From: Marine Group I thaumarchaeote
GTDB taxonomy: Archaea > Thermoproteota > Nitrososphaeria > Nitrososphaerales > Nitrosopumilaceae
Length of the DNA: 64,000 nucleotides
Direction of reading: 5' to 3'
Assembly (NCBI GenBank): GCA_013390905.1
Contig: JACATG010000003.1
Span: 1 to 64,000, forward strand
In this document: piece after piece, positions 1-64,000 of the stretch
Numbering within the stretch: position 1 is the first letter of the stretch
Layout of the letters: each line of letters opens with the position of its first letter
Made by a program: the position numbers and the translations under genes
The notes under the pieces: model-generated
Databases searched by the model: none
Told to the model about the DNA's origin: nothing
Seen by the model: only the letters and a program-made list of their open reading frames with translations

Positions 1-2
1 TG

Positions 3-962
3 CTTCCAAAATTCTCTAGTAGGGCATTCTTAGCTCCTATGGCAGGAGTAAGTGATCCTGCACTTCGATTACAATGTAAACAAAAGGGAGCTGGGCTTGT
101 TGTTACTGAATTTACTAACATTCATAGTATTATTGCAAAAGAAAAACAACTTAAAAAAAATACTAAAACAATACAAGAATTTATTGAATATTCAGAGCAA
201 GAACGTCCTATTTCAGTTCAGTTATTTGGTTCTGATCTTCTTGCATTAGAACAAGCTGCGAAGATTGTAGAACCTTATTTTGATATTATTGATTATAACA
301 TGGGATGTCCTGCACCTCATATTACTCAACAAATGGCAGGTGGTGCGCTTCTACAAGAAATAAATCTAACTCAACAAATTTTCAGTACCCTTGTTAATGC
401 TGTAAAAAAACCTGTAACACTAAAAATTCGTTCTGGAGTGACAAATGCTAGTAAATTTCTATTTAGAGAAATTGCTGAAATTGCAGAAGATGAAGGAATT
501 CAGATGATCACTCTGCATCCCAGAACTGTTAGTCAAGGTTATTCTGGAAATTCAGATTGGAAGATGATTAAAGAACTTAAAGAAATATCAAACATTCCAA
601 TTGTTGGAAATGGGGATATTGTAACCCCAGAAGATGCTAAAACTATGATTGATGAGACTGGTTGTGATTATGTAATGATTGGTCGTGGTGCAATGGGAAA
701 TCCATTCTTGTTTGAACAAATAAACGATTATCTCAAAACTAACTCTTACAATGAATACTCTTTCAAAGATCGGTTGGATTCATTTTTTGATTATTTGCAT
801 CTTACAAATCAATACAAAATCAAATTTGCTAATATTAAGAGTCAAGCAATAAGATTTACAAAAGGTATGGAAGGAGGTTCTAAACTACGTTCAAAAATTA
901 CTTTTTCAAAAAATATTGAAGAACTTGAGAAAATTATGAATAATGCATATACATCGCCCTAG
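3..962 (+). CDS. tRNA-dihydrouridine synthase, 5' end cut off
   Basis: Flavin-dependent enzyme that reduces uridine to dihydrouridine in the D-loop of tRNA. The frame is open from the first bases and reads LPKFSSRAFLAPMAGVSD, which is the usual Dus opening (LAPMAGVTD). The first visible ATG at 39 is therefore internal, and the true start lies before the window. Further Dus hallmarks follow: the NMGCPAP loop with its catalytic Cys (bases 297-317), KIRSG, and the FMN-phosphate segments VGNGDI and VMIGRGAMGNP. The C-terminal helical domain is present, so only a few N-terminal residues are missing. Family assignment is firm; which uridine is modified cannot be told. Confidence 0.93.
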   Translation, partial: LPKFSSRAFLAPMAGVSDPALRLQCKQKGAGLVVTEFTNIHSIIAKEKQLKKNTKTIQEFIEYSEQERPISVQLFGSDLLALEQAAKIVEPYFDIIDYNMGCPAPHITQQMAGGALLQEINLTQQIFSTLVNAVKKPVTLKIRSGVTNASKFLFREIAEIAEDEGIQMITLHPRTVSQGYSGNSDWKMIKELKEISNIPIVGNGDIVTPEDAKTMIDETGCDYVMIGRGAMGNPFLFEQINDYLKTNSYNEYSFKDRLDSFFDYLHLTNQYKIKFANIKSQAIRFTKGMEGGSKLRSKITFSKNIEELEKIMNNAYTSP

Positions 963-1102
963 AAATTTATTAAATTACTGCATATTACTTTACATTTGTT
1001 TATGATTTAACTAAAATTGATATTGAATTTTTAAGCAAACTAGACTATTCTTATATATTTCAAGATGGCATTTAATGTATGAAAATAGGAATTGAATCGT
1101 AA

Positions 1103-1342
1103 TTGGCAACAGCTTATGTTCTCATAAACTGTGAGCTAGGTTCTGAAGAATCAGTAATATTGGAACTTAAATCAATAGAAGGAGTTGTTGAAGTACATGG
1201 CACATTTGGTGCATATGATATCTTGGCTAAAGTAAAATCAGATCAAGTAGAAGCACTACGTGAAACTATTACTTGGAAGATAAGAAAAATTCCAAAAATC
1301 AGATCAACTCTGACATTAATGGGGATTGAAGGACAAGAATAA
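1103..1342 (+). CDS. stand-alone Lrp/AsnC effector-binding (RAM) domain protein, copy 1
   Basis: This 79-residue protein is only the alpha/beta ligand-binding (RAM) half of an Lrp/AsnC regulator, with no helix-turn-helix. It opens ATAYVLINCELGSEE and contains the VHGTFGAYDILAKV core that lines the effector site in this family. Such proteins usually form dimers or octamers and sense amino acids, sometimes in trans with DNA-binding partners. The start is TTG at 1103, chosen because the paralogue at 32001 starts with ATG at the same residue. The two copies are about 80% identical. Ligand and partner are unknown. Confidence 0.85.
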   Translation: MATAYVLINCELGSEESVILELKSIEGVVEVHGTFGAYDILAKVKSDQVEALRETITWKIRKIPKIRSTLTLMGIEGQE

Positions 1343-1402
1343 TTCTTCAAAATCCTTTGCTTTTATACTTAAATTGTAATAGAAATATCCCTTCAAAAAT
1401 AC

Positions 1403-1450
1403 GTCTCCCAAAGGGACATCACACTGAGAGAACAGAGTTATTCTCTCAGT
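1403..1450. other. two adjacent inverted repeats in the gap after the Lrp-type gene
   Basis: The 208-base gap 1343-1550 has two neighbouring hairpins. One is TCCC/GGGA around AAA (1406-1416). The other is a perfect 10-bp inverted repeat, ACTGAGAGAA at 1423-1432 and TTCTCTCAGT at 1441-1450, with an 8-base loop. No T-run follows, so a simple terminator is not the obvious reading. It could be a small RNA, an mRNA 3' end structure or a protein-binding site. Nothing else is visible in this gap. Confidence 0.4.
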
Positions 1451-1550
1451 AGAATTATCTAAATCAAATGATTATGTAGTTTTATTCAAATTTTATTATA
1501 CAATTAATTGGTTATTGTATTATCCTCTGACTTTTTTAGTATAGAAAAAA

Positions 1551-1736
1551 ATGAAAATTATGAAAAGTGATGAAAAAAGATCTCATAGACTAAACTATCT
1601 TTTAAAGTACTATTTGATTAATCCTAAAGAAAATGATCTCTATCAAAGAGCCAAACAAATGGGAGTATCTGATTATACTGCGAAGGATTACATCAGGACA
1701 GTCATTATACAAGCCAAAAAAATCTATTCAAAATAG
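1551..1736 (+). CDS. small basic hypothetical protein (61 aa)
   Basis: Not recognised as a named family. The product is short and Lys/Arg-rich, with a region (RAKQMGVSDYTAKDYIRTVIIQAKK) that looks like the recognition half of a small helix-turn-helix, so DNA binding is possible but unproven. Two in-frame ATGs lie at 1551 and 1560; either could be used. It stands alone between the Lrp-type gene and the membrane protein that follows. Codon use resembles the neighbours. Confidence 0.6.
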   Translation: MKIMKSDEKRSHRLNYLLKYYLINPKENDLYQRAKQMGVSDYTAKDYIRTVIIQAKKIYSK

Positions 1737-1848
1737 ATTTTGGGGATTTATTGAAAAAATTGAATTAAACCTGTTTTCTCTCTCACAAAGAAATCATTAG
1801 TAATCTTAAACAAGGTATTCATAAATAATCAAAGGAGAGAAAATACAC

Positions 1849-2532
1849 ATGACTGATTCATTGCTTGATGATGTAAATGCTCTTTTAGACAAGGATATTG
1901 GAGATGACAAAATTTTAAAGCAAATTTGGAGGGCTTGTGAAAACAATGAAGTCATTAGCAATTATGAAAGAAATTATGTTAGAAAATTAGCAGAAAAACA
2001 TCTAGGACGAAGACCAAAAGTTGTTCAAACCAAAATACTTGCAGACGAAAAACCAACAGATCCAGATGTTATTATCCCAGAAACTCCATCTGTTCAAAAA
2101 ATTCAAACATTTCAACCTCCTGCACGAATAATATCTTCTAATTTGAAAAATTCAAAATTGATGTTAGGTATTGGCGGTGTCGCTTTGGTAATAATTATTG
2201 CAGTTGCTGCTTCATTTAATGGTCTCTCTGATGTAACACCAACTAACTCAATTCCAGACACATTATCAATTCAAACTGATCTATCATCCTATGATAAAAA
2301 AGACATAATTTCAATTAGTGGTATGTCTGATACCTCAGGAATCGTGAACCTTTCAATTGAAAATAAAAATAATGAACTTGTATGGGCAGAACAAGTTTCT
2401 CTAAAAAATGATGGAAGATATTCAACATTAGCTATTGCTGGAGGTCCAGGATGGGAAAGTTCTGGTACTTATACAATCAACATAGATAATGGTGTAGAAA
2501 CAAGATCTATCTCATTTTCATTTACTACATAA
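1849..2532 (+). CDS. membrane-anchored hypothetical protein with beta-rich outer domain
   Basis: The 227-residue protein has a charged cytoplasmic N-terminal part (about residues 1-100), one transmembrane helix (LMLGIGGVALVIIIAVAASF, about 104-123) and a C-terminal domain of about 100 residues whose alternating pattern (DKKDIISISGMSD, GIVNLSIENKNNELVWAEQV) resembles an Ig-like or carbohydrate-binding beta sandwich. Domains of this kind are common in thaumarchaeal surface proteins. A GGAG ribosome-binding site precedes the ATG. The last 8 bases overlap the convergent gene at 2525. Function unknown. Confidence 0.8.
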   Translation: MTDSLLDDVNALLDKDIGDDKILKQIWRACENNEVISNYERNYVRKLAEKHLGRRPKVVQTKILADEKPTDPDVIIPETPSVQKIQTFQPPARIISSNLKNSKLMLGIGGVALVIIIAVAASFNGLSDVTPTNSIPDTLSIQTDLSSYDKKDIISISGMSDTSGIVNLSIENKNNELVWAEQVSLKNDGRYSTLAIAGGPGWESSGTYTINIDNGVETRSISFSFTT

Positions 2533-3109
2533 TCCTTTCAAATTCTTTCCAATGAAAATCAATCACATCTCTGAGCTTCTCTACACTAATTTCTTCCATG
2601 TATTCACGATAAACTATGAATTTATTTTGTCTACCTGAATCTTCACCATAAACATCATTGGTGATTTTTGGAATTGTTCCAGATTTCCATTGAGTCATCT
2701 CAAAAATCCATATTGTTGAATCTGGATTTGAAAAGTCAATGTCATCACATCCTACAATGTAAAGAAAACATTTTGTTGATTGGTTTAGCTTTTCATGTAA
2801 TTTTTCATATGCTATCATCTGACCTTTTGGAATGTTGATCTTATCATTATGAAATCCCTTGAATTCCAAGATTACAAAACTTCCCTTGTGCTCAATGAGC
2901 CAATCTAAATCAGTTCCACCTGAGGCTATCATTCCATGAACAATTAGATTACCTAAGACCTCTCTTCCACGAGTAAATTCTGATTCGTCAAAAATCTGAT
3001 ATTTTGCCTTTGGGCTTTTACGAATAATTTGTTTAGAATTATGTTCAGAATGAATTGGATTTTCCTTTTCGTATATAGTATCAATAAATTCATTTGTATC
3101 ATTTACCAT
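2525..3109 (-). CDS. putative PD-(D/E)xK nuclease-like protein
   Basis: No exact family is recognised. Residues 66-84 read TDLDWLIEHKGSFVILEFK: an Asp followed by a hydrophobic strand and an E-x-K motif (Asp69, Glu82, Lys84), the arrangement of the PD-(D/E)xK nuclease fold. A helix before it and strands after it fit that fold. It could be a repair or defence nuclease, or a non-catalytic relative. The 3' end overlaps the convergent membrane-protein gene by 8 bp. No methylase or helicase partner is adjacent. Confidence 0.6.
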   Translation of the reverse strand: MVNDTNEFIDTIYEKENPIHSEHNSKQIIRKSPKAKYQIFDESEFTRGREVLGNLIVHGMIASGGTDLDWLIEHKGSFVILEFKGFHNDKINIPKGQMIAYEKLHEKLNQSTKCFLYIVGCDDIDFSNPDSTIWIFEMTQWKSGTIPKITNDVYGEDSGRQNKFIVYREYMEEISVEKLRDVIDFHWKEFERIM

Positions 3110-3179
3110 AATTCTAAAATTTTTAACTTGATGATAAGCGAGTTTGTAAAATTTAGTAAAGTTAAACTATTTTTCTGAT

Positions 3180-3401
3180 TTATCTACAGCAAAATTCTCC
3201 TCCTGCCCCTTTATACAAAATAAAATATTCATCTGGGTTCTTCCTCTCTTTTTTGGCATTCAAAGCATCTTGATATATCTCAAAATGCTCAACTAAGTAC
3301 AATTGATTTTCAGAGTCTGCAAAATAATCTATTCCAACTAAATCAAATCCTATTTCCGGAGTTAGGTTAATCTTTACTTTTTCAAATATATCTTCAGTCA
3401 A
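3180..3401 (-). CDS. small hypothetical protein (73 aa)
   Basis: Unrecognised. It reads as a compact alpha/beta protein with a central LYLVEHFEIYQDALNAKKERKNPDEYFILYK segment split by a charged helix, and a C-terminus ending in GGEFCCR. The paired cysteines might bind metal or form a disulphide. It sits on the same strand as TBP downstream and the nuclease-like gene upstream, with about 70-base gaps on the upstream side and 38 on the other. Codon use is normal for the region. Confidence 0.6.
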   Translation of the reverse strand: MTEDIFEKVKINLTPEIGFDLVGIDYFADSENQLYLVEHFEIYQDALNAKKERKNPDEYFILYKGAGGEFCCR

Positions 3402-3439
3402 TTTTTACTTTTTTAAAATATTAAAATTTAGAAAAATCA

Positions 3440-4000
3440 TTACTCATAAATCATAAGATCTTTTTCTTCCAATAATGCATGTAAATTATGAACAGACCTG
3501 TAAACATCTGACTCTTTTTTAGCACCAGTACATACCAATTTCCCTGATGCAAATAATAATATCACAGTTTTTGGATCAAGCATTCTATGAATAAGTCCTG
3601 GAAATTGTTCTGGTTCATACATACTTCTTGGTAGTGTTCTTGCTGCTTGTTCCAGATGGATTTTTCCACCAAGATTAATTGCGGCTACTATATTTTGTAC
3701 TGTAATTACCGCATCCTTTTTTACTTTGACTTTTCCCTTTCTTAGTTTTTGAACAACTGTGTTTACAGCTTTAATTGCCATTTCTTCAGATTTAGCTCCA
3801 GTACACACCATCTTTCCTGTTCTAAAAATTAAAGTTGCAGTTCTGGGACTCTTTATTCTAAAAACAAGCCCAGGAAATTGTTCAGGGTGGTATTCAGTAT
3901 CTGGAAATTTTTTTGTAATTTCAATTAGATCAAGTTTTTGGTCAACTGATGCAGATGCAACTACATTTTCAACACTAACAATTGGCTTTGTTTGAGGCAT
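3440..4000 (-). CDS. tbp: TATA-box-binding protein
   Basis: General transcription factor that binds the archaeal TATA box and recruits TFB and RNA polymerase. The 186-residue protein is two tandem copies of the saddle repeat: EQFPGLVFRIKSPRTATLIF, GKMVCTGAKSEE (first) and EQFPGLIHRMLDPKTVILLF, GKLVCTGAKKES (second). Length is typical for archaeal TBP (about 180-200). The N-terminus is short and the acidic C-terminus is a brief EEKDLMIYE. The ATG start leaves no extra N-terminal tail. The many TATA-like boxes in this window are its expected sites. Confidence 0.98.
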   Translation of the reverse strand: MPQTKPIVSVENVVASASVDQKLDLIEITKKFPDTEYHPEQFPGLVFRIKSPRTATLIFRTGKMVCTGAKSEEMAIKAVNTVVQKLRKGKVKVKKDAVITVQNIVAAINLGGKIHLEQAARTLPRSMYEPEQFPGLIHRMLDPKTVILLFASGKLVCTGAKKESDVYRSVHNLHALLEEKDLMIYE

Positions 4001-4065
4001 AATATCGGACTTTTAATAGCCCTGTATATATACTAGTAAAACTTTTTTTGAAAATTTGAGTTAAT

Positions 4066-4521
4066 CTAATGATGTCCTATCCATTGATAACGATATTCTT
4101 CATCAATGATGTCTGTCACTAATTCCCTGTCTTTGATTTCTATTTTAGGAAAATCTATCTCAAAGAATCCTAATTTACCTTTACATGAAATTGGAATTCT
4201 AAATGATTTCACATCTTTTAACATAAATCCAAAAGTTTTACCATGAAAATTTTTTGAAGCTAAATGAAATTTTTGATCTGCTTTTATTTCCTTAACTGAG
4301 TTATATTTTTTCACTTCATAAAGTTCTGCTTTACCAATTATTGCACCTGTAACTAATTTTTTATTTATTTTTAATCTCTTACAATCTTCTATTCTTATTT
4401 TAATTGGAGCATGGATCAAAAATTCCCCACGGAAATTTGTATTCCACTTTCTTAATTCAATAATTTTTTTACCAGAAATTATTAAATCTGCAAATGGTTG
4501 AGATACTGAAAGACATTTCAA
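4066..4521 (-). CDS. ASCH domain protein
   Basis: The N-terminus (MKCLSVSQPFADLIISGKKIIELRKWNTNFRGEFLIHAP, residues 1-39) is a clear ASCH domain opening: QPxA, the GxKxxExRxW motif and a beta strand ending in IHAP. ASCH domains have a PUA-like fold and bind RNA or modified nucleotides; a few have nucleoside hydrolase activity. The 151-residue size fits a single domain with a short C-terminal tail rich in Asp/Glu and aromatics. It lies 6 bases after the PLP enzyme gene on the same strand and is probably co-transcribed. Substrate unknown. Confidence 0.85.
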   Translation of the reverse strand: MKCLSVSQPFADLIISGKKIIELRKWNTNFRGEFLIHAPIKIRIEDCKRLKINKKLVTGAIIGKAELYEVKKYNSVKEIKADQKFHLASKNFHGKTFGFMLKDVKSFRIPISCKGKLGFFEIDFPKIEIKDRELVTDIIDEEYRYQWIGHH

Positions 4522-4526
4522 GATTA

Positions 4527-6068
4527 TTATTCAGTAGCTACTTTGATAAATTTAGAAGGATCTGTATTTTTTCCTTCAGGTAGTTCTGTAATTCCTCCAT
4601 TCAAACTTTCAGTTACAATTCCTTTTGCTGCAAGAACTTTAGTAGCCATAAGCGAAGTATTCCCTGCCATGCAAATCAGTAATGATTTACCTTTAGATCC
4701 TTGTAGCTCTTTCTTTAACTCTTCTGGGATTTGTTGTGTTGATAATAGTTGATTCGCTGTGCTTGCTTTTGGAACAGAGATTTTACTTTTATCAACGCCA
4801 AGAGATTTTGCAATTAACTCTATTCCTTCTTCGCGTGGAGTATATTGAGTATGAATCCAAATTATTTTATCATAATCATTTGCACTTGCTACAGCTTCAT
4901 CTAATGAAACCTGAACACGTTGATTCTTTGATATTACTTCTAGATTCTTTCTATATTTTTCTATTCCATCTGCAACAATTACGACAAACTTTCCACCACC
5001 ACTAGAATCTGCCATAACTAGCACTTCATAAAGAGCAAGAGCAGTACTTTCGCCTATGTCATGACCTTTGTCTACAAAAAACTTTAGAAGATGTTTTGCC
5101 TGTTCAAAATCTACTTCATGTTCTCCAGCATATTTCTCAGGTTCGTATAGTTTCAAGCCGAATGCCTTGTCTTTTGTTCTAATCCCTGCAACATCTTGAC
5201 CAGCAGGTGGGAAAACTACATGCAGCGATTTTTTTCCATATTTTTCAGATACATATCTACTCAAGCCACCAGAGGTGCCACCTGTGCCAAAGGTACAAAC
5301 AATTTCAAAATCTTCTAGTGAATTACCATTTTCATGTAATTGTTGGTCTATCTCAACTGCAGTAACAGTCCTATGAACATCAATGTTCAATTCATTGTCG
5401 TATTGTTCTGGGCAGAATAATCCGTATATCTTAGCAAGAAATTTAGCCAAATTTATGATATCTTCTTTAACTAAAAGTGATTCTATTTCAGAATTTTCTT
5501 TATCAAAAATTGCAGGATCAAATCCCAGTTCTGACAATTGTGAGCGAATATTAACTGCCGTTGCTTTTGCAGCCAAAAGATCTACTGCACCATCTTTCAT
5601 TCCTGGAGCAGGACAGATATCCATATCAAGATCCATAATTCGTATATTCTCATTTCTTAATTCCTTGAAGACTCCTTCTTGCAACTTTCTTGATACAAGT
5701 GTAACAACAACCAATCCAAGTTTTGATAATAATCCAAGAGCTATTCCAAAGTTGCCTGAGGTTGCTTCGATTACTGTTTGTCCACTCTTCAGCTTACCTG
5801 TAACAATAGCGTCATGGATAATGTGAACTGCAGCTCTGACTTTAATTGAACCAGTTAGTAAGTTGGAATCAAATTTACCAAAAACTTTAAGATCCATATC
5901 TGTAAAATCTGTTTTGTACACACTTTTAGCACATTCTTTCAAATCTTCAGTAAGATCAGTAAGCGGTGTTGCATTAACAATCTTCGTTTCTTCTAGATGA
6001 GGAACTTTACTCCATATTTCTTGCTCAAAACGCTCAAGCAGTATATTATTAACATTGGTTCCTTCCAA
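4527..6068 (-). CDS. PLP-dependent synthase (cysteine-synthase fold) fused to a rhodanese domain
   Basis: Residues 1 to about 375 are a fold-type II PLP enzyme of the cysteine synthase/CBS group: Lys76 in TGSIKVRAA for the Schiff base, EATSGNFGIALG (101-112) for the substrate loop, and GTGGTSGG (261-268) for the PLP phosphate. Residues about 385-513 look like a rhodanese: the loop CMAGNTS with Cys466 as the persulphide-carrying residue, followed by LNGGITELP. The fusion suggests sulphur made or taken at one site is passed to the other. An N-terminal extension of about 45 residues precedes the catalytic fold. Substrate (O-acetylserine, O-phosphoserine or other) cannot be decided. The ASCH gene follows closely. 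Confidence 0.85.
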   Translation of the reverse strand: MEGTNVNNILLERFEQEIWSKVPHLEETKIVNATPLTDLTEDLKECAKSVYKTDFTDMDLKVFGKFDSNLLTGSIKVRAAVHIIHDAIVTGKLKSGQTVIEATSGNFGIALGLLSKLGLVVVTLVSRKLQEGVFKELRNENIRIMDLDMDICPAPGMKDGAVDLLAAKATAVNIRSQLSELGFDPAIFDKENSEIESLLVKEDIINLAKFLAKIYGLFCPEQYDNELNIDVHRTVTAVEIDQQLHENGNSLEDFEIVCTFGTGGTSGGLSRYVSEKYGKKSLHVVFPPAGQDVAGIRTKDKAFGLKLYEPEKYAGEHEVDFEQAKHLLKFFVDKGHDIGESTALALYEVLVMADSSGGGKFVVIVADGIEKYRKNLEVISKNQRVQVSLDEAVASANDYDKIIWIHTQYTPREEGIELIAKSLGVDKSKISVPKASTANQLLSTQQIPEELKKELQGSKGKSLLICMAGNTSLMATKVLAAKGIVTESLNGGITELPEGKNTDPSKFIKVATE

Positions 6069-6096
6069 AAATCTTCCTCTTCAATATTATAGTGAA

Positions 6097-7659
6097 TTAT
6101 CCTTCTAAAATACTAATCACTTTACTTGGAATATCATTTAGTCTACTTACAGCCATAGTTTTTTCATATCCCAAATGTCTGAGATTATTTGCTATAGTAG
6201 TAGCCCTTACTGTATTTGGACCCAAGCCCAAAGCTACCATATTAATGCCTAATCCTTTGAGAGATTTTGTCATATTTCTTACAGCATCAGGGTCTGATGG
6301 TTCACCATCTGTTAATGTCAAAAAAATATCTGGTCTTTTTGATTGTAGCATTGGAAACATTTTATCATACACTTCTGCTAGTGGGGTTGATCCATTGGCA
6401 ACAATCTGTGCTAATCGTTTTGCAGTAATATTGTTCCATTTAACATTATCTTGTTTTATAGACCAGCACACTACTGATCTGTTTTGAGTACTAAATGCAT
6501 ATACTGCAAATTTCACCTTAAGAAAAGCTAAAACTTCACAAAGTGCTAGTGTTGCTTTTTTGTATTCTAGAGCATCTGATGCAATGCTTGATGAATGATC
6601 CAACAAAATTACAATTTTAGTTTTAATGGATTTTTTTATATCTATAAAAAATGGTTCATGACCTTCAATGTAACTTTCTTCATCAAACTCATCTCCAAAT
6701 CTATGATGTTGTTCTTTCCATCCATATTTCCATTCTTTAAATTTTATTTTTAATCTATTAATCAAACTAATATCATAGATTGTGGTTTCATTAACATTTT
6801 TTGTAGGGGGGATTTGAATTCCTATTGCTTCTGGGTTCAATCCTTTATTTTCCATTTTTTTGTTTTCATCAAGTAATACCTTATACTCATCATAGACATT
6901 ATCTCCTCTTAATACAGATGCAGAATCAGCAGAACCAAAATCTTCTTCCTTGTTTTTAGAAATTATCTTTAGAATCTTTAATAGTTCTTCTTCAGACAGT
7001 GCCATTCCTGTTTTCATAAAAGGTATAGATACTGGTATTGTAAGAAGTGAATCAATATCTAAAATCTTAACTATCTTACTTACATTTTTTTCAAGTAAAT
7101 TCGCATCATACTTTTCCTCAATCGCTTTTTTAACAATTTTTTTTGCAAATTCAGTTGCTTTTTTTATTTTTTCGAAATGACTAGATTGAATTTCTCCTTT
7201 AATTGCCCCAAACATGAAATATTGATAAAATGCCTCTACAATCCTTGCTTTTCCATAAACTGAATTTAGTTGGGGTCTTGCTACAAGCATATAGGCATAA
7301 TTGAAGATAATTTCATTATCCATTCCCTTCCAAATTTTCCTGCCTAATTGTTCAACTTTTTGTGTTTCCATTGCATTGAGAATAAATCCAAATGCATGAT
7401 CATTGCTGAGAATTTTTTTACAAAATTTTACTCTCATAGCTTCGTACCACAATGATGTTCTGAATTGACGATATTTTTGAAAATCATCTCCAATTCTTTT
7501 TTCAAGTGGTGTCATGATTACTTTTTTTTCATTAAGTCTTGTTCTCGTTTCCATCTTGTCTGAGATTTCTACAATCATTTTATCTTCTTCAGACCATCTT
7601 CTTACAAGAAAGGTAGCAATCTCTACTATGGATTCATTTTGAAGTTGAATTGCTTGCAT
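6097..7659 (-). CDS. von Willebrand factor A domain protein, partner of the MoxR ATPase
   Basis: The C-terminal third is a VWA domain with an intact metal-ion site: DHSSS (Asp354, Ser356, Ser358), a later STPL Thr and LTDGEPSD. The N-terminal about 340 residues are helical and charged, as in CoxE/CbbO/NorD-type proteins. Such proteins work with a MoxR-family AAA+ ATPase to insert metals into, or activate, target enzymes. The ATPase gene ends at the base next to this start (7660/7659), so the pair is one transcription unit. The client enzyme is unknown; it need not be encoded nearby. Confidence 0.9.
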   Translation of the reverse strand: MQAIQLQNESIVEIATFLVRRWSEEDKMIVEISDKMETRTRLNEKKVIMTPLEKRIGDDFQKYRQFRTSLWYEAMRVKFCKKILSNDHAFGFILNAMETQKVEQLGRKIWKGMDNEIIFNYAYMLVARPQLNSVYGKARIVEAFYQYFMFGAIKGEIQSSHFEKIKKATEFAKKIVKKAIEEKYDANLLEKNVSKIVKILDIDSLLTIPVSIPFMKTGMALSEEELLKILKIISKNKEEDFGSADSASVLRGDNVYDEYKVLLDENKKMENKGLNPEAIGIQIPPTKNVNETTIYDISLINRLKIKFKEWKYGWKEQHHRFGDEFDEESYIEGHEPFFIDIKKSIKTKIVILLDHSSSIASDALEYKKATLALCEVLAFLKVKFAVYAFSTQNRSVVCWSIKQDNVKWNNITAKRLAQIVANGSTPLAEVYDKMFPMLQSKRPDIFLTLTDGEPSDPDAVRNMTKSLKGLGINMVALGLGPNTVRATTIANNLRHLGYEKTMAVSRLNDIPSKVISILEG

Positions 7660-8451
7660 TTAATTACCAAACATCGAAGTAATGATGTCATTTACTTTTT
7701 GGTATTCTATGTTTCCCCATTGTGTGTATACATTTCCAAAAACAAAATTTGCTGCCTCTTTTGAAGACAATCCTTTATCTAACAATTTTCCAAATGCAAT
7801 AGTTTCTCTTAAGCTAGGAGAATAAAATAATTCTTCAACAGCAGCAGCTTGTCTTAATATGTTTGCTAGTTTAATTGCTTGAATAATTTCTAATTCATGT
7901 TCTCCGGAAACATATTTCTTTATAATTTCTAATTCGATGTTCTCTGGTGGATATTCTAATCTAATTCGTACCGGAAACCTACTTAGTATCTGTGGTGGTA
8001 GCTCCTTTGTTCCAGTATGTGATAATGGATTTATAGTTGCAACTACAAACCAATTTTCTTTTGCTTTGATTACTTCACCTGTTGATTCCTTCAATACAAT
8101 TTGTCTTCTATCATCTAACGCTTCATCAAGTCTGAGTAAAACATCTGCTTCAGCCGAATTAATTTCATCCAGATAAAGCATATCTCCTTTTTTCATTGAT
8201 TTTACCAAAATCCCTTCATCAAAACTCACAGTTCCATCTGTCAACGTTTTTGTGCCAACAAGGTGGCTCTCTCTAGTTCTAAGGCTAAAATTAATGGATT
8301 CTAGATTCATATTCTTATTTTTTGCAAAATCTCTAACCAAAGATGTCTTTCCAGTTCCTTTTGGTCCTATAATGAGCACAAAAAGATCTGCTTCATATGC
8401 CTTATTCAGAATTTGATTTGAATTATTCCAATCTAGATATTGTATTTCCAA
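7660..8451 (-). CDS. MoxR-family AAA+ ATPase
   Basis: The 263-residue protein has Walker A GPKGTGKT (29-36), Walker B MLYLDEIN (91-98), a sensor-1 strand VVATINP and an arginine-finger-like segment (PPQILSRFPVRIRLEYP). The HLVGTKTLTDGTVSFDEGIL insert is typical of the MoxR/CbbQ/NorQ group. These ATPases form hexamers that, with a VWA adaptor, remodel or metallate other enzymes. The adaptor follows directly with no spacer. No CbbQ- or NorQ-type client gene lies beside it. Confidence 0.93.
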   Translation of the reverse strand: MEIQYLDWNNSNQILNKAYEADLFVLIIGPKGTGKTSLVRDFAKNKNMNLESINFSLRTRESHLVGTKTLTDGTVSFDEGILVKSMKKGDMLYLDEINSAEADVLLRLDEALDDRRQIVLKESTGEVIKAKENWFVVATINPLSHTGTKELPPQILSRFPVRIRLEYPPENIELEIIKKYVSGEHELEIIQAIKLANILRQAAAVEELFYSPSLRETIAFGKLLDKGLSSKEAANFVFGNVYTQWGNIEYQKVNDIITSMFGN

Positions 8452-8491
8452 AGTATGTTTTCATTGATTTAAACAATATTTAATATTAGAT

Positions 8492-9949
8492 CTAATTTCC
8501 AAATGCTTCTACTTTTGTTAATGCTTCACCAAGTCTTTGATGTAATGTTTTATCCCATTCGTCAAAACCTGACGGATCTTTTGGATAATTGTAGTAATGT
8601 TCCACTAACCATTGGTTTTGTTCTGATGTGTATTTTAGCGCTTTTGCAACTGTCTTATTCATTACACCTCTAATGATCATTCCAAACTTTCCTAATCCCG
8701 AAAAGTCTGGATGTTCACCTTTGCTAATTGATTCAACATCAAGATTTCCCAAAAAGTGTTTCATTCCATAACTGATTTGATCATTAGTCATTTGCTGTAT
8801 TAATGCTCTAAAAAGTTCAAGACCTGCAGTTTTGTATCCATATTCTTTGATAAAGTCAAGATTGTATTGCCAAAGACTTGCTTCTGAAACACTATTTCCT
8901 TCTATTGCTTGGACTACGTTATTTCCAATAATTGCTCCTGCAATTAATGCAGGTCCTATTCCGCCTGCATCAATTGCTTTTGGCATCCATGCAGAATCTC
9001 CAACTAACATAAATCCTCCAGACACCATACAATCATTTTGTCTTCTAACTGAAACTTGGAACACTCCAGAATTATTGTTAATGTCCTCAGGATCTTCTGA
9101 TAATCTTGGATTTTTGATTGCTTTGTTTCTTTCAAGATATTCTTTCATTAATGATGCTACATTGTCTTTTTTACCCAATCTTTTATTTCTTTTATCTAAA
9201 AATGATTTTTCAATTCCTAAACCAATGTTAACTTTATTATCTGCTTTAGGAAACACCCATCCATATCCACCAGGTGCAATATCTTGATCTAAATGAATTA
9301 TACAATAATCCGGATCAAATTCTGTAAGATCTTTTTGTCCTTGATCAAAATACATAATGTATCTGCCTGTAGACTCCAAATCTCGTCTATCGATTCGTTT
9401 TTCTACTTTTGTTGAGTTTTGAAGTCCATTTCTAAGCGTAGATGTGACTCCAGTTGCATCAATTACAATTTTCGATGTTTTCTTAAAGGGTTGTTTTGTT
9501 TTGTTATCTATTCCTTGAATACCTATTACTTGTTGACCATCATAAATTAGGCCAGTGAGGTTAATTTCATACTCAAACTCAATTCCCATCTTCTTACATC
9601 TTTCATTTTGAATTTCAGGAAGCTTTTGGCGGTTTAACATGTAACCCTCTCCATCAAATGGAATTGACGTTTCTTTGTCTGGAGAAAATGCCATCACACC
9701 TTTTACATCATGTTCAATTTCTGGTCTGGTCCATTCAACTTTAATTTTGTTTGACATGAAATCTACAGCCTCTTTGGAACATGCATCTCCACATACCCAA
9801 CCAGCTAATGATTTTCTTCCTGGTAAAAGTTCTGTATTTCTATCAACAACTAAAATCTTTAGGTTTTGATTAGAATAATGAGAAACAGACTGTGCCGTAA
9901 TTGTGCCTGCAAGACCTCCACCAGCAACTATAACATCATAATCTGCCAC
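8492..9949 (-). CDS. geranylgeranyl reductase family FAD-dependent oxidoreductase
   Basis: Probable enzyme that saturates the isoprenoid chains of archaeal membrane lipids (digeranylgeranylglycerophospholipid reductase). Residues 5-35 form the dinucleotide-binding fold (DVIVAGGGLAGTITAQSV). A second FAD motif (GFMLVGDSAWMPKAIDAGGIGPALIAG) lies near residues 310-335. Residues SLAGWVCGDAC carry the family's Cys-containing loop. Length, 485 residues, is slightly longer than the roughly 400 of biochemically known members because of a C-terminal extension. A related role in saturating menaquinone or other prenyl chains is possible. The gene has its own transcription unit. Confidence 0.85.
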   Translation of the reverse strand: MADYDVIVAGGGLAGTITAQSVSHYSNQNLKILVVDRNTELLPGRKSLAGWVCGDACSKEAVDFMSNKIKVEWTRPEIEHDVKGVMAFSPDKETSIPFDGEGYMLNRQKLPEIQNERCKKMGIEFEYEINLTGLIYDGQQVIGIQGIDNKTKQPFKKTSKIVIDATGVTSTLRNGLQNSTKVEKRIDRRDLESTGRYIMYFDQGQKDLTEFDPDYCIIHLDQDIAPGGYGWVFPKADNKVNIGLGIEKSFLDKRNKRLGKKDNVASLMKEYLERNKAIKNPRLSEDPEDINNNSGVFQVSVRRQNDCMVSGGFMLVGDSAWMPKAIDAGGIGPALIAGAIIGNNVVQAIEGNSVSEASLWQYNLDFIKEYGYKTAGLELFRALIQQMTNDQISYGMKHFLGNLDVESISKGEHPDFSGLGKFGMIIRGVMNKTVAKALKYTSEQNQWLVEHYYNYPKDPSGFDEWDKTLHQRLGEALTKVEAFGN

Positions 9950-10034
9950 GATAATAAAATTTGTATATCCGTATTTAAAATAATACTATGATAAGATGTA
10001 AGAAATTCTCACAGTAAATTTACATAATCGATTC

Positions 10035-10116
10035 AAAAATGGGGTCGGTTCGTCGCGGCGTCTTCAAGGCTTTCGCTCAGACTGGAGCGGCTATTATTTC
10101 CTCATTCCCAAATTAA
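10035..10116. ncRNA. GC-rich island, candidate non-coding RNA (strand undecided)
   Basis: In the gap 9950-10140 a stretch of about 70 bases (about 10040-10110) is more than half G+C, in sharp contrast to its flanks. In AT-rich archaeal genomes such islands often mark structured RNAs. Read on the minus strand it has C/D-like boxes in order: ATGAGGA, CTGA, TGAAGA, CCGA, each no more than one base off consensus. Read on the plus strand it also encodes a 25-codon peptide from ATG 10039 to TAA 10116, but its codons (GGG, TCG, GTC, GCG) are rare here and no ribosome-binding site is present. A C/D guide RNA is the better guess, not proven. Confidence 0.45.
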
Positions 10117-10140
10117 ATAATTCTGTTATTCTTATTTAAT

Positions 10141-10569
10141 CTAGTTGGCAATCTGAAAAATTTCTGTGAATATTTTAACAGTATTTTTTTTGTTATAAAT
10201 AGGAGCATAAATTTTTATTTTTATTGTGTCCTTTTCTTTCAATACAAGGTTTCCTTTGATTAGTTCTTGCTTGTCCAATCTCATATGAAATCTAGAATCC
10301 ACTGTTCTTTCTTCAATTTCTTCAATTAATTGATTAATTTGTTCAATAGATAACAACCCCAAAAGTTTTTTCATAAAATTTTGAGCCTCTTTTTTTACCA
10401 TTTTTGCATTTAGTATAATTATTGGATTATCAAAATGTCCTACGGTCTCATGAATTGTAAAATTTTCTTCTTTTAGGTCTAGCAATTCTTTAAAAGATTG
10501 GTATATTTTTGAAATATCTTCCGTTGCATGAATAATTACATCAATTGTTACTTGTATCTTATCAATCAT
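10141..10569 (-). CDS. RNA-binding protein of the archaeal exosome-associated type (DUF54-like)
   Basis: The 142-residue protein starts KIQVTIDVIIHATEDISKIYQSF and contains HETVGHFDNPIIILNAKM and RFHMRLDKQELIKGNLVL. This matches the small archaeal family described as a predicted exosome subunit (COG1325/DUF54), whose fold resembles the 5S rRNA-binding L5 protein. It ends the minus-strand operon that begins with uS15 and follows eS1 by 26 bases, a common archaeal neighbourhood. A direct role in RNA processing is inferred from the family and context. Confidence 0.75.
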   Translation of the reverse strand: MIDKIQVTIDVIIHATEDISKIYQSFKELLDLKEENFTIHETVGHFDNPIIILNAKMVKKEAQNFMKKLLGLLSIEQINQLIEEIEERTVDSRFHMRLDKQELIKGNLVLKEKDTIKIKIYAPIYNKKNTVKIFTEIFQIAN

Positions 10570-10595
10570 AATTGTAAAAGAATAATTCTAGTTGG

Positions 10596-11207
10596 TTATG
10601 CTTTAAGTAATATTGTTTCTTTGTCTGCAGTTCTAATGAGTTTTACTTTCTCAAGACCTACGTGTCTAACTCTAATAATCTTCTTAATTGCTGCCATAAT
10701 GTCTGAATTTATCTTACTATAACAAGTAGCTTGGACAAATTGCTCAACTGTCATTTGTGGAACTGTGTTGTTAATTACGTCTTTTATAATTAACCTAAGA
10801 GCATGTTTTCTAGATGTGTTTAGCTGTCTATGGGTTAGAGCAATTACTTTGACTCTAAAGATGTATCCATCTTTTGTTTTAATATCAATAATAAAATTAA
10901 TTTTTGATGATCCACGTCTAACTAAACTACGCAAAAATTCTTTTGAATATTCAAATCTCTTGAAAATCGTTGATGCTTTATCGCCATTGATCTTGTCAAT
11001 CTGAAAATACATTTTGTATTGATATTGTGAAGGATCCCCTTTTAGAATATCATAAAGTGTTACTTCTAAAACCCTACCTATTGCATTTTCATCATCTGTT
11101 ATTGGAACATACGCAATTGGGACAACATTAAATGATTCTGGTGCATGTACTGTAATCCAGCGTTTTTCTCTCCACTTGTCTTTTGTTCGACCTTTTCTAC
11201 GTGCCAA
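10596..11207 (-). CDS. rps3ae: 30S ribosomal protein eS1 (S3Ae)
   Basis: Archaeal/eukaryotic small-subunit protein at the mRNA exit region. The 203-residue sequence opens with the basic ARRKGRTKDKWREKRWITVHAP and carries the diagnostic FKRFEYSKEFLRSLVRRGSSKI and KVKVIALTHRQLNTSRKHALR-type segments. Length fits archaeal eS1. ATG start. It lies 40 bases after serS in the uS15-DHH-pcc1-serS-eS1 operon, an arrangement that ties translation genes together. Confidence 0.97.
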   Translation of the reverse strand: MARRKGRTKDKWREKRWITVHAPESFNVVPIAYVPITDDENAIGRVLEVTLYDILKGDPSQYQYKMYFQIDKINGDKASTIFKRFEYSKEFLRSLVRRGSSKINFIIDIKTKDGYIFRVKVIALTHRQLNTSRKHALRLIIKDVINNTVPQMTVEQFVQATCYSKINSDIMAAIKKIIRVRHVGLEKVKLIRTADKETILLKA

Positions 11208-11247
11208 TTATTATCGACCTTTAAACCCAAAATATAAGGGTATGTTA

Positions 11248-12513
11248 CTAGATCTCTTTCTGATTTCCCATGTAACTCTGTAAAATTTGAGGAATTCTAA
11301 TATGTCCATCTTTTGTTTGAAAATTCTCCATTATAGCCACCAAAACTCTAGTTGTGGCAACAAGAGTACTGTTAAGTGTGTGTAAATATTGTGTATCTTC
11401 ATTTGTTTTATCTCTAAATCTGATCTTCAATCTTCTTGCTTGATAGTCCAAACAATTTGAGCAAGAAACAATTTCTCTATAGGCATTTTGTCCTGCCATC
11501 CATGCTTCAATATCGTAAGTCTTTGCTGAAACTTTTCCCATGTCCCCAGTTGATAGTAACATTACTTTGTGAGGAATTTCCAATTTCTGATAAAATTCTT
11601 CGGTAACTGCTAACATTTTTTCATGCTCATCCCATGAATCTTCTGGTCTTGAAAATACAAACTGCTCAACTTTGTCAAATTGATGCACCCTGAAAATTCC
11701 TTTTTGGTCTCTTCCATGTGCACCTGCCTCTTTTCTAAAACATGGGCTAACACCCGCATATCTTATGGGTAGATCTTTTCCCTCAATGATTTCTTTTGAG
11801 TGCATTGCTGCCATAGCATGTTCAGACGTTCCAATCATGTACAGATCTTCTTCTTCAACCTTGTAGATGACATCCTCAAAGTCATCAGCAATTATCGCTC
11901 CCTCCATTGATTCTCGATTAATCATGTATGGTGGTTGAATGAGAGAATATTCTTTTTTTGCCAGAAAATCTAATGCGTAGTGAATTAGTGATTGATTTAG
12001 CCTTACTAGATCATTTTTTAGATAATAGAATCTGGCTCCTGCAACCTTGGCAGCTCTTTCCAAGTCTACCAAATCTAAATTTTTAGAAATATCAATATGA
12101 TCATTTATTTTAAAATTGAAATTTGGGATATTTCCCCATTTTCTTATTTCTTTGTTAGCACTTTCATCTACTCCAACTGGAACTGATTCATGAACAAGAT
12201 TTGGAATTGTTAATGCCAATCTAGAATACTTGTTTTCAATAGTTTCTTGTTCTGATTCTAGTTTTGAAAGTTCAACTGAGACATTTTTCATATCGTCTAA
12301 AATTGATGATGTATCTTTACCAGCCTTCTTTTTTTGCGAAATTTCTAAGGAGACTTGGTTTTTCTTTTTTCTTAATTCATCTGTTTTAATTATAAATTCA
12401 CGCCTTTTTTGATCAAATTCTATTAATGCATCTAAATCAAAATCTACAGACCTTGCTTTGAGCATGTCTCTAATAATTTGTGGTTTTTCTTTAATTAATT
12501 TAGGATCTAACAT
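11248..12513 (-). CDS. serS: seryl-tRNA synthetase
   Basis: Class II synthetase charging tRNA-Ser (and tRNA-Sec where present). Residues 1 to about 105 form the long antiparallel coiled-coil arm that grips the tRNA variable arm (LRKKKNQVSLEISQKKKAGK). The catalytic core has motif 2 (CFRKEAGAHGRDQKGIFRVHQFDKVE) and motif 3 (LNSTLVATTRVLVAIMENFQ). The 421-residue length is that of the common bacterial-type SerRS rather than the rare methanogen type. The start ATG overlaps the pcc1 stop by one base, so translation is likely coupled. Confidence 0.98.
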   Translation of the reverse strand: MLDPKLIKEKPQIIRDMLKARSVDFDLDALIEFDQKRREFIIKTDELRKKKNQVSLEISQKKKAGKDTSSILDDMKNVSVELSKLESEQETIENKYSRLALTIPNLVHESVPVGVDESANKEIRKWGNIPNFNFKINDHIDISKNLDLVDLERAAKVAGARFYYLKNDLVRLNQSLIHYALDFLAKKEYSLIQPPYMINRESMEGAIIADDFEDVIYKVEEEDLYMIGTSEHAMAAMHSKEIIEGKDLPIRYAGVSPCFRKEAGAHGRDQKGIFRVHQFDKVEQFVFSRPEDSWDEHEKMLAVTEEFYQKLEIPHKVMLLSTGDMGKVSAKTYDIEAWMAGQNAYREIVSCSNCLDYQARRLKIRFRDKTNEDTQYLHTLNSTLVATTRVLVAIMENFQTKDGHIRIPQILQSYMGNQKEI

Positions 12514-12755
12514 TATTCAATCACCTTTAACGCAACTTGGACATGTTCTAATACTTCATCAACAGTAGCAATAAGTTGTTTCATGTTATCCTTACTTTCA
12601 AAATTAAAAACTAGTTTGTTATCAATATTTTCAACATAAAGACTCAATCCTTCTGGAAAATTTACATTATCAGGTTCTAGCGCATTTTTGACAGTTTCTG
12701 CCTTTTCTTTTGATATATTATTAAGAACTATCTGTACTTGACACTTTAATGACAT
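12513..12755 (-). CDS. pcc1: KEOPS complex subunit Pcc1
   Basis: Small subunit (80 residues) of the KEOPS complex, which transfers threonylcarbamoyl to A37 of ANN-decoding tRNAs. The pattern fits Pcc1: an N-terminal strand CQVQIVLNNISKEKAETVKNALEPDN, a second strand NKLVFNFES and a C-terminal helix ATVDEVLEHVQVALKVI. Pcc1 is the dimerisation platform of KEOPS. It overlaps the DHH gene upstream by 35 bp and serS downstream by 1 bp. A Cgi121-type subunit and the Sua5 enzyme are also encoded in this window (55.9-57.8 kb). Confidence 0.85.
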   Translation of the reverse strand: MSLKCQVQIVLNNISKEKAETVKNALEPDNVNFPEGLSLYVENIDNKLVFNFESKDNMKQLIATVDEVLEHVQVALKVIE

Positions 12756-14139
12756 TTACTTCTAAATAATTAAGAAATTCATCTAATTTGTCTTTAGTTA
12801 TTTTTGCTCCTGCTGCTGCATCATGACCGCCTCCAACACCATCAAATTTCTTAGCACCTATTCTCATTAGTTCACTAAGATTGATGTCAGATTTACAACT
12901 AAAGGATTTTCTTGATGAAAACTTTATTGTGTTTTCTTCTCCTTTAGTTCTCAAAATTACAATTTTTCCAGCATTTTTTGGTGATCCTGCAATTAATGAT
13001 GAAATAGTTCCAGTCATTGTCTCTGGTACTATGTCTTCACCATTTACCATAACACAAGTTTCACTTTCTGTAATTCTCCATCTCTCATTTGATAAAATAT
13101 TCATGTATTCTCTAATCCTCTTTCTATACTCTGTCAGAATGGTTTCACTCTCTCTTAGAATCTTATTTCTATCTCCCATACATACTGCAATTCCAACACC
13201 CGAACGATTAATTCTTCCACATGAATTTAGCATAGTTGAAAACTCCCTCCCGTCTCGCAAGAAGCTTCTCTTATCTTCTCTTGGAAACGTGTATGTATAT
13301 CCAATTAATTCTGACATAATTTCAGTAGCATTTTTTCCAGAAGTAAATTTAGTAATTGATTCAATTACTAGCCTTTTTTCTTCCTCATTTAGTTCTGCTG
13401 GAACTCTCCATCTTCCTCCATCCTTTAACTGAATTCCTGATGAATTTAGAAGAGCGAGACATGCATCTCTGTTCCATGTTAAACCTTCGATAAATGGCTG
13501 TGAAGTAAATGCTAGGGCATCAGGAAGTGGTCTAGTTTCTCTTCCGACTAACAATAAATCTAAATCAATATCTACCAAACCCAGATCTTTGGCAGTATTA
13601 GCAATCTCAAAATTCTTACCTGTAAATGACTTTCTTTCTCCCTGATCTTGTCTGTCTCCTAATGCTGAAACAACTGCGATAGCAGACAAATCTGAATTTT
13701 TTTCATCAAGTGCCATTGACGCAAGATATGCCATTCCACCTGCACAAATCTCAACCCCACCGTCAATTTCATATCTCCAAGCATTGATGACATTTTGATT
13801 ATCCAACTCATCTTCTAGAATCTGGTGATGGTCTAAAATAATCCAGTTGTCACCTAAGGCTTCATTTAGTTCCTTTGCAAAACCTCCTCCTAGGTCTGTT
13901 ACTACGTGGAAATCTCGAGAATCTGTCTTGAAAGACTCTACTAGCTTTTTGCTAAATTCTTTTGATGTTCTAACAGTACATTTGGCACCAGCTCTGATTA
14001 GAGCTTTGGTAATGATACTTCCAGATGTAAGTCCATCACAATCAATATGAGTTGTTACAAAAATTGATTTTTTAGACTTTATGCAATCTGAAATTTTATC
14101 TTTGAAAAACGAAAGTGACTCATCAAGTGATTTTGTCAT
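12721..14139 (-). CDS. DHH-family phosphoesterase (archaeal RecJ-like)
   Basis: Residues 28-40 give the DHH motif I (THIDCDGLTSG), later a DHH motif (LDHHQ) and the C-terminal DHHA1 signature GGGHDAAAGAKI near residue 440. The 472-residue length and operon position match archaeal RecJ-like/GAN-type proteins, which are 5'-3' single-strand nucleases linked to the replisome (CMG) or act on short RNAs. It begins at the last base of the uS15 gene and overlaps pcc1 by 35 bp. Exact substrate (DNA or RNA) is not decided by the sequence. Confidence 0.9.
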   Translation of the reverse strand: MTKSLDESLSFFKDKISDCIKSKKSIFVTTHIDCDGLTSGSIITKALIRAGAKCTVRTSKEFSKKLVESFKTDSRDFHVVTDLGGGFAKELNEALGDNWIILDHHQILEDELDNQNVINAWRYEIDGGVEICAGGMAYLASMALDEKNSDLSAIAVVSALGDRQDQGERKSFTGKNFEIANTAKDLGLVDIDLDLLLVGRETRPLPDALAFTSQPFIEGLTWNRDACLALLNSSGIQLKDGGRWRVPAELNEEEKRLVIESITKFTSGKNATEIMSELIGYTYTFPREDKRSFLRDGREFSTMLNSCGRINRSGVGIAVCMGDRNKILRESETILTEYRKRIREYMNILSNERWRITESETCVMVNGEDIVPETMTGTISSLIAGSPKNAGKIVILRTKGEENTIKFSSRKSFSCKSDINLSELMRIGAKKFDGVGGGHDAAAGAKITKDKLDEFLNYLEVNVIKVSSTDSS

Positions 14140-14588
14140 TACTCTAGTTGAGCAACCACGGCTTTATACTTCCAGGTTTTTGGAATTCTTCCGATCCTTT
14201 TGTAGTAAACGGATAGTCTGTGAACTTTGGCTTCAAGTAATTCCAAAGATCTTACATTTCTGTAGTCCCCCCTGTTTACTTTGAGGTGTTTTTGAAGACC
14301 TACTGCTTTGTTTACAATATTTTCAAGATCTTCTGGCATTTCTGTTTTCAAACCATTTTCTTCTAAAATCTCACAAATGCCTTTCTTGGTAATTGGTTTT
14401 ATTAGGGGAATTGAGTGCTGATCTCTTAATTTTATTCCTATTTGACTAGGAGTTAATCCATCTTTAGTGTATTTTACCACTAACTCTTCAATTTCCTTGG
14501 GACTTAGTGTTATCCAAGAAGGTACATGCAATATTGCTGGTCTAATAGAATGTGATTTTCCATGTCTATGTGTGTGCATTCGTCCCAT
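14139..14588 (-). CDS. rps15: 30S ribosomal protein uS15
   Basis: Small-subunit protein binding the central domain of 16S rRNA. The 149-residue archaeal form has an N-terminal extension (MGRMHTHRHGKSHSIRPAI) absent from bacteria and the conserved core HLKVNRGDYRNVRSLELLEAKVHRLSVYYKRIGRIP. It is first in the minus-strand translation operon. A TATA-like TTTAATT lies about 25 bases before the ATG, so the message is probably leaderless. It is divergent from the candidate AMO subunit at 14714. Confidence 0.97.
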   Translation of the reverse strand: MGRMHTHRHGKSHSIRPAILHVPSWITLSPKEIEELVVKYTKDGLTPSQIGIKLRDQHSIPLIKPITKKGICEILEENGLKTEMPEDLENIVNKAVGLQKHLKVNRGDYRNVRSLELLEAKVHRLSVYYKRIGRIPKTWKYKAVVAQLE

Positions 14589-14610
14589 GATTCGGCTGAT
14601 TTAAGAACAA

Positions 14611-14617
14611 AATTAAA
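14611..14617 (-). promoter_or_regulatory. TATA-like box for the uS15 operon
   Basis: On the minus strand TTTAATT lies about 25 bases ahead of the rps15 ATG, the spacing expected for leaderless archaeal transcripts. The intergenic space to the AMO-associated gene at 14714 is 125 bases and must also carry its promoter. Confidence 0.5.
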
Positions 14618-14713
14618 CGTTACTTATACTGATCTCGTACATTATATCAAAATTTGAAGTCCAGAATAAAAGTTAAATATGTACTTGACTTCAAAACGAA
14701 CAGGTAAAACAAT

Positions 14714-15046
14714 ATGAATACAAAAGTACTTTTCGCAGTAATGTTGATTGCTGTATTTACCATGGGATATTATGCAGATAATACAGTAGCATTTGCACAA
14801 TACATGGGCAATGTTGGTTCACAAGGTGAAACTGGCAAATATACACTAGAAGAAGCACTAGAACTTCAACGTCGAAGAATTGAACTTGTTGAACAATACC
14901 CAGATGCTGGTTCAGGAACTCCAGTTATGAGTGCTGATGGTGTATTTGGAGCAGCTGCTATTTCAGCTGCAGTCTTTGGCGGTATTGCAGGAGCCTTATT
15001 CCTTAAAGGAAGACAAGGCAAATACGCAGCAATGGGCAGAGGATAA
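14714..15046 (+). CDS. candidate accessory AMO subunit, AmoY-like
   Basis: The 110-residue protein has an N-terminal signal or anchor helix (LFAVMLIAVFTMGYYADNTVAFA), a short outer segment with a charged helix (TLEEALELQRRRIELVEQY) and a second transmembrane helix (FGAAAISAAVFGGIAGALFLKG). This two-helix layout, its position in the AMO island and its G+C-richer, highly biased codons suggest strong expression. Extra archaeal AMO subunits AmoX, AmoY and AmoZ were proposed from native-complex proteomics in 2023; I place this gene among them from memory, and which letter it bears is uncertain. A TATA-like AGTTAAATAT lies about 38 bases before the ATG. Confidence 0.6.
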   Translation: MNTKVLFAVMLIAVFTMGYYADNTVAFAQYMGNVGSQGETGKYTLEEALELQRRRIELVEQYPDAGSGTPVMSADGVFGAAAISAAVFGGIAGALFLKGRQGKYAAMGRG

Positions 15047-15123
15047 AAAATTCTCAATTTTCTCTTATTTTATTAATAATCTTTAGTGAATACTGATCTC
15101 GTTCTTTGTTATAGTAAAAGAAA

Positions 15124-15132
15124 TGTATATAT
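15124..15132 (+). promoter_or_regulatory. TATA box for the AmoZ-like gene
   Basis: TGTATATAT is centred about 28 bases before the ATG at 15156, so the gene appears to have its own promoter and a leaderless message, separate from the gene at 14714. Confidence 0.55.
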
Positions 15133-15155
15133 CGCACAAATAGAGCCAAAATATC

Positions 15156-15425
15156 ATGATTCCTATCGTAGGTATTTTCCTAAACATCCTGTCATCAATA
15201 ACAGGACAACTAGGACCAAACTATGATCCATTATTCTATGATGTAATGATTTACATCTTTGGAACCATAATGTTCACCGTATTCCTTCTTGCAATGATCT
15301 CATTCCACTTGCGTGTACACGGATGGGCTTACAAAGACAATCGTGAGAGATGGGTTGACGAATTAGACAGACACTTTGAAAGAGAAGGTATTGGTCTGAT
15401 TCCAGACAACGGTAAATACTGGTAA
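15156..15425 (+). CDS. candidate accessory AMO subunit, AmoZ-like
   Basis: An 89-residue membrane protein. Residues 1-16 are hydrophobic (MIPIVGIFLNILSSIT). A long transmembrane helix follows (DVMIYIFGTIMFTVFLLAMISFHL, about 28-51). The C-terminal 35 residues are soluble and rich in aromatics and charge (WAYKDNRERWVDELDRHFERE). Codon choice is like that of amoA and amoC. It sits between the AmoY-like gene and amoB. I think it is one of the newly proposed archaeal AMO subunits, but the match is from memory. The stop codon touches the first base of a tandem duplication. Confidence 0.6.
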   Translation: MIPIVGIFLNILSSITGQLGPNYDPLFYDVMIYIFGTIMFTVFLLAMISFHLRVHGWAYKDNRERWVDELDRHFEREGIGLIPDNGKYW

Positions 15426-15618
15426 ACTTCCTTTCTTCTTTTCATTATTTTTAAAATTTTTTAGTTGAAAATTTATTAATTTAATTTTTAGAAAAACTTA
15501 ATTTTTTACAAAGTCCAAAACTTCCTTTCTTCTTTTCATTATTTTTAAAATTTTTTAGTTGAAAATTTATTAATTTAATTTTTAGAAAAACTTAATTTTT
15601 TACAAAGTCCAAAACTTC
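15424..15618. repeat. perfect tandem duplication, period 94 bp
   Basis: Bases 15424-15524 recur without a single change at 15518-15618, a shift of 94. The duplication fills the whole space between two convergent genes: it starts inside the stop codon of the AmoZ-like gene and ends on the first base of the stop codon of the minus-strand gene at 15618. Each copy is a T-rich then A-rich block, so each can offer a terminator to both strands. Identity across a non-coding AT-rich sequence implies a very recent event, or an assembly error. Confidence 0.95.
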
Positions 15619-16145
15619 TAATTTTCAGGTGGAAGGAAATCTGTGTCTTTGGATTCATCATATGCCTTTGTGGTAAATACAAACTTGTAGTGATATCCCT
15701 CCTGCAATCTATGGTTGATGAACTGAGATGATTCTTTACCATTGACAAAAACTGTTGATTTACCCTGATCCATATCTTTTAGAGGAAAGTCCCACATCCA
15801 CAAAAAGTGACCTATTTCCCATGGATATTCCTCTTCCCACTCTGCATAAATCGTCCCATCATCAGTTAATGTGTACATGGCTTTTTGGCATTTCCCATCT
15901 AGTCCTGCGTTTATGTTGGCAGGAATGGGTGTAGGGAGATCATCAATTATAATCTCTAATGTGGCCTTAATTTTGTATGGTGTTTCTCGATTCTCAATAC
16001 AAACTTTGAGAGGGTTATTCTGATCAAGTTGTCCTATAACCAGAGTACTTCCTAAACCTACTGATACTGCAATGATTGCAGTTATTGCTAGAAATTTTAG
16101 CGTTTTTTTCCTTTTGTAGGGATCACCCATTCCAGGCCAAATCAT
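15618..16145 (-). CDS. membrane-anchored outer protein of the AMO neighbourhood
   Basis: Not recognised as a named family. A 175-residue protein with a basic N-terminus (DPYKRKKTLK), one transmembrane helix (FLAITAIIAVSVGLGSTLVIG, about 17-37) and an outer domain of about 135 residues. It holds two cysteines (Cys49 in LKVCIENRE and one in LDGKCQKAMY) that could form a disulphide, and Trp-rich segments (EWEEEYPWEIGHFLWMWDF). It lies between the AmoZ-like gene and amoB on the amoB strand. An assembly or interaction role with AMO is a guess from position only. Confidence 0.75.
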   Translation of the reverse strand: MIWPGMGDPYKRKKTLKFLAITAIIAVSVGLGSTLVIGQLDQNNPLKVCIENRETPYKIKATLEIIIDDLPTPIPANINAGLDGKCQKAMYTLTDDGTIYAEWEEEYPWEIGHFLWMWDFPLKDMDQGKSTVFVNGKESSQFINHRLQEGYHYKFVFTTKAYDESKDTDFLPPEN

Positions 16146-16288
16146 AGTGTGACTTTAGGCGGATTCCATAAAGTCCTTTCTCTTAATCATACATAATATT
16201 GATTATGTCTAACTTGTCTTGATTTTCTTAAATAAAAAATGGTCTATAAAATATGATAATTAATAAGAAAATGAAAAGGTTGGGTTGT

Positions 16289-16858
16289 TTAGATTACTTG
16301 CCAGGGTCGTGTTGCAAACGTGATTACATATCCAACACTAATTATGATTGATTGGTATGCGATATTGGTATATGGAATTGGTTTGATAATTGGTTCTCCT
16401 TCAACGACAACTGTTTGACCTGGACCAAGTCCTGGACCTACGTTTGCTACATTGAGCTGTGTGTGTACGTGATAAACACCTGCTTCAAGTGCTTTGGCAG
16501 ATAGTGAATATTCAATGACAGCGTTCCCTGAAATATCAAATACATTTCCTGGTGGGTCTCTTGCCAACATCTCCCATCTGTTTCCAGCATTAGTAGATTC
16601 TGAGAAAATGGATAGCCATCCTCTTAGGTCTCTCTCTACAAGACTGACTAATGTTCCTTGAAGTGTCAAGGTTTCGCCAGTTTGAAGGGATTGTCTGTTA
16701 AAGGTTTCATCTTCAATTCTGATGAAACGACTCTGGAGTTGTGCTTGGACACCGTGTGCATCTGCAGTTGGAAGAACAGATTCAACCCAGTTGAAACCTA
16801 ATGTTCCTAATACAAGTACAGCAGCTAGTCCGAATACGAAAATCTTTTTTTCGATCAT
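16289..16858 (-). CDS. amoB: ammonia monooxygenase subunit B
   Basis: Copper-binding, mostly extracytoplasmic subunit of AMO, which oxidises ammonia to hydroxylamine. Residues 1-34 are a signal peptide or anchor ending TADA, so mature AmoB would begin at His35. His35 with His130 and His132 (YHVHTQL) match the CuB ligands of bacterial PmoB (His33, His137, His139). A single C-terminal helix (IAYQSIIISVGYVITFA) anchors it. At 189 residues it is much shorter than bacterial AmoB, as is normal in archaea. It is divergent from amoC, with 255 bases between; CATATAAC about 40 bases before the ATG may be its TATA box. Confidence 0.98.
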   Translation of the reverse strand: MIEKKIFVFGLAAVLVLGTLGFNWVESVLPTADAHGVQAQLQSRFIRIEDETFNRQSLQTGETLTLQGTLVSLVERDLRGWLSIFSESTNAGNRWEMLARDPPGNVFDISGNAVIEYSLSAKALEAGVYHVHTQLNVANVGPGLGPGQTVVVEGEPIIKPIPYTNIAYQSIIISVGYVITFATRPWQVI

Positions 16859-17083
16859 AGTTATCCCTAATATTCAGAAAGACAGTGCACGTCGTTATAT
16901 GTTTTACCTTGATAACGAGGATCGATACTTAATACTATGTTTATCATTGATGATTGACAATGAAAATAGTAAAAAAATGTTAAAATTATTTCGTTTTAAA
17001 CTATTTAAAATCAATTATTTTTAATATTTTATAAAAATCTTATGAATAATTTCATAAAAATATACTATTTCCAAAACCCTTAC

Positions 17084-17090
17084 TTTATAT
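17084..17090 (+). promoter_or_regulatory. TATA box for amoC
   Basis: TTTATAT centred about 27 bases before the amoC ATG at 17114. It lies in the 255-base amoB/amoC divergent region (16859-17113), which otherwise shows only AT-rich sequence and an amoB-facing TATA-like element near 16894-16902. Confidence 0.6.
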
Positions 17091-17113
17091 TCTGAATTTA
17101 CACTACTAATTAT

Positions 17114-17677
17114 ATGGCACAGATGCCCGCATTAATCCCAAAAGAAGTTGAGATTCAGAGACTAAAGAAACTCTGGCTTATGATTCTTGCTCTTGGATCT
17201 ATTGCAGCATCAGTCGAAGTTGATAACTTCGTTGATGGTTCTTTACATCAGACTTCTATCAGAGACAGTGCATTTACTCCAGCACATTGGTGGTTATATT
17301 CCCACTTTATTGCTCTACCACTAGGATGGGGAGCTTGTGCAATCTATGATAGAAAAGTACCAATTCTTAGAGGCCCAAATAATTCAATGAACACCGGTTT
17401 GAAGATGACCATCCTTGGTTACCTTGCAACTATGTTTACAATTGGGGTCAATGAGATGTGGCATTTCTGGTTTGTAGAAGAAATATTTTCGGTTCCGAAT
17501 CACTGGATGTTTAACATGGGTGTAGTTGTTGCATTCATTGGCGCACTTGCATACGTAGTCAGAATATATGCTAGACTTGTAGAACTAGGTGCAGAGACTC
17601 CAGGTGAGAATCCGTATATTGCAGAGATGTACAAGATGGCCTTAGAAGGCAAATTGTACAGTAGATCAATCCCATAG
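17114..17677 (+). CDS. amoC: ammonia monooxygenase subunit C
   Basis: Integral membrane subunit of AMO with about five helices and 187 residues. Two metal-ligand sets are visible with the spacing of bacterial PmoC: Asp41, His45 and His58 in DGSLHQTSIRDSAFTPAHW (CuC site), and Asn113, His117 and His130 in NEMWHFWFVEEIFSVPNH (the Asn-His-His CuD set). The N-terminus is cytoplasmic and the loop after helix 1 bears the first set. It has its own TATA box 27 bases upstream and a hairpin terminator just after the stop, so it may be made as a single-gene message. Confidence 0.98.
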   Translation: MAQMPALIPKEVEIQRLKKLWLMILALGSIAASVEVDNFVDGSLHQTSIRDSAFTPAHWWLYSHFIALPLGWGACAIYDRKVPILRGPNNSMNTGLKMTILGYLATMFTIGVNEMWHFWFVEEIFSVPNHWMFNMGVVVAFIGALAYVVRIYARLVELGAETPGENPYIAEMYKMALEGKLYSRSIP

Positions 17678-17683
17678 ACACAA

Positions 17684-17712
17684 AGTGCAATAGCACACTT
17701 TTTTTTTATTTT
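17684..17712 (+). terminator. hairpin plus T-run terminator after amoC
   Basis: GTGC (17685-17688), loop AATA, GCAC (17693-17696), then AC and nine T residues from 17699, followed by more T-rich sequence. It begins 8 bases after the amoC stop and precedes the amoX promoter. The stem is short (4-5 bp), so the T-tract may be the main signal, as usual in archaea. Confidence 0.6.
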
Positions 17713-17762
17713 ATTATTTAGAGTATAATGTAGATCGTATTAGGATCGCAGTCTAAGAAAGA

Positions 17763-17770
17763 CTTAAAAG
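17763..17770 (+). promoter_or_regulatory. TATA-like box for amoX
   Basis: CTTAAAAG centred about 29 bases before the amoX ATG at 17796. With the terminator after amoC it suggests that amoX is transcribed on its own. Confidence 0.45.
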
Positions 17771-17795
17771 GATTCTGCGGTAGAATAAATCCATA

Positions 17796-18158
17796 ATGAC
17801 TCTTCCTAAAGGATTCGGTTCTGGCGGTGCTGGTGGATCATCTAGCGCTGATGTAGAACGAATGATTGGAAAACGCGTTGAGAACATGACCGGAGTTATA
17901 ACTATTGCATTCTGGGCAGCATTACTGGCAACTGCAGCTGGAACAGCAGCTGGATATTTCTATTATCCATGGGCATATCCAACAGCAAGTGGTCACTTTG
18001 CATTCATCGTACTTGGCATCATTGAGGCAATAGGTTACATATTCTGTGTTAAAGTCAGCGAAGAAGGATCCAACAAGAAAAGTAATGGTATACTTACTGT
18101 TAGTATAGGTGGTGCAGTTATTTTCGTACTCTTCGTATCAATGTTTGTTGGTTGGTAA
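17796..18158 (+). CDS. amoX: AMO-associated membrane protein AmoX
   Basis: The 120-residue protein always found between amoC and amoA in archaeal ammonia oxidisers and regarded as a subunit of the archaeal complex. A Gly/Ser-rich cytoplasmic N-terminus (residues 1-20) is followed by three transmembrane helices: GVITIAFWAALLATAAGTAAGYF (about 33-55), HFAFIVLGIIEAIGYIFCV (about 67-85) and LTVSIGGAVIFVLFVSMFVGW (about 100-120). No metal-binding motif is seen. Codons match the other AMO genes. The next gene, amoA, lies 105 bases on with its own TATA box. Confidence 0.95.
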   Translation: MTLPKGFGSGGAGGSSSADVERMIGKRVENMTGVITIAFWAALLATAAGTAAGYFYYPWAYPTASGHFAFIVLGIIEAIGYIFCVKVSEEGSNKKSNGILTVSIGGAVIFVLFVSMFVGW

Positions 18159-18232
18159 ATACAAGAAAATTCCTTCATAGACAACCTCTTTTTCATTTAA
18201 ATTTAAAAAACGATCTTTATCTTACTCTAAAA

Positions 18233-18241
18233 TTTTATATA
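18233..18241 (+). promoter_or_regulatory. TATA box for amoA
   Basis: TTTTATATA centred 27 bases before the amoA ATG at 18264, the right distance for a leaderless amoA transcript. Confidence 0.6.
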
Positions 18242-18263
18242 CTGACCTCTTATTCTATTCGAT

Positions 18264-18914
18264 ATGGTCTGGTTAAGACGAAGTACACACTACTTGTTCA
18301 TTATAGTGGTTGCAGTTAATTCTACATTGTTATCAATTAACGCAGGTGACTACATCTTCTACACTGACTGGGCTTGGACTTCATTTGTGGTGTTTTCAAT
18401 ATCACAAACGTTGATGCTTGTAGTAGGTGCATGTTATTACCTTACATTTACAGGTGTTCCAGGTACAGCGACTTACTACGCTCTAATTATGACAGTATAC
18501 ACATGGATAGCAAAAGGTGCATGGTTTTCACTAGGATATCCATATGACTTTATTGTAACTCCAATATGGTTACCTTCAGCAATGCTGTTGGACTTAGTTT
18601 ACTGGGCTACAAAGAAGAACAAGCACTCCTTGATACTGTTTGGCGGCGTACTAGTAGGAATGTCATTACCGTTATTCAATATGGTAAACTTGATAACAGT
18701 AGCAGACCCGCTTGAAACGGCATTCAAATATCCGAGACCAACATTACCACCATATATGACACCGATAGAACCGCAGGTAGGTAAGTTCTATAATAGTCCA
18801 GTAGCGCTGGGTGCAGGTGCCGGTGCAGTATTGTCAGTCACTATGGCTGCGTTGGGTTGTAAACTCACTACGTGGACGTATAGATGGATGGCCGCTTGGT
18901 CAAAGTGGGACTAA
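18264..18914 (+). CDS. amoA: ammonia monooxygenase subunit A
   Basis: Membrane subunit of archaeal AMO and the standard marker gene for ammonia-oxidising archaea. The 216-residue sequence begins MVWLRRSTHYLFIIVVAV and ends TYRWMAAWSKWD, as in group I.1a AmoA, and carries the familiar blocks FYTDWAWTSF, YYLTFTGVPGTATYYALIM, GAWFSLGYPYDF and YPRPTLPPYM. About five to six helices are predicted. The high similarity I recall to Nitrosopumilus AmoA is the main ground for placing the organism. Codon use is strongly biased, as expected for a highly expressed gene. Confidence 0.99.
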   Translation: MVWLRRSTHYLFIIVVAVNSTLLSINAGDYIFYTDWAWTSFVVFSISQTLMLVVGACYYLTFTGVPGTATYYALIMTVYTWIAKGAWFSLGYPYDFIVTPIWLPSAMLLDLVYWATKKNKHSLILFGGVLVGMSLPLFNMVNLITVADPLETAFKYPRPTLPPYMTPIEPQVGKFYNSPVALGAGAGAVLSVTMAALGCKLTTWTYRWMAAWSKWD

Positions 18915-19018
18915 AAATCCAACCTTTTCATTTTATTATTTATCCCTAAAGGACTCTCTAAATTTTTGAAAAATAATTTAGGCATGGTTACGCACAAAAA
19001 GGCACATTGAAGGCATTT

Positions 19019-19627
19019 TTAGATAACATGTTTTGAATCTGAAGCAGGGTCTACACTCGTCATAACTCCTCTCATTATAGGATTAAAATTCATTAAAACT
19101 TCTCCAACTATATCTGATTTTCCAGAACGTTCTATATTATGAGCAATTAATGCTCTAATGGATTTCCAGTTTTTTTCAATTTGCTTTTCTAGCTTATCCC
19201 ACTCTTTCGATTTCTTTAATGCTGGATACATTTTGAAAATTCTGAATCTTGTTTCAATCGTCTGAAGTTGTTTAATCCCTGAAACTATATCCATCAATGC
19301 TTCCAAAGGAACCAATTGTTTTTTATTAACAATTTTAAAGTGAGATCGGTCTAGATGTTCCCAGTTATTTTCTGCATATTCCAATAAGTGGAAAAGAACT
19401 AATCTATGCTTTTCAGTTGCAGATGGTATATCATATGAAATATGTTGCCCAGATCCAGTTCTCTGAATTACTCCACTTTCTGCCATAGCTTTGATTTCTC
19501 GATAAACTGTTTTTTCACTGCCAACTTTTTTTACAACTTCATCCGCTAGTCTTTTACTTCTATGAATTCCTTCTCTTTCTAGGATTCTTTTAATTTCATT
19601 CCTAATTTCTTCAGTATCTAGACCCAT
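19019..19627 (-). CDS. winged-helix DNA-binding protein
   Basis: The first about 70 residues form a winged helix: EIRNEIKRILEREGIHRSKRLADEVVKKVG, then SEKTVYREIKAMAESGVIQRTGSGQHISYDI. The remaining about 130 residues are helical and unrecognised. It lies just downstream of amoA on the opposite strand and is divergent from the gene at 19701, with only 73 bases between the starts, so it may control itself and that gene. Any link to AMO control is speculation from position. Confidence 0.75.
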   Translation of the reverse strand: MGLDTEEIRNEIKRILEREGIHRSKRLADEVVKKVGSEKTVYREIKAMAESGVIQRTGSGQHISYDIPSATEKHRLVLFHLLEYAENNWEHLDRSHFKIVNKKQLVPLEALMDIVSGIKQLQTIETRFRIFKMYPALKKSKEWDKLEKQIEKNWKSIRALIAHNIERSGKSDIVGEVLMNFNPIMRGVMTSVDPASDSKHVI

Positions 19628-19700
19628 TTACTGTAAGTATAATGGAAGTACTTCTATATAAGGTAAAGTACTATTAATTCAAAAATTATACAATCTTCTA

Positions 19701-20009
19701 ATGACAAAATATACCGAGAACGATGAAGTTCCACCATCTCCTTCAATTGAGATTATCTCAGGAAAATTTGGACCAGAAGATGAAGTGATTCTATGGCATG
19801 GAAGAATGCCAACTTTGTTAGAAATTGGTCAGATTGTTGCACATGTGTTACAAAACGATGAGCGAATTTGGCCTAGGTCTGAAGGATATGATGGTGGAGA
19901 AAGATGGAGAAACTATCTAATCGAGACTCTATTTCGAGGAAAAGTCACATTTGCCATGTGTAAAAAATATAGATTACGTGTTCCTCGAAATCCCTCTTTT
20001 TTTTCTTAA
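19701..20009 (+). CDS. small hypothetical protein (102 aa)
   Basis: Unrecognised. An acidic N-terminus (TENDEVPPSPSIEI) is followed by a segment (GRMPTLLEIGQIVAHVLQNDERIWPR) that looks helical and a basic C-terminus with CKKYRLRVPRNPSFFS. A single Cys is present. It is divergent from the winged-helix gene at 19019 and could be its target or partner. Codon use is normal for the region. Confidence 0.65.
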   Translation: MTKYTENDEVPPSPSIEIISGKFGPEDEVILWHGRMPTLLEIGQIVAHVLQNDERIWPRSEGYDGGERWRNYLIETLFRGKVTFAMCKKYRLRVPRNPSFFS

Positions 20010-20149
20010 ATTGTATTGTAAATAATCTGGAAATTTGACAATTTACGAAATTTGTATTTAACCTATTCTATGGCTGATAAAAAAATATTGCACATATCTT
20101 AATTTTTCCTGACTTCGAACCACATTAACTAAATTCAAAATTCTCTAGA

Positions 20150-21013
20150 ATGAGACAACAGTATAGTCAGATAGTTAGAACTATTCCAAAACCATTTGTA
20201 AAGTGGGCTGGAGGCAAAAGACAACTTATCTCATTTTTGAATGAGAATCTACCTGAAACTTTTGGTACCTATTACGAGCCATTTTTAGGCGGGGGAGCAT
20301 TACTATTTCATATTCTCACTAAGAAAAATGGGCAAAAATGTAACATCTCTGATCTTAATTCAGATTTGGTATTGGCCTATACAACCATTCGAGATAGAAT
20401 TGATGAACTAATCCGTTCTCTAAAAATTCATGAAAAAAATTATCAAAAAGATTCAAAATTTTATTATTATTATGTTAGAGGTACAAATCCTAGAAGCGAA
20501 ATTGAAAAGACATCTAGATTGCTCTTTTTGAATAGAACTTGTTTTAATGGATTGTATCGTGTGAACAGCAAAGGAAAATTCAATGTACCTCTAGGAAAGT
20601 ATACAAATCCAAATATTGTAAATGAGGAGAATCTACATTCTGTTAGTAATATTTTACAATTAAGTAGAGTTTCAATAAAATGCCGTGATTTTGAGGCAGT
20701 TCTAAGAGATGCCAAAAAAGGAGATCTTGTATATTTTGATCCTCCATATCAACCAGTTAGTGAAACTGCAAACTTTACCAGTTACACAAACAAAAATTTC
20801 ACATTTGATGATTTAAACAGACTCGCAGACCTCTGTATGAAATTAGACTCGAAAGGATGTAAAGTACTTTTGTCAAATTCAGATTCTAAACAAGTCTCAA
20901 ATTTATTTTCAAAGAAACCTTGGAAAATAAGTAGGATTCAGGCTAACCGTTCAATTAATTCCAACTCAAAAAAGAGGACTGGACACTTTGAACTATTAAT
21001 TAAAAATTATTAG
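20150..21013 (+). CDS. DNA adenine methyltransferase, D12/Dam type
   Basis: N6-adenine methyltransferase of the D12 class. It has the class opening FVKWAGGKRQL (16-26), the S-adenosylmethionine loop YYEPFLGGGALLF (41-53) and the catalytic DPPY at 197-200. The closing segment GHFELLIKNY is also typical. Size, 287 residues, is that of Dam/DpnII-type enzymes, which act on GATC; the target here is not known. No restriction endonuclease is found beside it, so it seems to be an orphan. GATC occurs freely in the window. The tRNA-Thr gene begins one base after its stop on the other strand. Confidence 0.93.
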   Translation: MRQQYSQIVRTIPKPFVKWAGGKRQLISFLNENLPETFGTYYEPFLGGGALLFHILTKKNGQKCNISDLNSDLVLAYTTIRDRIDELIRSLKIHEKNYQKDSKFYYYYVRGTNPRSEIEKTSRLLFLNRTCFNGLYRVNSKGKFNVPLGKYTNPNIVNEENLHSVSNILQLSRVSIKCRDFEAVLRDAKKGDLVYFDPPYQPVSETANFTSYTNKNFTFDDLNRLADLCMKLDSKGCKVLLSNSDSKQVSNLFSKKPWKISRIQANRSINSNSKKRTGHFELLIKNY

Positions 21014-21014
21014 A

Positions 21015-21088
21015 AGCTTCGAACGGGATCTGAACCCGTGACCTTTACATTACCAATGTAACGCTCTACCAGACTGAGCTACCGAAGC
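21015..21088 (-). tRNA. tRNA-Thr (GGU)
   Basis: The minus strand folds to a full cloverleaf: acceptor GCTTCGG/TCGAAGC (one G-T pair), D-arm GCTC/GAGC, anticodon stem TTACA/TGTAA with loop TTGGTAA (anticodon GGT) and T-arm ACGGG/CCCGT with TTCAGAT. The discriminator is T, usual for Thr in archaea. No intron and no encoded CCA. It abuts the stop of the Dam gene, convergently. Confidence 0.97.
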
Positions 21089-21180
21089 ACAAATTTACAC
21101 CTGTAGAAAATCCTTATAATTCTTCATCCTTGCTCCAAACTCTCTAAACTGTTAAATTTCATACAGATTTTTACCCTTTT

Positions 21181-21302
21181 GGAGGAGTAATCAAGCCTGG
21201 CCAAAGTAAGCACTTTGTGCTTTTGGACATGCAGGACTTAAGATCAAATAATGGGTGATCCTGTCTTTCAGGAGTTCGTGGGTTCAAATCCCACCTCCTC
21301 CA
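21181..21302 (+). tRNA. tRNA-Leu (UAA) with two apparent introns
   Basis: Exons 21181-21206, 21229-21242 and 21258-21302 join to an 85-nt class II tRNA: acceptor GGAGGAG/CTCCTCC, D-stem ATC/GAT, anticodon stem CAGGA/TCCTG with loop CTTAAGA (TAA), and T-arm GTGGG/CCCAC. Intron 1 (22 nt, 21207-21228) sits in the 3' side of the D-stem. It has a full bulge-helix-bulge: CCAA/TTGG with bulges AG^T and AC^A. Intron 2 (15 nt, 21243-21257) is at the canonical 37/38 site with helix CTTA/TGGG. Without intron 1 the D-stem cannot form, which supports it. Confidence 0.9.
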
Positions 21303-21307
21303 CTAGT

Positions 21308-21694
21308 CTATTTTGGATGTTTGATTCCTCTAGAGTTTAGAACTTCATAAACATCTGGCAGTGAAAACACAAAGCCGACATGTACACAATCTTTTTCTTC
21401 ACAAAGCTGGCAAAACAGTTCTCCTTTCTGAACTGCAACTTCAGCAATTCTATTTTTGATATTATCTTTTAGTATTACACGATCATCATCAACAGAAATT
21501 TTTTCAATCTTTGGAGCATATTTTGCAAAAGTCTTGTCCTTTTGCATCATCTCTTCTAACATGTAAGTTACATAACCTGAAAAGCTGTTGACACCTTTCA
21601 TTGCAAGATCGTCTTTGCTCTTTAGAAAGACATCATGAAATTTATCATAAACAGTCTCTGAAACGGTAATTGATTTAAATCCTGCTTTTGGCAA
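21308..21694 (-). CDS. hypothetical protein with RHH-like start and Cys/His cluster
   Basis: Unrecognised family, 128 residues. The N-terminus (FKSITVSETVYDKFHDVF) resembles the strand and first helix of a ribbon-helix-helix DNA-binding protein. Near the C-terminus CQLCEEKDCVHVGF gives a C-x2-C-x4-C-x-H cluster that could bind zinc or iron. A DNA-binding metal sensor would fit, but this is inference. It is convergent with tRNA-Leu, 6 bases away, and divergent from the gene at 21811. Confidence 0.65.
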   Translation of the reverse strand: MPKAGFKSITVSETVYDKFHDVFLKSKDDLAMKGVNSFSGYVTYMLEEMMQKDKTFAKYAPKIEKISVDDDRVILKDNIKNRIAEVAVQKGELFCQLCEEKDCVHVGFVFSLPDVYEVLNSRGIKHPK

Positions 21695-21810
21695 TTTACT
21701 TTTCCTTACCGTACATTAAAGTACCCAAGTATATAATGTTTTATTTTAAAAATAGGCTGTTTAGGTAGATGAAAATTAGTCTTTATACAATACCTTAATC
21801 CAAATGCACT

Positions 21811-22704
21811 ATGGGTAGAGGCTATTCAACTGAAGAGATGAGGCAAAAACTGATTTTAGCGTTAGAGGATTCTGAGACTGGAATGTCTGGAGTTGAGGTT
21901 TCTGAAAAAATTGGTGTGAACCGGATTACAATGGCAAAGTATCTCAAAGTTTTTGCAGCTGAGGGATTACTCCGACAAAAAAATATTGGAAATGTTACAC
22001 TATGGTTTTTAGAGCCAGGACAAGAATCTTACACCTTTCCTAATGACTATTTCAAAATACAATCACTATATCTTAATAATTTAGTCAAAGGCCATGAAGA
22101 CCAAGTTTATTCTCTTATTCGTAACTGTTTGCATTCTGGAGCAACAGCAAATCGTTTGATACATGAAGTAATTTTATCAGCCATTAATTCTGTCAAGAAT
22201 TTGTATGACGATAGTAAAATTGGGACAGCTGAACAAAACCTCCTTGGAACCACAATTTCAAAATCTCTTCAAATTTTTAATCAACTTCCAGTTGTTTCAG
22301 ATCCTAAAAAGAACGTAGTTGTATTAGCAGCTGATACACAAAGCCTCTTGTTTTCTGAAGCAGCATCATCTGCATATCATTCAGACGGTTGGAGGGTTTC
22401 TCATTTAGGTGATATGTCTTCGGCAATCAACGTCTTGTTTGATCTTGATTTTCAAAAATTGATTGGAAAAATTTGGAAACAAAAACCAGGAATTTTGATA
22501 GTAGTTGTATTCTCACAAACTGATGAGGGACTGAACTTTTTTGCTGATTCTATCAATCCTATAAAAGAAAAATCTGGAAAAAATATGAAATTGGCACTTT
22601 GTGGAAAAATATCCAAAAAAACCAAAATTGACTCTGATCTATTATCTGAAAAACTTGAGGATATCTTACAGTGGTCTAAAACAGTATTTGAAAATATGAA
22701 ATAA
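21811..22704 (+). CDS. HTH regulator with a B12-binding-like C-terminal domain
   Basis: Residues 1-70 form a winged helix (SGVEVSEKIGVNRITMAKYLKVFAAEGLLRQKNIG). Residues about 85-170 are a helical bundle like the cap of cobalamin-binding domains, and 170-290 resemble the Rossmann B12-binding fold (NVVVLAADTQSLLFSEAAS, GWRVSHLGDMSS). This is the general plan of CarH-type regulators. However, the DxHxxG motif that supplies the cobalt-ligating His is replaced by DTQSLL, so cobalamin binding is doubtful. The gene stands between divergent and convergent neighbours and ends one base before tRNA-Ile. Ligand and targets unknown. Confidence 0.65.
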   Translation: MGRGYSTEEMRQKLILALEDSETGMSGVEVSEKIGVNRITMAKYLKVFAAEGLLRQKNIGNVTLWFLEPGQESYTFPNDYFKIQSLYLNNLVKGHEDQVYSLIRNCLHSGATANRLIHEVILSAINSVKNLYDDSKIGTAEQNLLGTTISKSLQIFNQLPVVSDPKKNVVVLAADTQSLLFSEAASSAYHSDGWRVSHLGDMSSAINVLFDLDFQKLIGKIWKQKPGILIVVVFSQTDEGLNFFADSINPIKEKSGKNMKLALCGKISKKTKIDSDLLSEKLEDILQWSKTVFENMK

Positions 22705-22779
22705 TGGGCCCGATGTGATTCGAACACATGACCTTTCGATTATCAGTCGAACGCTCCAGCCAAGCTGAGCTACGAGCCC
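22705..22779 (-). tRNA. tRNA-Ile (GAU)
   Basis: Minus-strand cloverleaf of 75 nt: acceptor GGGCTCG/CGGGCCC, D-arm GCTC/GAGC, anticodon stem TTCGA/TCGAA with loop CTGATAA (GAT), T-arm ATGTG/CACAT with TTCGAAT, discriminator A. No intron. It touches the stop of the regulator gene upstream on the plus strand. Confidence 0.97.
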
Positions 22780-22812
22780 ACGAACAATTCTCTAGGCTGG
22801 AGTCATTTAAGT

Positions 22813-23367
22813 TTAATTTTCTTTCCACTTGATTGAACAGCCAATTGATGGATCAAAATCCTTTTCAATTTTTTCGCCAGACAATAATTTTTGTATGTTG
22901 TTAATCATTGTCTTTTCTGTAACTAAATCATCTGGTTTCATGGCATTGTCAATTCTTCCATGAAACACTAACTGTTTTTGGTTATTGAACAAGAATGGAT
23001 CTGGAGTGCACATTGCACCATATTTCTTAGCAATCTCTTGTGTTTCATCTACCAAGTAATCAAACCCAAATCCTTTCTCTTTTGCTGTTTGTTTCATAGC
23101 ATCAAAACTATCCTCTGGGTAGTCCTTAGAATAATTGCTGTTAATTCCTATAATGGCAATTTCTTTTCCAAATTTTTCATAGAGTTCATTTAATGCATCC
23201 ACTTTTGCTTTAACGTATGGACAATGATTACACATGAAAATTATTAGAATTCCTTTGTAATTGCTGTAATCATTTAGTAAATGTTTTTTATCATCAATTC
23301 CCAATAATTCAAAATCAGGTGCAATATCTCCTGCTTTCAATTTTACTTGTGATTCTAAAAGTACCAT
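22813..23367 (-). CDS. thioredoxin-like / peroxiredoxin-family protein
   Basis: The 184-residue protein has the AhpC/TSA/Redoxin layout: GDIAPDFELLGIDDKKHLLNDYSNYKGILIIFMCNHCPYVKA with CNHC at 46-49, then a Thr/Cys-Pro turn (MCTPDPFLFN) where thioredoxins have their cis-Pro. It lacks the TxxC motif of true peroxiredoxins, so a thiol-disulphide oxidoreductase (TlpA/ResA-like but cytosolic) is more likely. No signal peptide. Its substrate is unknown. It lies alone between tRNA-Ile and tRNA-Ala. Confidence 0.85.
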   Translation of the reverse strand: MVLLESQVKLKAGDIAPDFELLGIDDKKHLLNDYSNYKGILIIFMCNHCPYVKAKVDALNELYEKFGKEIAIIGINSNYSKDYPEDSFDAMKQTAKEKGFGFDYLVDETQEIAKKYGAMCTPDPFLFNNQKQLVFHGRIDNAMKPDDLVTEKTMINNIQKLLSGEKIEKDFDPSIGCSIKWKEN

Positions 23368-23447
23368 GAAAAAACCATCTCGTTTTCAAATAAAATCCTT
23401 GTCAAGAAGACAACAATTAAAATCCACACAATAATCATTCATCGTAT

Positions 23448-23521
23448 GGGCCGGTAGTATAGCCTGGTAGTATACCCGCCTTGCACGCGGGGGGTCACGG
23501 ATTCGAATTCCGTCCGGTCCA
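23448..23521 (+). tRNA. tRNA-Ala (UGC)
   Basis: A 74-nt cloverleaf: acceptor GGGCCGG/CCGGTCC containing the G3-T70 pair that marks Ala, D-arm GTAT/GTAT (wobble pairs at both ends), anticodon stem CCCGC/GCGGG with loop CTTGCAC (TGC), T-arm ACGGA/TCCGT, discriminator A. No intron, no encoded CCA. Confidence 0.97.
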
Positions 23522-23567
23522 CTTTTTACTATACCGATCTATGCTGAATTTCAGACTGCTGGATGGA

Positions 23568-23575
23568 TTTAAATA
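23568..23575 (+). promoter_or_regulatory. TATA box for the 33-aa membrane protein
   Basis: TTTAAATA is centred about 26 bases before the ATG at 23598, which supports translation of this short gene from a leaderless message. Confidence 0.5.
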
Positions 23576-23597
23576 GGATAAGTTCCGGTTTTTTCTT

Positions 23598-23699
23598 ATG
23601 ACAAGCGTAGTAGATGGATGGCCTGTTTGGATTCCACTCATTGTTGGTTTAGCTCCAGGTTTAATTTACTGGATAGCACTTACTGCAAAGAGAAAATAA
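23598..23699 (+). CDS. 33-aa single-span membrane protein
   Basis: ATG to TAA, 33 codons. A short polar start (MTSVVDGWP) is followed by one transmembrane helix (VWIPLIVGLAPGLIYWIAL) and a basic tail TAKRK, so the C-terminus should face the cytoplasm. A well-placed TATA box supports it. Too short to place in a family; a small subunit of a larger membrane complex is possible. A T-rich stretch follows the stop. Confidence 0.6.
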   Translation: MTSVVDGWPVWIPLIVGLAPGLIYWIALTAKRK

Positions 23700-23830
23700 A
23701 ACTTACATCTATTTTTAATCTCTTTTTGTTATATTCAATTTTAGTGTAAACTGGGTTAAACGTTGTTACCTTTCTTGTTCACTATATGATATGTTACACG
23801 AAATTAAACTACTACTTACAAGAAATTTAT

Positions 23831-24901
23831 ATGCAGAAACTTATTCTAAGCACATTTTTGATTTTACTCTTAGTTCCATTTTCACAAGCATTTTCTGCAG
23901 AAACTACAGATACTACTCCGACACTTTCTATATCTCTGAGAAATGAAACTCCTTTTATCTATCAGGATTCTGAGGGATATACTGTTGTAGTTGGTGTAGT
24001 TGAAAACAACGATTCCCTAGCCTCTATAACCAATGTTATGATTCAAGTAAACTTTTTTTCTGGTTTTGATCCTAATCCATTAGAAGTCGTAAATGGACAT
24101 ACAACCTTACAAGTAATTCCTCCCAATGGTCAATCTCCATTTGCTATACGTTCTGAAACCGCAAATCCTAACATTACTGAGGCATCAGTATCTCTTTTAC
24201 CATTTAATATTTCAGATCCAAAGGAAAAAAAACTTACAATATTTTATCGTGAGGTCTTTTTAGATTCTTCATTACACTTTTCTGGAGTTTTGCAAAATGA
24301 AATTGCTCCTATTTCTAATACTAATGTCTACCTTGCTTTCTATGATATTTTTGAAAGAATTCTTAGGGTGTCTACAATTGAAATTGGTGATGTAGAGTCA
24401 AATGATGTAGCCTTTGAGTTTGATGAGTCAATTGATTCGAAGTCTGTAGGATTCTTACTGTTTTCTGAATCTGATAAATTTTATTCTGATTTTATTGATA
24501 TAAAAATTCCTCCTCTTCAACTCTCTACAAAATTAGTAGTAATTTCTGATGTGACTGTAGAAGATACTAATGGAGAAAAATTATCTGAACTTAAGGTTGG
24601 TTCTACATTTAACATAAAAAGTAAAACATTGATACAGTTTGTTGCAGATCAAGAATCTAACGAAACTGCATATACCTTTTATGCTCAGATAAAAAAAACT
24701 TCTGAAACCCCTGATGAACCCGGAACTGTTGAATTCATTGGAAAATTTGATGGTAGGTTCATTGGGACAGGATTAGAAACCCAAAGCATAGATTGGGTTC
24801 CCAAACAAACTGGATTATTTTTCATTGAGACATTTGTTTGGGATAGAAATAACGTTCCAATAGCTGATCAGGGTCCTTTTGTTCTAATTATTGTAAACTA
24901 G
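23831..24901 (+). CDS. secreted protein with beta-sandwich repeats
   Basis: The ATG at 23831 gives a clean signal peptide (MQKLILSTFLILLLVPFSQA); an in-frame ATG at 23786 would put 15 polar residues before it and is less likely. The mature part of about 335 residues is beta-rich, with several Ig-like or CARDB-like segments (VVVGVVENNDSLASITNVMIQVNF; HFSGVLQNEIAPISNTNVYLAF; ending LFFIETFVWDRNNVPIADQGPFVLIIVN). Such proteins are frequent on thaumarchaeal cell surfaces. No transmembrane anchor is seen at the C-terminus. Function unknown. Confidence 0.8.
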   Translation: MQKLILSTFLILLLVPFSQAFSAETTDTTPTLSISLRNETPFIYQDSEGYTVVVGVVENNDSLASITNVMIQVNFFSGFDPNPLEVVNGHTTLQVIPPNGQSPFAIRSETANPNITEASVSLLPFNISDPKEKKLTIFYREVFLDSSLHFSGVLQNEIAPISNTNVYLAFYDIFERILRVSTIEIGDVESNDVAFEFDESIDSKSVGFLLFSESDKFYSDFIDIKIPPLQLSTKLVVISDVTVEDTNGEKLSELKVGSTFNIKSKTLIQFVADQESNETAYTFYAQIKKTSETPDEPGTVEFIGKFDGRFIGTGLETQSIDWVPKQTGLFFIETFVWDRNNVPIADQGPFVLIIVN

Positions 24902-24934
24902 TAGATTTATTTTAAAAGAATTCTATACATTTGC

Positions 24935-25408
24935 ATGTCTGAATTCTCTCTTATAGCTACTGGTGGCACATTTGATATAATTCATAGAGGCCATCTAACT
25001 TTGCTTTCAACTGCATTTTCAATTTCTGACAAAGTAATCATTGGACTAACTAGTGATGAACTTGCTAAAAAAAAGGGAAAACTTCCAATTAACCAATATG
25101 AAAAGAGACTTGAAAATTTGACAACAGTTATTTCAAAAGAATTTCCAAACGCTATATTCCAAATAAACAAACTAGACAATGACTTTGGACCTGCTGTTTT
25201 GGAGAAAGAAGTTGAAGCTTTGTTAGTTAGCGATGAAACAAGTAATCAAGGTCCTATTCTAAACCAACTTAGAGTAGAAAAGAAACTGCCTCCTGCTAAA
25301 ATTATAACGGTTCCAATGTTTTTGGCAAAAGACGGCACAAGAATATCTACAACTCGAATCAAAAACTCAGAAATTGACACAGAGGGAAACTTGTTATCAA
25401 TTGACTAA
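24935..25408 (+). CDS. coaD: archaeal phosphopantetheine adenylyltransferase
   Basis: Makes dephospho-coenzyme A from 4'-phosphopantetheine and ATP. The 157-residue protein is a small nucleotidyltransferase: GGTFDIIHRGHLTLL (9-23) with the HxGH motif, KVIIGLTSDELAKKKGK, and the C-terminal ISTTRI that replaces the bacterial ISSTxxR motif. This is the archaeal/eukaryotic PPAT group (COG1019). CoA supply matters here because these archaea fix carbon through CoA esters. It follows the secreted-protein gene by 33 bases. Confidence 0.92.
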   Translation: MSEFSLIATGGTFDIIHRGHLTLLSTAFSISDKVIIGLTSDELAKKKGKLPINQYEKRLENLTTVISKEFPNAIFQINKLDNDFGPAVLEKEVEALLVSDETSNQGPILNQLRVEKKLPPAKIITVPMFLAKDGTRISTTRIKNSEIDTEGNLLSID

Positions 25409-25463
25409 TAGCTTGTCTAACTTTGAGTAATTGGAATAAAACAAAATTCTAGGATTTAGCCTC

Positions 25464-25793
25464 ATGGCAATCATCATTCATATGATGAAAAAAATTGATA
25501 CTGATGTCTCAAACCTGAAACAGGGACTACATCCTCAAAACCTTTCATTCTGGTATGATAAAATTATAAAAGAAACAATTGAGATGGCACCCCCTTGGCT
25601 TCAAGATAAAATTAAAGTTCATCAAGATCCTATACTTACAATGAAATTTAATTTGGATATTTCAAAACGTGCGGTTAGTTACTTTATGATTGTAGTTGAT
25701 AATAATCTAGATTATATGCCATACTCAACAAAGCTCTATTTTCTTAAAGTTCAAGAGATAATGTCAAATGAAATGGATAAATCTCTAGTTTAA
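25464..25793 (+). CDS. hypothetical protein (109 aa)
   Basis: Unrecognised. Starts MAIIIHMMKKIDTDVSNLKQGL; Met7 or Met8 are other possible starts. The middle (NLSFWYDKIIKETIEMAPPWLQDKIKVHQDP) is amphipathic. It looks like a soluble alpha/beta protein. The gene is 55 bases after coaD and on the same strand. No metal or nucleotide motif is seen. Confidence 0.65.
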   Translation: MAIIIHMMKKIDTDVSNLKQGLHPQNLSFWYDKIIKETIEMAPPWLQDKIKVHQDPILTMKFNLDISKRAVSYFMIVVDNNLDYMPYSTKLYFLKVQEIMSNEMDKSLV

Positions 25794-25865
25794 TGAGATT
25801 TTTTTATTTTAGGCACAAATTAAAGTCAAGGTATCTATAACCAGTCCGTTTGAAATTCTCCAGAT

Positions 25866-26651
25866 ATGGAACTTTACAAAAGGTATTCTGATAGAAAAAG
25901 ATCTGGAAGAAATACTAGACAAGATAATGAACCATCTCGTTCCTTTAGAAATTCTAGTAATGATAGAGGTTCAAGATATTCCAGAGATGATAGACCCAGA
26001 GAATCTACAACTGTAACTTGTGCTGATTGTGGCACTGAATGTCAAGTTCCATTTGTTCCAAGAACCGATAAACCAGTATACTGCAGTGATTGTTTCAGAC
26101 AAAACAAACCACAAGATTCAGGAAGTGATAGATATTCCAGAGATGATAGAGGTTCAAGATATTCCAGAGATGATAGAGGTTCAAGATATTCCAGAGATGA
26201 TAGAGGTTCAAGATATTCCAGAGATGATAGAGGTCCAAGATCTTCATCTAGACGAGAATCTCGTGGAGATAATTCTAGATCTAGCAAGCCACGAAGTGAT
26301 AAATTTTTGAGAAAACAAGAGAGTTTCTTTGCAAATGGTTCAACCAAATTTTATGAAACTATCAAAGAAAAATTATATGAAATTTTAGGCGGAAAAATCT
26401 GTTCTAATTGTGGTTTCAAGGATGAAAGAGCATTAGGAATAAGTCCAATTTCTGAAAATGTCACTTCTGATAATTCTGGCCGTGGTGGCGATTCTGCCTC
26501 ATGGGGAAAATATATTTCAGCACCAGATCTTGCTAGAGAAGAATTAAAGGTATTTTGCTTTAATTGTAATCAAATTAGAGAACCTATTTCAAAACGAACA
26601 GAAGACAGATCAAGACCAAAGTCAAAAACGAGTAGACATTTTCCTAGATGA
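25866..26651 (+). CDS. zinc-ribbon protein with Arg/Ser/Asp-rich repeats
   Basis: 261 residues. The N-terminal part is disordered and rich in Arg, Ser and Asp. A zinc ribbon (CADCGTECQVPF...KPVYCSDCF; Cys52/55 and Cys73/76) follows, then RYSRDDRGS repeated in tandem (about 89-124), a basic linker and a second Cys-rich module (CSNCGFKDE...CFNCNQIREP). The N-terminal ribbon is a type found in many archaeal and candidate-phylum proteins beside such low-complexity tails. RNA binding, as for RGG-like tails, is likely but inferred. ATG start behind a T-rich leader. Confidence 0.8.
   Translation: MELYKRYSDRKRSGRNTRQDNEPSRSFRNSSNDRGSRYSRDDRPRESTTVTCADCGTECQVPFVPRTDKPVYCSDCFRQNKPQDSGSDRYSRDDRGSRYSRDDRGSRYSRDDRGSRYSRDDRGPRSSSRRESRGDNSRSSKPRSDKFLRKQESFFANGSTKFYETIKEKLYEILGGKICSNCGFKDERALGISPISENVTSDNSGRGGDSASWGKYISAPDLAREELKVFCFNCNQIREPISKRTEDRSRPKSKTSRHFPR
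26130..26237 (+). repeat. four tandem 27-bp coding repeats
   Basis: Units at 26130, 26157, 26184 and 26211, each 27 bases encoding RYSRDDRGS; the last differs by one base (T to C, giving RGP). A similar copy lies at about 25974. DNA-level identity of adjacent units shows recent slippage or unequal exchange, so unit number probably varies among strains. Confidence 0.95.
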
Positions 26652-26713
26652 TCTTTAAAATCATCCTTGAAAATTTATTAACACTTTAATAATAATAATT
26701 TTGAAATCGAATC

Positions 26714-26797
26714 ATGGATGGCGACTCTAAGGCATTAACAATCTCACTAGTTGCTATGTTTTTAATTGTAACACTATATACTGTATTTACTCTATAA
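26714..26797 (+). CDS. 27-aa single-span membrane peptide
   Basis: ATG to TAA, 27 codons: a short acidic start (MDGDSKA) and one helix (LTISLVAMFLIVTLYTVFTL) reaching the C-terminus. It ends 3 bases before the convergent gene at 26800. The form resembles other one-helix microproteins of this window (23598). Real translation is plausible but unproven. Confidence 0.45.
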   Translation: MDGDSKALTISLVAMFLIVTLYTVFTL

Positions 26798-26799
26798 AT

Positions 26800-27081
26800 T
26801 TACTCTTTTACAATTTCTATATTGTGTTCTAGAATTTTAGTGGAAACTAGTTTGTGTTCTTTGTCAAATACTGATTGAATAAAATCCGCAAATTTATCAA
26901 CATTTACTTTATCCTTTAGTACAATACTGTGAGCAGATTTATCCTTCAATGAAATCACCAATTCATTTTCAATTACATTAAGGATTGATGCGATGTAGGT
27001 TTCTTTACTATCATTTACGAATATTAAACTAGCAAATTTCAGAGCCTCATATTTGCTGTCACAGGAAATACTGATTTTCAT
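26800..27081 (-). CDS. hypothetical protein, Pcc1-like in outline (93 aa)
   Basis: Begins MKISISCDSKYEALKFASLIFVNDSKETYIASILNVIENELVISLKDKSAHSI. The pattern of strand, helix, strand, strand and C-terminal helix recalls Pcc1-type proteins, a second of which (Pcc2-like) occurs in some archaea, but the match is weak. Its ATG overlaps the trpS stop (ATGA, 27078-27081), so the two are translated as a coupled pair. Treat as hypothetical. Confidence 0.65.
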   Translation of the reverse strand: MKISISCDSKYEALKFASLIFVNDSKETYIASILNVIENELVISLKDKSAHSIVLKDKVNVDKFADFIQSVFDKEHKLVSTKILEHNIEIVKE

Positions 27082-28190
27082 TTATTCTCAAAAAGAAATT
27101 GTTCTATCTGGTTTTTTGCCTTTTCTCTTTTTTCCTGATGAATGGCAAGAAAATCGTTAATTTTTTCAATTAAAATTGCTTTTAGTTCTCCAGTAAGTAA
27201 TTTTCCAGACTTGTAATCTTCATAGATTGACTTTAACTTGCTATCATCTGGTTCAAAAAATATTCTGAGATATTGATATGATACATCAATGTCTGGGTTT
27301 CCTCCAAGTTTTCTATGTTGTTCAATATCTGGTTGTCCACCTGAAAATGCATATTTGTTAATTTTCTTTTTTACTACATTTGGTGCGTCAGTTGTATACA
27401 CTGTACTATTTTCGTCAGAAGCTGACATCTTTCCACCAGGTCCTTCCAAGCCTGGAATCATTATGTTGTGAATTAATGCAGGTTTTGGTTTTCCAATCTT
27501 TGGTGCAATATCTCTTGTTAATCTAAAGTGAGGATCTTGATCTACTCCTAATGGAATCAAAACTGGTTTGTCTTCAATAAAACATGGTGCAGATTGTAAT
27601 GATGTATAAAAAATCATACCAATATTTGTTTCATTTGTAAACCCAAATGTTGCTTTTGTATTTGAAAAGTTAATTTTCTTTGCGACTTGAGCTGCAATTG
27701 GATAGAGAGTTTGAATATTTTTTGTGTTGATGATAATTTTTGTTTTTTCTGGTTTGAAACCTAATGCAATAAAGTCTAGCGCGTTTTCATATGCAAATTT
27801 TCCAGTTTCTTCTAATGTTAAGTTAGGTTTTGAATAAAATTTTTCATCATCTGTTAATTGAAAATACATGTTAACATCAAACTTTTCTTGTAACCATTTT
27901 GCAAAAACCCACGGTACTAAGTGTCCAATATGAGTATGACCAGAAGGACCTCTTCCAGTATATAGAAAGAATTTGTTACCCTTTTCATAATCATCAAGAA
28001 TTCTATTCATTTCTCTATGAGAGAAGAAAATACCTCTTCTAAGCATAAAATGGTCTTCACCTGTAACTTTCTTGATCCTATCTCGTAATTCTGAAGAAAT
28101 CTTCTCAGTACCGAATCTCTTGATTAATTTATCATAATCAATATCCCCCTCAACATGCCAAGGAGTTACTATAAAGTCATCAGCTGACAT
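27078..28190 (-). CDS. trpS: tryptophanyl-tRNA synthetase
   Basis: Class I synthetase for tRNA-Trp. The HIGH motif appears as GPSGHTHIGHLVPW near residue 83 and the KMSKS loop as GGKMSASDE near 250. The LRRGIFFSHREMNRILDDYEKG segment is typical of archaeal/eukaryotic TrpRS. Size is 370 residues. Its cognate tRNA, with two introns, is also in the window (35910-36062). It is divergent from pheS; the start-to-start gap is 48 bases. Confidence 0.98.
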   Translation of the reverse strand: MSADDFIVTPWHVEGDIDYDKLIKRFGTEKISSELRDRIKKVTGEDHFMLRRGIFFSHREMNRILDDYEKGNKFFLYTGRGPSGHTHIGHLVPWVFAKWLQEKFDVNMYFQLTDDEKFYSKPNLTLEETGKFAYENALDFIALGFKPEKTKIIINTKNIQTLYPIAAQVAKKINFSNTKATFGFTNETNIGMIFYTSLQSAPCFIEDKPVLIPLGVDQDPHFRLTRDIAPKIGKPKPALIHNIMIPGLEGPGGKMSASDENSTVYTTDAPNVVKKKINKYAFSGGQPDIEQHRKLGGNPDIDVSYQYLRIFFEPDDSKLKSIYEDYKSGKLLTGELKAILIEKINDFLAIHQEKREKAKNQIEQFLFENK

Positions 28191-28211
28191 TCAATCTGAC
28201 TTAGGTTAAGG

Positions 28212-28219
28212 TTTAAAAA
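28212..28219 (+). promoter_or_regulatory. TATA box for pheST
   Basis: TTTAAAAA is centred 23-24 bases before the pheS ATG at 28239, which supports that ATG over the TTG three bases earlier. Confidence 0.5.
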
Positions 28220-28238
28220 GTCTTTTTCGATCTTTTTG

Positions 28239-29669
28239 ATGTTGTCACAAGTTTTTCATGATATTGAAAAAAAAATCATTCATTCTTTGCAGCCTGATCA
28301 AATTCTAACAATATCTGAAATCGAAAAAAAAACTGGTTTACAATCTGATCAAGTTAGAAGAGGCATTGAATGGTTAAAATTGAAAAACTTTGCACATGTA
28401 AAAGAATCAACTGATATTCATTATCATTTCGGAGAGAAAGGTCATGAAGCAATTGGAAATGGTTTACCGGAAAGAAGATTAGTAAATGAAATTGAAAAGG
28501 GAAATACAACTTTTGATAAGTTAAAACCTATTTTAGGTTTAGATTTTAATGCAGCTATAGCATATGCAAAAAAGAATAATTGGATTTCCATTACCAAAAA
28601 TGAAAAATCAACGGAACTTTCTTTGAATAAAGATCATCAAGAATCATTAGAAGAAAAATTTCTCCTATCTCATAAAACTCTTGAAAAAAATAAAACTAAT
28701 GAAATTAAAGTATCTGAAGATTCTCTTTTTGCAATAGTATCGCTTAAAAAACGTCCTGATTTTATTGTCGATTCATCATTAATCATCAAAAAAATTTCAT
28801 TAACTGTTGAAGGTAAAAAAATCAATTTAGGTGATTTATCTCATTCAAGTGGTGCAATTGATGTTGAATCTAAAGTACCTGAAGTTTTTGTTGCAAGAAC
28901 TCATCCATTAAAAGATACTATTGATGAAATTCGTGAAATTTTCGTTACATTAGGATTTTCAGAAATCAATGGAAATATGACTCAGTCAAGCTTTTGGAAC
29001 TTTGATGCTCTATTTACTCCACAAGATCATCCTGCAAGAGAATTACAGGATACATTTTATCTGGATGGTATCTCTGCCAAAAAAATTGCAACTCCAGAAC
29101 AAATTAGAAAAGTTTCTGAATCTCACAAGAAGAATTGGAGATATTATTGGGATATCAATGAAGCAAGAAAAATGGTTCTAAGAACTCATACTACTTGTGT
29201 TACAATCAAACATCTAGCTGAAAACAAACTTGATGAAGCTAGAATTTTTTCATTAGGACGTGTATTTAGAAATGAAAAAGTTAGTTACAAACATCTTGTA
29301 GAGTTTCACCAAATTGAAGGAGTTGTTGTTGGAAAAGATGCTAATCTCAGAAATTTAATGGGAATTCAAAAAGAATTCTATAAACGAATTGGAATTACAA
29401 AAATAAAATTTTGGCCAACATTTTTTCCATACACCGAACCTTCACTACAAACTATGGTGTATAATGAAAGACTAGGAAAATGGGTAGAACTATTTGGAAT
29501 GGGAATTTTCAGACCAGAAGTAACTAAACCTCTTGGGATTACTAAACCTGTTTTGGCATGGGGAGGAGGTATTGAAAGAATTGCAATGCTAAAGTATGGT
29601 CTTGATGATGTGAGAGAGTTTTACAATAACAACTTGAGTTGGTTAAGGAGTGCTAGAAAATGCCAGTAG
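28239..29669 (+). CDS. pheS: phenylalanyl-tRNA synthetase alpha subunit
   Basis: Catalytic subunit of heterotetrameric class II PheRS. The N-terminal about 230 residues contain winged-helix domains (ILTISEIEKKTGLQSDQVRRGIEWLKLKNF) as in archaeal and eukaryotic alpha subunits. The catalytic core shows FNFDALFTPQDHPARE-type motif 1 region, FSLGRVFRNEKVSYKHLVEFHQIEG (motif 2) and LAWGGGIERIAML (motif 3). The start is the ATG at 28239. The pheT ATG lies 10 bases inside its 3' end. Confidence 0.98.
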   Translation: MLSQVFHDIEKKIIHSLQPDQILTISEIEKKTGLQSDQVRRGIEWLKLKNFAHVKESTDIHYHFGEKGHEAIGNGLPERRLVNEIEKGNTTFDKLKPILGLDFNAAIAYAKKNNWISITKNEKSTELSLNKDHQESLEEKFLLSHKTLEKNKTNEIKVSEDSLFAIVSLKKRPDFIVDSSLIIKKISLTVEGKKINLGDLSHSSGAIDVESKVPEVFVARTHPLKDTIDEIREIFVTLGFSEINGNMTQSSFWNFDALFTPQDHPARELQDTFYLDGISAKKIATPEQIRKVSESHKKNWRYYWDINEARKMVLRTHTTCVTIKHLAENKLDEARIFSLGRVFRNEKVSYKHLVEFHQIEGVVVGKDANLRNLMGIQKEFYKRIGITKIKFWPTFFPYTEPSLQTMVYNERLGKWVELFGMGIFRPEVTKPLGITKPVLAWGGGIERIAMLKYGLDDVREFYNNNLSWLRSARKCQ

Positions 29670-31285
29670 TTGAACTATCCTATATGCGCCTTCAAAAATT
29701 AGTTGGTAAAGTTACAAAAAAGCAAATTTCTGATTCCTTGCCATTTCTTGGATTAGATATTGAATCTGAAAACAAAGACCTAATCAGAATTGAGTACAGT
29801 CCAAATAGGCCTGATTATTCAACTGATTTTGGAATTGCACTTGGATTACAAGGATTACTTCGAATCAAAACTGGATCAATTAAACTGAATATCAAAAAAT
29901 CAAAAAAGTATGCTATTTCTGTAAAATCTGAAGTATCAAAAGTTCGTCCTTTTGTTACTGGAATTGTTGCGAAAAATGGAAAAATTGATGATAAAACAAT
30001 TAAACAGTTTATGACCTTGCAAGAAGATCTTCATTTTGGAATAGGAAGAAAGAGAAAGAAATTATCTATAGGAATTCATGACTTAGATAAGATCACTTTT
30101 CCTTTAGTTTACAAAACCACTAATAGAAATTTTAAATTCATTCCGTTAAACTCTAAAAAAGAACTTTCAATTTCTGAAATTCTCAAAAACACTGATGTGG
30201 GAAAAGATTATAGTTCTATACTTGAAAATTCCTCACAAGTACCTCTAATTTTAGATGCAAAACAAAATACTGTCTCTTTTCCTCCAATAATTAACGCAGC
30301 ACTAACTAGTGTTACAACTAAAACAAAAAATCTATTTGTTGAGGTAACTGGAATTAATAAAGAAGATGCTGAAGATATGCTTTCAGTTGTTGCAACTATT
30401 TTACAAAGTGCAGGTTTTACTTTAGAATCTGTTCAAATTTCTGGAGCAAAAAACTCTTCACCAAAACTTGAACAAAAGAAAATGTCTGTAAGCCCTTTCT
30501 TGATTAATCAAACCCTTGGTTTGAATCTTAACAATTCAAAGATTATTTCATCATTGAAAAAATCTAGGTTAGATGCATCAACTAAAGGGAAGAACATCAT
30601 TTGTACAATTCCTGCATATAGATTTGATATTTTTGGACCAATGGATTTGGTAGAAGAAGTTGCTTTAGGATATGGAATTCAGAATCTTGAACCTACATTG
30701 TCACCTTCTCAAACACTTGGCCAAAAACATCCCAGCTCAATTAGTTTACAATCACTTTCTTCTATAATGACTGGATTAGGCTATATGGAAGCTCTAAATT
30801 CTAGCTTAACAAGCAAACGAATTCTTTATGATAATACAAAAAGAGATTCATCAAAAATTCTCTCAGTTTTAGATTCTAAAAGTCTTGAACATACTATTCT
30901 TAGAGATTCATTACTTCCAGGATTAATAGATAATCTAGCAAAAAATATTCATGAATCATACCCTCAAAAATTATTTGAGATAGGAACTATTTTCAATAAA
31001 ACAAGTTCTGTAACTGAAGAAACTCATCTTTGTGCAGTAAGTTCTCATAAAGATGCAAACTTTAGCGAGATAAAATCTGTTTTACAATCTGTCATTCAAT
31101 CAATATTTGGTAAAACTTGTGAAACCAAAACCTCCACTCATCCAACTTTTGAAAAAGGACACGTTGCAAACATCACTGTAAATGGAAAAATTATTGGAAT
31201 CATTGGTGAAATAAGCAAACCAACTAAAGATAACTTTAAGCTTAGAGAGTCAATAGTTTCCTTTGAAGTAAAGCTACCTAGTTAA
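29660..31285 (+). CDS. pheT: phenylalanyl-tRNA synthetase beta subunit
   Basis: Structural and editing subunit of PheRS, 541 residues, the short archaeal/eukaryotic form without the bacterial EMAP-like N-terminal domain. Seen: the B1/B3-B4 editing region with NRPDYSTDFGIALGL near 55-70, the B5 region PFLINQTLGLNLNNSKIISSLKKSRLD near 272-300, and the catalytic-like core with LLPGLIDNLAKNIHESYPQKLFEIG. The overlap with pheS keeps the two in proportion. A structured RNA follows 30 bases after the stop. Confidence 0.97.
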   Translation: MPVVELSYMRLQKLVGKVTKKQISDSLPFLGLDIESENKDLIRIEYSPNRPDYSTDFGIALGLQGLLRIKTGSIKLNIKKSKKYAISVKSEVSKVRPFVTGIVAKNGKIDDKTIKQFMTLQEDLHFGIGRKRKKLSIGIHDLDKITFPLVYKTTNRNFKFIPLNSKKELSISEILKNTDVGKDYSSILENSSQVPLILDAKQNTVSFPPIINAALTSVTTKTKNLFVEVTGINKEDAEDMLSVVATILQSAGFTLESVQISGAKNSSPKLEQKKMSVSPFLINQTLGLNLNNSKIISSLKKSRLDASTKGKNIICTIPAYRFDIFGPMDLVEEVALGYGIQNLEPTLSPSQTLGQKHPSSISLQSLSSIMTGLGYMEALNSSLTSKRILYDNTKRDSSKILSVLDSKSLEHTILRDSLLPGLIDNLAKNIHESYPQKLFEIGTIFNKTSSVTEETHLCAVSSHKDANFSEIKSVLQSVIQSIFGKTCETKTSTHPTFEKGHVANITVNGKIIGIIGEISKPTKDNFKLRESIVSFEVKLPS

Positions 31286-31314
31286 TATTTGACTTGATGA
31301 ATTGTTGTATGCCC

Positions 31315-31480
31315 TAAGAGCAACCATGCAGACGGATTGGGATGATGTCGATCGTAATGATACCAATGATTTCTAATTCACCCAGGCATGGCACATTGAG
31401 GGCAACCCCGGTTTCAGAACCCAAGGAGGTTTTGGCTAAAATACCAATGAGATTGTGCGAGTCAGAACCGGGGGACAATT
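31315..31480 (+). ncRNA. two-hairpin structured RNA, H/ACA-like
   Basis: The 252-base gap between pheT and the EVE gene holds a GC-rich block. Hairpin 1: CCATGC (31324-31329) pairs with GCATGG (31386-31391), with an inner stem ATTGG (31336-31340)/CCAAT (31363-31367); one base later comes ACA (31393-31395). Hairpin 2: CCCCGGTT (31406-31413) pairs with AACCGGGG (31466-31473), with inner GGTTTT/AAAA(TA)CC; again one base later comes ACA (31475-31477). Two stems, each followed by ACA, is the plan of archaeal H/ACA guide RNAs that direct pseudouridine formation. Targets were not found by eye. Confidence 0.6.
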
Positions 31481-31537
31481 TTATTTTCCAAAAATTGAAA
31501 AACCATAAAATATCCATTACTGATACAGAAAACTGAA

Positions 31538-31957
31538 ATGGTAAATTATTGGTTAGCAAAACAAGAGCCTAGTGGACCAAGGGGATATAATTTTGAACAA
31601 CTGAAAAAAGAAAAAACAACTGTCTGGGATGGGGTTCACAATAATCTTGCACTAAAGCACATGAGAGAAATGAAATCTAGCGATCTTGTTTTGTTTTATC
31701 ATACAGGTGATGAAAGACAAGCTGTTGGGATAATGCAAATTACTTCAAAACCATATCCAAATCCTAAGGAAGACAATGAACGTTTTATTGTTGTAGATGT
31801 CAAATACAAAAAAGCATTGAAACGTGCAGTGACACTTGATGAAATGAAAAAAGAAAAAAAATTCAAAGATTGGGAACTCATCAAAATTTCTAGATTGTCT
31901 ATAATGCCAGTACCAAAGCAAATTTGGGATGCAATCTTAAAGATTTCTCAAAACTGA
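31538..31957 (+). CDS. EVE domain protein
   Basis: 139 residues that begin VNYWLAKQEPSGPRGYNFEQLKKEKTTVWDGVHNNLALKHMREMKSSDLVLFYHTG, the standard EVE (PUA-like) opening with its WDGVxN and LVLFYHTG strands, followed by AVGIMQITSKPYPNP. EVE domains bind modified bases in DNA or RNA (for example 5-methylcytosine or modified tRNA). Here it is a lone domain with no nuclease or ATPase fusion. It may serve in RNA modification reading; target unknown. Confidence 0.93.
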   Translation: MVNYWLAKQEPSGPRGYNFEQLKKEKTTVWDGVHNNLALKHMREMKSSDLVLFYHTGDERQAVGIMQITSKPYPNPKEDNERFIVVDVKYKKALKRAVTLDEMKKEKKFKDWELIKISRLSIMPVPKQIWDAILKISQN

Positions 31958-32000
31958 ATATAATCGGTTTATTGATATAGTCGATTTGTTTTGCTAATTC

Positions 32001-32240
32001 ATGGCAACAGCTTATGTTTTAATAAACTGTGAACTAGGTTCAGAAGAATCTATAATTCAGCAACTAAAGGGTTTAGATGGTGTTAAAGAAGTTCATGGAA
32101 CTTTTGGTGCATACGATATTTTGGCCAAGATTGAGTCAGAAACTGTGGAAAAACTCAGAGAAACTATTACTTGGAAGATCAGAAAAATCGAAAAGATTCG
32201 TTCAACTCTCACCCTAATGGGTATTGAAGGCCAGACATAA
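32001..32240 (+). CDS. stand-alone Lrp/AsnC effector-binding (RAM) domain protein, copy 2
   Basis: 79 residues, about 80% identical to the protein at 1103 and, like it, without a DNA-binding half. Conserved between both: ATAYVLINCELGSEES, EVHGTFGAYDILAK, LRETITWKIRKI, KIRSTLTLMGIEGQ. Differences lie mainly in the first helix and in the 43-51 region. ATG start. Two copies could form mixed oligomers or sense different ligands. It overlaps no neighbour; the following ORF starts 19 bases later. Confidence 0.87.
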   Translation: MATAYVLINCELGSEESIIQQLKGLDGVKEVHGTFGAYDILAKIESETVEKLRETITWKIRKIEKIRSTLTLMGIEGQT

Positions 32241-32259
32241 ACCCCTCCTTTTTCTTATT

Positions 32260-32847
32260 ATGATTTTACATTTTATTTTTGTTGTAAAAGAAGAAGATCG
32301 TGAAAAACGACAGTTTGAATATGAATATGTTCAAAAAATGAGCCAGTTTTACAAGGTATGGATAAAAGAAAAATTTGGAAAAGATTATGAAATTAAATGT
32401 GATGAAATGATTACAAAACCTAGAAGTTTTTTTCAGAGACTTGATACACACACTCTTTTACGAGATCATGAACAAAGAGGAAAGGACATTTACCATTTCT
32501 ATCTAACTCATTTTAGACCATTCTGGACTGATTGTGCTGGTTGTGAAGGATATCATGCTGAAAATTTCGGAATGATATTTTGGCAACCCTTTAAAGAATC
32601 AAATGATACTTTATTTCTTGCAGAAAAAAATTGTACTACTGTGTCTCATGAATTACTTCATGAATTATTACGAATTTCTAAACACAAAAAGTTCATTCAA
32701 GATGTTCATGACATTTGGACAAAGCATCTCTTCGAACAATTAGAATTTGAACAATATGGTGAAGATTTTCAAAAAACTGATGATAAGCCTATGTTTCTAA
32801 CAATGGATACTTCAGAACTAAACATAAAAAATAATCTTTCAAATTAA
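32260..32847 (+). CDS. HExxH zincin-like protein
   Basis: Unrecognised family of 195 residues. Residues 130-134 (HELLH) are a zinc-metalloprotease HExxH motif, with CTTVSHELLHELLRISKH forming the active-site helix. Upstream a Cys pair (DCAGCEGYH, residues 91-99) could be a second metal site. No signal peptide: the start MILHFIFVVK is hydrophobic but short. The ATG at 32260 is preferred over an in-frame TTG at 32224 that would overlap the Lrp-type gene. Peptidase activity is inferred from the motif only. Confidence 0.6.
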   Translation: MILHFIFVVKEEDREKRQFEYEYVQKMSQFYKVWIKEKFGKDYEIKCDEMITKPRSFFQRLDTHTLLRDHEQRGKDIYHFYLTHFRPFWTDCAGCEGYHAENFGMIFWQPFKESNDTLFLAEKNCTTVSHELLHELLRISKHKKFIQDVHDIWTKHLFEQLEFEQYGEDFQKTDDKPMFLTMDTSELNIKNNLSN

Positions 32848-33476
32848 CACTTTGTAACAGAATAGATATTGTTTTCAAAATTTGCTATTTTGAAATCCAA
32901 TTTATTTTCAAGATCATTCGTTCTTGATTTACTCAAGTTTTCAAGTTCGACTAACGCATCACCCCTAAAACCTACTGAAGAACCATAAATTGCGTCAGTC
33001 ATCATTGTGCCATGTTCTCCTTTTTTAATATCATCTACCATTTCATAAAATCTTGCAGTTTCTTTTTTGTTTACAGGATTTCCAGTTGCTTTGTTGTATG
33101 CAACTGCAATATACATTCCATTATTTTTTACTGCAACAGGAATTTTATGATTTTTACCTGTAACACCAGGAATTATTTCGTTAACTAGAACTTCACATTT
33201 GTGATACATGCTTGAAACATATGCATAGAACCTATACTGTGCGTATCTTCCTGCATCATCTACTTTACAACCAACAAAAACTTTGTGTAGAAGTTCCAAA
33301 GCCTCATCATTCATGCTTTGCAATCTATCATCAATTCTACCTCTTTCAAGAAGATCTGATTTGCATTCTTTTGCAATCAATACTAAAATGAAATCAGGTA
33401 AATTGTAATTTTTTAGAGCAGCAACAAATGCTCCTGCTTGTGACATACCAAATTTTGGAAACCCTTTATTGACCAT
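32844..33476 (-). CDS. hypothetical protein (210 aa)
   Basis: Unrecognised. An alpha/beta protein with FILVLIAKECKSDLLERGRIDDRLQSM, AGRYAQYRFYAYVSSMYHKCEVLVNEIIPGVTGKNHKIPVAVKNNGMYIAVAYNKATG: the last strands (IPVAVKNNGMYIAVAY) recall the core of restriction-endonuclease-like folds, without clear catalytic residues. Convergent with the zincin-like gene, overlapping its stop by 4 bases. Upstream of its ATG there are 154 bases of AT-rich spacer that also serves aconitase. Confidence 0.65.
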   Translation of the reverse strand: MVNKGFPKFGMSQAGAFVAALKNYNLPDFILVLIAKECKSDLLERGRIDDRLQSMNDEALELLHKVFVGCKVDDAGRYAQYRFYAYVSSMYHKCEVLVNEIIPGVTGKNHKIPVAVKNNGMYIAVAYNKATGNPVNKKETARFYEMVDDIKKGEHGTMMTDAIYGSSVGFRGDALVELENLSKSRTNDLENKLDFKIANFENNIYSVTKC

Positions 33477-33630
33477 ATTTACACCTCAACTTTGAAAATT
33501 TACAACTCCACAATATTCATTAAGACAGATACTTTTCGCTTATAATTGTTAAGAATTTACATGCCTACCAGATTAATTTCCTAATCAATAAATTGTAAAA
33601 ATTAAATTCAGGATAAATTAATTATATAAT

Positions 33631-35898
33631 GTGGAAATTAACACTACTTCTGAACATGTTTTGCGTGTTTATCTAAAATTAAAAGAAAACATTGCAAAAT
33701 ATAGAAACATAGTTGGAAGACCACTTTCACTTACTGAGAAAATTTTATCAGGCCATCTTAATGAAATTGATGACAAAAGTTTTACTGGTGGAAAAGATTA
33801 TGTTTTTCTAAAACCTGATAGAGTTGCATTACAAGATGTTACAGGACAAATGGTAATGCTTCAATTTATGCAGGCTAGACTTGAACAAACATCTTTACCA
33901 ACAACTATACATTGTGATCATCTCATTAGAGCTGAAGTTCAAGGTGATGTTGACATGAAAGTTGCCCTTGATGAAAATAGTGAAGTTTTTAAATTCTTAG
34001 AATCTACTGCTGCAAAATTTGGATGTGGTTTTTGGAAACCTGGTGCTGGAATAATTCATCAAGTAGTTCTTGAAAATTATGCATTTCCTGGTGGTTTGAT
34101 GATTGGTACAGATTCTCATACTCCAAATGCTGGTGGTCTTGGAATGATTGCTATTGGAGTCGGTGGATTAGATGCAGCTGAAACTATGGCAGATATGCCT
34201 TGGGAATTACTCTACCCTAAACTAATTGGAATTAAACTAACTGGAAAATTAAATGGATGGACAGCCCCTAAAGATATCATACTGAAAGTTGCTAAGGAAT
34301 TAACAGTTTCTGGAGGTACTAATTCAATAGTTGAATACTTTGGACCCGGAACAAAATCTATCAGTTGTACTGGTAAAGCCACAATTACCAATATGGGGGC
34401 AGAAATTGGTGCAACCTGTTCAATTTTTCCATATGATGAAAGAATGGAAACTTATCTAAAATACACTAACAGAAGTGATATAGCTGAATTAGCAAATCAA
34501 AATAAAGAATTACTTGTTGCAGATCCTGAAGTTGAAGCAAATCCAGAAAACTTCTTTGATAAAGTAATTGAAATCAATCTATCAACATTAGAACCTCATA
34601 TTGTTGGACCTCACACTCCTGATTTGGCAAGAACAATTTCTAAACTAGCTGATGATGTAAAATCTAATGACTATGTTGATCCAATTTCTGTTGCATTAAT
34701 TGGTAGTTGTACAAATTCATCTTATGAGGATATGTCAAGAGCAGCAAGCTTGGCTGAACAAGCTAAAGCAAAAGGAATCAAAGCTAAAATTCCATTGTTA
34801 GTTACTCCTGGCTCTGAACAAATTCGGGGAACTATTGAAAGAGATGGGCTAATGGATTCTCTTAAAGATATTGGCGCAACTGTTTTGGCAAATGCTTGTG
34901 GTCCTTGTATTGGACAATGGAATAGACCTGAATTAGAAAAAGATCAAAGAAATACTATTGTTACAACATATAACAGAAATTTCCCAGGAAGAAATGATGG
35001 TCGTAGAAATACTCTAAACTTCATTGGCAGTCCTGAAATGATTATTGCTTTAGCTTTAGGAGGAAAACTTTCATTTAATCCATTAAAAGATGAGTTGACT
35101 GCAGCTGATGGAACAAAATTCAAACTTGAACCACCCAAACCCGCACCTGAAGTTCCTGAAGAAGGTTTTATGAGACCTGAGGGAATTTTTGTTTCTCCTC
35201 CTAAAAATTCTGATAATGTTGAGATCATAATTGATTCTAACAGTAAAAGACTACAACGTTTAGAAGCCTTTCCAAAATGGAACGGAAAAGATTTTGAAGA
35301 AATTCCAATAATGGTTAAGACCAAAGGTAAGTGTACTACAGATCACATCTCTCCTGCAGGTGCATGGTTATCACTTAGAGGACATTTGGATAACCTCAGC
35401 GATAATATGCTTCTAGGAGCAGTTAATGCATTTAATGATAAAGTAGGCCAAGGTAAGAATATTCTTAACAATCAACTTGAACCATTTTCAAAAATTGCAA
35501 GACAGTATAAAGAAAAACAAATGAACTGGGTGATAATTGGTGATAATAATTATGGAGAGGGTAGTAGCCGAGAGCATGCTGCTATGACTCCAAGATATTT
35601 AGGATGTGTCGCAGTTATTACCAAAAGTCTAGCTAGAATACATGAAACTAATCTGAAAAAACAAGGAATTTTAGCACTGACATTTGACAATCCTGATGAT
35701 TATGACAAGATTCTTGAAGATGATAAAATTAGTTTAGTAGATTTAAATGATTTAGAACCACACAATCAAGTCAAATGTATTATTTCACATGGTGATGGAC
35801 ATAAAGAAGAAATTTTGTTAAATCATTCATACAACAAATCTCAAATTGAATGGTTCAAAGCTGGTTCTGCACTAAACGTTTTGAGAAATAATCAATAG
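33631..35898 (+). CDS. acn: aconitate hydratase
   Basis: [4Fe-4S] enzyme that interconverts citrate and isocitrate. Cluster ligands are Cys360 (GSCTNSSYEDMSR) and Cys423/Cys426 (NACGPCIGQW). Other hallmarks: IGTDSHTPNAGGLGMIAIGVGGLDAAETMA near 158-188 and the swivel domain GDNNYGEGSSREHAAMTPRYLG near 640. The 755-residue length fits the mitochondrial-type AcnA family. GTG start at 33631. In ammonia-oxidising archaea it acts in the incomplete TCA route that supplies 2-oxoglutarate. Confidence 0.97.
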   Translation: MEINTTSEHVLRVYLKLKENIAKYRNIVGRPLSLTEKILSGHLNEIDDKSFTGGKDYVFLKPDRVALQDVTGQMVMLQFMQARLEQTSLPTTIHCDHLIRAEVQGDVDMKVALDENSEVFKFLESTAAKFGCGFWKPGAGIIHQVVLENYAFPGGLMIGTDSHTPNAGGLGMIAIGVGGLDAAETMADMPWELLYPKLIGIKLTGKLNGWTAPKDIILKVAKELTVSGGTNSIVEYFGPGTKSISCTGKATITNMGAEIGATCSIFPYDERMETYLKYTNRSDIAELANQNKELLVADPEVEANPENFFDKVIEINLSTLEPHIVGPHTPDLARTISKLADDVKSNDYVDPISVALIGSCTNSSYEDMSRAASLAEQAKAKGIKAKIPLLVTPGSEQIRGTIERDGLMDSLKDIGATVLANACGPCIGQWNRPELEKDQRNTIVTTYNRNFPGRNDGRRNTLNFIGSPEMIIALALGGKLSFNPLKDELTAADGTKFKLEPPKPAPEVPEEGFMRPEGIFVSPPKNSDNVEIIIDSNSKRLQRLEAFPKWNGKDFEEIPIMVKTKGKCTTDHISPAGAWLSLRGHLDNLSDNMLLGAVNAFNDKVGQGKNILNNQLEPFSKIARQYKEKQMNWVIIGDNNYGEGSSREHAAMTPRYLGCVAVITKSLARIHETNLKKQGILALTFDNPDDYDKILEDDKISLVDLNDLEPHNQVKCIISHGDGHKEEILLNHSYNKSQIEWFKAGSALNVLRNNQ

Positions 35899-35909
35899 AA
35901 TTTTTAACG

Positions 35910-36062
35910 TGGGGCCGACCGGAATCGAACCGGCGACCTACGGGTCACTACAGCTCCAAACTTACATCATTCGTGAGTCAGTTTAGCTTAGTTTACCTCT
36001 GGAGCCCTTAGCGGTGATCTAATCGTAGACACTGTCGCCCTACCAGGCTAGGCTACGACCCC
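35910..36062 (-). tRNA. tRNA-Trp (CCA) with two apparent introns
   Basis: On the minus strand three exons (36062-36034, 36007-35999, 35945-35910) join to a 74-nt tRNA: acceptor GGGGTCG/CGGCCCC, D-arm GCCT/GGGC, anticodon stem ACGGG/CCCGT with loop CTCCAGA (CCA), T-arm GCCGG/CCGGT, discriminator A. Intron 1 (26 nt, 36033-36008) splits the anticodon stem after its second base. It has a bulge-helix-bulge GGCG/CGCT with bulges AC^A and AA^G. Intron 2 (53 nt, 35998-35946) is at 37/38; its central helix is less perfect. Only removal of both gives a proper stem. Confidence 0.9.
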
Positions 36063-36152
36063 ACGAACAAGAGTGAAATAGACTCGAATTTTAAGTTATT
36101 TTTAACCAAGATTTATTTGCGATTAACATGAATTTGTAATTGTTCAACAATC

Positions 36153-36686
36153 ATGGTAAAACCAATTCATTATGCATTAGGTGCCATTCCAGTTATTGTA
36201 GCACTTTTAATTTCAGTTCCGTTACTTACAAAAAATGAAATTCCAATTTCTGCAGCCAATTCTTTTGATACAATTGAAATTGAATATATCAAACACCAAT
36301 TAAAGAAAATTTCTTATGGTGTTACAGAAAGAGTTGAGGCACAAAAAACTGAAATTCTTTACATTAAAAACAATGGTGATATCAAATATTCTGTAACTGA
36401 ACTAGGAGATCTCCAACCTGATATTCGGTCAAAATTAGATGAAAAAAGACTTCTCAAATTAAAAGCATTGATAAAAGAAACTGGGTTCATAGCCATTCCA
36501 TCTGAATCATTTTCAATTCTAGAAAATGTAACTGAATATCAGAAATTAAGTATAAAAGTTACTCTTAATGAAAAAACTATTCAAATCCATTGGCCTGAAC
36601 AAAATGCTACGGCACAATTTGTTCCTCCAATAATTACTATGGTAGAATCTGAACTAGATTATATTATAGATGAAATTCGTGAATAG
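36153..36686 (+). CDS. membrane-anchored hypothetical protein (177 aa)
   Basis: One N-terminal transmembrane helix (YALGAIPVIVALLISVPLL, about 7-25) and an outer domain of about 150 residues rich in charged alpha/beta elements (FDTIEIEYIKHQLKKISYGVTERVEAQKTEILYIKNNGDIKYS). No known family. It precedes pdxS by 30 bases and may be co-transcribed, but no link to vitamin B6 is evident. Confidence 0.75.
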   Translation: MVKPIHYALGAIPVIVALLISVPLLTKNEIPISAANSFDTIEIEYIKHQLKKISYGVTERVEAQKTEILYIKNNGDIKYSVTELGDLQPDIRSKLDEKRLLKLKALIKETGFIAIPSESFSILENVTEYQKLSIKVTLNEKTIQIHWPEQNATAQFVPPIITMVESELDYIIDEIRE

Positions 36687-36716
36687 ATACAAATAGGCTT
36701 TAGTAAAAATTAGAAT

Positions 36717-37685
36717 ATGCTTCCACTATCTGGTGAACGACATGATGCCAAAGGGATAGTTTCTGAAAAAATAAATTCCATTGATATTTTACGTGGTTCA
36801 TCAGTTCTTAAACGAGGTTTTGCTCACATGTTGAAGAATGGAGTTATCATGGATGTTACAACAGTAGAACAGGCTCAAATTGCTGAAGAAGCTGGAGCAG
36901 TTTCTGTAATGGTTTTAGACAAACTTCCATCTGACGTTAGAAAAGCAGGAGGAGTTGCGCGAACTGCAAGCATTAGAATTATTGAAGACATTATGGATTC
37001 AGTAACAATTCCGGTAATGGCAAAATGTAGAATTGGTCATGTCAATGAAGCACTAGTTCTACAGGAAACTGATGTAGATATGATTGATGAATCTGAAGTT
37101 TTAACTCCTGCTGATGAGCTTCATCATATTTGGAAATGGGATTTTACAACACCAGTTGTAAACGGTGCAAGATCCTTGGCTGAAGCTTTAAGAAGAATTG
37201 AAGAAGGTGCAGCAATGATTAGAACAAAAGGTGAACCTGGAACTGGAAATGTTGCAGAAGCAATTACTCATATTAAAAAAGTTAATGATGAATTAAGAAT
37301 AATTAAGGCAATTTATGATTCTGGCGATAGTCAAGATTTAGTGAGAATGGCAAGAGAATTCAAAGTGTCATATGATATTGTTGAACAAACTGCAAAACTT
37401 GGAAGACTTCCGGTTGTCAATTTTGCAGCAGGAGGAATTGCAACTCCTGCTGATGCGGCATATCTTATGTCTCTTGGTTGTGATGGAATCTTTGTTGGTT
37501 CTGGAATTTTTAATGCAGATGACGCAAAAGAAAGAGCAAGAGCAATAGTTTTGGCTACTACTTTTTGGAATGAATCCGATAAAGTCAAAGAAGCCCAAAA
37601 AATGATTGATGAAAGACAATCTATGTTAGGATTAGATGTGAATACACTAGAATTACGTATGCAAGAACGTGGTGGATCTTCATGA
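36717..37685 (+). CDS. pdxS: pyridoxal 5'-phosphate synthase, synthase subunit PdxS
   Basis: Builds PLP from ribose 5-phosphate, glyceraldehyde 3-phosphate and ammonia. The TIM barrel shows [33 protein letters not shown] near 42-74 (with the first catalytic Lys), [47 protein letters not shown], and [30 protein letters not shown] for phosphate binding. Size 322 residues is a little above the usual 290-300 owing to an N-terminal extension. The pdxT start overlaps its stop by 4 bases. Confidence 0.98.
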
Positions 37686-38299
37686 GTCTAAATGTTGGAA
37701 TTTTATCTATACAAGGTGATGTTCAAGAAAACCTTTTGTCCACTAAAGATGCCCTCAATGAATTGGGCATTGATGGAAAAGTAACTGATGTAAAAACACC
37801 TGAAGAAATTTCTCAACTAGATGGTTTGATAATACCTGGCGGTGAAAGTACTACTATTGGACAACTTTCTCTGGTAAATGGTTCCTTGAAGATCTTAAAA
37901 GAAAAAATTGAAAATGGAATGCCTGTACTTGGAATTTGTGCTGGTATGATTATGCTATCAAAGACAGTTAACGATCGTGTTGTTGGAAAAACTGATCAAC
38001 CTCTTTTAGATATTCTTGATATTAAATTAGAAAGAAATTCTTTTGGACGACAACAAAAATCTTTTGAAGCTGATGTATCTATGGCCTCTATTGATATTCC
38101 AAAATTTAATGGAGTCTTTATCAGAGCACCATCAGTTTCAGATGTTGGTTCTGACATAGAAGTTATATCAAAATTTAATGAACGAATAGTTGCAGTCAAA
38201 AAAGGTAATGTAATTGCTACTGCATTTCATCCTGAACTAACTGAAGATATTTCATTACACAAGTATTTTGTTAATCTTGTTAATATTTCAAAAAATTAG
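37682..38299 (+). CDS. pdxT: pyridoxal 5'-phosphate synthase, glutaminase subunit PdxT
   Basis: Class I glutaminase that feeds ammonia to PdxS. Seen: [14 protein letters not shown] at the start, PGGESTTIG (oxyanion region), the nucleophile elbow GICAGMIML with catalytic Cys near residue 86, and the His-Glu pair in AFHPELTED near 180. 205 residues, normal length. ATGA overlap with pdxS ensures coupling of the two subunits. Confidence 0.97.
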
Positions 38300-38315
38300 T
38301 TACTAATTTTTTGTC

Positions 38316-40634
38316 TTAGTCTACTAAATTATGCATAGATTTCAAATCTTTTTTGAACGGTTCTAAAATTGTAGGAATTTCTATTTTTATTGAATCTTTT
38401 AATGATAAACTCTGAGATTTTTTCTCATTCCACACCTTGGAATTAAATTCAGTAATTTCTTTTGTAATGTTACTTTGTATTTCAATATTTTCAGGCTTAA
38501 CTTGTTTTTGTTTGTGAATGCTTTCTTTGGAATACAAAATCTTCCAGAGATGTTCAGTGATAAATGGAATAATTGGTGCTAATAATTTTAAAATTGTTGA
38601 TAATGTTTTGTGTAGTGTAAATATTGCCCCATCTCTTTCTTCATCTGAAAAACCAATTCCATAGGCTCTTGCCTTGACCATTTCAATATAGTGCGCTGCA
38701 AATAAATTCCACGTGAATTCTCTAATTGCAATTGCAGGAATGAAAAAATTGTATTCATCATATCCTTTTTTACATTCTTTTACTAAATTATCTAATTCTG
38801 ATAAAACCCATTTGTCGGATGCAGTAAGTGTTCCTGATTCAATTACTGGGAAACTAGACAAGAATCTTGACACATTCCATAACTTACTAAGGAATTTTTT
38901 ATTTGATTCAATTTTTTGTTCATTACATCTAAAATCATATCCATGATTTATCTCACTTGCACTCCAAAATCTAAAAGTGTCTGCACCTAATTTTTCAATG
39001 AGCGGTAAAGGATCAATTGCATTTCCTTTACTTTTACTCATCTTCATTCCTTTTTCATCAAGTCCATATCCCATTATCCATGCTTCTGACCATGGTTTCT
39101 TTCCAGTAAGTTGTTCACATCTTAGAAGTGTATAGTATAACCATGTCCTAACAATATCCTTTGCTTGAGGTCGTATTGAAGCAGGATATACTTTACTGAA
39201 AAATTCTTCATCCTTTTTGAATTTACTTACAAAAAGAGGCGATATACTAGAATCCATCCATGTATCAAAAGTTCGTTCTTCTCCTACAAATTCAGTAGAT
39301 TGACATTTTGGACATTTACTAATTGGGCAATTCTCTTTCCATGGTCTATAGTATTTTCCAGGTTGAGGGACATGTGGTTCTGAGCATTTTTTACAATACC
39401 AAATTGGAATTTCAGTACCATAGAATCTTCTCCTTGAAATTGGCCAATCTATGTTGATTGATTCAAGCCAGTTCATCAAGATTTGTTTGTGCATTGCAGG
39501 ATAAAATGTAATCTCCTGTCCTAGTTTCTTCATTTTTTCAACAGATTCTTTTTGTTTTAAATAATATTCTTCCATTGGAATTATTTCAATGGGAATTTTA
39601 CTGCGCTCAGATATTGGCGTTCTGTGGATAATGTCTTCAATTTTCTCTACAAACCCTTTAGATTCTAAGTCTTCAATGATTTTTGTTCGTGCTTGTTTTG
39701 GTTTTAGTCCTGCATATTCTCCTGCAGCTTCTGTCATCTTTCCATCTAGTCCAATTGCAACAACCTCTTCTAATCCTAATTCTCTGAACAATGCTACGTC
39801 ACTTTGGTCACCATAACTACATATCATTACTGCCCCTGAACCAAATTCTTGTTGAGCAGAATGATGTGTTCTTAATTCAACTTCTGCATTAGTTATTGGA
39901 ACGATTATTTTCTTTCCTATGTATTGTGTATATCTTTCATCTTTTGGATTTACAATTATTGTTTTGCACGCACAAACTAATTCTGGTCTTGTACTTGCTA
40001 TAACTATCTCCTGTTTTGTATCCTTTATTTTGAATTTCATGTAAACTAGTTTAGTTGGTAAATCTTCGTATATGATTTCTGCATCTGCAATAGTCGTTCC
40101 TGATACCCAATCATAGTTGTTAGGTCTGTTTGCTAGATACACTTGATCTTTTTTCCATAATTCAATGAATGTTGATTGTGTAAGTGTTCTATATTCTTCC
40201 GAATCTGTTCTATAGTAATTTGCAAAGTCTCCACTAATTCCCATATTTTTCATAATGAGAATCATTTCAGCTTCTAAATCATCTAGTGCATTTCTGCATA
40301 GATTCAGAAATTCTTCCCTATCTGTCTCCCTCATTCTAATTTTATATTTTTTTTCAGTGTACAACTCAACTGGAAGTCCATTTCTATCAATTCCTATTGG
40401 AAAATAGACATTTTTTCCTGCCATTCTTGCAGTACGTGCAATCATATCAATTTGTGAATAATGCGCTGCTGCTCCAATATGCCATGGTCTTCCTGATGGG
40501 TATGGTGGAGGTGTATCTATGGTAAAGTTGTCTTCTTGTGGTATGAAGTCATAAATTTTTTCTTCTTCCCATTGTTTTAGAATTTTCTTTTCTAACTCTG
40601 GGTTCCATGCTTTTTCTGAAATTTTTGGTTCCAT
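38316..40634 (-). CDS. valS: valyl-tRNA synthetase
   Basis: Class I synthetase of the Ile/Val/Leu group. HIGH motif as PPYPSGRPWHIGAAAHYSQ (about 41-59) and KMSKS as GLDEKGMKMSKSKGNAIDPL. Between them is the CP1 editing domain with a Zn-ribbon-like CKKCSEPH...CPISKCPKCQS, usual in archaeal ValRS. 772 residues, shorter than bacterial ValRS because it lacks a long C-terminal coiled coil. It is followed by no other gene on its strand until well downstream and begins 7 bases after the pterin-synthase-like gene. Confidence 0.96.
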   Translation of the reverse strand: MEPKISEKAWNPELEKKILKQWEEEKIYDFIPQEDNFTIDTPPPYPSGRPWHIGAAAHYSQIDMIARTARMAGKNVYFPIGIDRNGLPVELYTEKKYKIRMRETDREEFLNLCRNALDDLEAEMILIMKNMGISGDFANYYRTDSEEYRTLTQSTFIELWKKDQVYLANRPNNYDWVSGTTIADAEIIYEDLPTKLVYMKFKIKDTKQEIVIASTRPELVCACKTIIVNPKDERYTQYIGKKIIVPITNAEVELRTHHSAQQEFGSGAVMICSYGDQSDVALFRELGLEEVVAIGLDGKMTEAAGEYAGLKPKQARTKIIEDLESKGFVEKIEDIIHRTPISERSKIPIEIIPMEEYYLKQKESVEKMKKLGQEITFYPAMHKQILMNWLESINIDWPISRRRFYGTEIPIWYCKKCSEPHVPQPGKYYRPWKENCPISKCPKCQSTEFVGEERTFDTWMDSSISPLFVSKFKKDEEFFSKVYPASIRPQAKDIVRTWLYYTLLRCEQLTGKKPWSEAWIMGYGLDEKGMKMSKSKGNAIDPLPLIEKLGADTFRFWSASEINHGYDFRCNEQKIESNKKFLSKLWNVSRFLSSFPVIESGTLTASDKWVLSELDNLVKECKKGYDEYNFFIPAIAIREFTWNLFAAHYIEMVKARAYGIGFSDEERDGAIFTLHKTLSTILKLLAPIIPFITEHLWKILYSKESIHKQKQVKPENIEIQSNITKEITEFNSKVWNEKKSQSLSLKDSIKIEIPTILEPFKKDLKSMHNLVD

Positions 40635-40641
40635 TTCCTAA

Positions 40642-41457
40642 CTATCTTGAAATGTTTGAAATAATATGAGATCCTTTATTGTAACCTTCATAGATGTATA
40701 CACCTATTGCTTCTATATTTGATGGCATTTTTGGTGCCAATAGCTGGATAATTTCAGTTGAAAGATTTTCTACTGTAGCTTCTCCTTCTAAAAGATAAGT
40801 AGTGTTTTTTGGAACTTGTAATTTAAACATTCCTTTAGGGCCTTCAAATTGAATTAGATAATGTGAATCATCTTCTTTTTTGAGATATTTTCTGTTTATG
40901 AAAAATTTGTGATCAAATACACTAACAACTTCTTTAATAATTTTTTTTGCTATGCCAAAATCTAAAAGTAAATTATTTTTCATCTGTCCTACTAATTCAA
41001 CCATTACAGAAGATGTGTGTCCGTGTAAAATAGAGCATTTTTCCACTAGCGGAAGTATGTGTGCATAATCAAATGAAAATGATCCATCTTCTAAAAATAT
41101 GGAACCTGTTTGTGGCGTCTTGTCATAATATACTAAATCTTGTAACTCTTTGATTTGTGCAGTATATTTTGGATGTCCAATTGCCATTATTTTGTCTTGA
41201 GGAAAATCTTCTTTGATTTGCTTATATTTTTCAATGTCTTCTTCATTGTCAATTACTTCGATCAACCCTTTCTTTGTTTTAAAATCAATTGTGATCTCAT
41301 TTCCATTCTTTAAGGTAAGTTTGTGATTGTATTGGTATTCCTCTTCAAGAAAACTAAGCATTTGTGCTACTGTTAACTCTGTTCTGGTTCTAAGCAAATT
41401 TCCCTTTTTATCGATATATTTAAAATCTGAATCTAAAATTGTAGGACTTGAAGCCAT
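40642..41457 (-). CDS. PTPS/QueD-family pterin enzyme fused to a nuclease-like N-terminal domain
   Basis: Residues about 125-271 are a 6-pyruvoyltetrahydropterin synthase (PTPS)/QueD domain: zinc ligands His133 (FSFDYAHIL), His145 and His147 (HGH), Cys141 as possible catalytic residue, and VFDHKFFI (Asp182-His183). Residues 1-112 do not belong to that family. They read RTRTELTVAQMLSFLEEEYQY, ITIDFK, GLIEVID, the order of Glu, Asp-Phe and Glu-x-x residues found in VSR/DUF559-type PD-(D/E)xK nuclease folds. The N-terminal function is unknown. A pterin dehydratase gene lies 70 bases upstream. Confidence 0.75.
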   Translation of the reverse strand: MASSPTILDSDFKYIDKKGNLLRTRTELTVAQMLSFLEEEYQYNHKLTLKNGNEITIDFKTKKGLIEVIDNEEDIEKYKQIKEDFPQDKIMAIGHPKYTAQIKELQDLVYYDKTPQTGSIFLEDGSFSFDYAHILPLVEKCSILHGHTSSVMVELVGQMKNNLLLDFGIAKKIIKEVVSVFDHKFFINRKYLKKEDDSHYLIQFEGPKGMFKLQVPKNTTYLLEGEATVENLSTEIIQLLAPKMPSNIEAIGVYIYEGYNKGSHIISNISR

Positions 41458-41527
41458 GTGAAGTCATCTGACTTTAGATATAATATAAATTCTGTAATGA
41501 TTATACCTGAAAATTCATCTTTTACAA

Positions 41528-41806
41528 TTATGCCAAAGAATTTAGAATTTTAGCCAAGTTTACATCGTTTTTTGTAATGCCTCCAGCATCATGAGTAGTT
41601 AATTCTATAGTGATTTTGTTGTATACATTAAACCATTCTGGATGATGATTCATTTTTTCAATCTCCATAGCTGCTCTAGTCATAAAACCAAACGCCTGGT
41701 TAAAGCTATCAAATTGAAATTCTTTGTGAAGTTTCTCATTTACAACACTCCAGCCAGGGAGACTCTTTAGTTCTTCATCAATGTCTGTTTGTGATAACTT
41801 CATCAT
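41528..41806 (-). CDS. pterin-4a-carbinolamine dehydratase
   Basis: 92-residue protein of the DCoH/PhhB family, which dehydrates 4a-hydroxytetrahydropterin or acts in molybdopterin- or folate-like pterin pathways. Signatures: [63 protein letters not shown], including the active-site MNHHPEW with paired His. Normal length. It precedes the PTPS/QueD-type gene on the same strand, so a shared pterin role is likely. Confidence 0.95.
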
Positions 41807-41864
41807 ACTGTATCACATAAAATGCTAAATTAATAGTTAAAGGGTTTGATTCATTACTGTTCTT

Positions 41865-42644
41865 ATGGAATCTGTAATGAGCGAGATTGTGGAAGAGATG
41901 GAAAAAGAATTACTTGAAAATATAAAAAATTCAATTTCTGAGACTGTTAAAGAAAAAAAAATCGGAATTGCGTTTTCTGGAGGTGTCGATAGTACATTAA
42001 TCTCAAAAATTTGTTCAGATATGAATTACGATATTACCCTATTGACAATTGGTTTTCCTGAATCCCATGATATTTTATTTGCAAAGGAAGTCAATGAATA
42101 TCTAAACTATTCTCATCATATTCTAGAAATTGATTCAAACACTTTTCCTGGTATTTCATTAAAAATTCGACAAACAATTAACACTGAGAATCTATCATGG
42201 AATGAAAATTGTATTGCATTTCATTATGTCTCTCAACTAGCAAAAAGCTTAGAACTTGATACTGTAGTTACAGCAAATGGAATTGATGAATTGTTTTGTG
42301 GTTATAATGCCTACAGAGAAGCATTTTCTGAAGGAGAATCCAAAATTCATGAAGTTATGATATCTAAACTAGATAACGAACTAAAAATGATGAAGGCTGT
42401 TAATCTAATTTCATCAAAGTTTGGAGTAAAAATTCTTCAGCCTTTACTCTCTTCAAAATTTATAGATTATGCCAAAACCATTCCTTTGTCTGAAAAAATT
42501 CATGATTCTGAGGATTTGTATCGTAAACACATTATTAGAAAATTAGCCAGAAATATAGATGTTCCAGAAATTTCTTGTACAAAAAGAAAAAAGGCATTAC
42601 AATATGGCTCTAAAATCCACAAGGCATTATTGAAAACTAGATGA
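41865..42644 (+). CDS. asparagine synthase-like PP-loop protein, synthetase domain only
   Basis: 259 residues with the ATP pyrophosphatase loop SGGVDS (38-43), LLTIGFPESHDILFAKEVNEYLNYSHHILEID and the asparagine-synthase TANGIDELFCGYNAYR motif. The N-terminal glutaminase domain of AsnB is missing, so it would need free ammonia or another amidating partner. Other PP-loop amidations or adenylations are possible. Met5 could also be the start. Its 3' end overlaps purB by 8 bp convergently. Confidence 0.85.
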   Translation: MESVMSEIVEEMEKELLENIKNSISETVKEKKIGIAFSGGVDSTLISKICSDMNYDITLLTIGFPESHDILFAKEVNEYLNYSHHILEIDSNTFPGISLKIRQTINTENLSWNENCIAFHYVSQLAKSLELDTVVTANGIDELFCGYNAYREAFSEGESKIHEVMISKLDNELKMMKAVNLISSKFGVKILQPLLSSKFIDYAKTIPLSEKIHDSEDLYRKHIIRKLARNIDVPEISCTKRKKALQYGSKIHKALLKTR

Positions 42645-44001
42645 ATTTTTTAACTATCTTCTGAACAGATTTTTTTACATTACTAATAATTATAGGTGAT
42701 GCCCCAAGATGTTTCTCTGGTAAAAATATAGAATTAATTTCTTTGTCAGTTAACTTTGAAGAAAATGCTTTATCGTTTTTGATGGCATCTATGTATTGCA
42801 TGTTCTTGTCATTTGCCAAAAATGCAACTCTTTGAACATCTTTGTATGCCACAAATCTTGGAACGCCTTTTTTGATTAATGCTTCCAAAACAAATTCTGC
42901 AAAGATTTGCCCTTTTGTGATGTAAAGATTCTCTACAATTCTTTTCTCATTTACCATCAAGTTTAAAATAATTTTAGTCATACTTTCTAGCATTTCATCA
43001 ACTAGGATGGAGACTATTGGAATCACAAATCTTTCATTTGCTGAATTTGAAAGATCTCGTTCGTGCCATAATGGAATGTTTTCAAAGGTAATTGCTACTT
43101 GACTTCGCACCATTTTGGATAATGATGATATTCTCTCACTTTTGATTGGATTTCTTTTAACAGGAACTGCACTACTGCCCATTTGTCCCTTCTTGAATTG
43201 CTCTGCAACTTCTCCAATCTCTGTTCTTTGTAAGTTTCTAATCTCCACTGCAATTTTTTCTAAAGTTGCACCAATCAATGCTAATTCAAACACATATTCT
43301 GCATATCTCTCTCTTGGGACAACCTGAGTAGTAACTTCTGCTGGGTAAAGCTTCAGGCGCTTTGCAACTCTTTTTTGCACCTCAAGTGATTTCACTCCCA
43401 TTAAAGAACCAGTACCTACAACCCCCAGTGTCTTACAAATTAGAATTCTTTTCTTAATCTCTTCAATTCTTTCTACATGTTTTCCCATCTCTGCAGCCCA
43501 ATTTGCAAATTTTAATCCAAATGAAATAATACTTGCATGTTGTCCATGAGTTCTACCTACAGCTGGAATTTTTCCATGTTTGACTGCTCTTTGTGCTAGA
43601 ATTGTTGCCAACTTTCCAACCTTTGGCTCAATTATTTTTAATGTATCACGCATTTGCATAGAATTACTAGTATCTACCAAATCATTACTTGTTAATCCAT
43701 AATGAATCCATGGTCTAACCTCCTTTGTACATTTTTCATTTAATGATTCAACCAATGCTGCAGTATCATGATCACTTTTTGCTTCAAGTTGTTTGATTCT
43801 TTTTGCAGTAATTTTTCCTGATAATGCTACTTTGAAAATCTTTTTTCCAACTGTTTTTGGAATAATTCCTATTTCACTTTGTGAAATAGCAGCTGCACCT
43901 TCAATCTCTAATTGATAATTAATTTTCTTTTGTTCACTGAAAATTTCTAACATTTCTTTAGTGCCATAACGACCACTGTCTATAGGTAAAATTGCCAACA
44001 T
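42637..44001 (-). CDS. purB: adenylosuccinate lyase
   Basis: Purine synthesis enzyme acting on SAICAR and adenylosuccinate. The fumarase/aspartase superfamily signature GQMGSSAVPVKRNPIKSERIS (about 267-287) is clear, with RTHGQHASIISFGLKFANWA and a conserved HYGLTSNDLVDTS near 82. 454 residues, normal. The partner purA lies at 60142, so AMP synthesis genes are spread over the window. ATG start, no overlap upstream. Confidence 0.97.
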   Translation of the reverse strand: MLAILPIDSGRYGTKEMLEIFSEQKKINYQLEIEGAAAISQSEIGIIPKTVGKKIFKVALSGKITAKRIKQLEAKSDHDTAALVESLNEKCTKEVRPWIHYGLTSNDLVDTSNSMQMRDTLKIIEPKVGKLATILAQRAVKHGKIPAVGRTHGQHASIISFGLKFANWAAEMGKHVERIEEIKKRILICKTLGVVGTGSLMGVKSLEVQKRVAKRLKLYPAEVTTQVVPRERYAEYVFELALIGATLEKIAVEIRNLQRTEIGEVAEQFKKGQMGSSAVPVKRNPIKSERISSLSKMVRSQVAITFENIPLWHERDLSNSANERFVIPIVSILVDEMLESMTKIILNLMVNEKRIVENLYITKGQIFAEFVLEALIKKGVPRFVAYKDVQRVAFLANDKNMQYIDAIKNDKAFSSKLTDKEINSIFLPEKHLGASPIIISNVKKSVQKIVKKFI

Positions 44002-44116
44002 TTTGATTTCAATTTATGAGAAAATAAATCTACTTCTTATCCTAATTTTGTGCGTATAGAGTAATTTTGATATGATCTAGCCTCAAAAAATTGATCTTTT
44101 TGAGATTATAGTCTGA

Positions 44117-44314
44117 TTAATAACGAGATTTTCTCACCGTAGCTATTTTCTTTTGTGATCTGGGTGTTTTTGTTTTTGCTTTAGCTTTGTTTACTTTGCC
44201 TTCTTTTTTGATACTTTTTCCACTTCTTCTGGCAGCTCTTAAAACACTTGTTCTTACTTTCTGTTGTTTTTTCTGTTCTTCAATTTCTTTTTTAGTTAAT
44301 TTTCTTCTAACCAC
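44117..44314 (-). CDS. small, highly basic protein (65 aa)
   Basis: About 40% Lys/Arg with few hydrophobics: MVRRKLTKKEIEEQKKQQKVRTSVLRAARRSGKSIKKEGK. No known domain. Such composition suits a nucleic-acid-binding or ribosome-associated protein; it could also be disordered. It lies alone on the minus strand between purB and a 51-aa gene. Confidence 0.6.
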   Translation of the reverse strand: MVRRKLTKKEIEEQKKQQKVRTSVLRAARRSGKSIKKEGKVNKAKAKTKTPRSQKKIATVRKSRY

Positions 44315-44382
44315 ACTACAAAATCTATTTTATCCTAGATAAGTTAGCTCATCAATTTCAAGTTTGAGTGTTATTCTAAAAA

Positions 44383-44538
44383 TTAGTTTTGTTTAATTCC
44401 TGTATCTGACAATACCCACTCTAAAGCTTTGAAATAACCTTGTTTAAAATTTCTTTCATCAATTGCACTATCTGGACTTCCTCTCAATTCTGCAAGTAAT
44501 TGATTTGCTTTTTGTGTGATTGTTGCTTTATCTAACAT
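44383..44538 (-). CDS. small hypothetical protein (51 aa)
   Basis: ATG at 44538 to TAA at 44383. The product starts MLDKATITQKANQLLAELRG and ends EWVLSDTGIKQN. It is mostly helical with regular codon use and a real-looking protein composition, so I judge it a true gene. Unrecognised. It is divergent from rtcB, 88 bases apart, and that spacer must hold both promoters. Confidence 0.6.
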   Translation of the reverse strand: MLDKATITQKANQLLAELRGSPDSAIDERNFKQGYFKALEWVLSDTGIKQN

Positions 44539-44626
44539 AGTTTTGAATAAATTCTAATTAATTTAAAATTTTTTACAATTCTCCTGATGATTTAAATTGG
44601 ATTGAAAGAAAATTTTACCGATATCT

Positions 44627-46075
44627 ATGTCTACTAATACTCCAAAGAAAATTGGAGAAAATCAATATCAAATTGATGCTGATTCCAATCTTGGAATGAA
44701 AGTTCCTGTAAGAATCTATGCTGATGAACCATTACTACAAAAAATGTTGTCTGGCAGAACAATTATGCAGGCACAAAATGTTTCTTGTATTCCTGGTATC
44801 GTAGGCCAAAGTATTGTTTTGCCTGATGGTCATGAAGGTTATGGATTTCCAGTTGGTGGTGTTGCAGCTATGGATGCTGAAGAAGGAATGATTAGCCCTG
44901 GCGGTGTTGGATATGATATCAATTGTGGAGTTAGATTACTCCGTTCAAATTTAACTGAACAAATAGTCCGTTCAAAACTAAAAGAACTTGTTAATGATCT
45001 TTTTAGCTCTATTCCTTCAGGTGTTGGTTCTAAAGGTGCAGTCAGGCTCACTCATTCAGAACTTGATGAAGTTTTGGTAAAAGGGGTTAGTTGGGCAATT
45101 GACCATGGCTATGGTTCGTCAGATGATTCTGATGTTTGTGAAGAAAATGGCCAAATTAAAAATGCTGATCCAAACAAAGTTTCAGATAGAGCCAGAAAAA
45201 GAGGAGCTCCTCAACTTGGAAGTTTAGGTTCTGGAAATCATTTTCTTGAAGTACAGAAAGTTGCAGAAATTCATGATGAAGAAGCAGCAAATAGAATGGG
45301 AATTAAAGAAGGAACTATTACAATTTTGATTCATTGCGGTTCTAGGGGATTTGGTCATCAAGTTTGTAGTGATTATCTTAGAATTTCAGAACAGGCAATG
45401 AGAAAATATGATATCCATTTACCCGATAGAGAACTTGCATGTGTTCCAAACACTTCCGAGGAAGGTGAATCTTACAGAAAAGCAATGTTTGCAGCATTAA
45501 ATTTTGCATGGAGTAATAGACAAATGATTACTCATTGGACTAGAAAATCTTTTGAACGTGTATTTAATCAAACAGAATCTGATCTTGACATGAAATTAGT
45601 TTATGATGTATCTCATAACATTGCAAAAGTAGAAAAACACAAAGTTGATGGAAAAGAACGGAATGTCGTTGTACACAGAAAAGGAGCAACACGAGCATTT
45701 CCTGCAAATCGTGATGAAATACCATTACGATATCGTGATTTGGGCCAACCTGTTTTGGTTCCTGGTTCTATGGGAACTGCAAGTTGGATTTTGCTTGGTC
45801 AACCCAATTCTATGGATTTGAGTTTTGGTTCAACGGCACATGGTGCGGGAAGGACAATGTCCAGAACAAAGGCTAGGAGAAATTATAATGAAGATGATGT
45901 TAAAAAATCTCTTAATGATAAGGGCATATTTATCAAGGCATTAACACGAGATGGAATTGTGGAAGAAACTCCTCAAGCATACAAAGATGTTGATGCTGTT
46001 GTGAATGTGTCTCACAATCTAGGAATTGCCACAAAAGTAGCTAAATTGATACCTATAGGCGTGATTAAGGGTTGA
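44627..46075 (+). CDS. rtcB: tRNA-splicing ligase RtcB
   Basis: 3'-phosphate/5'-hydroxyl RNA ligase that joins tRNA exons after intron removal. Seen: PGIVGQSIVLPDGHEGYGFPVGGVAAMD, GGVGYDINCGVRLLRS with the metal-binding Asp and Cys, SLGSGNHFLEVQ, LIHCGSRGFGHQ and VYDVSHNIAKVEKH, ending in VHRKGATRAFPANRDE near the guanylated His. 482 residues with no intein, which many archaeal RtcBs carry. Two tRNAs in this window carry two introns each, so its substrates are at hand. The next gene starts inside its stop codon region. Confidence 0.98.
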   Translation: MSTNTPKKIGENQYQIDADSNLGMKVPVRIYADEPLLQKMLSGRTIMQAQNVSCIPGIVGQSIVLPDGHEGYGFPVGGVAAMDAEEGMISPGGVGYDINCGVRLLRSNLTEQIVRSKLKELVNDLFSSIPSGVGSKGAVRLTHSELDEVLVKGVSWAIDHGYGSSDDSDVCEENGQIKNADPNKVSDRARKRGAPQLGSLGSGNHFLEVQKVAEIHDEEAANRMGIKEGTITILIHCGSRGFGHQVCSDYLRISEQAMRKYDIHLPDRELACVPNTSEEGESYRKAMFAALNFAWSNRQMITHWTRKSFERVFNQTESDLDMKLVYDVSHNIAKVEKHKVDGKERNVVVHRKGATRAFPANRDEIPLRYRDLGQPVLVPGSMGTASWILLGQPNSMDLSFGSTAHGAGRTMSRTKARRNYNEDDVKKSLNDKGIFIKALTRDGIVEETPQAYKDVDAVVNVSHNLGIATKVAKLIPIGVIKG

Positions 46076-46482
46076 GTGAAGAAGATTCCGAACTTGAAAG
46101 ATTAAAGGCAAAACGCCTTGCTGAAATGAAAAAAAATATCTCCTCAAAACAAGAAATTGAAAAAACTCAAGAAGTTGCCAAAGAAAAACCAGTGGAAAAT
46201 CCACGAGATTTACTAGTTAATAGATTAGGATTTAGAGGATTAGAAGTTTTAGAAAATGCAGAATCTCAATTTCCCAACGAAACTAAAATTATTGTAGAAA
46301 AATTATCTGAATTGATTAAAACAGGTGAAATTAATGAAATTATTGACGGAGGAAAATTATTGACATTATTTAGATCAGTTGGACTAAGTATTAGAATGGC
46401 AACAAAAATCCATATTGAACAAGATGGAAAATTTGTATCATTAAGTGACAAACTTAGTAATAAATCATCTGTTGATGAATAA
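46072..46482 (+). CDS. PDCD5-like DNA-binding protein
   Basis: 136 residues. The N-terminal helix (SEEDSELERLKAKRLAEMKKN) and the triple-helix core around NPRDLLVNRLGFRGLEVLENAESQFPNETKIIVEKLSELIKTGEI resemble archaeal PDCD5/TFAR19 proteins, which bind double-stranded DNA. The match is fair, not certain. Translation starts at TTG, overlapping the rtcB stop by 4 bases (46072-46075), so it is coupled to rtcB. The next small gene starts on its last base. Confidence 0.65.
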   Translation: MSEEDSELERLKAKRLAEMKKNISSKQEIEKTQEVAKEKPVENPRDLLVNRLGFRGLEVLENAESQFPNETKIIVEKLSELIKTGEINEIIDGGKLLTLFRSVGLSIRMATKIHIEQDGKFVSLSDKLSNKSSVDE

Positions 46483-46793
46483 TGAATATAGTTTTAGAAG
46501 TTGGAACAAAAAATTATGCTGATGATTTATTATCAATTAAAATAGCACTTTCACATTTGGAAAGTCTTGTAGATGGTTACAATGGATATGATCTTGGCGA
46601 ACCTTCATCAAAATTTGGCTGGACATTTTTCACATTAACGTTTAAACCTAATTTACAAAATGGTATAGAAAAAAAATTTTTTGATATGCTAGAAAAATAT
46701 AGAGGAAATGATCAACCCCAAAAATTTGTGCTATTTATTACAGATTATTTACATAATAAAAATTGTGATGTGAGAATAAAGATAGTTGATTAA
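46482..46793 (+). CDS. hypothetical protein (103 aa)
   Basis: Unrecognised alpha/beta protein: [35 protein letters not shown]...[13 protein letters not shown]...[22 protein letters not shown]. Third gene of the rtcB unit, joined by a one-base stop/start overlap (TAATG). Its 3' end overlaps the uS11 gene by 4 bases convergently. A role in RNA or tRNA processing is only suggested by neighbours. Confidence 0.65.
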
Positions 46794-47296
46794 ACTCTTC
46801 TTCCTCTTTTTCCACCTTTCTTTCTAGTGGTATCATGAGGAATAGGTGTTACATCATCAATTCTTCCAATCTTAAATCCACCTCTTGCCAATGCTCTAAT
46901 ACCAGCTTGTGCACCTGGACCCGGTACTCTAGAACCAACTCCACCTACTGCACGAACTCTAATATGGAATCCAGTAATTCCTCTGTTTCTTGCAGTTTCA
47001 ACTACTGCATTTGCAGCTTTCATTGCGGCAAATGGTGATGATTCGTATCTGTCAGCATTAACATGTATTCCACCAGAACTAATAGCAATGGTTTCTGCAC
47101 CAGTAAGATCAGTTAGGTGAATAATTGTATTATTGTAACTACTGTAAATATGAACAATTCCCCATTTTTCAGGACCTTCTTTTTTTACCTCTGGTTGAGA
47201 TTTTGTTTCTACTTTAGCCTCAGATTTTACTTCCTCAACTGGTGTTTCAGTCTTAGCTACTAACACTTCCTCAACTTTGGCTTCAATTTCAGACAA
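46790..47296 (-). CDS. rps11: 30S ribosomal protein uS11 with acidic N-terminal extension
   Basis: Platform protein of the small subunit. The core from about residue 43 ([34 protein letters not shown]...[28 protein letters not shown]...[23 protein letters not shown]) is unmistakable. The first about 40 residues are a Glu/Lys/Val-rich low-complexity tail ([20 protein letters not shown]) not found in standard S11. The start is TTG at 47296. It is separated from other ribosomal genes that normally surround it (uS4, uS13, rpoD), which are not here. Confidence 0.96.
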
Positions 47297-47412
47297 TGAC
47301 TACCACATCTTAAAGGGTTTAAAAAACATTGATTTTTCAATCATGGCTTAATTTGGTCAATTGACCTGAAATTAATGATTATTCATATACTATTATCAAC
47401 TGAATTTTTTTA

Positions 47413-47733
47413 ATGACATCAATTCTTCTATTGGCTATTGGAATTGGAATTGCAGTTGCTTTGCTAGGATCTGTGGCTTTCCAGTTTCAAACACCAATCA
47501 ATGATATGATTTTGTTACCTTTGGAACAAAAATGTCAACAAATTGCCAATGAAGGATACAAAATTCATTCACTTTATCCTAATTCAAATCCTGATGAACT
47601 TCCTATGGATGATATGAAACGATTGTTGTATCTAGATGAAAAATGGATGAAAGAATGTGTTTCTGTTCTTCCAGCTGATTCAATAATAAATATTGCAAAT
47701 AATGTAGATCGAAATTTTTCTCATGGTGAATAG
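47413..47733 (+). CDS. membrane-anchored hypothetical protein (106 aa)
   Basis: One N-terminal helix (SILLLAIGIGIAVALLGSVAF, about 3-23) then a soluble part with two Cys (CQQIAN and KECVSV) that could pair: LEQKCQQIANEGYKIHSLYPNSNPDELPMDDMKRLLYLDEKWMKECVSVLP. Unrecognised. It ends directly against the convergent thiL stop (47733/47734). Confidence 0.7.
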   Translation: MTSILLLAIGIGIAVALLGSVAFQFQTPINDMILLPLEQKCQQIANEGYKIHSLYPNSNPDELPMDDMKRLLYLDEKWMKECVSVLPADSIINIANNVDRNFSHGE

Positions 47734-48684
47734 TTATTTAAAATGCTTCCATCCTAAATCTTTCAAACGAATGTTATTGTTGTTCTCTTGAACAAAAACT
47801 CCTTTACCTAATGTAACATATCCAATTTCAATAATTGGTGTTTTAAGCAATCTCGCATTTTTTTTAATTATTTGCTTATATTTGGGAGATGTTGTAAATA
47901 CAATCTCGTATTCTTCTCCACCATGAAAAATTAATGTGTTTAAATCAAATTTTTGAGATTTGGCATAATATTGCAAATCTTTCATTGAAGGTATGTTGTT
48001 AATGATAAATTTCTTTTTACTCTGTTTTGACATTTCATTTAAAGTGGTAGATAATCCATCACTAGAGTCCATTGAGGAAGAAAAATATTTTTTATTTTTA
48101 ATCCCAAAATTGAGTTTTGGTTTTGGCTTAACTACTGACTTGATAGATTTTTTAATAAAATTCTTTTTTCCCTTTTTCTTACCAAGAAGCATATTCAATC
48201 CTGCAGAAGTATAGCCAAATGGCCCTGTCACAAATATCAGATCTCCCTTTTTAGATCCTTTTCTGCTAACTATTTTGTCGGTTTTTCCAAAAATACATAC
48301 ATTAAACACAATTTCTTTGCCTGCATTTGTGTCACCGCCCATAATTGAAATACCATATTCATCACATGCCTTTCTGAAACCTCCTGCAATCTCATCAATT
48401 TTTGAGCGTGAAATTGTCTTTGGTAGATTTACCGAAATAATTCCATATTGAGGTTTAATGCCTTTTGCAGCAAAATCACTAACACATGCAACAATACTTT
48501 TTCTTGCGGCATCTGCTAATTTCATTTTAGATGGAATGTCAGTACTTTCTACTAGGGTATCTATTTTAGCTACAATTTTGGTTTTACCTAAATTGAAAAT
48601 TTCTACATCTTCAGAAATAAATTTCTTGTTTCCTAATTTCCTCTGAAAAATTTTAATTATTGAAGATTCATCTAATTTGGTCAT
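47734..48684 (-). CDS. thiL: thiamine-monophosphate kinase
   Basis: Last step of thiamine diphosphate synthesis. Seen: the AIR-synthase-related fold with EDVEIFN near 25, DTLVESTDIPS, AARKSIVACVSDFAAKGIKPQYGIISVNLP and the metal/ATP-binding SMDSSDGLSTTLNEM plus GGEEYEIVFT. 316 residues, normal size. A Lys-rich stretch (LGKKKGKKNFIKKSIKSVVKPKPK) is an insertion-like feature. Its start overlaps glmM by 17 bp on the same strand. Confidence 0.94.
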   Translation of the reverse strand: MTKLDESSIIKIFQRKLGNKKFISEDVEIFNLGKTKIVAKIDTLVESTDIPSKMKLADAARKSIVACVSDFAAKGIKPQYGIISVNLPKTISRSKIDEIAGGFRKACDEYGISIMGGDTNAGKEIVFNVCIFGKTDKIVSRKGSKKGDLIFVTGPFGYTSAGLNMLLGKKKGKKNFIKKSIKSVVKPKPKLNFGIKNKKYFSSSMDSSDGLSTTLNEMSKQSKKKFIINNIPSMKDLQYYAKSQKFDLNTLIFHGGEEYEIVFTTSPKYKQIIKKNARLLKTPIIEIGYVTLGKGVFVQENNNNIRLKDLGWKHFK

Positions 48685-49966
48685 AGCTTTGTTTCACTAA
48701 TTCTAATGTATCTTTAATAATTTTTTTACATTTTTCTTCATTATTTGATTCTGCTGAAACTCTTATGAGATCTTCGGTGTTTGATTTTCTAATCAAAACC
48801 CAACTATCCTCATCAATAATTCCTTTAATTCCATCCAATGTACTTATTTCTGAATATTCTTTTGCAAATTTAGAATTTACTTGTTCAATTATTTTATCAT
48901 GAAAATTTGAATCAACTTCAACTTTATCTCTTATTTGATAATAACTTTTCATATAATTCAAAATTTCATCAAATTTTGAATTTCCCAACATCGAAGAAAT
49001 TAAACCACTGACAAGAATTCCTTCTCTACAGTAATTGAACTCTGGTAAAATAAAACCTCCACTACTTCCTTCTCCTCCTGCTTGTGCATCAGTCTTTAAC
49101 ATAAGATCTATGACATTTGCCTCTCCTACCTTTGATCTTTGAACAGTACCTCCTTTTTCCATGATGAATTTTTCAATCGAAATACTTGTATCTATACTTA
49201 AAACAAATCTTTTGTATCCTAACTCCAAAGATTTCGCAACACCTAATCCTAGTGTCACATCCGGAATTTGCTTCTTTCCATTTATAACAACAACTAAACG
49301 ATCTCCATCTAAGTCAAATGCAAATCCAATTTCTTTTTTATTGGATGCTGAAATTAAATCAGATAATTCATCAGATGTTGGATCAGGACCTCTAGAGCAT
49401 CCTGAAAGATCTTCATTTATTACTTCAACTTTACATCCTATTTTTTTTAACAAATCTGGTGCAAAGCCCTTTGCAGCACCTCCCCCAATATCTACCACTA
49501 TTTCTGGCTGATTTTCGATATTTCCTATGATTTTTTTTGCATCGTCAATATATGATGATGATATATCATGTTCAGTTCCAATTTTTGATTTTAAAATTTC
49601 TTGATGTTCAATAATTTGCGGTAGTTCCTCTTCATTAATCCCTCTTCCCTCTATAATGAATTTCATTCCATTCCAATTTATTGGATTATGAGATGAAGAA
49701 ATTACTAATCCAGCACCATACTTTCTTGCTTCTCTAAAAACCACAGGAGTTGGAACTGTTTCTAAATTAAATACATCAATTCCATTTTTCATTAATGCAG
49801 CAGTAGCAGTATCTTTTATCATGGAACCTGAAGGCCTAGTGTCTTTTCCAATCACACATTTTTGTGATTTAATTAAAGACGAAAAATTATTACAAAATTC
49901 TAGTACATCTTTTAGGTTAAGATCTTCTCCAAATATCCCCCTAATTCCAGAAATTGTTTTCTTCAA
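48668..49966 (-). CDS. phosphohexomutase (phosphoglucosamine/phosphomannomutase type)
   Basis: Alpha-D-phosphohexomutase that moves phosphate between C1 and C6 of hexoses. The active Ser is Ser92 in VISSSHNPINWNG. Metal loop DLDGDR lies near 217, substrate loop GEGSSGGFILPEF near 301 and the phosphate loop RVSAESNNEEK near 407. Four-domain layout, 432 residues. Archaeal members often make glucosamine 1-phosphate for surface sugars; the exact hexose cannot be told. Overlaps thiL by 17 bp. Its start is 53 bases from tRNA-Thr. Confidence 0.92.
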   Translation of the reverse strand: MKKTISGIRGIFGEDLNLKDVLEFCNNFSSLIKSQKCVIGKDTRPSGSMIKDTATAALMKNGIDVFNLETVPTPVVFREARKYGAGLVISSSHNPINWNGMKFIIEGRGINEEELPQIIEHQEILKSKIGTEHDISSSYIDDAKKIIGNIENQPEIVVDIGGGAAKGFAPDLLKKIGCKVEVINEDLSGCSRGPDPTSDELSDLISASNKKEIGFAFDLDGDRLVVVINGKKQIPDVTLGLGVAKSLELGYKRFVLSIDTSISIEKFIMEKGGTVQRSKVGEANVIDLMLKTDAQAGGEGSSGGFILPEFNYCREGILVSGLISSMLGNSKFDEILNYMKSYYQIRDKVEVDSNFHDKIIEQVNSKFAKEYSEISTLDGIKGIIDEDSWVLIRKSNTEDLIRVSAESNNEEKCKKIIKDTLELVKQSYDQIR

Positions 49967-50019
49967 TTAATCCAACTCGGAAAGACTTTTTATTAACTCT
50001 GATGGATTTATCCAAACGT

Positions 50020-50093
50020 GCCTTGGTAGCTCAGTCTGGTAGAGCGAACGCCTCGTAAGCGTTAGGTCGCGGGTTCGTACCCCGTCCGAGGCT
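50020..50093 (+). tRNA. tRNA-Thr (CGU)
   Basis: 74-nt cloverleaf: acceptor GCCTTGG/CCGAGGC, D-arm GCTC/GAGC, anticodon stem AACGC/GCGTT with loop CTCGTAA (CGT), T-arm GCGGG/CCCGT with TTCGTAC, discriminator T. No intron. It is the second Thr tRNA in the window; D-arm and T-arm resemble those of the GGU one at 21015. Confidence 0.97.
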
Positions 50094-50137
50094 TTATCTT
50101 GAAAATTTTTTAAATTGTACAGAAAATCCTTAAGAGA

Positions 50138-50215
50138 TTATTTAACGAAGGTTTCAATGTCTATTTCTAACTCTTTTCCTAAACCTTTCCACCATTGTTT
50201 AGTCTGTTCTGTCAT
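50138..50215 (-). CDS. possible 25-aa peptide with strong ribosome-binding site
   Basis: ATG at 50215 to TAA at 50138 on the minus strand: MTEQTKQWWKGLGKELEIDI and five more residues, 25 in all. Its ATG is preceded by GAGAGGAGT, a strong Shine-Dalgarno match at good spacing, which is rare in this window and argues for translation. Amphipathic with two Trp. Function unknown. The rest of the gap (50216-50303) shows no feature. Confidence 0.4.
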   Translation of the reverse strand: MTEQTKQWWKGLGKELEIDIETFVK

Positions 50216-50303
50216 ACTCCTCTCATACTTACGTATAATTATCCTTTATAGATCTGTCGATTGATAAACATTTGATTACTTCATAGCAAATTCTAAAATA
50301 TTT

Positions 50304-50492
50304 TTAGCTCTTTTTTTCTTCTTGTTTTCTTTTTATTTTTCTATATATGATTATCATAAGGGCACCTCCTGCACACCCCCAAAATAATGGTGATGTTCCT
50401 TTGTTTATTCCGTATGATTCGAATACACCCACAAAACCCAATGTCATTATTGCCACAAGAGCAAATCCTAGTATTTCAAGCATTTTTGCCAT
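50304..50492 (-). CDS. small two-helix membrane protein
   Basis: 62 residues from the ATG at 50492, preferred because the product then begins MAKMLEILGFALVAIMTLGFVGVF, a helix near the N-terminus; an upstream ATG at 50522 would add ten polar residues. A second helix (SPLFWGCAGGALMIIIY) is followed by a very basic tail (RKIKRKQEEKKS). Unrecognised. It is divergent from the similar-looking gene at 50555. Confidence 0.6.
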   Translation of the reverse strand: MAKMLEILGFALVAIMTLGFVGVFESYGINKGTSPLFWGCAGGALMIIIYRKIKRKQEEKKS

Positions 50493-50554
50493 AATTTTTC
50501 TATTATCATTTTGTAAAATCAAAAAGATATATGGTTTTGTAAATCTTACAATTT

Positions 50555-50767
50555 ATGGATAAGTATCTTCTAGTAATCTTAATCTTTATGATTGTAACTA
50601 TTCCTATAGCATTTGTTGAACCAGCTACAGGGGAACTTAGAGATCCGCCTCTTATTCCACTATTTTATGTTGCAATAGCAGGAATAGCAATTATTGTTCT
50701 TTATAGCTCCTACCAAGAAAGGAAAAAACGACAAAAAGCAAATGTTAAAAGAAGAGCTAGAAAATAG
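50555..50767 (+). CDS. small two-helix membrane protein
   Basis: 70 residues: helix MDKYLLVILIFMIVTIPIAFV, a short outer loop (EPATGELRDPP), helix LIPLFYVAIAGIAIIVLYSSY and a basic C-terminal tail (QERKKRQKANVKRRARK). Topology puts the tail inside. It looks like a counterpart of the divergent gene at 50304. Unrecognised; ends 3 bases before the convergent winged-helix gene. Confidence 0.7.
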   Translation: MDKYLLVILIFMIVTIPIAFVEPATGELRDPPLIPLFYVAIAGIAIIVLYSSYQERKKRQKANVKRRARK

Positions 50768-50770
50768 ATT

Positions 50771-51052
50771 CTAAAGCTCTAATCCAAATGATTCTGCAAT
50801 ACTAGAGAATTTTACATAAGAATCCAAGTACTGTCTACCTTTTGTAGTAATTACAAAAGTATTCTTGCCGTCAAACTCAATTCTGTTGATTAGGCCAGCA
50901 CCGGTCAAATTCTCTAAGAATTTAGATAGTCTTGAATGTGATAAGTTTGCCTTAGTTAGAAGAGATGTTGTTTTAATGCCTTCTTGTCCAGATTGCTCAG
51001 TAACAGTCAGTAAATCTGCAACAATTTGCATACTAGTTCTATAGGTAACCAT
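50771..51052 (-). CDS. small winged-helix regulator, copy 1
   Basis: 93 residues that form a single winged helix: YRTSMQIVADLLTVTEQSGQEGIKTTSLLTKANLSHSRLSKFLENLTGAGLINRIEFDGKNTFVITTKGRQYLDSYVKFSSIAESFGLEL. The type is abundant in thaumarchaea, often as many paralogues. It resembles the protein at 57925 across its length, down to the AxSFGL C-terminus. DNA target unknown; no ligand domain. Confidence 0.85.
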   Translation of the reverse strand: MVTYRTSMQIVADLLTVTEQSGQEGIKTTSLLTKANLSHSRLSKFLENLTGAGLINRIEFDGKNTFVITTKGRQYLDSYVKFSSIAESFGLEL

Positions 51053-51136
51053 ACGTAATTTAATAAAAAACTCAACTATAAGGGTATTACCATTAATTCA
51101 GATCAGATAAATATGCTCTGAGCTGATTTTTCTCAA

Positions 51137-51721
51137 ATGTCTTCTCAATCTAGTATTCCATGGTTTGATGACTTTATGGGCGTTGCTTACAGATTTTATG
51201 ACCTTAGAATGAATGTTATTCCTTTAATTACAGACAGAAAACAATCAGCATCTCTTTGGCATGATACTATTCATTGGTGGGTAGCTCCATCAATTAAAAT
51301 CCGATTTGTAGAAACTGGTGATAAATATTGGTTTATCATGGGCTCAGATTCTCAAAAACCTGATACTAATCTGTCTTTTTTTAAAGTGTTACAAAAATCT
51401 GAAAATTATGAACGATTTAAAAAAGGTTATGGAGGAGAAGCATATCTTCGATTAGGAGTATACGCAAAAAAATTACTTGGTGATGTAAAAAAGAACGCAA
51501 GGTGCAATTGTGGTCATGAAGCTAGAGATCATGATGAAAGAGATAATGATGAATGTCTGTACAACAGCTGTGACTGCAAAAAATTTTCTAGTTTTCAAGT
51601 AAACTTGCTGAAAAGAAAAAAAACAATTACTGATATTGCATTTTTAGAAGAAAAAGACGTAAAAAATGATCCTCTTACATGGAATTGTTTTAATGTTAAC
51701 AAATATTCAAAATTAGAATGA
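51137..51721 (+). CDS. hypothetical protein with Cys/His cluster (194 aa)
   Basis: Unrecognised. Residues 1-110 read as an alpha/beta domain rich in Trp (SIPWFDDFMGVAYRFYDLRMNVIPLI, SLWHDTIHWWVAPSIKIRF). Residues about 121-150 contain CNCGHEARDHDERDNDECLYNSCDCKKF, a run of Cys, His and Asp likely to bind zinc or another metal. The basic linker RKKKTITD follows. It ends 2 bases before the convergent zinc-ribbon gene. Confidence 0.7.
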   Translation: MSSQSSIPWFDDFMGVAYRFYDLRMNVIPLITDRKQSASLWHDTIHWWVAPSIKIRFVETGDKYWFIMGSDSQKPDTNLSFFKVLQKSENYERFKKGYGGEAYLRLGVYAKKLLGDVKKNARCNCGHEARDHDERDNDECLYNSCDCKKFSSFQVNLLKRKKTITDIAFLEEKDVKNDPLTWNCFNVNKYSKLE

Positions 51722-51723
51722 AA

Positions 51724-51891
51724 TTAATCTAAGTGTTTGTTTACTCTGACATGTTCGCCTGGATAGTGTGCCCCAAGTTTTTTTGAATAGCATTTTCCAC
51801 ATATTGAACCCTCTATTCCCCATTCTTCCATAGGCATATAACGAAGTTGTATTTTTTCACTACAAATTACACATTTATCTTTTGAACCCAA
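51724..51891 (-). CDS. 55-aa zinc-ribbon protein
   Basis: From TTG at 51891 to TAA at 51724. The product begins MGSKDKCVICSEKIQLRYMP and has CxxC (residues 7-10) and CGKC (31-34), a compact zinc ribbon, ending in AHYPGEHVRVNKHLD. Conserved-looking and with regular codons, so a real gene despite its size and TTG start. No TTG-independent start fits because the first CxxC would be lost. Possible role in nucleic-acid or protein binding. Confidence 0.65.
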   Translation of the reverse strand: MGSKDKCVICSEKIQLRYMPMEEWGIEGSICGKCYSKKLGAHYPGEHVRVNKHLD

Positions 51892-52053
51892 AGTATTTTT
51901 TCTCTTTTTAATCTATATAAAAAACATTCTAGAATAAACTAAACTCAAAAATTATGTTAAATATCACTTATTTGTATTTGATTTAGGTAGGCTGTCTGGC
52001 CAATGTAAATCTCCTGCAAGATTTTTACTTGGTTGGACTTCTACCTTTTGAAT

Positions 52054-53805
52054 TTAAAATAAACTATTTGTTAGTTTTTTCAATACCAGAATCTCTTCTT
52101 CTTCATGTCTAATTTTCTTATCAATTACACGAAGCATTGTAGTATTCCATACATGTTGAGAGAAGAAATTATGTTTTGTATTAGCCAACTCAATTTCATC
52201 ATCAACTACAGTATCTTCAAGAAATTTAGTTACAATTACATCTGTTAACTTTAGAATTCTCGAATTAAGTTTGAAACTACGAAAAATTGGCTCTAATTTT
52301 CTTACATCTTCCTTGAAATCTCCACTTGATTCAAGAATTTTCTTGTGGAGTATCCTAAAGTAAACTGCTACAAAAAATAACGTTGCGTATCTTTTTGTTT
52401 TGTGACCTCCTTGTTTTCCATACATTAATGATTTTTTAGCAAATTCTTTGACAAGATACGGGTATAACAAAATTCTGTAATCATCTTTTAGATTATCATT
52501 AAAGATATCATCATATTTACTTCCTCTAGGAAGAAATTGTGCTGGTGAGCTATATGCTTCAGTTGGTCTTTGTTCAATTCCTGCAACTAGCGACTGAATT
52601 GCATCTTTAGCAACAATGACTTTCTTATGGTTATCTGGAAGATAGTTGTTGTATATTGCATCTCCTTCATATTCGCACTGTTTTGATTTTGTTTTTGTAT
52701 CAAAAGAACCTGCTTGAATTTCATAAAAATAGCCACAATTTTTTAATTGTGATTTAATTGATTTATGAAAATCCATCAATGAAACCAGATCTTTTCCTCT
52801 CACTGAATTTTGAGAATTTCTATACTTTGTAATGTTATTTTGTTCTTCTTCATCATCTGCTTTGATTATTGTAACTGTCATGGAGCCTTCCATGTTTTTT
52901 ACTCTCTTTGAATGATCAAGAATAGAGTTTGATGTTTGTGCACCATTAACAATTTGTGGAGCATGAAGCTCAATCAAATTCTCTCCTAATTCTACAAAGT
53001 CACTTACCACAATAGTAATTCCGTTATTATAATAGAAAAATTTACCTGGATTACTTTGTAATGTTTCACGTAATCCTTTGTTAACTGTAGTTTTGAATTG
53101 CAGCCATTGCCTAATGTTTGAGTCAAAGACATAATCTTTATTCTTATTTACAAATTCAGTAAGTTCCCGTAATTTCAAAATTCCTAGTATGGTATTCTCA
53201 TGTTTGAGCATTCTTTCTAGTTTAATTGAAGATTTTTTGCCTGCTGCTGGTTTTTTAATTCTGTCCCATAATTTTTGAATTATTTTCTCCCCATCTATGA
53301 TCTCAACAAATTCATCCTCATATTCTACTTTCTGATCTGTAACATAACAACATTTTATCTTAAGATTTTTCTCTTTAATTTTTGTTACAAGCTGAGCTAG
53401 TTCAGGCCTCATTTTTGTAACATCTTTTGCAAGTAATCGTTTCACATCTTCTTTAAATTTAGCAATTGCTTCTAGTGAATGTGATGTACCATATTTTGAT
53501 TGGAATAATCTGATTGTATTATCTGAAAAATCCACTGGAAGATAGGCATCAATTCCAAGATCGTTTGCCCCATCAACAATCGCGTCTGCTGCATCATCTT
53601 CGGTAGCCTCAAAAACTCTTGTTAACACCCATTGAAGAAAATTATTTCCTTTTTCGACGTCACTTTTAGCATTTTCAGCATATTCTTGGATACTTACTCG
53701 AACATTTTCTGCAAATCCTTCTAGAGGTTGACTAGAATTTTTTTGTACTAGTAATGTTTGTAAACCTGGTATGTATTCAAATAATCCATTTCCATTTTGA
53801 GACAA
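52054..53805 (-). CDS. AIPR-family protein (abortive-infection phage-resistance type)
   Basis: 583 residues with the AIPR pattern: NDLGIDAYLPVDFSDNTIRLFQSKYG (Asp86 and Gln102-Ser-Lys104 as a PD-(D/E)xK nuclease-type core), KFFYYNNGITIVVSDF and APQIVNGAQTSNSILDH. AIPR proteins were linked to phage abortive infection in bacteria and are widespread in defence islands. Here it stands alone; no methylase, helicase or toxin partner is adjacent, and its codon use is close to its neighbours. The 162-base gap 51892-52053 has only a peptide-like frame without a start codon. Confidence 0.88.
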   Translation of the reverse strand: MSQNGNGLFEYIPGLQTLLVQKNSSQPLEGFAENVRVSIQEYAENAKSDVEKGNNFLQWVLTRVFEATEDDAADAIVDGANDLGIDAYLPVDFSDNTIRLFQSKYGTSHSLEAIAKFKEDVKRLLAKDVTKMRPELAQLVTKIKEKNLKIKCCYVTDQKVEYEDEFVEIIDGEKIIQKLWDRIKKPAAGKKSSIKLERMLKHENTILGILKLRELTEFVNKNKDYVFDSNIRQWLQFKTTVNKGLRETLQSNPGKFFYYNNGITIVVSDFVELGENLIELHAPQIVNGAQTSNSILDHSKRVKNMEGSMTVTIIKADDEEEQNNITKYRNSQNSVRGKDLVSLMDFHKSIKSQLKNCGYFYEIQAGSFDTKTKSKQCEYEGDAIYNNYLPDNHKKVIVAKDAIQSLVAGIEQRPTEAYSSPAQFLPRGSKYDDIFNDNLKDDYRILLYPYLVKEFAKKSLMYGKQGGHKTKRYATLFFVAVYFRILHKKILESSGDFKEDVRKLEPIFRSFKLNSRILKLTDVIVTKFLEDTVVDDEIELANTKHNFFSQHVWNTTMLRVIDKKIRHEEEEILVLKKLTNSLF

Positions 53806-53880
53806 TCTATTTTTCTAATATGTTATATATTTAGAGAACATGGTAATTATGTAATAACTCTGTTCAGGATGTGATATGAT

Positions 53881-54291
53881 TTGCTAAAACAAATAACTGC
53901 TATAGGATTAATTGGAGCAGTAATTCTTGTAACTATGACTTTATCTTTTTCTAATTATCTTATAGAAGAAAATGTTGAAGAAATAGACTTGATTATTAAA
54001 GGCGATGTGATAATGCCTACAAAAGTTTCTCGTCCAGGATGTGAGACTAATGATAATTGTTACGTTCCATCTCTAATTGTCATTGAAAAAGGAAAGCAGG
54101 TAACATGGGTCAATGAAGATTCAGCCTTCCATAGTGTAACTTCAGGTTTTTACACTGCACCTACTGAACTTTTTGACAGTGGATATTTAGATCCATTTGA
54201 ATCATATACTATTACTTTTGATGAAACAGGTACCTATGATTATTTTTGTATTCTTCATCCTTGGATGAAAGGTCAAGTCATAGTAGAATAA
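53881..54291 (+). CDS. cupredoxin (plastocyanin-type blue copper protein)
   Basis: Small extracytoplasmic electron carrier. A signal or anchor helix (ITAIGLIGAVILVTMTLSF, about 5-23) is followed by a beta barrel with copper ligands His84 (AFHSV), Cys123, His126 and Met129 (YFCILHPWMKG), a type 1 site. A Cys pair (RPGCETNDNCYVP) may form a disulphide. Ammonia-oxidising archaea use many such proteins in place of cytochromes c. TTG start at 53881. Its stop TAA overlaps the tRNA-Cys discriminator by one base. Confidence 0.93.
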   Translation: MLKQITAIGLIGAVILVTMTLSFSNYLIEENVEEIDLIIKGDVIMPTKVSRPGCETNDNCYVPSLIVIEKGKQVTWVNEDSAFHSVTSGFYTAPTELFDSGYLDPFESYTITFDETGTYDYFCILHPWMKGQVIVE

Positions 54292-54362
54292 GGTACCCGA
54301 GGGAGTCGAACCCCCTTGTATAGGCTTTGCAGGCCCACGCATAACCGTTCTGCCAGAGTACC
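54291..54362 (-). tRNA. tRNA-Cys (GCA)
   Basis: Minus-strand cloverleaf: acceptor GGTACTC/GGGTACC (one G-T pair), short D-stem GCA/TGC, anticodon stem TGGGC/GCCTA with loop CTGCAAA (GCA), T-arm GGGGG/CCCTC, discriminator T as required by CysRS. No intron, no encoded CCA. Its 3' end abuts the cupredoxin stop. Confidence 0.95.
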
Positions 54363-54401
54363 GTTTTAAAAAACATAAAATGAATAATTAAACTCTTTAG
54401 A

Positions 54402-54623
54402 TTAGAACTTGTTAAATGGTTTTGAAGCCAACTTAACATCTTCTGCTTTTACAGTTTTTCTACCTGCATGAGATGTCATATCAACTGCACTATTTGCAAT
54501 ACTATCTGCAAGTTCTTCAATTATCCTTCTTAATTCATTTGCTGATTCGTCACTAACTCTCTTGGCTCCTGCTTTCTTCAAAATTCTATACATAGCAGAT
54601 AATCCTAGCTCTGACGATTTCAT
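54402..54623 (-). CDS. archaeal histone
   Basis: 73-residue histone fold with three helices: LGLSAMYRILKKAGAKRVSDESANELRRIIEELADSIANSAVDMTSHAGRKTVKAEDVKLASKPFNKF. It forms dimers and wraps DNA. The loop residues RVS and the final TVKAEDVKLA are typical of the family. Length is slightly above the 66-70 of euryarchaeal HMf. ATG start. It is divergent from the TatD gene. Confidence 0.97.
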   Translation of the reverse strand: MKSSELGLSAMYRILKKAGAKRVSDESANELRRIIEELADSIANSAVDMTSHAGRKTVKAEDVKLASKPFNKF

Positions 54624-54719
54624 AAATTCTATTTTAGTTTTTTCCGAAAAAAGATAATGAATGAAAAAATATCACTAAGGAATCGATTTATACAGACTAT
54701 TTTAAGAACTGATAAAGAA

Positions 54720-55475
54720 ATGACATGGTATTTTGATTCTCATATACACTTGTCCGATCCTACATATTCTTCTGATATGAAATTTATCTTAAAGGAAATG
54801 GATTATCTGAAAATTAAAGCATGTTGTGTCTCAATGGATAATAAAAATTCTTTACAAACTTTAAAACTAGCAAAAAAAAGTAATTTAGTTTTACCCTTCA
54901 TTGGAATTCATCCCGAATGTGTAAATGACAAACTTGAACAAATGACAAATATGATCGAAGAAAACTACCAAAATCTTTCTGGAATAGGAGAAATAGGACT
55001 AGATCCAACTTTTGTCAATAGTGATGAAGATTCTAAAAGACAAATCCATGTTTTTGAAACATTATTATCACTTGCAGAAAAATTTAACAAACCAGTTTCT
55101 ATTCATTCAAGAAAAAGTATTGATAATGTTTTTCAAATAATGACTTCCTTTAACACTAAACATGCTTTGCTTCATTGGTTTGATGGTAGTAAAAAACAAC
55201 TTCAAAAAGCCATGGATATGGGATTTTTTGTGTCATATGGACCTGTAATGGTTTATGCAAATGACAAGCAGACTTTACTGTCTAAAACAGATGAATCAAA
55301 AATTCTTGTTGAAACTGACGGTCCTGTGAGATTTTCAAAGTGTTTTGAAATGAAATCTGGACAAATTAGCTTTATTCCTAGTGTAATTTTCTGTGCTTCA
55401 AAAATTCTAGGAAAAACATTTGATGAAATGACATCTCTACTAGAAAACAATTCAAAATCATTCCTTGGAATATAG
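54720..55475 (+). CDS. TatD-family metal-dependent hydrolase
   Basis: TIM-barrel nuclease/hydrolase of the TatD group. Seen: YFDSHIHLSD (metal His pair), PFIGIHPECV, GEIGLDPTF, VSIHSRKS and ILVETDGPV. The ATG at 54720 is chosen because TatD proteins start close to the DSHxHL motif; the ATG at 54657 would add 21 basic residues. 251 residues then, which is the normal family length. The 3' end carries a TATA box for the next gene. Confidence 0.9.
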   Translation: MTWYFDSHIHLSDPTYSSDMKFILKEMDYLKIKACCVSMDNKNSLQTLKLAKKSNLVLPFIGIHPECVNDKLEQMTNMIEENYQNLSGIGEIGLDPTFVNSDEDSKRQIHVFETLLSLAEKFNKPVSIHSRKSIDNVFQIMTSFNTKHALLHWFDGSKKQLQKAMDMGFFVSYGPVMVYANDKQTLLSKTDESKILVETDGPVRFSKCFEMKSGQISFIPSVIFCASKILGKTFDEMTSLLENNSKSFLGI

Positions 55476-55476
55476 G

Positions 55477-55485
55477 TATAAAATA
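55477..55485 (+). promoter_or_regulatory. TATA box for eS17
   Basis: TATAAAATA is centred about 26 bases before GTG 55507. It lies just after the TatD stop codon (55475) and supports starting eS17 at that GTG rather than at TTG 55465, which lies upstream of the box. Confidence 0.6.
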
Positions 55486-55506
55486 CCCACGTTCATCAGA
55501 CGAGAA

Positions 55507-55836
55507 GTGGATAGAATAAAACGTATTTCCTATGAGGTGCTAGACAAATACAAATCTAGATTTGGCGAAGATTTTGCTGATAATAAAAAAATCTTAGATG
55601 AAGTTTCTATCGTACGTTCTAAAAGCCTAAAAAACAAAATAACAGGATATATCACTAGATATATCAAAAAAGAGATTCGCGAAGAAAAATCTAAAAAAGA
55701 ACAAATTATATCTACACAATCTGAGGAATCAGTAGAGAAAGAAGTTCAATCAGAGACTACTGAATCAACCACTACTGAAAAAACTATAACTGAAACCGTT
55801 GCAGAAACAGTCCCTATAGAAGAGAAAACTGACTAA
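55507..55836 (+). CDS. rps17e: 30S ribosomal protein eS17 with acidic tail
   Basis: Residues 1-60 are eS17: VDRIKRISYEVLDKYKSRFGEDFADNKKILDEVSIVRSKSLKNKITGYITRYIKKE, with the NKK and RSK..KNKI.GYIT motifs. A tail of about 45 residues rich in Glu, Thr and Ser follows and is not part of ordinary eS17. The GTG at 55507 gives the normal N-terminus; a longer frame from TTG 55465 would overlap TatD by 11 bases and add 14 residues. A TATA box fits the GTG. 109 residues. Confidence 0.9.
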   Translation: MDRIKRISYEVLDKYKSRFGEDFADNKKILDEVSIVRSKSLKNKITGYITRYIKKEIREEKSKKEQIISTQSEESVEKEVQSETTESTTTEKTITETVAETVPIEEKTD

Positions 55837-55877
55837 TAAATAAGACATTAATTTTCTAAATTTTGAATTAGATTAGT

Positions 55878-56651
55878 ATGATTACTGTAAAACTTGTTGG
55901 TGGCGCAAAAAAATCTTTCTTAACAGAGCAATTACATATTGATAAATCTAATATCTCCATCCAAGAACTGCTTGATTTGTTGTTAGAATTAAAACCTGCT
56001 GATACTCCTGATCTAGATACTGAAAATATTTTGATTGCAATAAATGGAACTGATTCTTCTGCAATGGAAGGAAGATCTACTATGATAAAAAATAATGATC
56101 TTGTGAGCATTATACCTGTAATTCATGGTGGCTCTTCCAAAAAACTAACTTTTCAAGTCTTAAAAAAACAAATTCAAATAATTGAGATTATAGGTCAAAA
56201 AACAATTGATCTCAAGTTCCTTGATAATTTAAGAAAGAGATATCCAAAAATTCAACTTCAGGCTATATCGAGTAATTTTATTTTGAACAATTATCACTTG
56301 AAGAAAATTTTATCATTATCTCTAGAATCTAAAAAAAATGATATTTTACTTTCAAATAAACTTGAAACTGATATTTTAATACGTTTTGCATTGACAAAAC
56401 AAATTTCTGATGCAATAATAAATGCTGGAATTAAACCAAAAACTAATTTTATTTTGATTGCGATTGGAAATAAAAAAATGCTGAATTCATTATATGTGGA
56501 ATTATTACCATTATTAGTAAATCTATTTTCAAAAAATAATGATTTGTTTCTCAAAAAATATTTTAAAATTACAAAAAAACAACTTAATTCAGTTTATTCA
56601 AAAAATCCTCTAGAGGATATTTTGATAGAAAAGGCAGCAATTTTACTCTGA
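55878..56651 (+). CDS. beta-grasp (ubiquitin-like) domain fused to a Cgi121-type KEOPS subunit
   Basis: Residues 1-86 form a MoaD/ThiS-like ubiquitin fold (MITVKLVGGAKKSFL, SIQELLDLLLEL, ILIAINGTDSSAMEG, LVSIIPVIHGG), with Gly84-Gly85 where such proteins normally end. Residues about 110-257 match Cgi121: LQAISSNFILNNYHLKKILSLSLES, LETDILIRFALTKQISDAIINAGIKP, FILIAIGNKK. Cgi121 is the KEOPS subunit that binds the tRNA CCA tail in t6A synthesis. The fusion joins a sulphur-carrier/protein-modifier module to it. THUMP and Sua5 genes lie convergently beside it, with an overlap of 9 bases. Confidence 0.75.
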   Translation: MITVKLVGGAKKSFLTEQLHIDKSNISIQELLDLLLELKPADTPDLDTENILIAINGTDSSAMEGRSTMIKNNDLVSIIPVIHGGSSKKLTFQVLKKQIQIIEIIGQKTIDLKFLDNLRKRYPKIQLQAISSNFILNNYHLKKILSLSLESKKNDILLSNKLETDILIRFALTKQISDAIINAGIKPKTNFILIAIGNKKMLNSLYVELLPLLVNLFSKNNDLFLKKYFKITKKQLNSVYSKNPLEDILIEKAAILL

Positions 56652-57164
56652 GATACTACGTTTAGTCTTTTCAACGCTTAGCACATCTACTTTTTTTAAT
56701 ATAGAAATACCTGTTTTATCACCTAGGATTTCGATTAGGATAATTTTATCTGGAAATTCAAGTGATACTTTATTTTTTATTTTACTTGCTATTTTTGAAA
56801 TAATTTCTTGACTAGATAAATCTGAATTTCTTTTTTCTATTGATATTCTGTATGTTTCTTCATTAGAAATTTGTCCGGATATATCTATAACTGCTTTTTC
56901 TATTTCTTCAATTTTTGTTTTAATAACTTTTTGAATTGGTATGATTCTTAGACAATATCTAATACTCCAAGGTTCATCAAGAAGCATTTCTTTAATTTTT
57001 CTTACAATTTCAATCGGCTCGAGCTTTGTTTCAGCAGTCAAAATTCCTGACATATTTGTGATTGAAACTTTTGCATCAGAATCTCCCAATTCTTCTAGAA
57101 TATCACTTAGTTCTTTCTCAGTTTCAGGTTCAAGATGCCTAGCACAAGTAATAATCAAATTCAT
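56643..57164 (-). CDS. THUMP-domain RNA-binding protein
   Basis: 173 residues with the N-terminal ferredoxin-like part (MNLIITCARHLEPETEKELSDILEELGD) and the THUMP core (ETYRISIEKRNSDLSSQEIISKIASKIKNKVSLEFPDKIILIEILGDKTGISIL). Similar to archaeal TAN1-like proteins, which help acetylate C12 of tRNA-Leu/Ser together with Nat10-type enzymes; other THUMP roles are in thiolation. No catalytic domain is attached. Its ATG overlaps the Sua5 stop by 4 bases, so the two form one unit. Confidence 0.85.
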   Translation of the reverse strand: MNLIITCARHLEPETEKELSDILEELGDSDAKVSITNMSGILTAETKLEPIEIVRKIKEMLLDEPWSIRYCLRIIPIQKVIKTKIEEIEKAVIDISGQISNEETYRISIEKRNSDLSSQEIISKIASKIKNKVSLEFPDKIILIEILGDKTGISILKKVDVLSVEKTKRSISE

Positions 57165-57790
57165 AATTCTAAAATCTCCTCGTGACTTAATGAGCCTTCT
57201 CGAATAATTCTGATCTCCTCATTTTCTATCTCAATTATAGTTGATTCTGACTTGCTAGTAATTATTCCCCCATCAACAAAAACATCGTATTTTCTAAAAT
57301 TGTTAAAACATTCATCAGGATTTGTAAATGATGAATGTCCAGAAATATTGGCACTAGTACCTACTAGAAAATTACATTTCTTCAATAATTTTAATGTACA
57401 TTTATGATTAGGAACTCTTATGGCAATTTTGTCAGTTATATTTAATGATTCTTTTAGATTTTCATCAGTTAATTTTAGAATTATTGTTAGTGGTCCTGGC
57501 CAAAATCTTTCTACAATTTTTTTAGTAAATTCGTCAAAAAAAGCAATCCTTTCAGCAATATCTTTTGAATACACTAAAACTGGAAATGGTTTTGAAATTT
57601 TTCTTGATTTAATCTCATAAATTTTTCTTACTGAATCTTTATTGTATGGATCACATCCTATTCCATATACTGTATCTGTTGGAAAAACGACAATTCCTCC
57701 TTGATTAATAATTTTAGATGCTTTTTCAATTCCTTCTTTATTACAAGTTACTTTCAACATCCGCTCTATTCTTTTTTGTTTAATTACCAT
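57161..57790 (-). CDS. threonylcarbamoyl-AMP synthase (Sua5/YrdC family)
   Basis: Makes threonylcarbamoyl-AMP, the substrate that KEOPS uses for t6A37 of tRNA. Seen: KASKIINQGGIVVFPTDTVYGIGCDPYNKDSVRKIYEIKSRKISKPFPVLV, FWPGPLTIILK, IAIRVPNH and GTSANISGHSS. Length (209) fits YrdC-type or short Sua5. The start at 57790 (MVIKQKR) or at Met11 cannot be told apart. It pairs with the THUMP gene downstream and sits opposite the beta-grasp/Cgi121 gene, so a tRNA-modification cluster is clear. Confidence 0.92.
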   Translation of the reverse strand: MVIKQKRIERMLKVTCNKEGIEKASKIINQGGIVVFPTDTVYGIGCDPYNKDSVRKIYEIKSRKISKPFPVLVYSKDIAERIAFFDEFTKKIVERFWPGPLTIILKLTDENLKESLNITDKIAIRVPNHKCTLKLLKKCNFLVGTSANISGHSSFTNPDECFNNFRKYDVFVDGGIITSKSESTIIEIENEEIRIIREGSLSHEEILEL

Positions 57791-57838
57791 TTACTTTTGA
57801 ATAAATTCTTAAAAGTAAAATTTTTTTAATTGAAAGGT

Positions 57839-57928
57839 ATGTCTGAACCTTCTACTAATCCTGGGGACACAGATTTTGAAGATGATTTTGATGATGAATT
57901 AGATGAATTTGATGAAATAGAAGACTAG
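57839..57928 (+). CDS. 29-aa highly acidic peptide
   Basis: ATG at 57839 to TAG at 57928. The product opens MSEPSTNPGDTDFEDDFDDE and stays acidic: more than half of all residues are Asp or Glu, and there is no basic residue. A ribosome-binding-like GAAAGG precedes the ATG. It overlaps the winged-helix stop by 4 bases. Acidic microproteins can mimic nucleic acid or bind basic partners; here the role is unknown. Confidence 0.55.
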   Translation: MSEPSTNPGDTDFEDDFDDELDEFDEIED

Positions 57929-58212
57929 ATGCTTAATCCAAAACTATCTGCAAAATTTGTAAATGTATAATATGCTTGAAGAAATTCTCTACCCGATTGA
58001 CTAATTCTATATTTATTTGAGCCTTGAGACTCAACTTGTTCTAAAAGCCCTTGTGATACCAAAGTTTTCAAGATTCTTGAAATTCTAGAATGAGAGATAT
58101 TTGCCTTTCTAATTAGATAAGTAACTGATGCTCCATTCTCATCTTGTAAGTCATCTTGAGTTGTTGATAGAATATCTCCAATAATTTTCATATGAGTTCT
58201 ATATTCTGCCAT
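57925..58212 (-). CDS. small winged-helix regulator, copy 2
   Basis: 95 residues from ATG 58212 (MAEYRTHMKIIGDILSTTQDD); a longer frame from 58296 adds 28 residues that look random and are rejected. Winged helix: GASVTYLIRKANISHSRISRILKTLVSQGLLEQVESQGSNKYRISQSGREFLQAYYTFTNFADSFGLSI. It resembles the protein at 50771 throughout. DNA target unknown. The 58213-58338 spacer is AT-rich. Confidence 0.82.
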   Translation of the reverse strand: MAEYRTHMKIIGDILSTTQDDLQDENGASVTYLIRKANISHSRISRILKTLVSQGLLEQVESQGSNKYRISQSGREFLQAYYTFTNFADSFGLSI

Positions 58213-58338
58213 TTTCTCTATAACATAATACATCAAATTTCTATGAGAGGGCAATGATATTTTCCAATATACTAAAAAGATAAAAGAAATTGACAAATTT
58301 TTAATTTTTTAAAATTTTGAGCCTATCTTAAAATTATT

Positions 58339-58974
58339 CTACCCCTCATCAAATTTTATCTTAGTTAAAGGCACTTTACTCACAGGAATGAATAATGCAA
58401 TCAATCCTCCAATTTTGATTATCATTGATACATAATATAGAATTGATTCTGGGAATAGAAATGAGTACCATCCTAAAAATTCTCCTAATGCTAAGAGCGA
58501 TAGTCCAACAGAAACTGATATTGTACCTTTTTTTCTATTCTCAAAATACGATAACATTGTTTCAATAGCAGCATATGCCAACAAAATGAACGAAACTGCT
58601 CTGAAGATATGTTCTATCTGAACTGAAGAAATTAGGAATAATGGAAAAACTCCAATTGATCTAAAGTATCTAGATTTTGGAAAAAATGATTTTATACCAT
58701 GTGAAAACGCAATGAAAAAGTATCCTACTGTTTGAATTGCGATTCCTAAAGTTTGAACCCATTTAGCTATACTTCCAGATTTTATAACGAAGTCTTCTGT
58801 CATATATCCAACCCATATTACAAAAAATCCTAAACTTATTGAAAAAAATGCAATTGTTAATCTAAATAGTGTAGGGCTACCTGTATTTCTAAATCCAATA
58901 AATGACATTATTCCTATACTTAGTCCTACCAAAAATCCTATCAGGTTAAGTATATTTTCTAATAAAAATTCCAA
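58339..58974 (-). CDS. multi-span membrane protein (211 aa)
   Basis: About seven transmembrane helices, for example ILNLIGFLVGLSIGIMSFIGF, LTIAFFSISLGFFVIWVGYM, WVQTLGIAIQTVGYFFIAF, IGVFPLFLISSV, IFRAVSFILLAYAAIETML, VSVGLSLLALGEFLGWYSFL and VSMIIKIGGLIALFIPV. No family recognised; the evenly spaced helices resemble small sensor membrane domains found in archaea. No catalytic motif. ATG start. Confidence 0.75.
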   Translation of the reverse strand: MEFLLENILNLIGFLVGLSIGIMSFIGFRNTGSPTLFRLTIAFFSISLGFFVIWVGYMTEDFVIKSGSIAKWVQTLGIAIQTVGYFFIAFSHGIKSFFPKSRYFRSIGVFPLFLISSVQIEHIFRAVSFILLAYAAIETMLSYFENRKKGTISVSVGLSLLALGEFLGWYSFLFPESILYYVSMIIKIGGLIALFIPVSKVPLTKIKFDEG

Positions 58975-59034
58975 TGATGTTTAGAAACTTGTTAAACTAA
59001 TTATTTTAATCTGATGAATAATTTCACTATATTG

Positions 59035-59244
59035 TTAATCCCATTCATCCAACGAACCTGCAGATTGACCTTCTGTGCTACCTGTATAATCTCCCAGAAT
59101 ATCTGAATATCTAGATTCATTATGTGCGACAAATTTTACGTATTCTCCATAACTCATTTCAAAGTCACAAGAACCACATTTGACTAACGAGAAATCCATT
59201 GTCAATTCCGCATCTTCCTTGCATTTTGGGCATTTTATCTTCAT
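59035..59244 (-). CDS. zinc-ribbon protein (69 aa)
   Basis: A rubredoxin/zinc-ribbon module with CPKC (residues 5-8) and CGSC (23-26) in KIKCPKCKEDAELTMDFSLVKCGSCDFEMSYGEYVKFVA. The C-terminal half is acidic and polar, with no known domain. Commonly a small nucleic-acid-binding or transcription-related protein; not recognised more closely. Divergent from the gene at 59322. Confidence 0.8.
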   Translation of the reverse strand: MKIKCPKCKEDAELTMDFSLVKCGSCDFEMSYGEYVKFVAHNESRYSDILGDYTGSTEGQSAGSLDEWD

Positions 59245-59321
59245 GTATAATTTTGTCTTTGTTAATTATTATTACTTTATAATTAATAAAAGATAAAAGG
59301 AGTTTATTATTGTTAATTTTT

Positions 59322-59603
59322 ATGAGTCGTATTTGCACAAAATGTAAGAATTCAATTCCTGATAACGAAGAACTCGGTATTGTTGCTGAGAAATACCCTA
59401 CTTGCAACAAATGTTGGGCTGAATGGAAGGAATATCAAGTGATGGTAATGAATGAAATGAAACTTGATATGTCAATGTCAGATCATCGAAAATTATTAAA
59501 AAAACATGAAAAGATCTTTGTAGGTGTATTATCTCCTGAAGGAGAAGTAATAGATTACACAAATGAAGATAATAGAAAACCTGATGAACCTACAGGTACC
59601 TAA
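59322..59603 (+). CDS. Cys-rich protein with a YggX-like C-terminal part
   Basis: 93 residues from ATG 59322, preferred over TTG 59310. The N-terminus has CTKC (4-7) and CNKC (28-31), a zinc ribbon. After it, CWAEWKEYQVMVMNEMKLDMSMSDHRKLLKKHEKIFVG resembles the W-x2-W-x3-Q and NE-x-x-L pattern of bacterial Fe(II)-trafficking protein YggX, here joined to a zinc ribbon. A role in iron handling or in protecting iron-sulphur proteins is possible. Its end overlaps the next, convergent gene by 4 bases. Confidence 0.7.
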   Translation: MSRICTKCKNSIPDNEELGIVAEKYPTCNKCWAEWKEYQVMVMNEMKLDMSMSDHRKLLKKHEKIFVGVLSPEGEVIDYTNEDNRKPDEPTGT

Positions 59604-60106
59604 AACTTCAAGTGTTTTTTAGCATTATCTGGTATTACTATCAAAATTTTTCTTTTTTCTTCTTCGTTTAGATTATTAATGATTTTTTTAACACAATTAG
59701 AAATAATTTCTTTTTCATTTTCCTCTAACGTTAAAAATATTTCTAGAATCCCATCTAAATGAAAAGTGATTAATTTCTGTGGAAATTGTGACACCTCTAT
59801 AATGTATGCTGAAAATAATCCTGTTCTTTGCTCTTCTGATAGAGTTGTTAAAATTTTAAGCCATGATTTGAATAATTTTGAAAAGTTAGGAAATGGAATA
59901 GTTGGCCCTGCTTCTAATGCATTGTTTATAATCTCTTTTCGCTCTGCTTCAGACAATGAAAAAAACTCTACCATCCTCTTTTTCAAAATTGGATTTCTTA
60001 GAAAGTCTGGAAGACTAGCCAAATTAATTATGATATTTCCAGCAAAATTTTCTCCTACCATATATCTAAAAGAATTTCTGTTGGATATAAAATCATGTGC
60101 AAACAC
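59600..60106 (-). CDS. helical hypothetical protein (168 aa)
   Basis: Unrecognised. Almost wholly alpha-helical with repeated amphipathic pairs such as KKRMVEFFSLSEAERKEIINNALEAG, WLKILTTLSEEQRTGLFSAYIIE and ILEIFLTLEENEKEIISNCVKKIINNLNEEEKRKILIVIP. The recurring L-x-x-L-S-E-x-E-R/E pattern suggests three or four degenerate helical repeats. Divergent from purA with only 35 bases between the start codons. Confidence 0.7.
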   Translation of the reverse strand: MFAHDFISNRNSFRYMVGENFAGNIIINLASLPDFLRNPILKKRMVEFFSLSEAERKEIINNALEAGPTIPFPNFSKLFKSWLKILTTLSEEQRTGLFSAYIIEVSQFPQKLITFHLDGILEIFLTLEENEKEIISNCVKKIINNLNEEEKRKILIVIPDNAKKHLKF

Positions 60107-60141
60107 TTTAGCTTAAATAAACGAGATAGAAGCTCAACAAC

Positions 60142-61143
60142 ATGACATCAACCGTAGTTGTTGGCGGATTTTTTGGCGACGAAGGTAAAGGGAAAATAAT
60201 CTCATATTTGGCAATCAAAGATAATCCGAAAATTATAGTACGTGGTGGTGCCGGTCCAAATGCTGGTCATACAATTCGAGATGGTGATAAAGTATACAAA
60301 GTTAGAATGCTTCCAAGTGGATTTCTTAATAAAGATGCCAAAGTAATGATTGGTCCTGGAGTCGTCATCAATCCAGATATTCTAAAAAAAGAAATTCAAG
60401 ATTTCAACGTATCAGGACGTTCCTTTATTGATAAACACTGTGGGATTATTGAAGAAACTCATCTAACACGAGATTCTAAAGGTGAATTAAAAGAAAAAAT
60501 TGGAAGTACAGGTTCTGGTACAGGCCCTGCCAATGCCGATAGAGCTATGAGAGTTTTAAAATTAGCAAAAGACATTGACTCTTTATCTTCACTTGTTATA
60601 GATGTCCCACAGGCGATAAATTCTGCACTTTCTGCAAATGAGAATGTACTAGTGGAAGGTACACAAGGGACTTTTCTTTCCTTATGGCATGGAACATACC
60701 CATTTGTGACCTCAAAAGATGTTACTGCATCTGGAATATGTGCCGATGTTGGCCTTGGTCCTACTAAAGTTGATGAGGTAATTGTTGTTTTCAAATCATA
60801 TGTAACTCGTGTTGGAACTGGTCCTCTTGAAAACGAGATCTCACTCAAAGAGGCGGAAAAAAGGGGGTGGTCAGAATTTGGCACAATAACTGGTCGTCAG
60901 AGACGAGCTGCTAATTTTGATTTTAATTTAGCTAGGCGTGCAATCATGCTTAATAGTGCAACACAAATTTGTATAACAAAATTAGATGTTCTTTTTCCTG
61001 ATTGTGCTAGTAAAAATTCATTTGACGATCTATCTAAAGATGCAAAAGTATTCATAAAAAACATTGAAGATGAATTACATACACCTGTAACAATCATTGG
61101 AACTGGTCCAGATACTATTGATGTCATTGATAGAAGAAACTAG
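60142..61143 (+). CDS. purA: adenylosuccinate synthetase
   Basis: Makes adenylosuccinate from IMP, GTP and aspartate. The P-loop-like GGFFGDEGKGKIISYLA (7-23), the GGAGPNAGHTI (35-45) phosphate site and the EGTQGTFLSLWHGTYPFVTSKD segment are clear. 333 residues: the short archaeal form, about 90 residues below the bacterial size. A TATA-like box (about 60110-60119) precedes the ATG by the right distance. Partner to purB at 42637. Confidence 0.97.
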   Translation: MTSTVVVGGFFGDEGKGKIISYLAIKDNPKIIVRGGAGPNAGHTIRDGDKVYKVRMLPSGFLNKDAKVMIGPGVVINPDILKKEIQDFNVSGRSFIDKHCGIIEETHLTRDSKGELKEKIGSTGSGTGPANADRAMRVLKLAKDIDSLSSLVIDVPQAINSALSANENVLVEGTQGTFLSLWHGTYPFVTSKDVTASGICADVGLGPTKVDEVIVVFKSYVTRVGTGPLENEISLKEAEKRGWSEFGTITGRQRRAANFDFNLARRAIMLNSATQICITKLDVLFPDCASKNSFDDLSKDAKVFIKNIEDELHTPVTIIGTGPDTIDVIDRRN

Positions 61144-61192
61144 GCTCCAAAATTTTGGATAAGTTTAATTTGATTATATACAGAAATTCTTC

Positions 61193-61879
61193 ATGGAAAA
61201 ATTAGAAAAAACTTCTGATGATAAATTACCACGTTACATTCAAGTAAATTCAACTTTGGAATTCTCTAGACTTGTTTGTGCACTTGAGCGTGCACCACGT
61301 GTATCTTTTTCACATGATTATGAAGGACAAAAAATTTTATCTGTACAAATGGATATACTTAAAGAAAAACCAATTGTGTACTATACTCCTCTGGAACATG
61401 TTGGTCATTATCTTTGCTATGGATTAAAAAGAGGAAAAGAAGAATCTAAAATTGTTGATACTACTTCTGATGCTAGCAAGTTATATTCTCCCATAGTTAA
61501 AATTAAATCTCTTCCAAAAACCTTGAGACCTGGTAATGGAACTTTTGATAGGTATCAACCAATTGAATTAGAAGATTTGTCTAGTCTTGCAAAACTTACT
61601 TGGGGTTTTGAAGAAATTCCTTTTCCACTATTTCTATTTCCACTAAATAACAGATGGCTTATTGGAGTTTTTATGAATTTCAGTGAAGAGGGAACATCTT
61701 ACTTTTGTCATGTAGTTTTAGATAGCGATCCACAAAAGCCTTTTATGAAATTTTCATCAACTAATGGCTCTGAACCTATTTTTGTAGAAAATCCCTCTGA
61801 ACATGGTTATTCATATATTAAAATAATAAAATTAAAAGACACACATCCGTTAGTTGATTATGGTCACCTTCAAAACTAG
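61193..61879 (+). CDS. hypothetical protein (228 aa)
   Basis: Unrecognised. A mixed alpha/beta protein with RYIQVNSTLEFSRLVCALERAPRVSFSHDYEGQKILSVQMDI near the start and aromatic-rich middle (GFEEIPFPLFLFPLNNRWLIGVFMNFSEEGTSYFCHVVL). No signal peptide or membrane helix. Its 3' end overlaps the pyrF start by 20 bases, so it is likely translated with pyrF. Confidence 0.7.
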   Translation: MEKLEKTSDDKLPRYIQVNSTLEFSRLVCALERAPRVSFSHDYEGQKILSVQMDILKEKPIVYYTPLEHVGHYLCYGLKRGKEESKIVDTTSDASKLYSPIVKIKSLPKTLRPGNGTFDRYQPIELEDLSSLAKLTWGFEEIPFPLFLFPLNNRWLIGVFMNFSEEGTSYFCHVVLDSDPQKPFMKFSSTNGSEPIFVENPSEHGYSYIKIIKLKDTHPLVDYGHLQN

Positions 61880-62600
61880 ACTTTCAAAATTCTCAAAAAC
61901 ACATGGAAACGTAATTCTTGCAAATGATTATGATCTATCAGTTAAAAATTTACAAGCAAAAACTATTGAAAATATCAAACAATTACATCCTTTTCTATGT
62001 GGCATTAAACTAAATTTTCATTTACTCCTTCCTCTGAGTGGTAAAGAAATTCTAAAAATTAACAAAACAGCCCATAGGTATGGTTTACAAACAATTGCAG
62101 ACATCAAACTCAATGATATTGGAAATACTAATCGAGTAACAACAGAGAATCTTTGGAATTTAGGATTTGATGCAGTTATTGCAAATCCCATAATGGGTCT
62201 TGACAGTCTGAAAAATCTTGTAAAATCTGCTCATAAACATGACAAAGGTGTCATTACTTTATGTCATATGAGCGCACCAGAAGCTAAATTATCTTATGAT
62301 ATGGAGGTAAAAATGGGAAAAAAACAGCAACTATACCAATTATTTCTGAATTGGGCTCTTACTGCAAAAGTTGATGGTATTGTAATAGGAGCAACTTTTC
62401 CAAAAATTATTCAATACTGTGCTAAAAAAGCAGGAAAAAACTTGAACATATTCTCTCCTGGTATTGGCACTCAAGGCGGAAATGCAAATGAAATAATATC
62501 TGCTGGAACTGATTATCTGATTGTTGGCAGAACTATTCTCAATGCTAAAAATCCTTTAAGTGTGGCAAAGAAATTACATCTACAAAGTTTTGGTAAGTAG
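61860..62600 (+). CDS. pyrF: orotidine 5'-phosphate decarboxylase
   Basis: Last step of UMP synthesis. The catalytic DxKxxDI motif is IADIKLNDIGNT near residue 78; early ILANDYDL and late GIGTQGGNANEIISAGTDYLIVGRTIL (phosphate-binding) match the family. 246 residues with ATG at 61860; a TTG six bases upstream (61854) is less likely. It overlaps the gene before it by 20 bases and the convergent Nudix gene by 21 bases. Confidence 0.95.
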   Translation: MVTFKTRLSKFSKTHGNVILANDYDLSVKNLQAKTIENIKQLHPFLCGIKLNFHLLLPLSGKEILKINKTAHRYGLQTIADIKLNDIGNTNRVTTENLWNLGFDAVIANPIMGLDSLKNLVKSAHKHDKGVITLCHMSAPEAKLSYDMEVKMGKKQQLYQLFLNWALTAKVDGIVIGATFPKIIQYCAKKAGKNLNIFSPGIGTQGGNANEIISAGTDYLIVGRTILNAKNPLSVAKKLHLQSFGK

Positions 62601-62999
62601 CATTTGCGCTCTTGTTAACATAGTTTTTGCATTATCAAATGTAGTTTTTTCCATGGATGTATTATAATCCATCCAAGTGTAATCAAGATGTTCATGTGAA
62701 ATCCTAACTTCTTTAGTTTTTGTTTCAGCCAAGAAAAACACCACCTTTTTGTGAACTAATTCTCCCTGATATTGAAAATCATAGTTAATCCATTCTTCAA
62801 AATTTTCTAAAAATGTAATGTCCATAATTCCAGTTTCTTCTTTAGCTTCTCTAATTGCAGTTTCATGAGTTGACTCTCCTTTTTCCATCTTTCCTTTTAT
62901 AAAATCCCAATGTCCAGAAGGATAGTGTAAAAGTAAAAACAAAATTTTTGAATCTTCTTTTCTAAATAATACCATTCCAGCGGAAGTTTCTTCTATCAT
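62580..62999 (-). CDS. Nudix hydrolase, Ap4A-pyrophosphatase-like
   Basis: 139-residue Nudix protein. The Nudix box G-x5-E-x7-REUxEExGU reads GKMEKGESTHETAIREAKEETGI (about 34-56), complete. The GHWDFIKGKM lead-in and short length resemble archaeal bis(5'-nucleosyl)-tetraphosphatases. The ATG overlaps the uppS stop by 4 bases, so it is made with UppS. Substrate unproven. Confidence 0.92.
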   Translation of the reverse strand: MIEETSAGMVLFRKEDSKILFLLLHYPSGHWDFIKGKMEKGESTHETAIREAKEETGIMDITFLENFEEWINYDFQYQGELVHKKVVFFLAETKTKEVRISHEHLDYTWMDYNTSMEKTTFDNAKTMLTRAQMLLTKTL

Positions 63000-63787
63000 T
63001 TTCCTAATCTTCTTTTTCTTTCTTGAAAAGTTCTAATTGCTCTCATTAAATCAATTTTTCTAAACTCTGGCCAAAAAATATCCATAAAGATCAATTCACT
63101 ATAGGCACTTTGCCACATGAGAAATCCACTTAATCTTTTTTCTCCTGATGTTCGTAAAATCATATCTGGAGATGATTGTGGTAAGTGTGATGTGTAAAGG
63201 TTTGATTCAATCTCTTTTTTGTTAATATCTTCTATCTTAAGAGAACCATCTTTAATTTTTTTTCCTATTTTCTTAACTGCATCTACTAATTCATATTGTC
63301 CTCCATATGCTAATGCAATATTTAGAAAATGATTATCATAATTTTTTGTAACATCATCTAATCGTTTTAAAACATCCTTGATAGAATCTGGTAGTAGTTC
63401 AATTCTTCCAATACCTTTGACTCTCATTTTACATCTGTGTATCCTAGGATCATTGTACAATTTCTCAAGTCTCATACGAATTAATTCATAGATTTGTTCT
63501 AATTCCTCATCCTTTCTATTCAAATTCTCTGCTGAAAGTGCGTATAATGTAACAATTCTGATATCCAATTCTTCACACCAATCAAGAAGATTTTCTACTG
63601 CATCTGCTCCTTTCCAATGGCCTGTTTTTGGTATAGATAGGTGCATTTTAGCCCATCTTCTATTTCCATCTAAAATTAGTGCAACATGATTTGGAATGTC
63701 TCCATTTCGAATTTCATGTTCTAGCCTCTTTCCATAGATCTTATAGATACCTGTTAACTGACAGATTATTTCTATTATCTTGCTAAT
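62996..63787 (-). CDS. uppS: cis-prenyl (undecaprenyl-type) diphosphate synthase, ATT start
   Basis: Makes long cis-polyprenyl diphosphate for the sugar carrier dolichol-type lipid. The active-site strand HVALILDGNRRWAK with catalytic Asp lies upstream of the first ATG (63646), so that ATG cannot be the start. The frame runs back to a stop just before 63790 with no ATG, GTG or TTG. ATT at 63785-63787 lies five bases after a perfect GGTGAT ribosome-binding site. From it the protein is 263 residues, the family length, and begins with the helix KIIEIICQLTGIYKIYGKRL seen in archaeal relatives. Confidence 0.85.
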   Translation of the reverse strand: MSKIIEIICQLTGIYKIYGKRLEHEIRNGDIPNHVALILDGNRRWAKMHLSIPKTGHWKGADAVENLLDWCEELDIRIVTLYALSAENLNRKDEELEQIYELIRMRLEKLYNDPRIHRCKMRVKGIGRIELLPDSIKDVLKRLDDVTKNYDNHFLNIALAYGGQYELVDAVKKIGKKIKDGSLKIEDINKKEIESNLYTSHLPQSSPDMILRTSGEKRLSGFLMWQSAYSELIFMDIFWPEFRKIDLMRAIRTFQERKRRLGK

Positions 63788-63792
63788 GCTTT

Positions 63793-63798
63793 ATCACC
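63793..63798 (-). promoter_or_regulatory. GGTGAT ribosome-binding site for uppS
   Basis: On the minus strand GGTGAT, the full complement of the 3' end of archaeal 16S rRNA (ATCACC), lies five bases before ATT 63787. It decides the start of uppS; no other start codon fits. Confidence 0.75.
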
Positions 63799-63873
63799 TT
63801 TAATTATTAAGATGTGATTGCAGATATCAGTGTTTTTCTAATATTAATTTTTATGATGGATTTAGGACTAAAT

Positions 63874-64000
63874 TTAGTCTGAAACCATTTCTTGATCTTT
63901 GTGTTTTCTATATTTCTTAAAGAGAATAGTGGCTGAAACCAAAGTTGCTGCTAGTCCTCCCAACAAAGGCGGAATCAACGTAAATGAGCTTTCATCATAA
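63874..64000 (-). CDS. C-terminus of a membrane-anchored protein, cut off by the window end
   Basis: An open frame enters from beyond base 64000 and stops at TAA 63874-63876. The visible part reads DESSFTLIPPLLGGLAATLVSATILFKKYRKHKDQ plus six residues: one transmembrane helix and a basic cytoplasmic tail. This C-terminal anchor is usual in thaumarchaeal surface proteins whose main part is outside. Nothing more can be said. The 63788-63873 spacer has only AT-rich sequence and the uppS ribosome-binding site. Confidence 0.6.
   Translation of the reverse strand, partial: YDESSFTLIPPLLGGLAATLVSATILFKKYRKHKDQEMVSD

Follow-up and report, generated by a model that had tools for sequence, protein, structure and literature searches.

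Invariant His-Gly-Gly joint in a ubiquitin-like-Cgi121 fusion gene of Nitrosopumilaceae and its probable role as a cleavage site

Fusions of ubiquitin to ribosomal proteins in eukaryotes carry the modifier with a C-terminal extension after Gly-Gly, from which it is released by a protease. A fusion of a ubiquitin-like (Ubl) domain to the KEOPS subunit Cgi121 was described by Makarova and Koonin in 2010 in all thaumarchaea then sequenced, apparently co-transcribed with ribosomal protein S17, and SAMPylation or tRNA modification was proposed as the link (PMC2948915). The MoaD-MoaE fusion MoaX of M. tuberculosis is cut between Gly82 and Ser83, and this cleavage is needed (PMC4326299). In Caldiarchaeum subterraneum, CsJAMM cleaves SAMP precursors and CsRpn11 cuts a ubiquitin precursor after Gly-Gly (PMC6043591). 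Urm1 of Sulfolobus/Saccharolobus is free-standing and ends at His-Gly-Gly (HGG), with His81 before the two glycines (PMC12625751; 4wwm), and in Sulfolobales it also has S17 as a neighbour (PMC2948915). Thaumarchaea further encode a MoaD-MoeB (Ubl-E1) fusion, which is mentioned in the text of a 2024 survey of archaeal fusions where Ubl-Cgi121 is not (PMC11237513).

The window, which is the whole stretch of DNA that was analysed (64,000 nucleotides), contains a gene that appears to be a member of the Makarova-Koonin family: the Ubl domain is N-terminal, Cgi121 is C-terminal, S17e lies upstream and the genome is thaumarchaeal. The original prediction knew of no description of this fusion; the architecture has in fact been known since 2010. 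A full-text search of the open literature, with few subscription journals, found no later study or experimental follow-up of the fusion. The 2010 description contains no data on HGG invariance, disorder or re-splits; these are added here, together with the restriction of the fusion to one family and its probable origin by stop loss.

Domains and gene neighbourhood of the fusion

The following features were assigned in and around the fusion gene.

54657..55475, plus strand: TatD-type hydrolase, upstream (Pfam TatD_DNase 5.9e-48; synteny)
55465..55836, plus strand: ribosomal protein S17e, upstream, start codon uncertain (Pfam Ribosomal_S17e 3.5e-20; adjoins the Ubl gene in most outgroup loci)
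55878..56651, plus strand: Ubl-Cgi121 fusion gene, an ORF of 257 aa plus stop with ATG start (Pfam/NCBIfam; fusion conserved in relatives)
55878..56132, plus strand: Urm1/SAMP/MoaD-type beta-grasp domain, residues 1-85 (Pfam ThiS, Urm1; Foldseek 2k9x, 6yuc, 4wwm)
56124..56132, plus strand: His83-Gly84-Gly85, putative processing site after Gly85 (sequence CAT GGT GGC; invariance; pLDDT < 50)
56133..56174, plus strand: variable junction after Gly-Gly, residues 86-99 (column entropies; relatives with a stop or re-split here)
56139..56648, plus strand: Cgi121 domain (KEOPS), residues 88-257 (Pfam CGI-121, NF011465; Foldseek 4ww7, 8up5, 7kjt)
56643..57164, minus strand: THUMP-domain protein, convergent, overlapping the 3' end of the fusion gene (Pfam THUMP 4.7e-10; synteny)
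57161..57790, minus strand: Sua5/TsaC, threonylcarbamoyl-AMP synthase of the t6A pathway (TIGR00057 2.3e-54; synteny)

The original prediction of a beta-grasp domain joined to a full Cgi121 domain was borne out by Pfam, NCBIfam and Foldseek, with each half also scanned separately. On the full 257-aa protein, Pfam ThiS matched residues 17-85 (E 1.7e-8), CGI-121 matched residues 117-254 (E 5.8e-7) and NCBIfam NF011465 'KEOPS complex subunit Cgi121' scored 166.9 bits (cut-off 40; E 3.6e-49). Residues 1-87 by themselves matched ThiS (5.2e-9) and Urm1 (1.3e-4), and residues 88-257 matched CGI-121 (1.6e-7) and NF011465 (2e-46). As phmmer against PDB sequences was weak (best E 0.008), a fold search was needed. 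The AlphaFold model, with 45 fused homologues as input, showed two confident domains with a mean pLDDT of 91.9; its pTM of 0.67 is in line with two rigid domains that are loosely joined. Foldseek matched the N-terminal domain to Urm1/SAMP-type structures, Urm1 and SAMP1 included (2g1e, 2k9x, 6yuc; E about 4e-4 to 8e-4), and the C-terminal domain to Cgi121 structures from yeast, human, plant and archaea (4ww7, 8up5, 7kjt; E 8e-9 to 2e-7). The N-terminal domain thus has the beta-grasp fold of the Urm1/SAMP/MoaD-ThiS ubiquitin-like proteins, and the C-terminal domain is Cgi121 by both fold and profile. No plasmid matches were found. The suggestion that the beta-grasp part replaces a KEOPS partner gained no support, as the Cgi121 domain is intact and the window's own genome encodes Bud32 at another locus (TIGR03724 at G000:C14, E 4.1e-64; of the KEOPS partners, the search covered Bud32).

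The gene had been said to lie against the tRNA-modification genes for THUMP and Sua5. Both are indeed conserved neighbours, but they are on the opposite strand and outside the operon of the fusion gene, which the S17e gene probably shares. Sua5/TsaC is the t6A enzyme working before KEOPS. The order histone-TatD-S17e-Ubl-Cgi121 / THUMP-Sua5 is largely kept in many other families, and the fact that fused and unfused genomes share it supports the orthology of both halves. The S17e protein itself (window 55465-55836; L001, L003, L018, L167) has a long, acidic tail of low complexity, in which the repeat unit and its copy number vary by species (for example TPETVTEA, ESAEEVTLTNDAP and APADAP repeats). 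Upstream of the S17e operon, at 52057-53805 on the minus strand, the window encodes a protein of the AIPR family (Pfam PF10592, E 4e-59), which has been linked to phage abortive infection.

Conservation and natural re-splitting of the joint

The Gly84-Gly85 pair that had been noticed at the end of the carrier-like domain is present and invariant, yet internal, and a free C-terminal end would need cleavage. All 129 fused sequences, of which 100 are unique, have HGG, as do 12 others. The residue after it varied among the 100 unique sequences (Ser 68, Ala 20, Thr 4, Leu 4, with single cases of Ile, Val, Lys and Gly), and junction columns 86-103 had entropies of about 1.1-3.3 bits, against zero for HGG. 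Residues 83-85 are also the sole stretch of the AlphaFold model with pLDDT < 50, so folding does not explain their invariance. Since the stretch is predicted to be disordered, invariance of the motif suggests recognition or chemistry instead. Self-cleavage through an N-terminal Ser, Thr or Cys nucleophile at residue 86 was rejected on account of the Ala, Leu and other residues found there.

G8, G9, N56, G57, D74 and P80 of the Ubl core are invariant across the divergent family. Pairwise dN/dS was about 0.2-0.3 in both domains, similar purifying selection by an estimate that holds to order of magnitude only, the pairs being few, non-independent and partly near saturation.

In three genomes nested in the family the halves are split again, each just after HGG and with both halves intact. 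G088 reads HGGA-TGA-TTG, G309 reads HGGNK-TGA with the stop overlapping the ATG of Cgi121, and G151 has a frameshift in the linker. G309 has the look of an orderly pair of genes; sequencing errors could account for the G151 frameshift and perhaps for the G088 split. If breaks fell at random along the gene, the chance of three of three lying within residues 86-105 would be about 5e-4.

Distribution and origin of the fusion

A frame error joining two genes, which the original prediction had named as grounds for abandoning it, was ruled out: 32 of 37 same-genus genomes, the window's own counted, have a full-length gene with no internal stop. Among the remaining five genomes, four have a completeness of 62-88%, and in the fifth, whose assembly is fragmented, the gene is truncated. 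The class-wide sample gave full-length matches in the window's own family, nearly all stop-free among the matches listed, and the named relatives with the fusion are Nitrosopumilus, Nitrosarchaeum and other Nitrosopumilaceae. The fusion is thus common to thaumarchaeal genomes, as had been asked, within Nitrosopumilaceae; in other families of the order the two halves are adjacent separate genes. The 2010 description referred to 'all available genomes of Thaumarchaea', which is too broad, since fused genes are limited to one family (Nitrosopumilaceae by named records), bar one outgroup frame that has lost its Gly-Gly. That frame, in G050 (L037, G050:C77, about 880-1611, plus strand), is an open Ubl-Cgi121 frame in which HGG has turned to HC; neither E1 nor JAMM was detected in this 82%-complete genome. 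Within the family, the fusion has been kept through about 20 genera, and the joined state is therefore tolerated or useful.

The separate outgroup genes indicate how the fusion may have arisen. In 17 separate outgroup Ubl ORFs the stop follows HGG after 0-9 residues, with no residue in between in 11 of them. At four loci, L031-L034, the Ubl stop is directly followed by an open Cgi121 frame in the same register, so that the loss of one stop would give a fusion of the Nitrosopumilaceae type. Judged from these sequences, the fusion probably arose through loss of the stop after the Ubl HGG. A second, independent tail after Gly-Gly was seen in another family of the order (L044, G046:C62, 1803-2633, plus strand), where an HGG-ended Ubl is fused to a phosphoribosyltransferase domain and Cgi121 is the next, separate gene.

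Processing of the fusion protein and partner genes

Cleavage after Gly-Gly, one of the possibilities raised by the original prediction, is the reading we favour. We estimate a probability of roughly 0.6 that the gene makes a precursor which is cut after Gly85, releasing Ubl and Cgi121. This reading is based on the HGG motif, invariant yet disordered, and on the natural re-splits at the joint. An ancestral archaeal urm1-like Ubl gene would have been adjacent to cgi121 in the S17e operon, and loss of the stop after the Ubl HGG in the ancestor of Nitrosopumilaceae would have made a single ORF. For the probable cut after Gly85, the most plausible enzyme is a JAMM/MPN+ metalloprotease whose gene lies at another place in the genome. 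One product would be a Ubl with a free Gly-Gly carboxylate, acting as a sulphur carrier or protein modifier, and the other a normal Cgi121, which would join KEOPS for t6A synthesis.

The gene resembles several known systems on this point. MoaX likewise has an N-terminal Ubl with an internal Gly-Gly, followed by Ser and the partner protein, although its partner is the molybdopterin synthase subunit MoaE and not a KEOPS subunit (PMC4326299). The CsUb and CsSAMP precursors of Caldiarchaeum are modifiers with an extension past Gly-Gly that are freed by JAMM-type proteases (PMC6043591), whereas the tail here is a complete, unrelated functional protein and its cleavage is our proposal. Urm1 of Sulfolobus/Saccharolobus shares the Urm1-type fold and the HGG end, without the extension (PMC12625751). 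The MoaD-MoeB fusion (PMC11237513; G000:C6, L131) also has an N-terminal Ubl with an intact internal Gly-Gly; it differs in that the Ubl is joined to its own E1, and it was undetected in part of the family. Cleavage after Gly-Gly, if it occurs, would make the Ubl-Cgi121 protein an archaeal equivalent of ubiquitin that is produced in fusion with translation proteins. It would also tie the supply of the modifier to the t6A machinery of the fusion hosts, marine ammonia-oxidising archaea that are very abundant.

We consider it rather unlikely that the protein remains uncut, as a two-domain KEOPS subunit whose Ubl regulates or scaffolds KEOPS. In that case HGG would serve as a flexible hinge, and the Ubl might bind, for example, the ribosome, the THUMP protein or Sua5. 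The family-wide conservation of the fusion, the similar purifying selection on its two domains and the retention of HGG in genomes lacking E1 would all fit such a subunit. However, a hinge does not need an invariant His-Gly-Gly, and the adjacent linker residues vary freely; the HGG end was already conserved in the separate outgroup Ubls, the gene has re-split naturally at the joint, and the similar MoaX fusion requires cleavage.

A neutral fusion, in which a stop loss was fixed by drift and the Ubl, its carrier role lost, survives as a folding tag of Cgi121, is very unlikely. Simple stop loss is its probable origin, some genomes have no E1, and Gly-Gly is gone from the G050 frame; against this, neither HGG nor the Ubl core varies across the divergent family, dN/dS is low and no decay of HGG was seen in the 129 sequences. 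Least probable of all is an uncut fusion that couples two tRNA modifications: Cgi121, which binds the tRNA CCA end (PMC7718258), would hold the 3' end, and an NcsA/TtuA-type enzyme would receive sulphur from the Ubl for 2-thiolation. The link of t6A to thiolation raised by the original prediction is possible, as a tRNA-modification link was suggested in 2010 (PMC2948915) and such enzymes (TIGR00269) were found in 36 of 40 family genomes checked, but a thiocarboxylate requires a free C-terminal glycine and is impossible mid-chain, TIGR00269 had no match in the window's own genome (an assembly gap or a real loss), E1 was undetected in many relatives, and nothing in this analysis requires joined domains.

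Family searches, on which the gene inventories of the genomes rest, bear further on the cleaved precursor. The genus yielded no free-standing Ubl gene. Apart from Ubl pieces in fragmented assemblies (G005, G016), where the frames are short or broken, all matches belonged to the Cgi121 fusion or to a Ubl-E1 fusion of about 440-517 aa. The Ubl matches listed family-wide agree with this picture, with few exceptions. Something must therefore free the internal Gly-Gly motifs, unless they are idle. A third ThiS-type domain, in a 226-aa frame, was seen in one family member (G178:C43:159299-159529).

At least one JAMM (Prok-JAB) gene was present in each of the 40 family genomes checked. Of the two JAMM proteins of the window's own species, the one encoded at G000:C15 retains the metal-binding motif HxHP...PSxxD intact and is 36% identical to a JAMM beside E1 in outgroup G047. 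None of the JAMM genes neighbours the Ubl-Cgi121 fusion gene, and JAMM proteases have other substrates too.

E1 is encoded in the window's own genome as a Ubl-E1 fusion; among the 136 family genomes that are at least 90% complete, E1 (ThiF) went undetected in 30. The PLP-enzyme gene that flanks E1 in the window's genome is also missing from most of 19 E1-less genomes, which makes an assembly gap unlikely for them; in G161, G202 and G253 this gene is whole or partial, and E1 may just lie beyond the contig end. The losses are dispersed over the tree, with at least 6 changes forced, and several of the losses are recent. HGG was intact in the 16 E1-less loci read, with Ubl dN/dS near 0.3. The idea that HGG is kept solely for E1 activation is weakened by these genomes, though the losses look recent; as far as the sequences go, they leave room for an E1-independent role. 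Tentatively, and at less than even odds, we propose that nearly all Ubl modifiers of the family are made as the front of Cgi121 or of E1 and freed by JAMM, that modifier supply therefore follows the expression of KEOPS and the ribosome operon one-to-one, and that the role of the HGG-ended Ubl persists where no E1 is recognisable.

The Ubl-E1 fusion of the window's genome (L131, G000:C6, 1941-4258, minus strand) has an internal VAGG followed by SEEL and adjoins the gene for the PLP-dependent enzyme; the pair is jointly missing in many relatives. At outgroup locus L134, JAMM and a cysteine-synthase-like gene are neighbours of a Ubl-E1-rhodanese frame, an arrangement which we take to resemble the CysO-CysM-Mec system.
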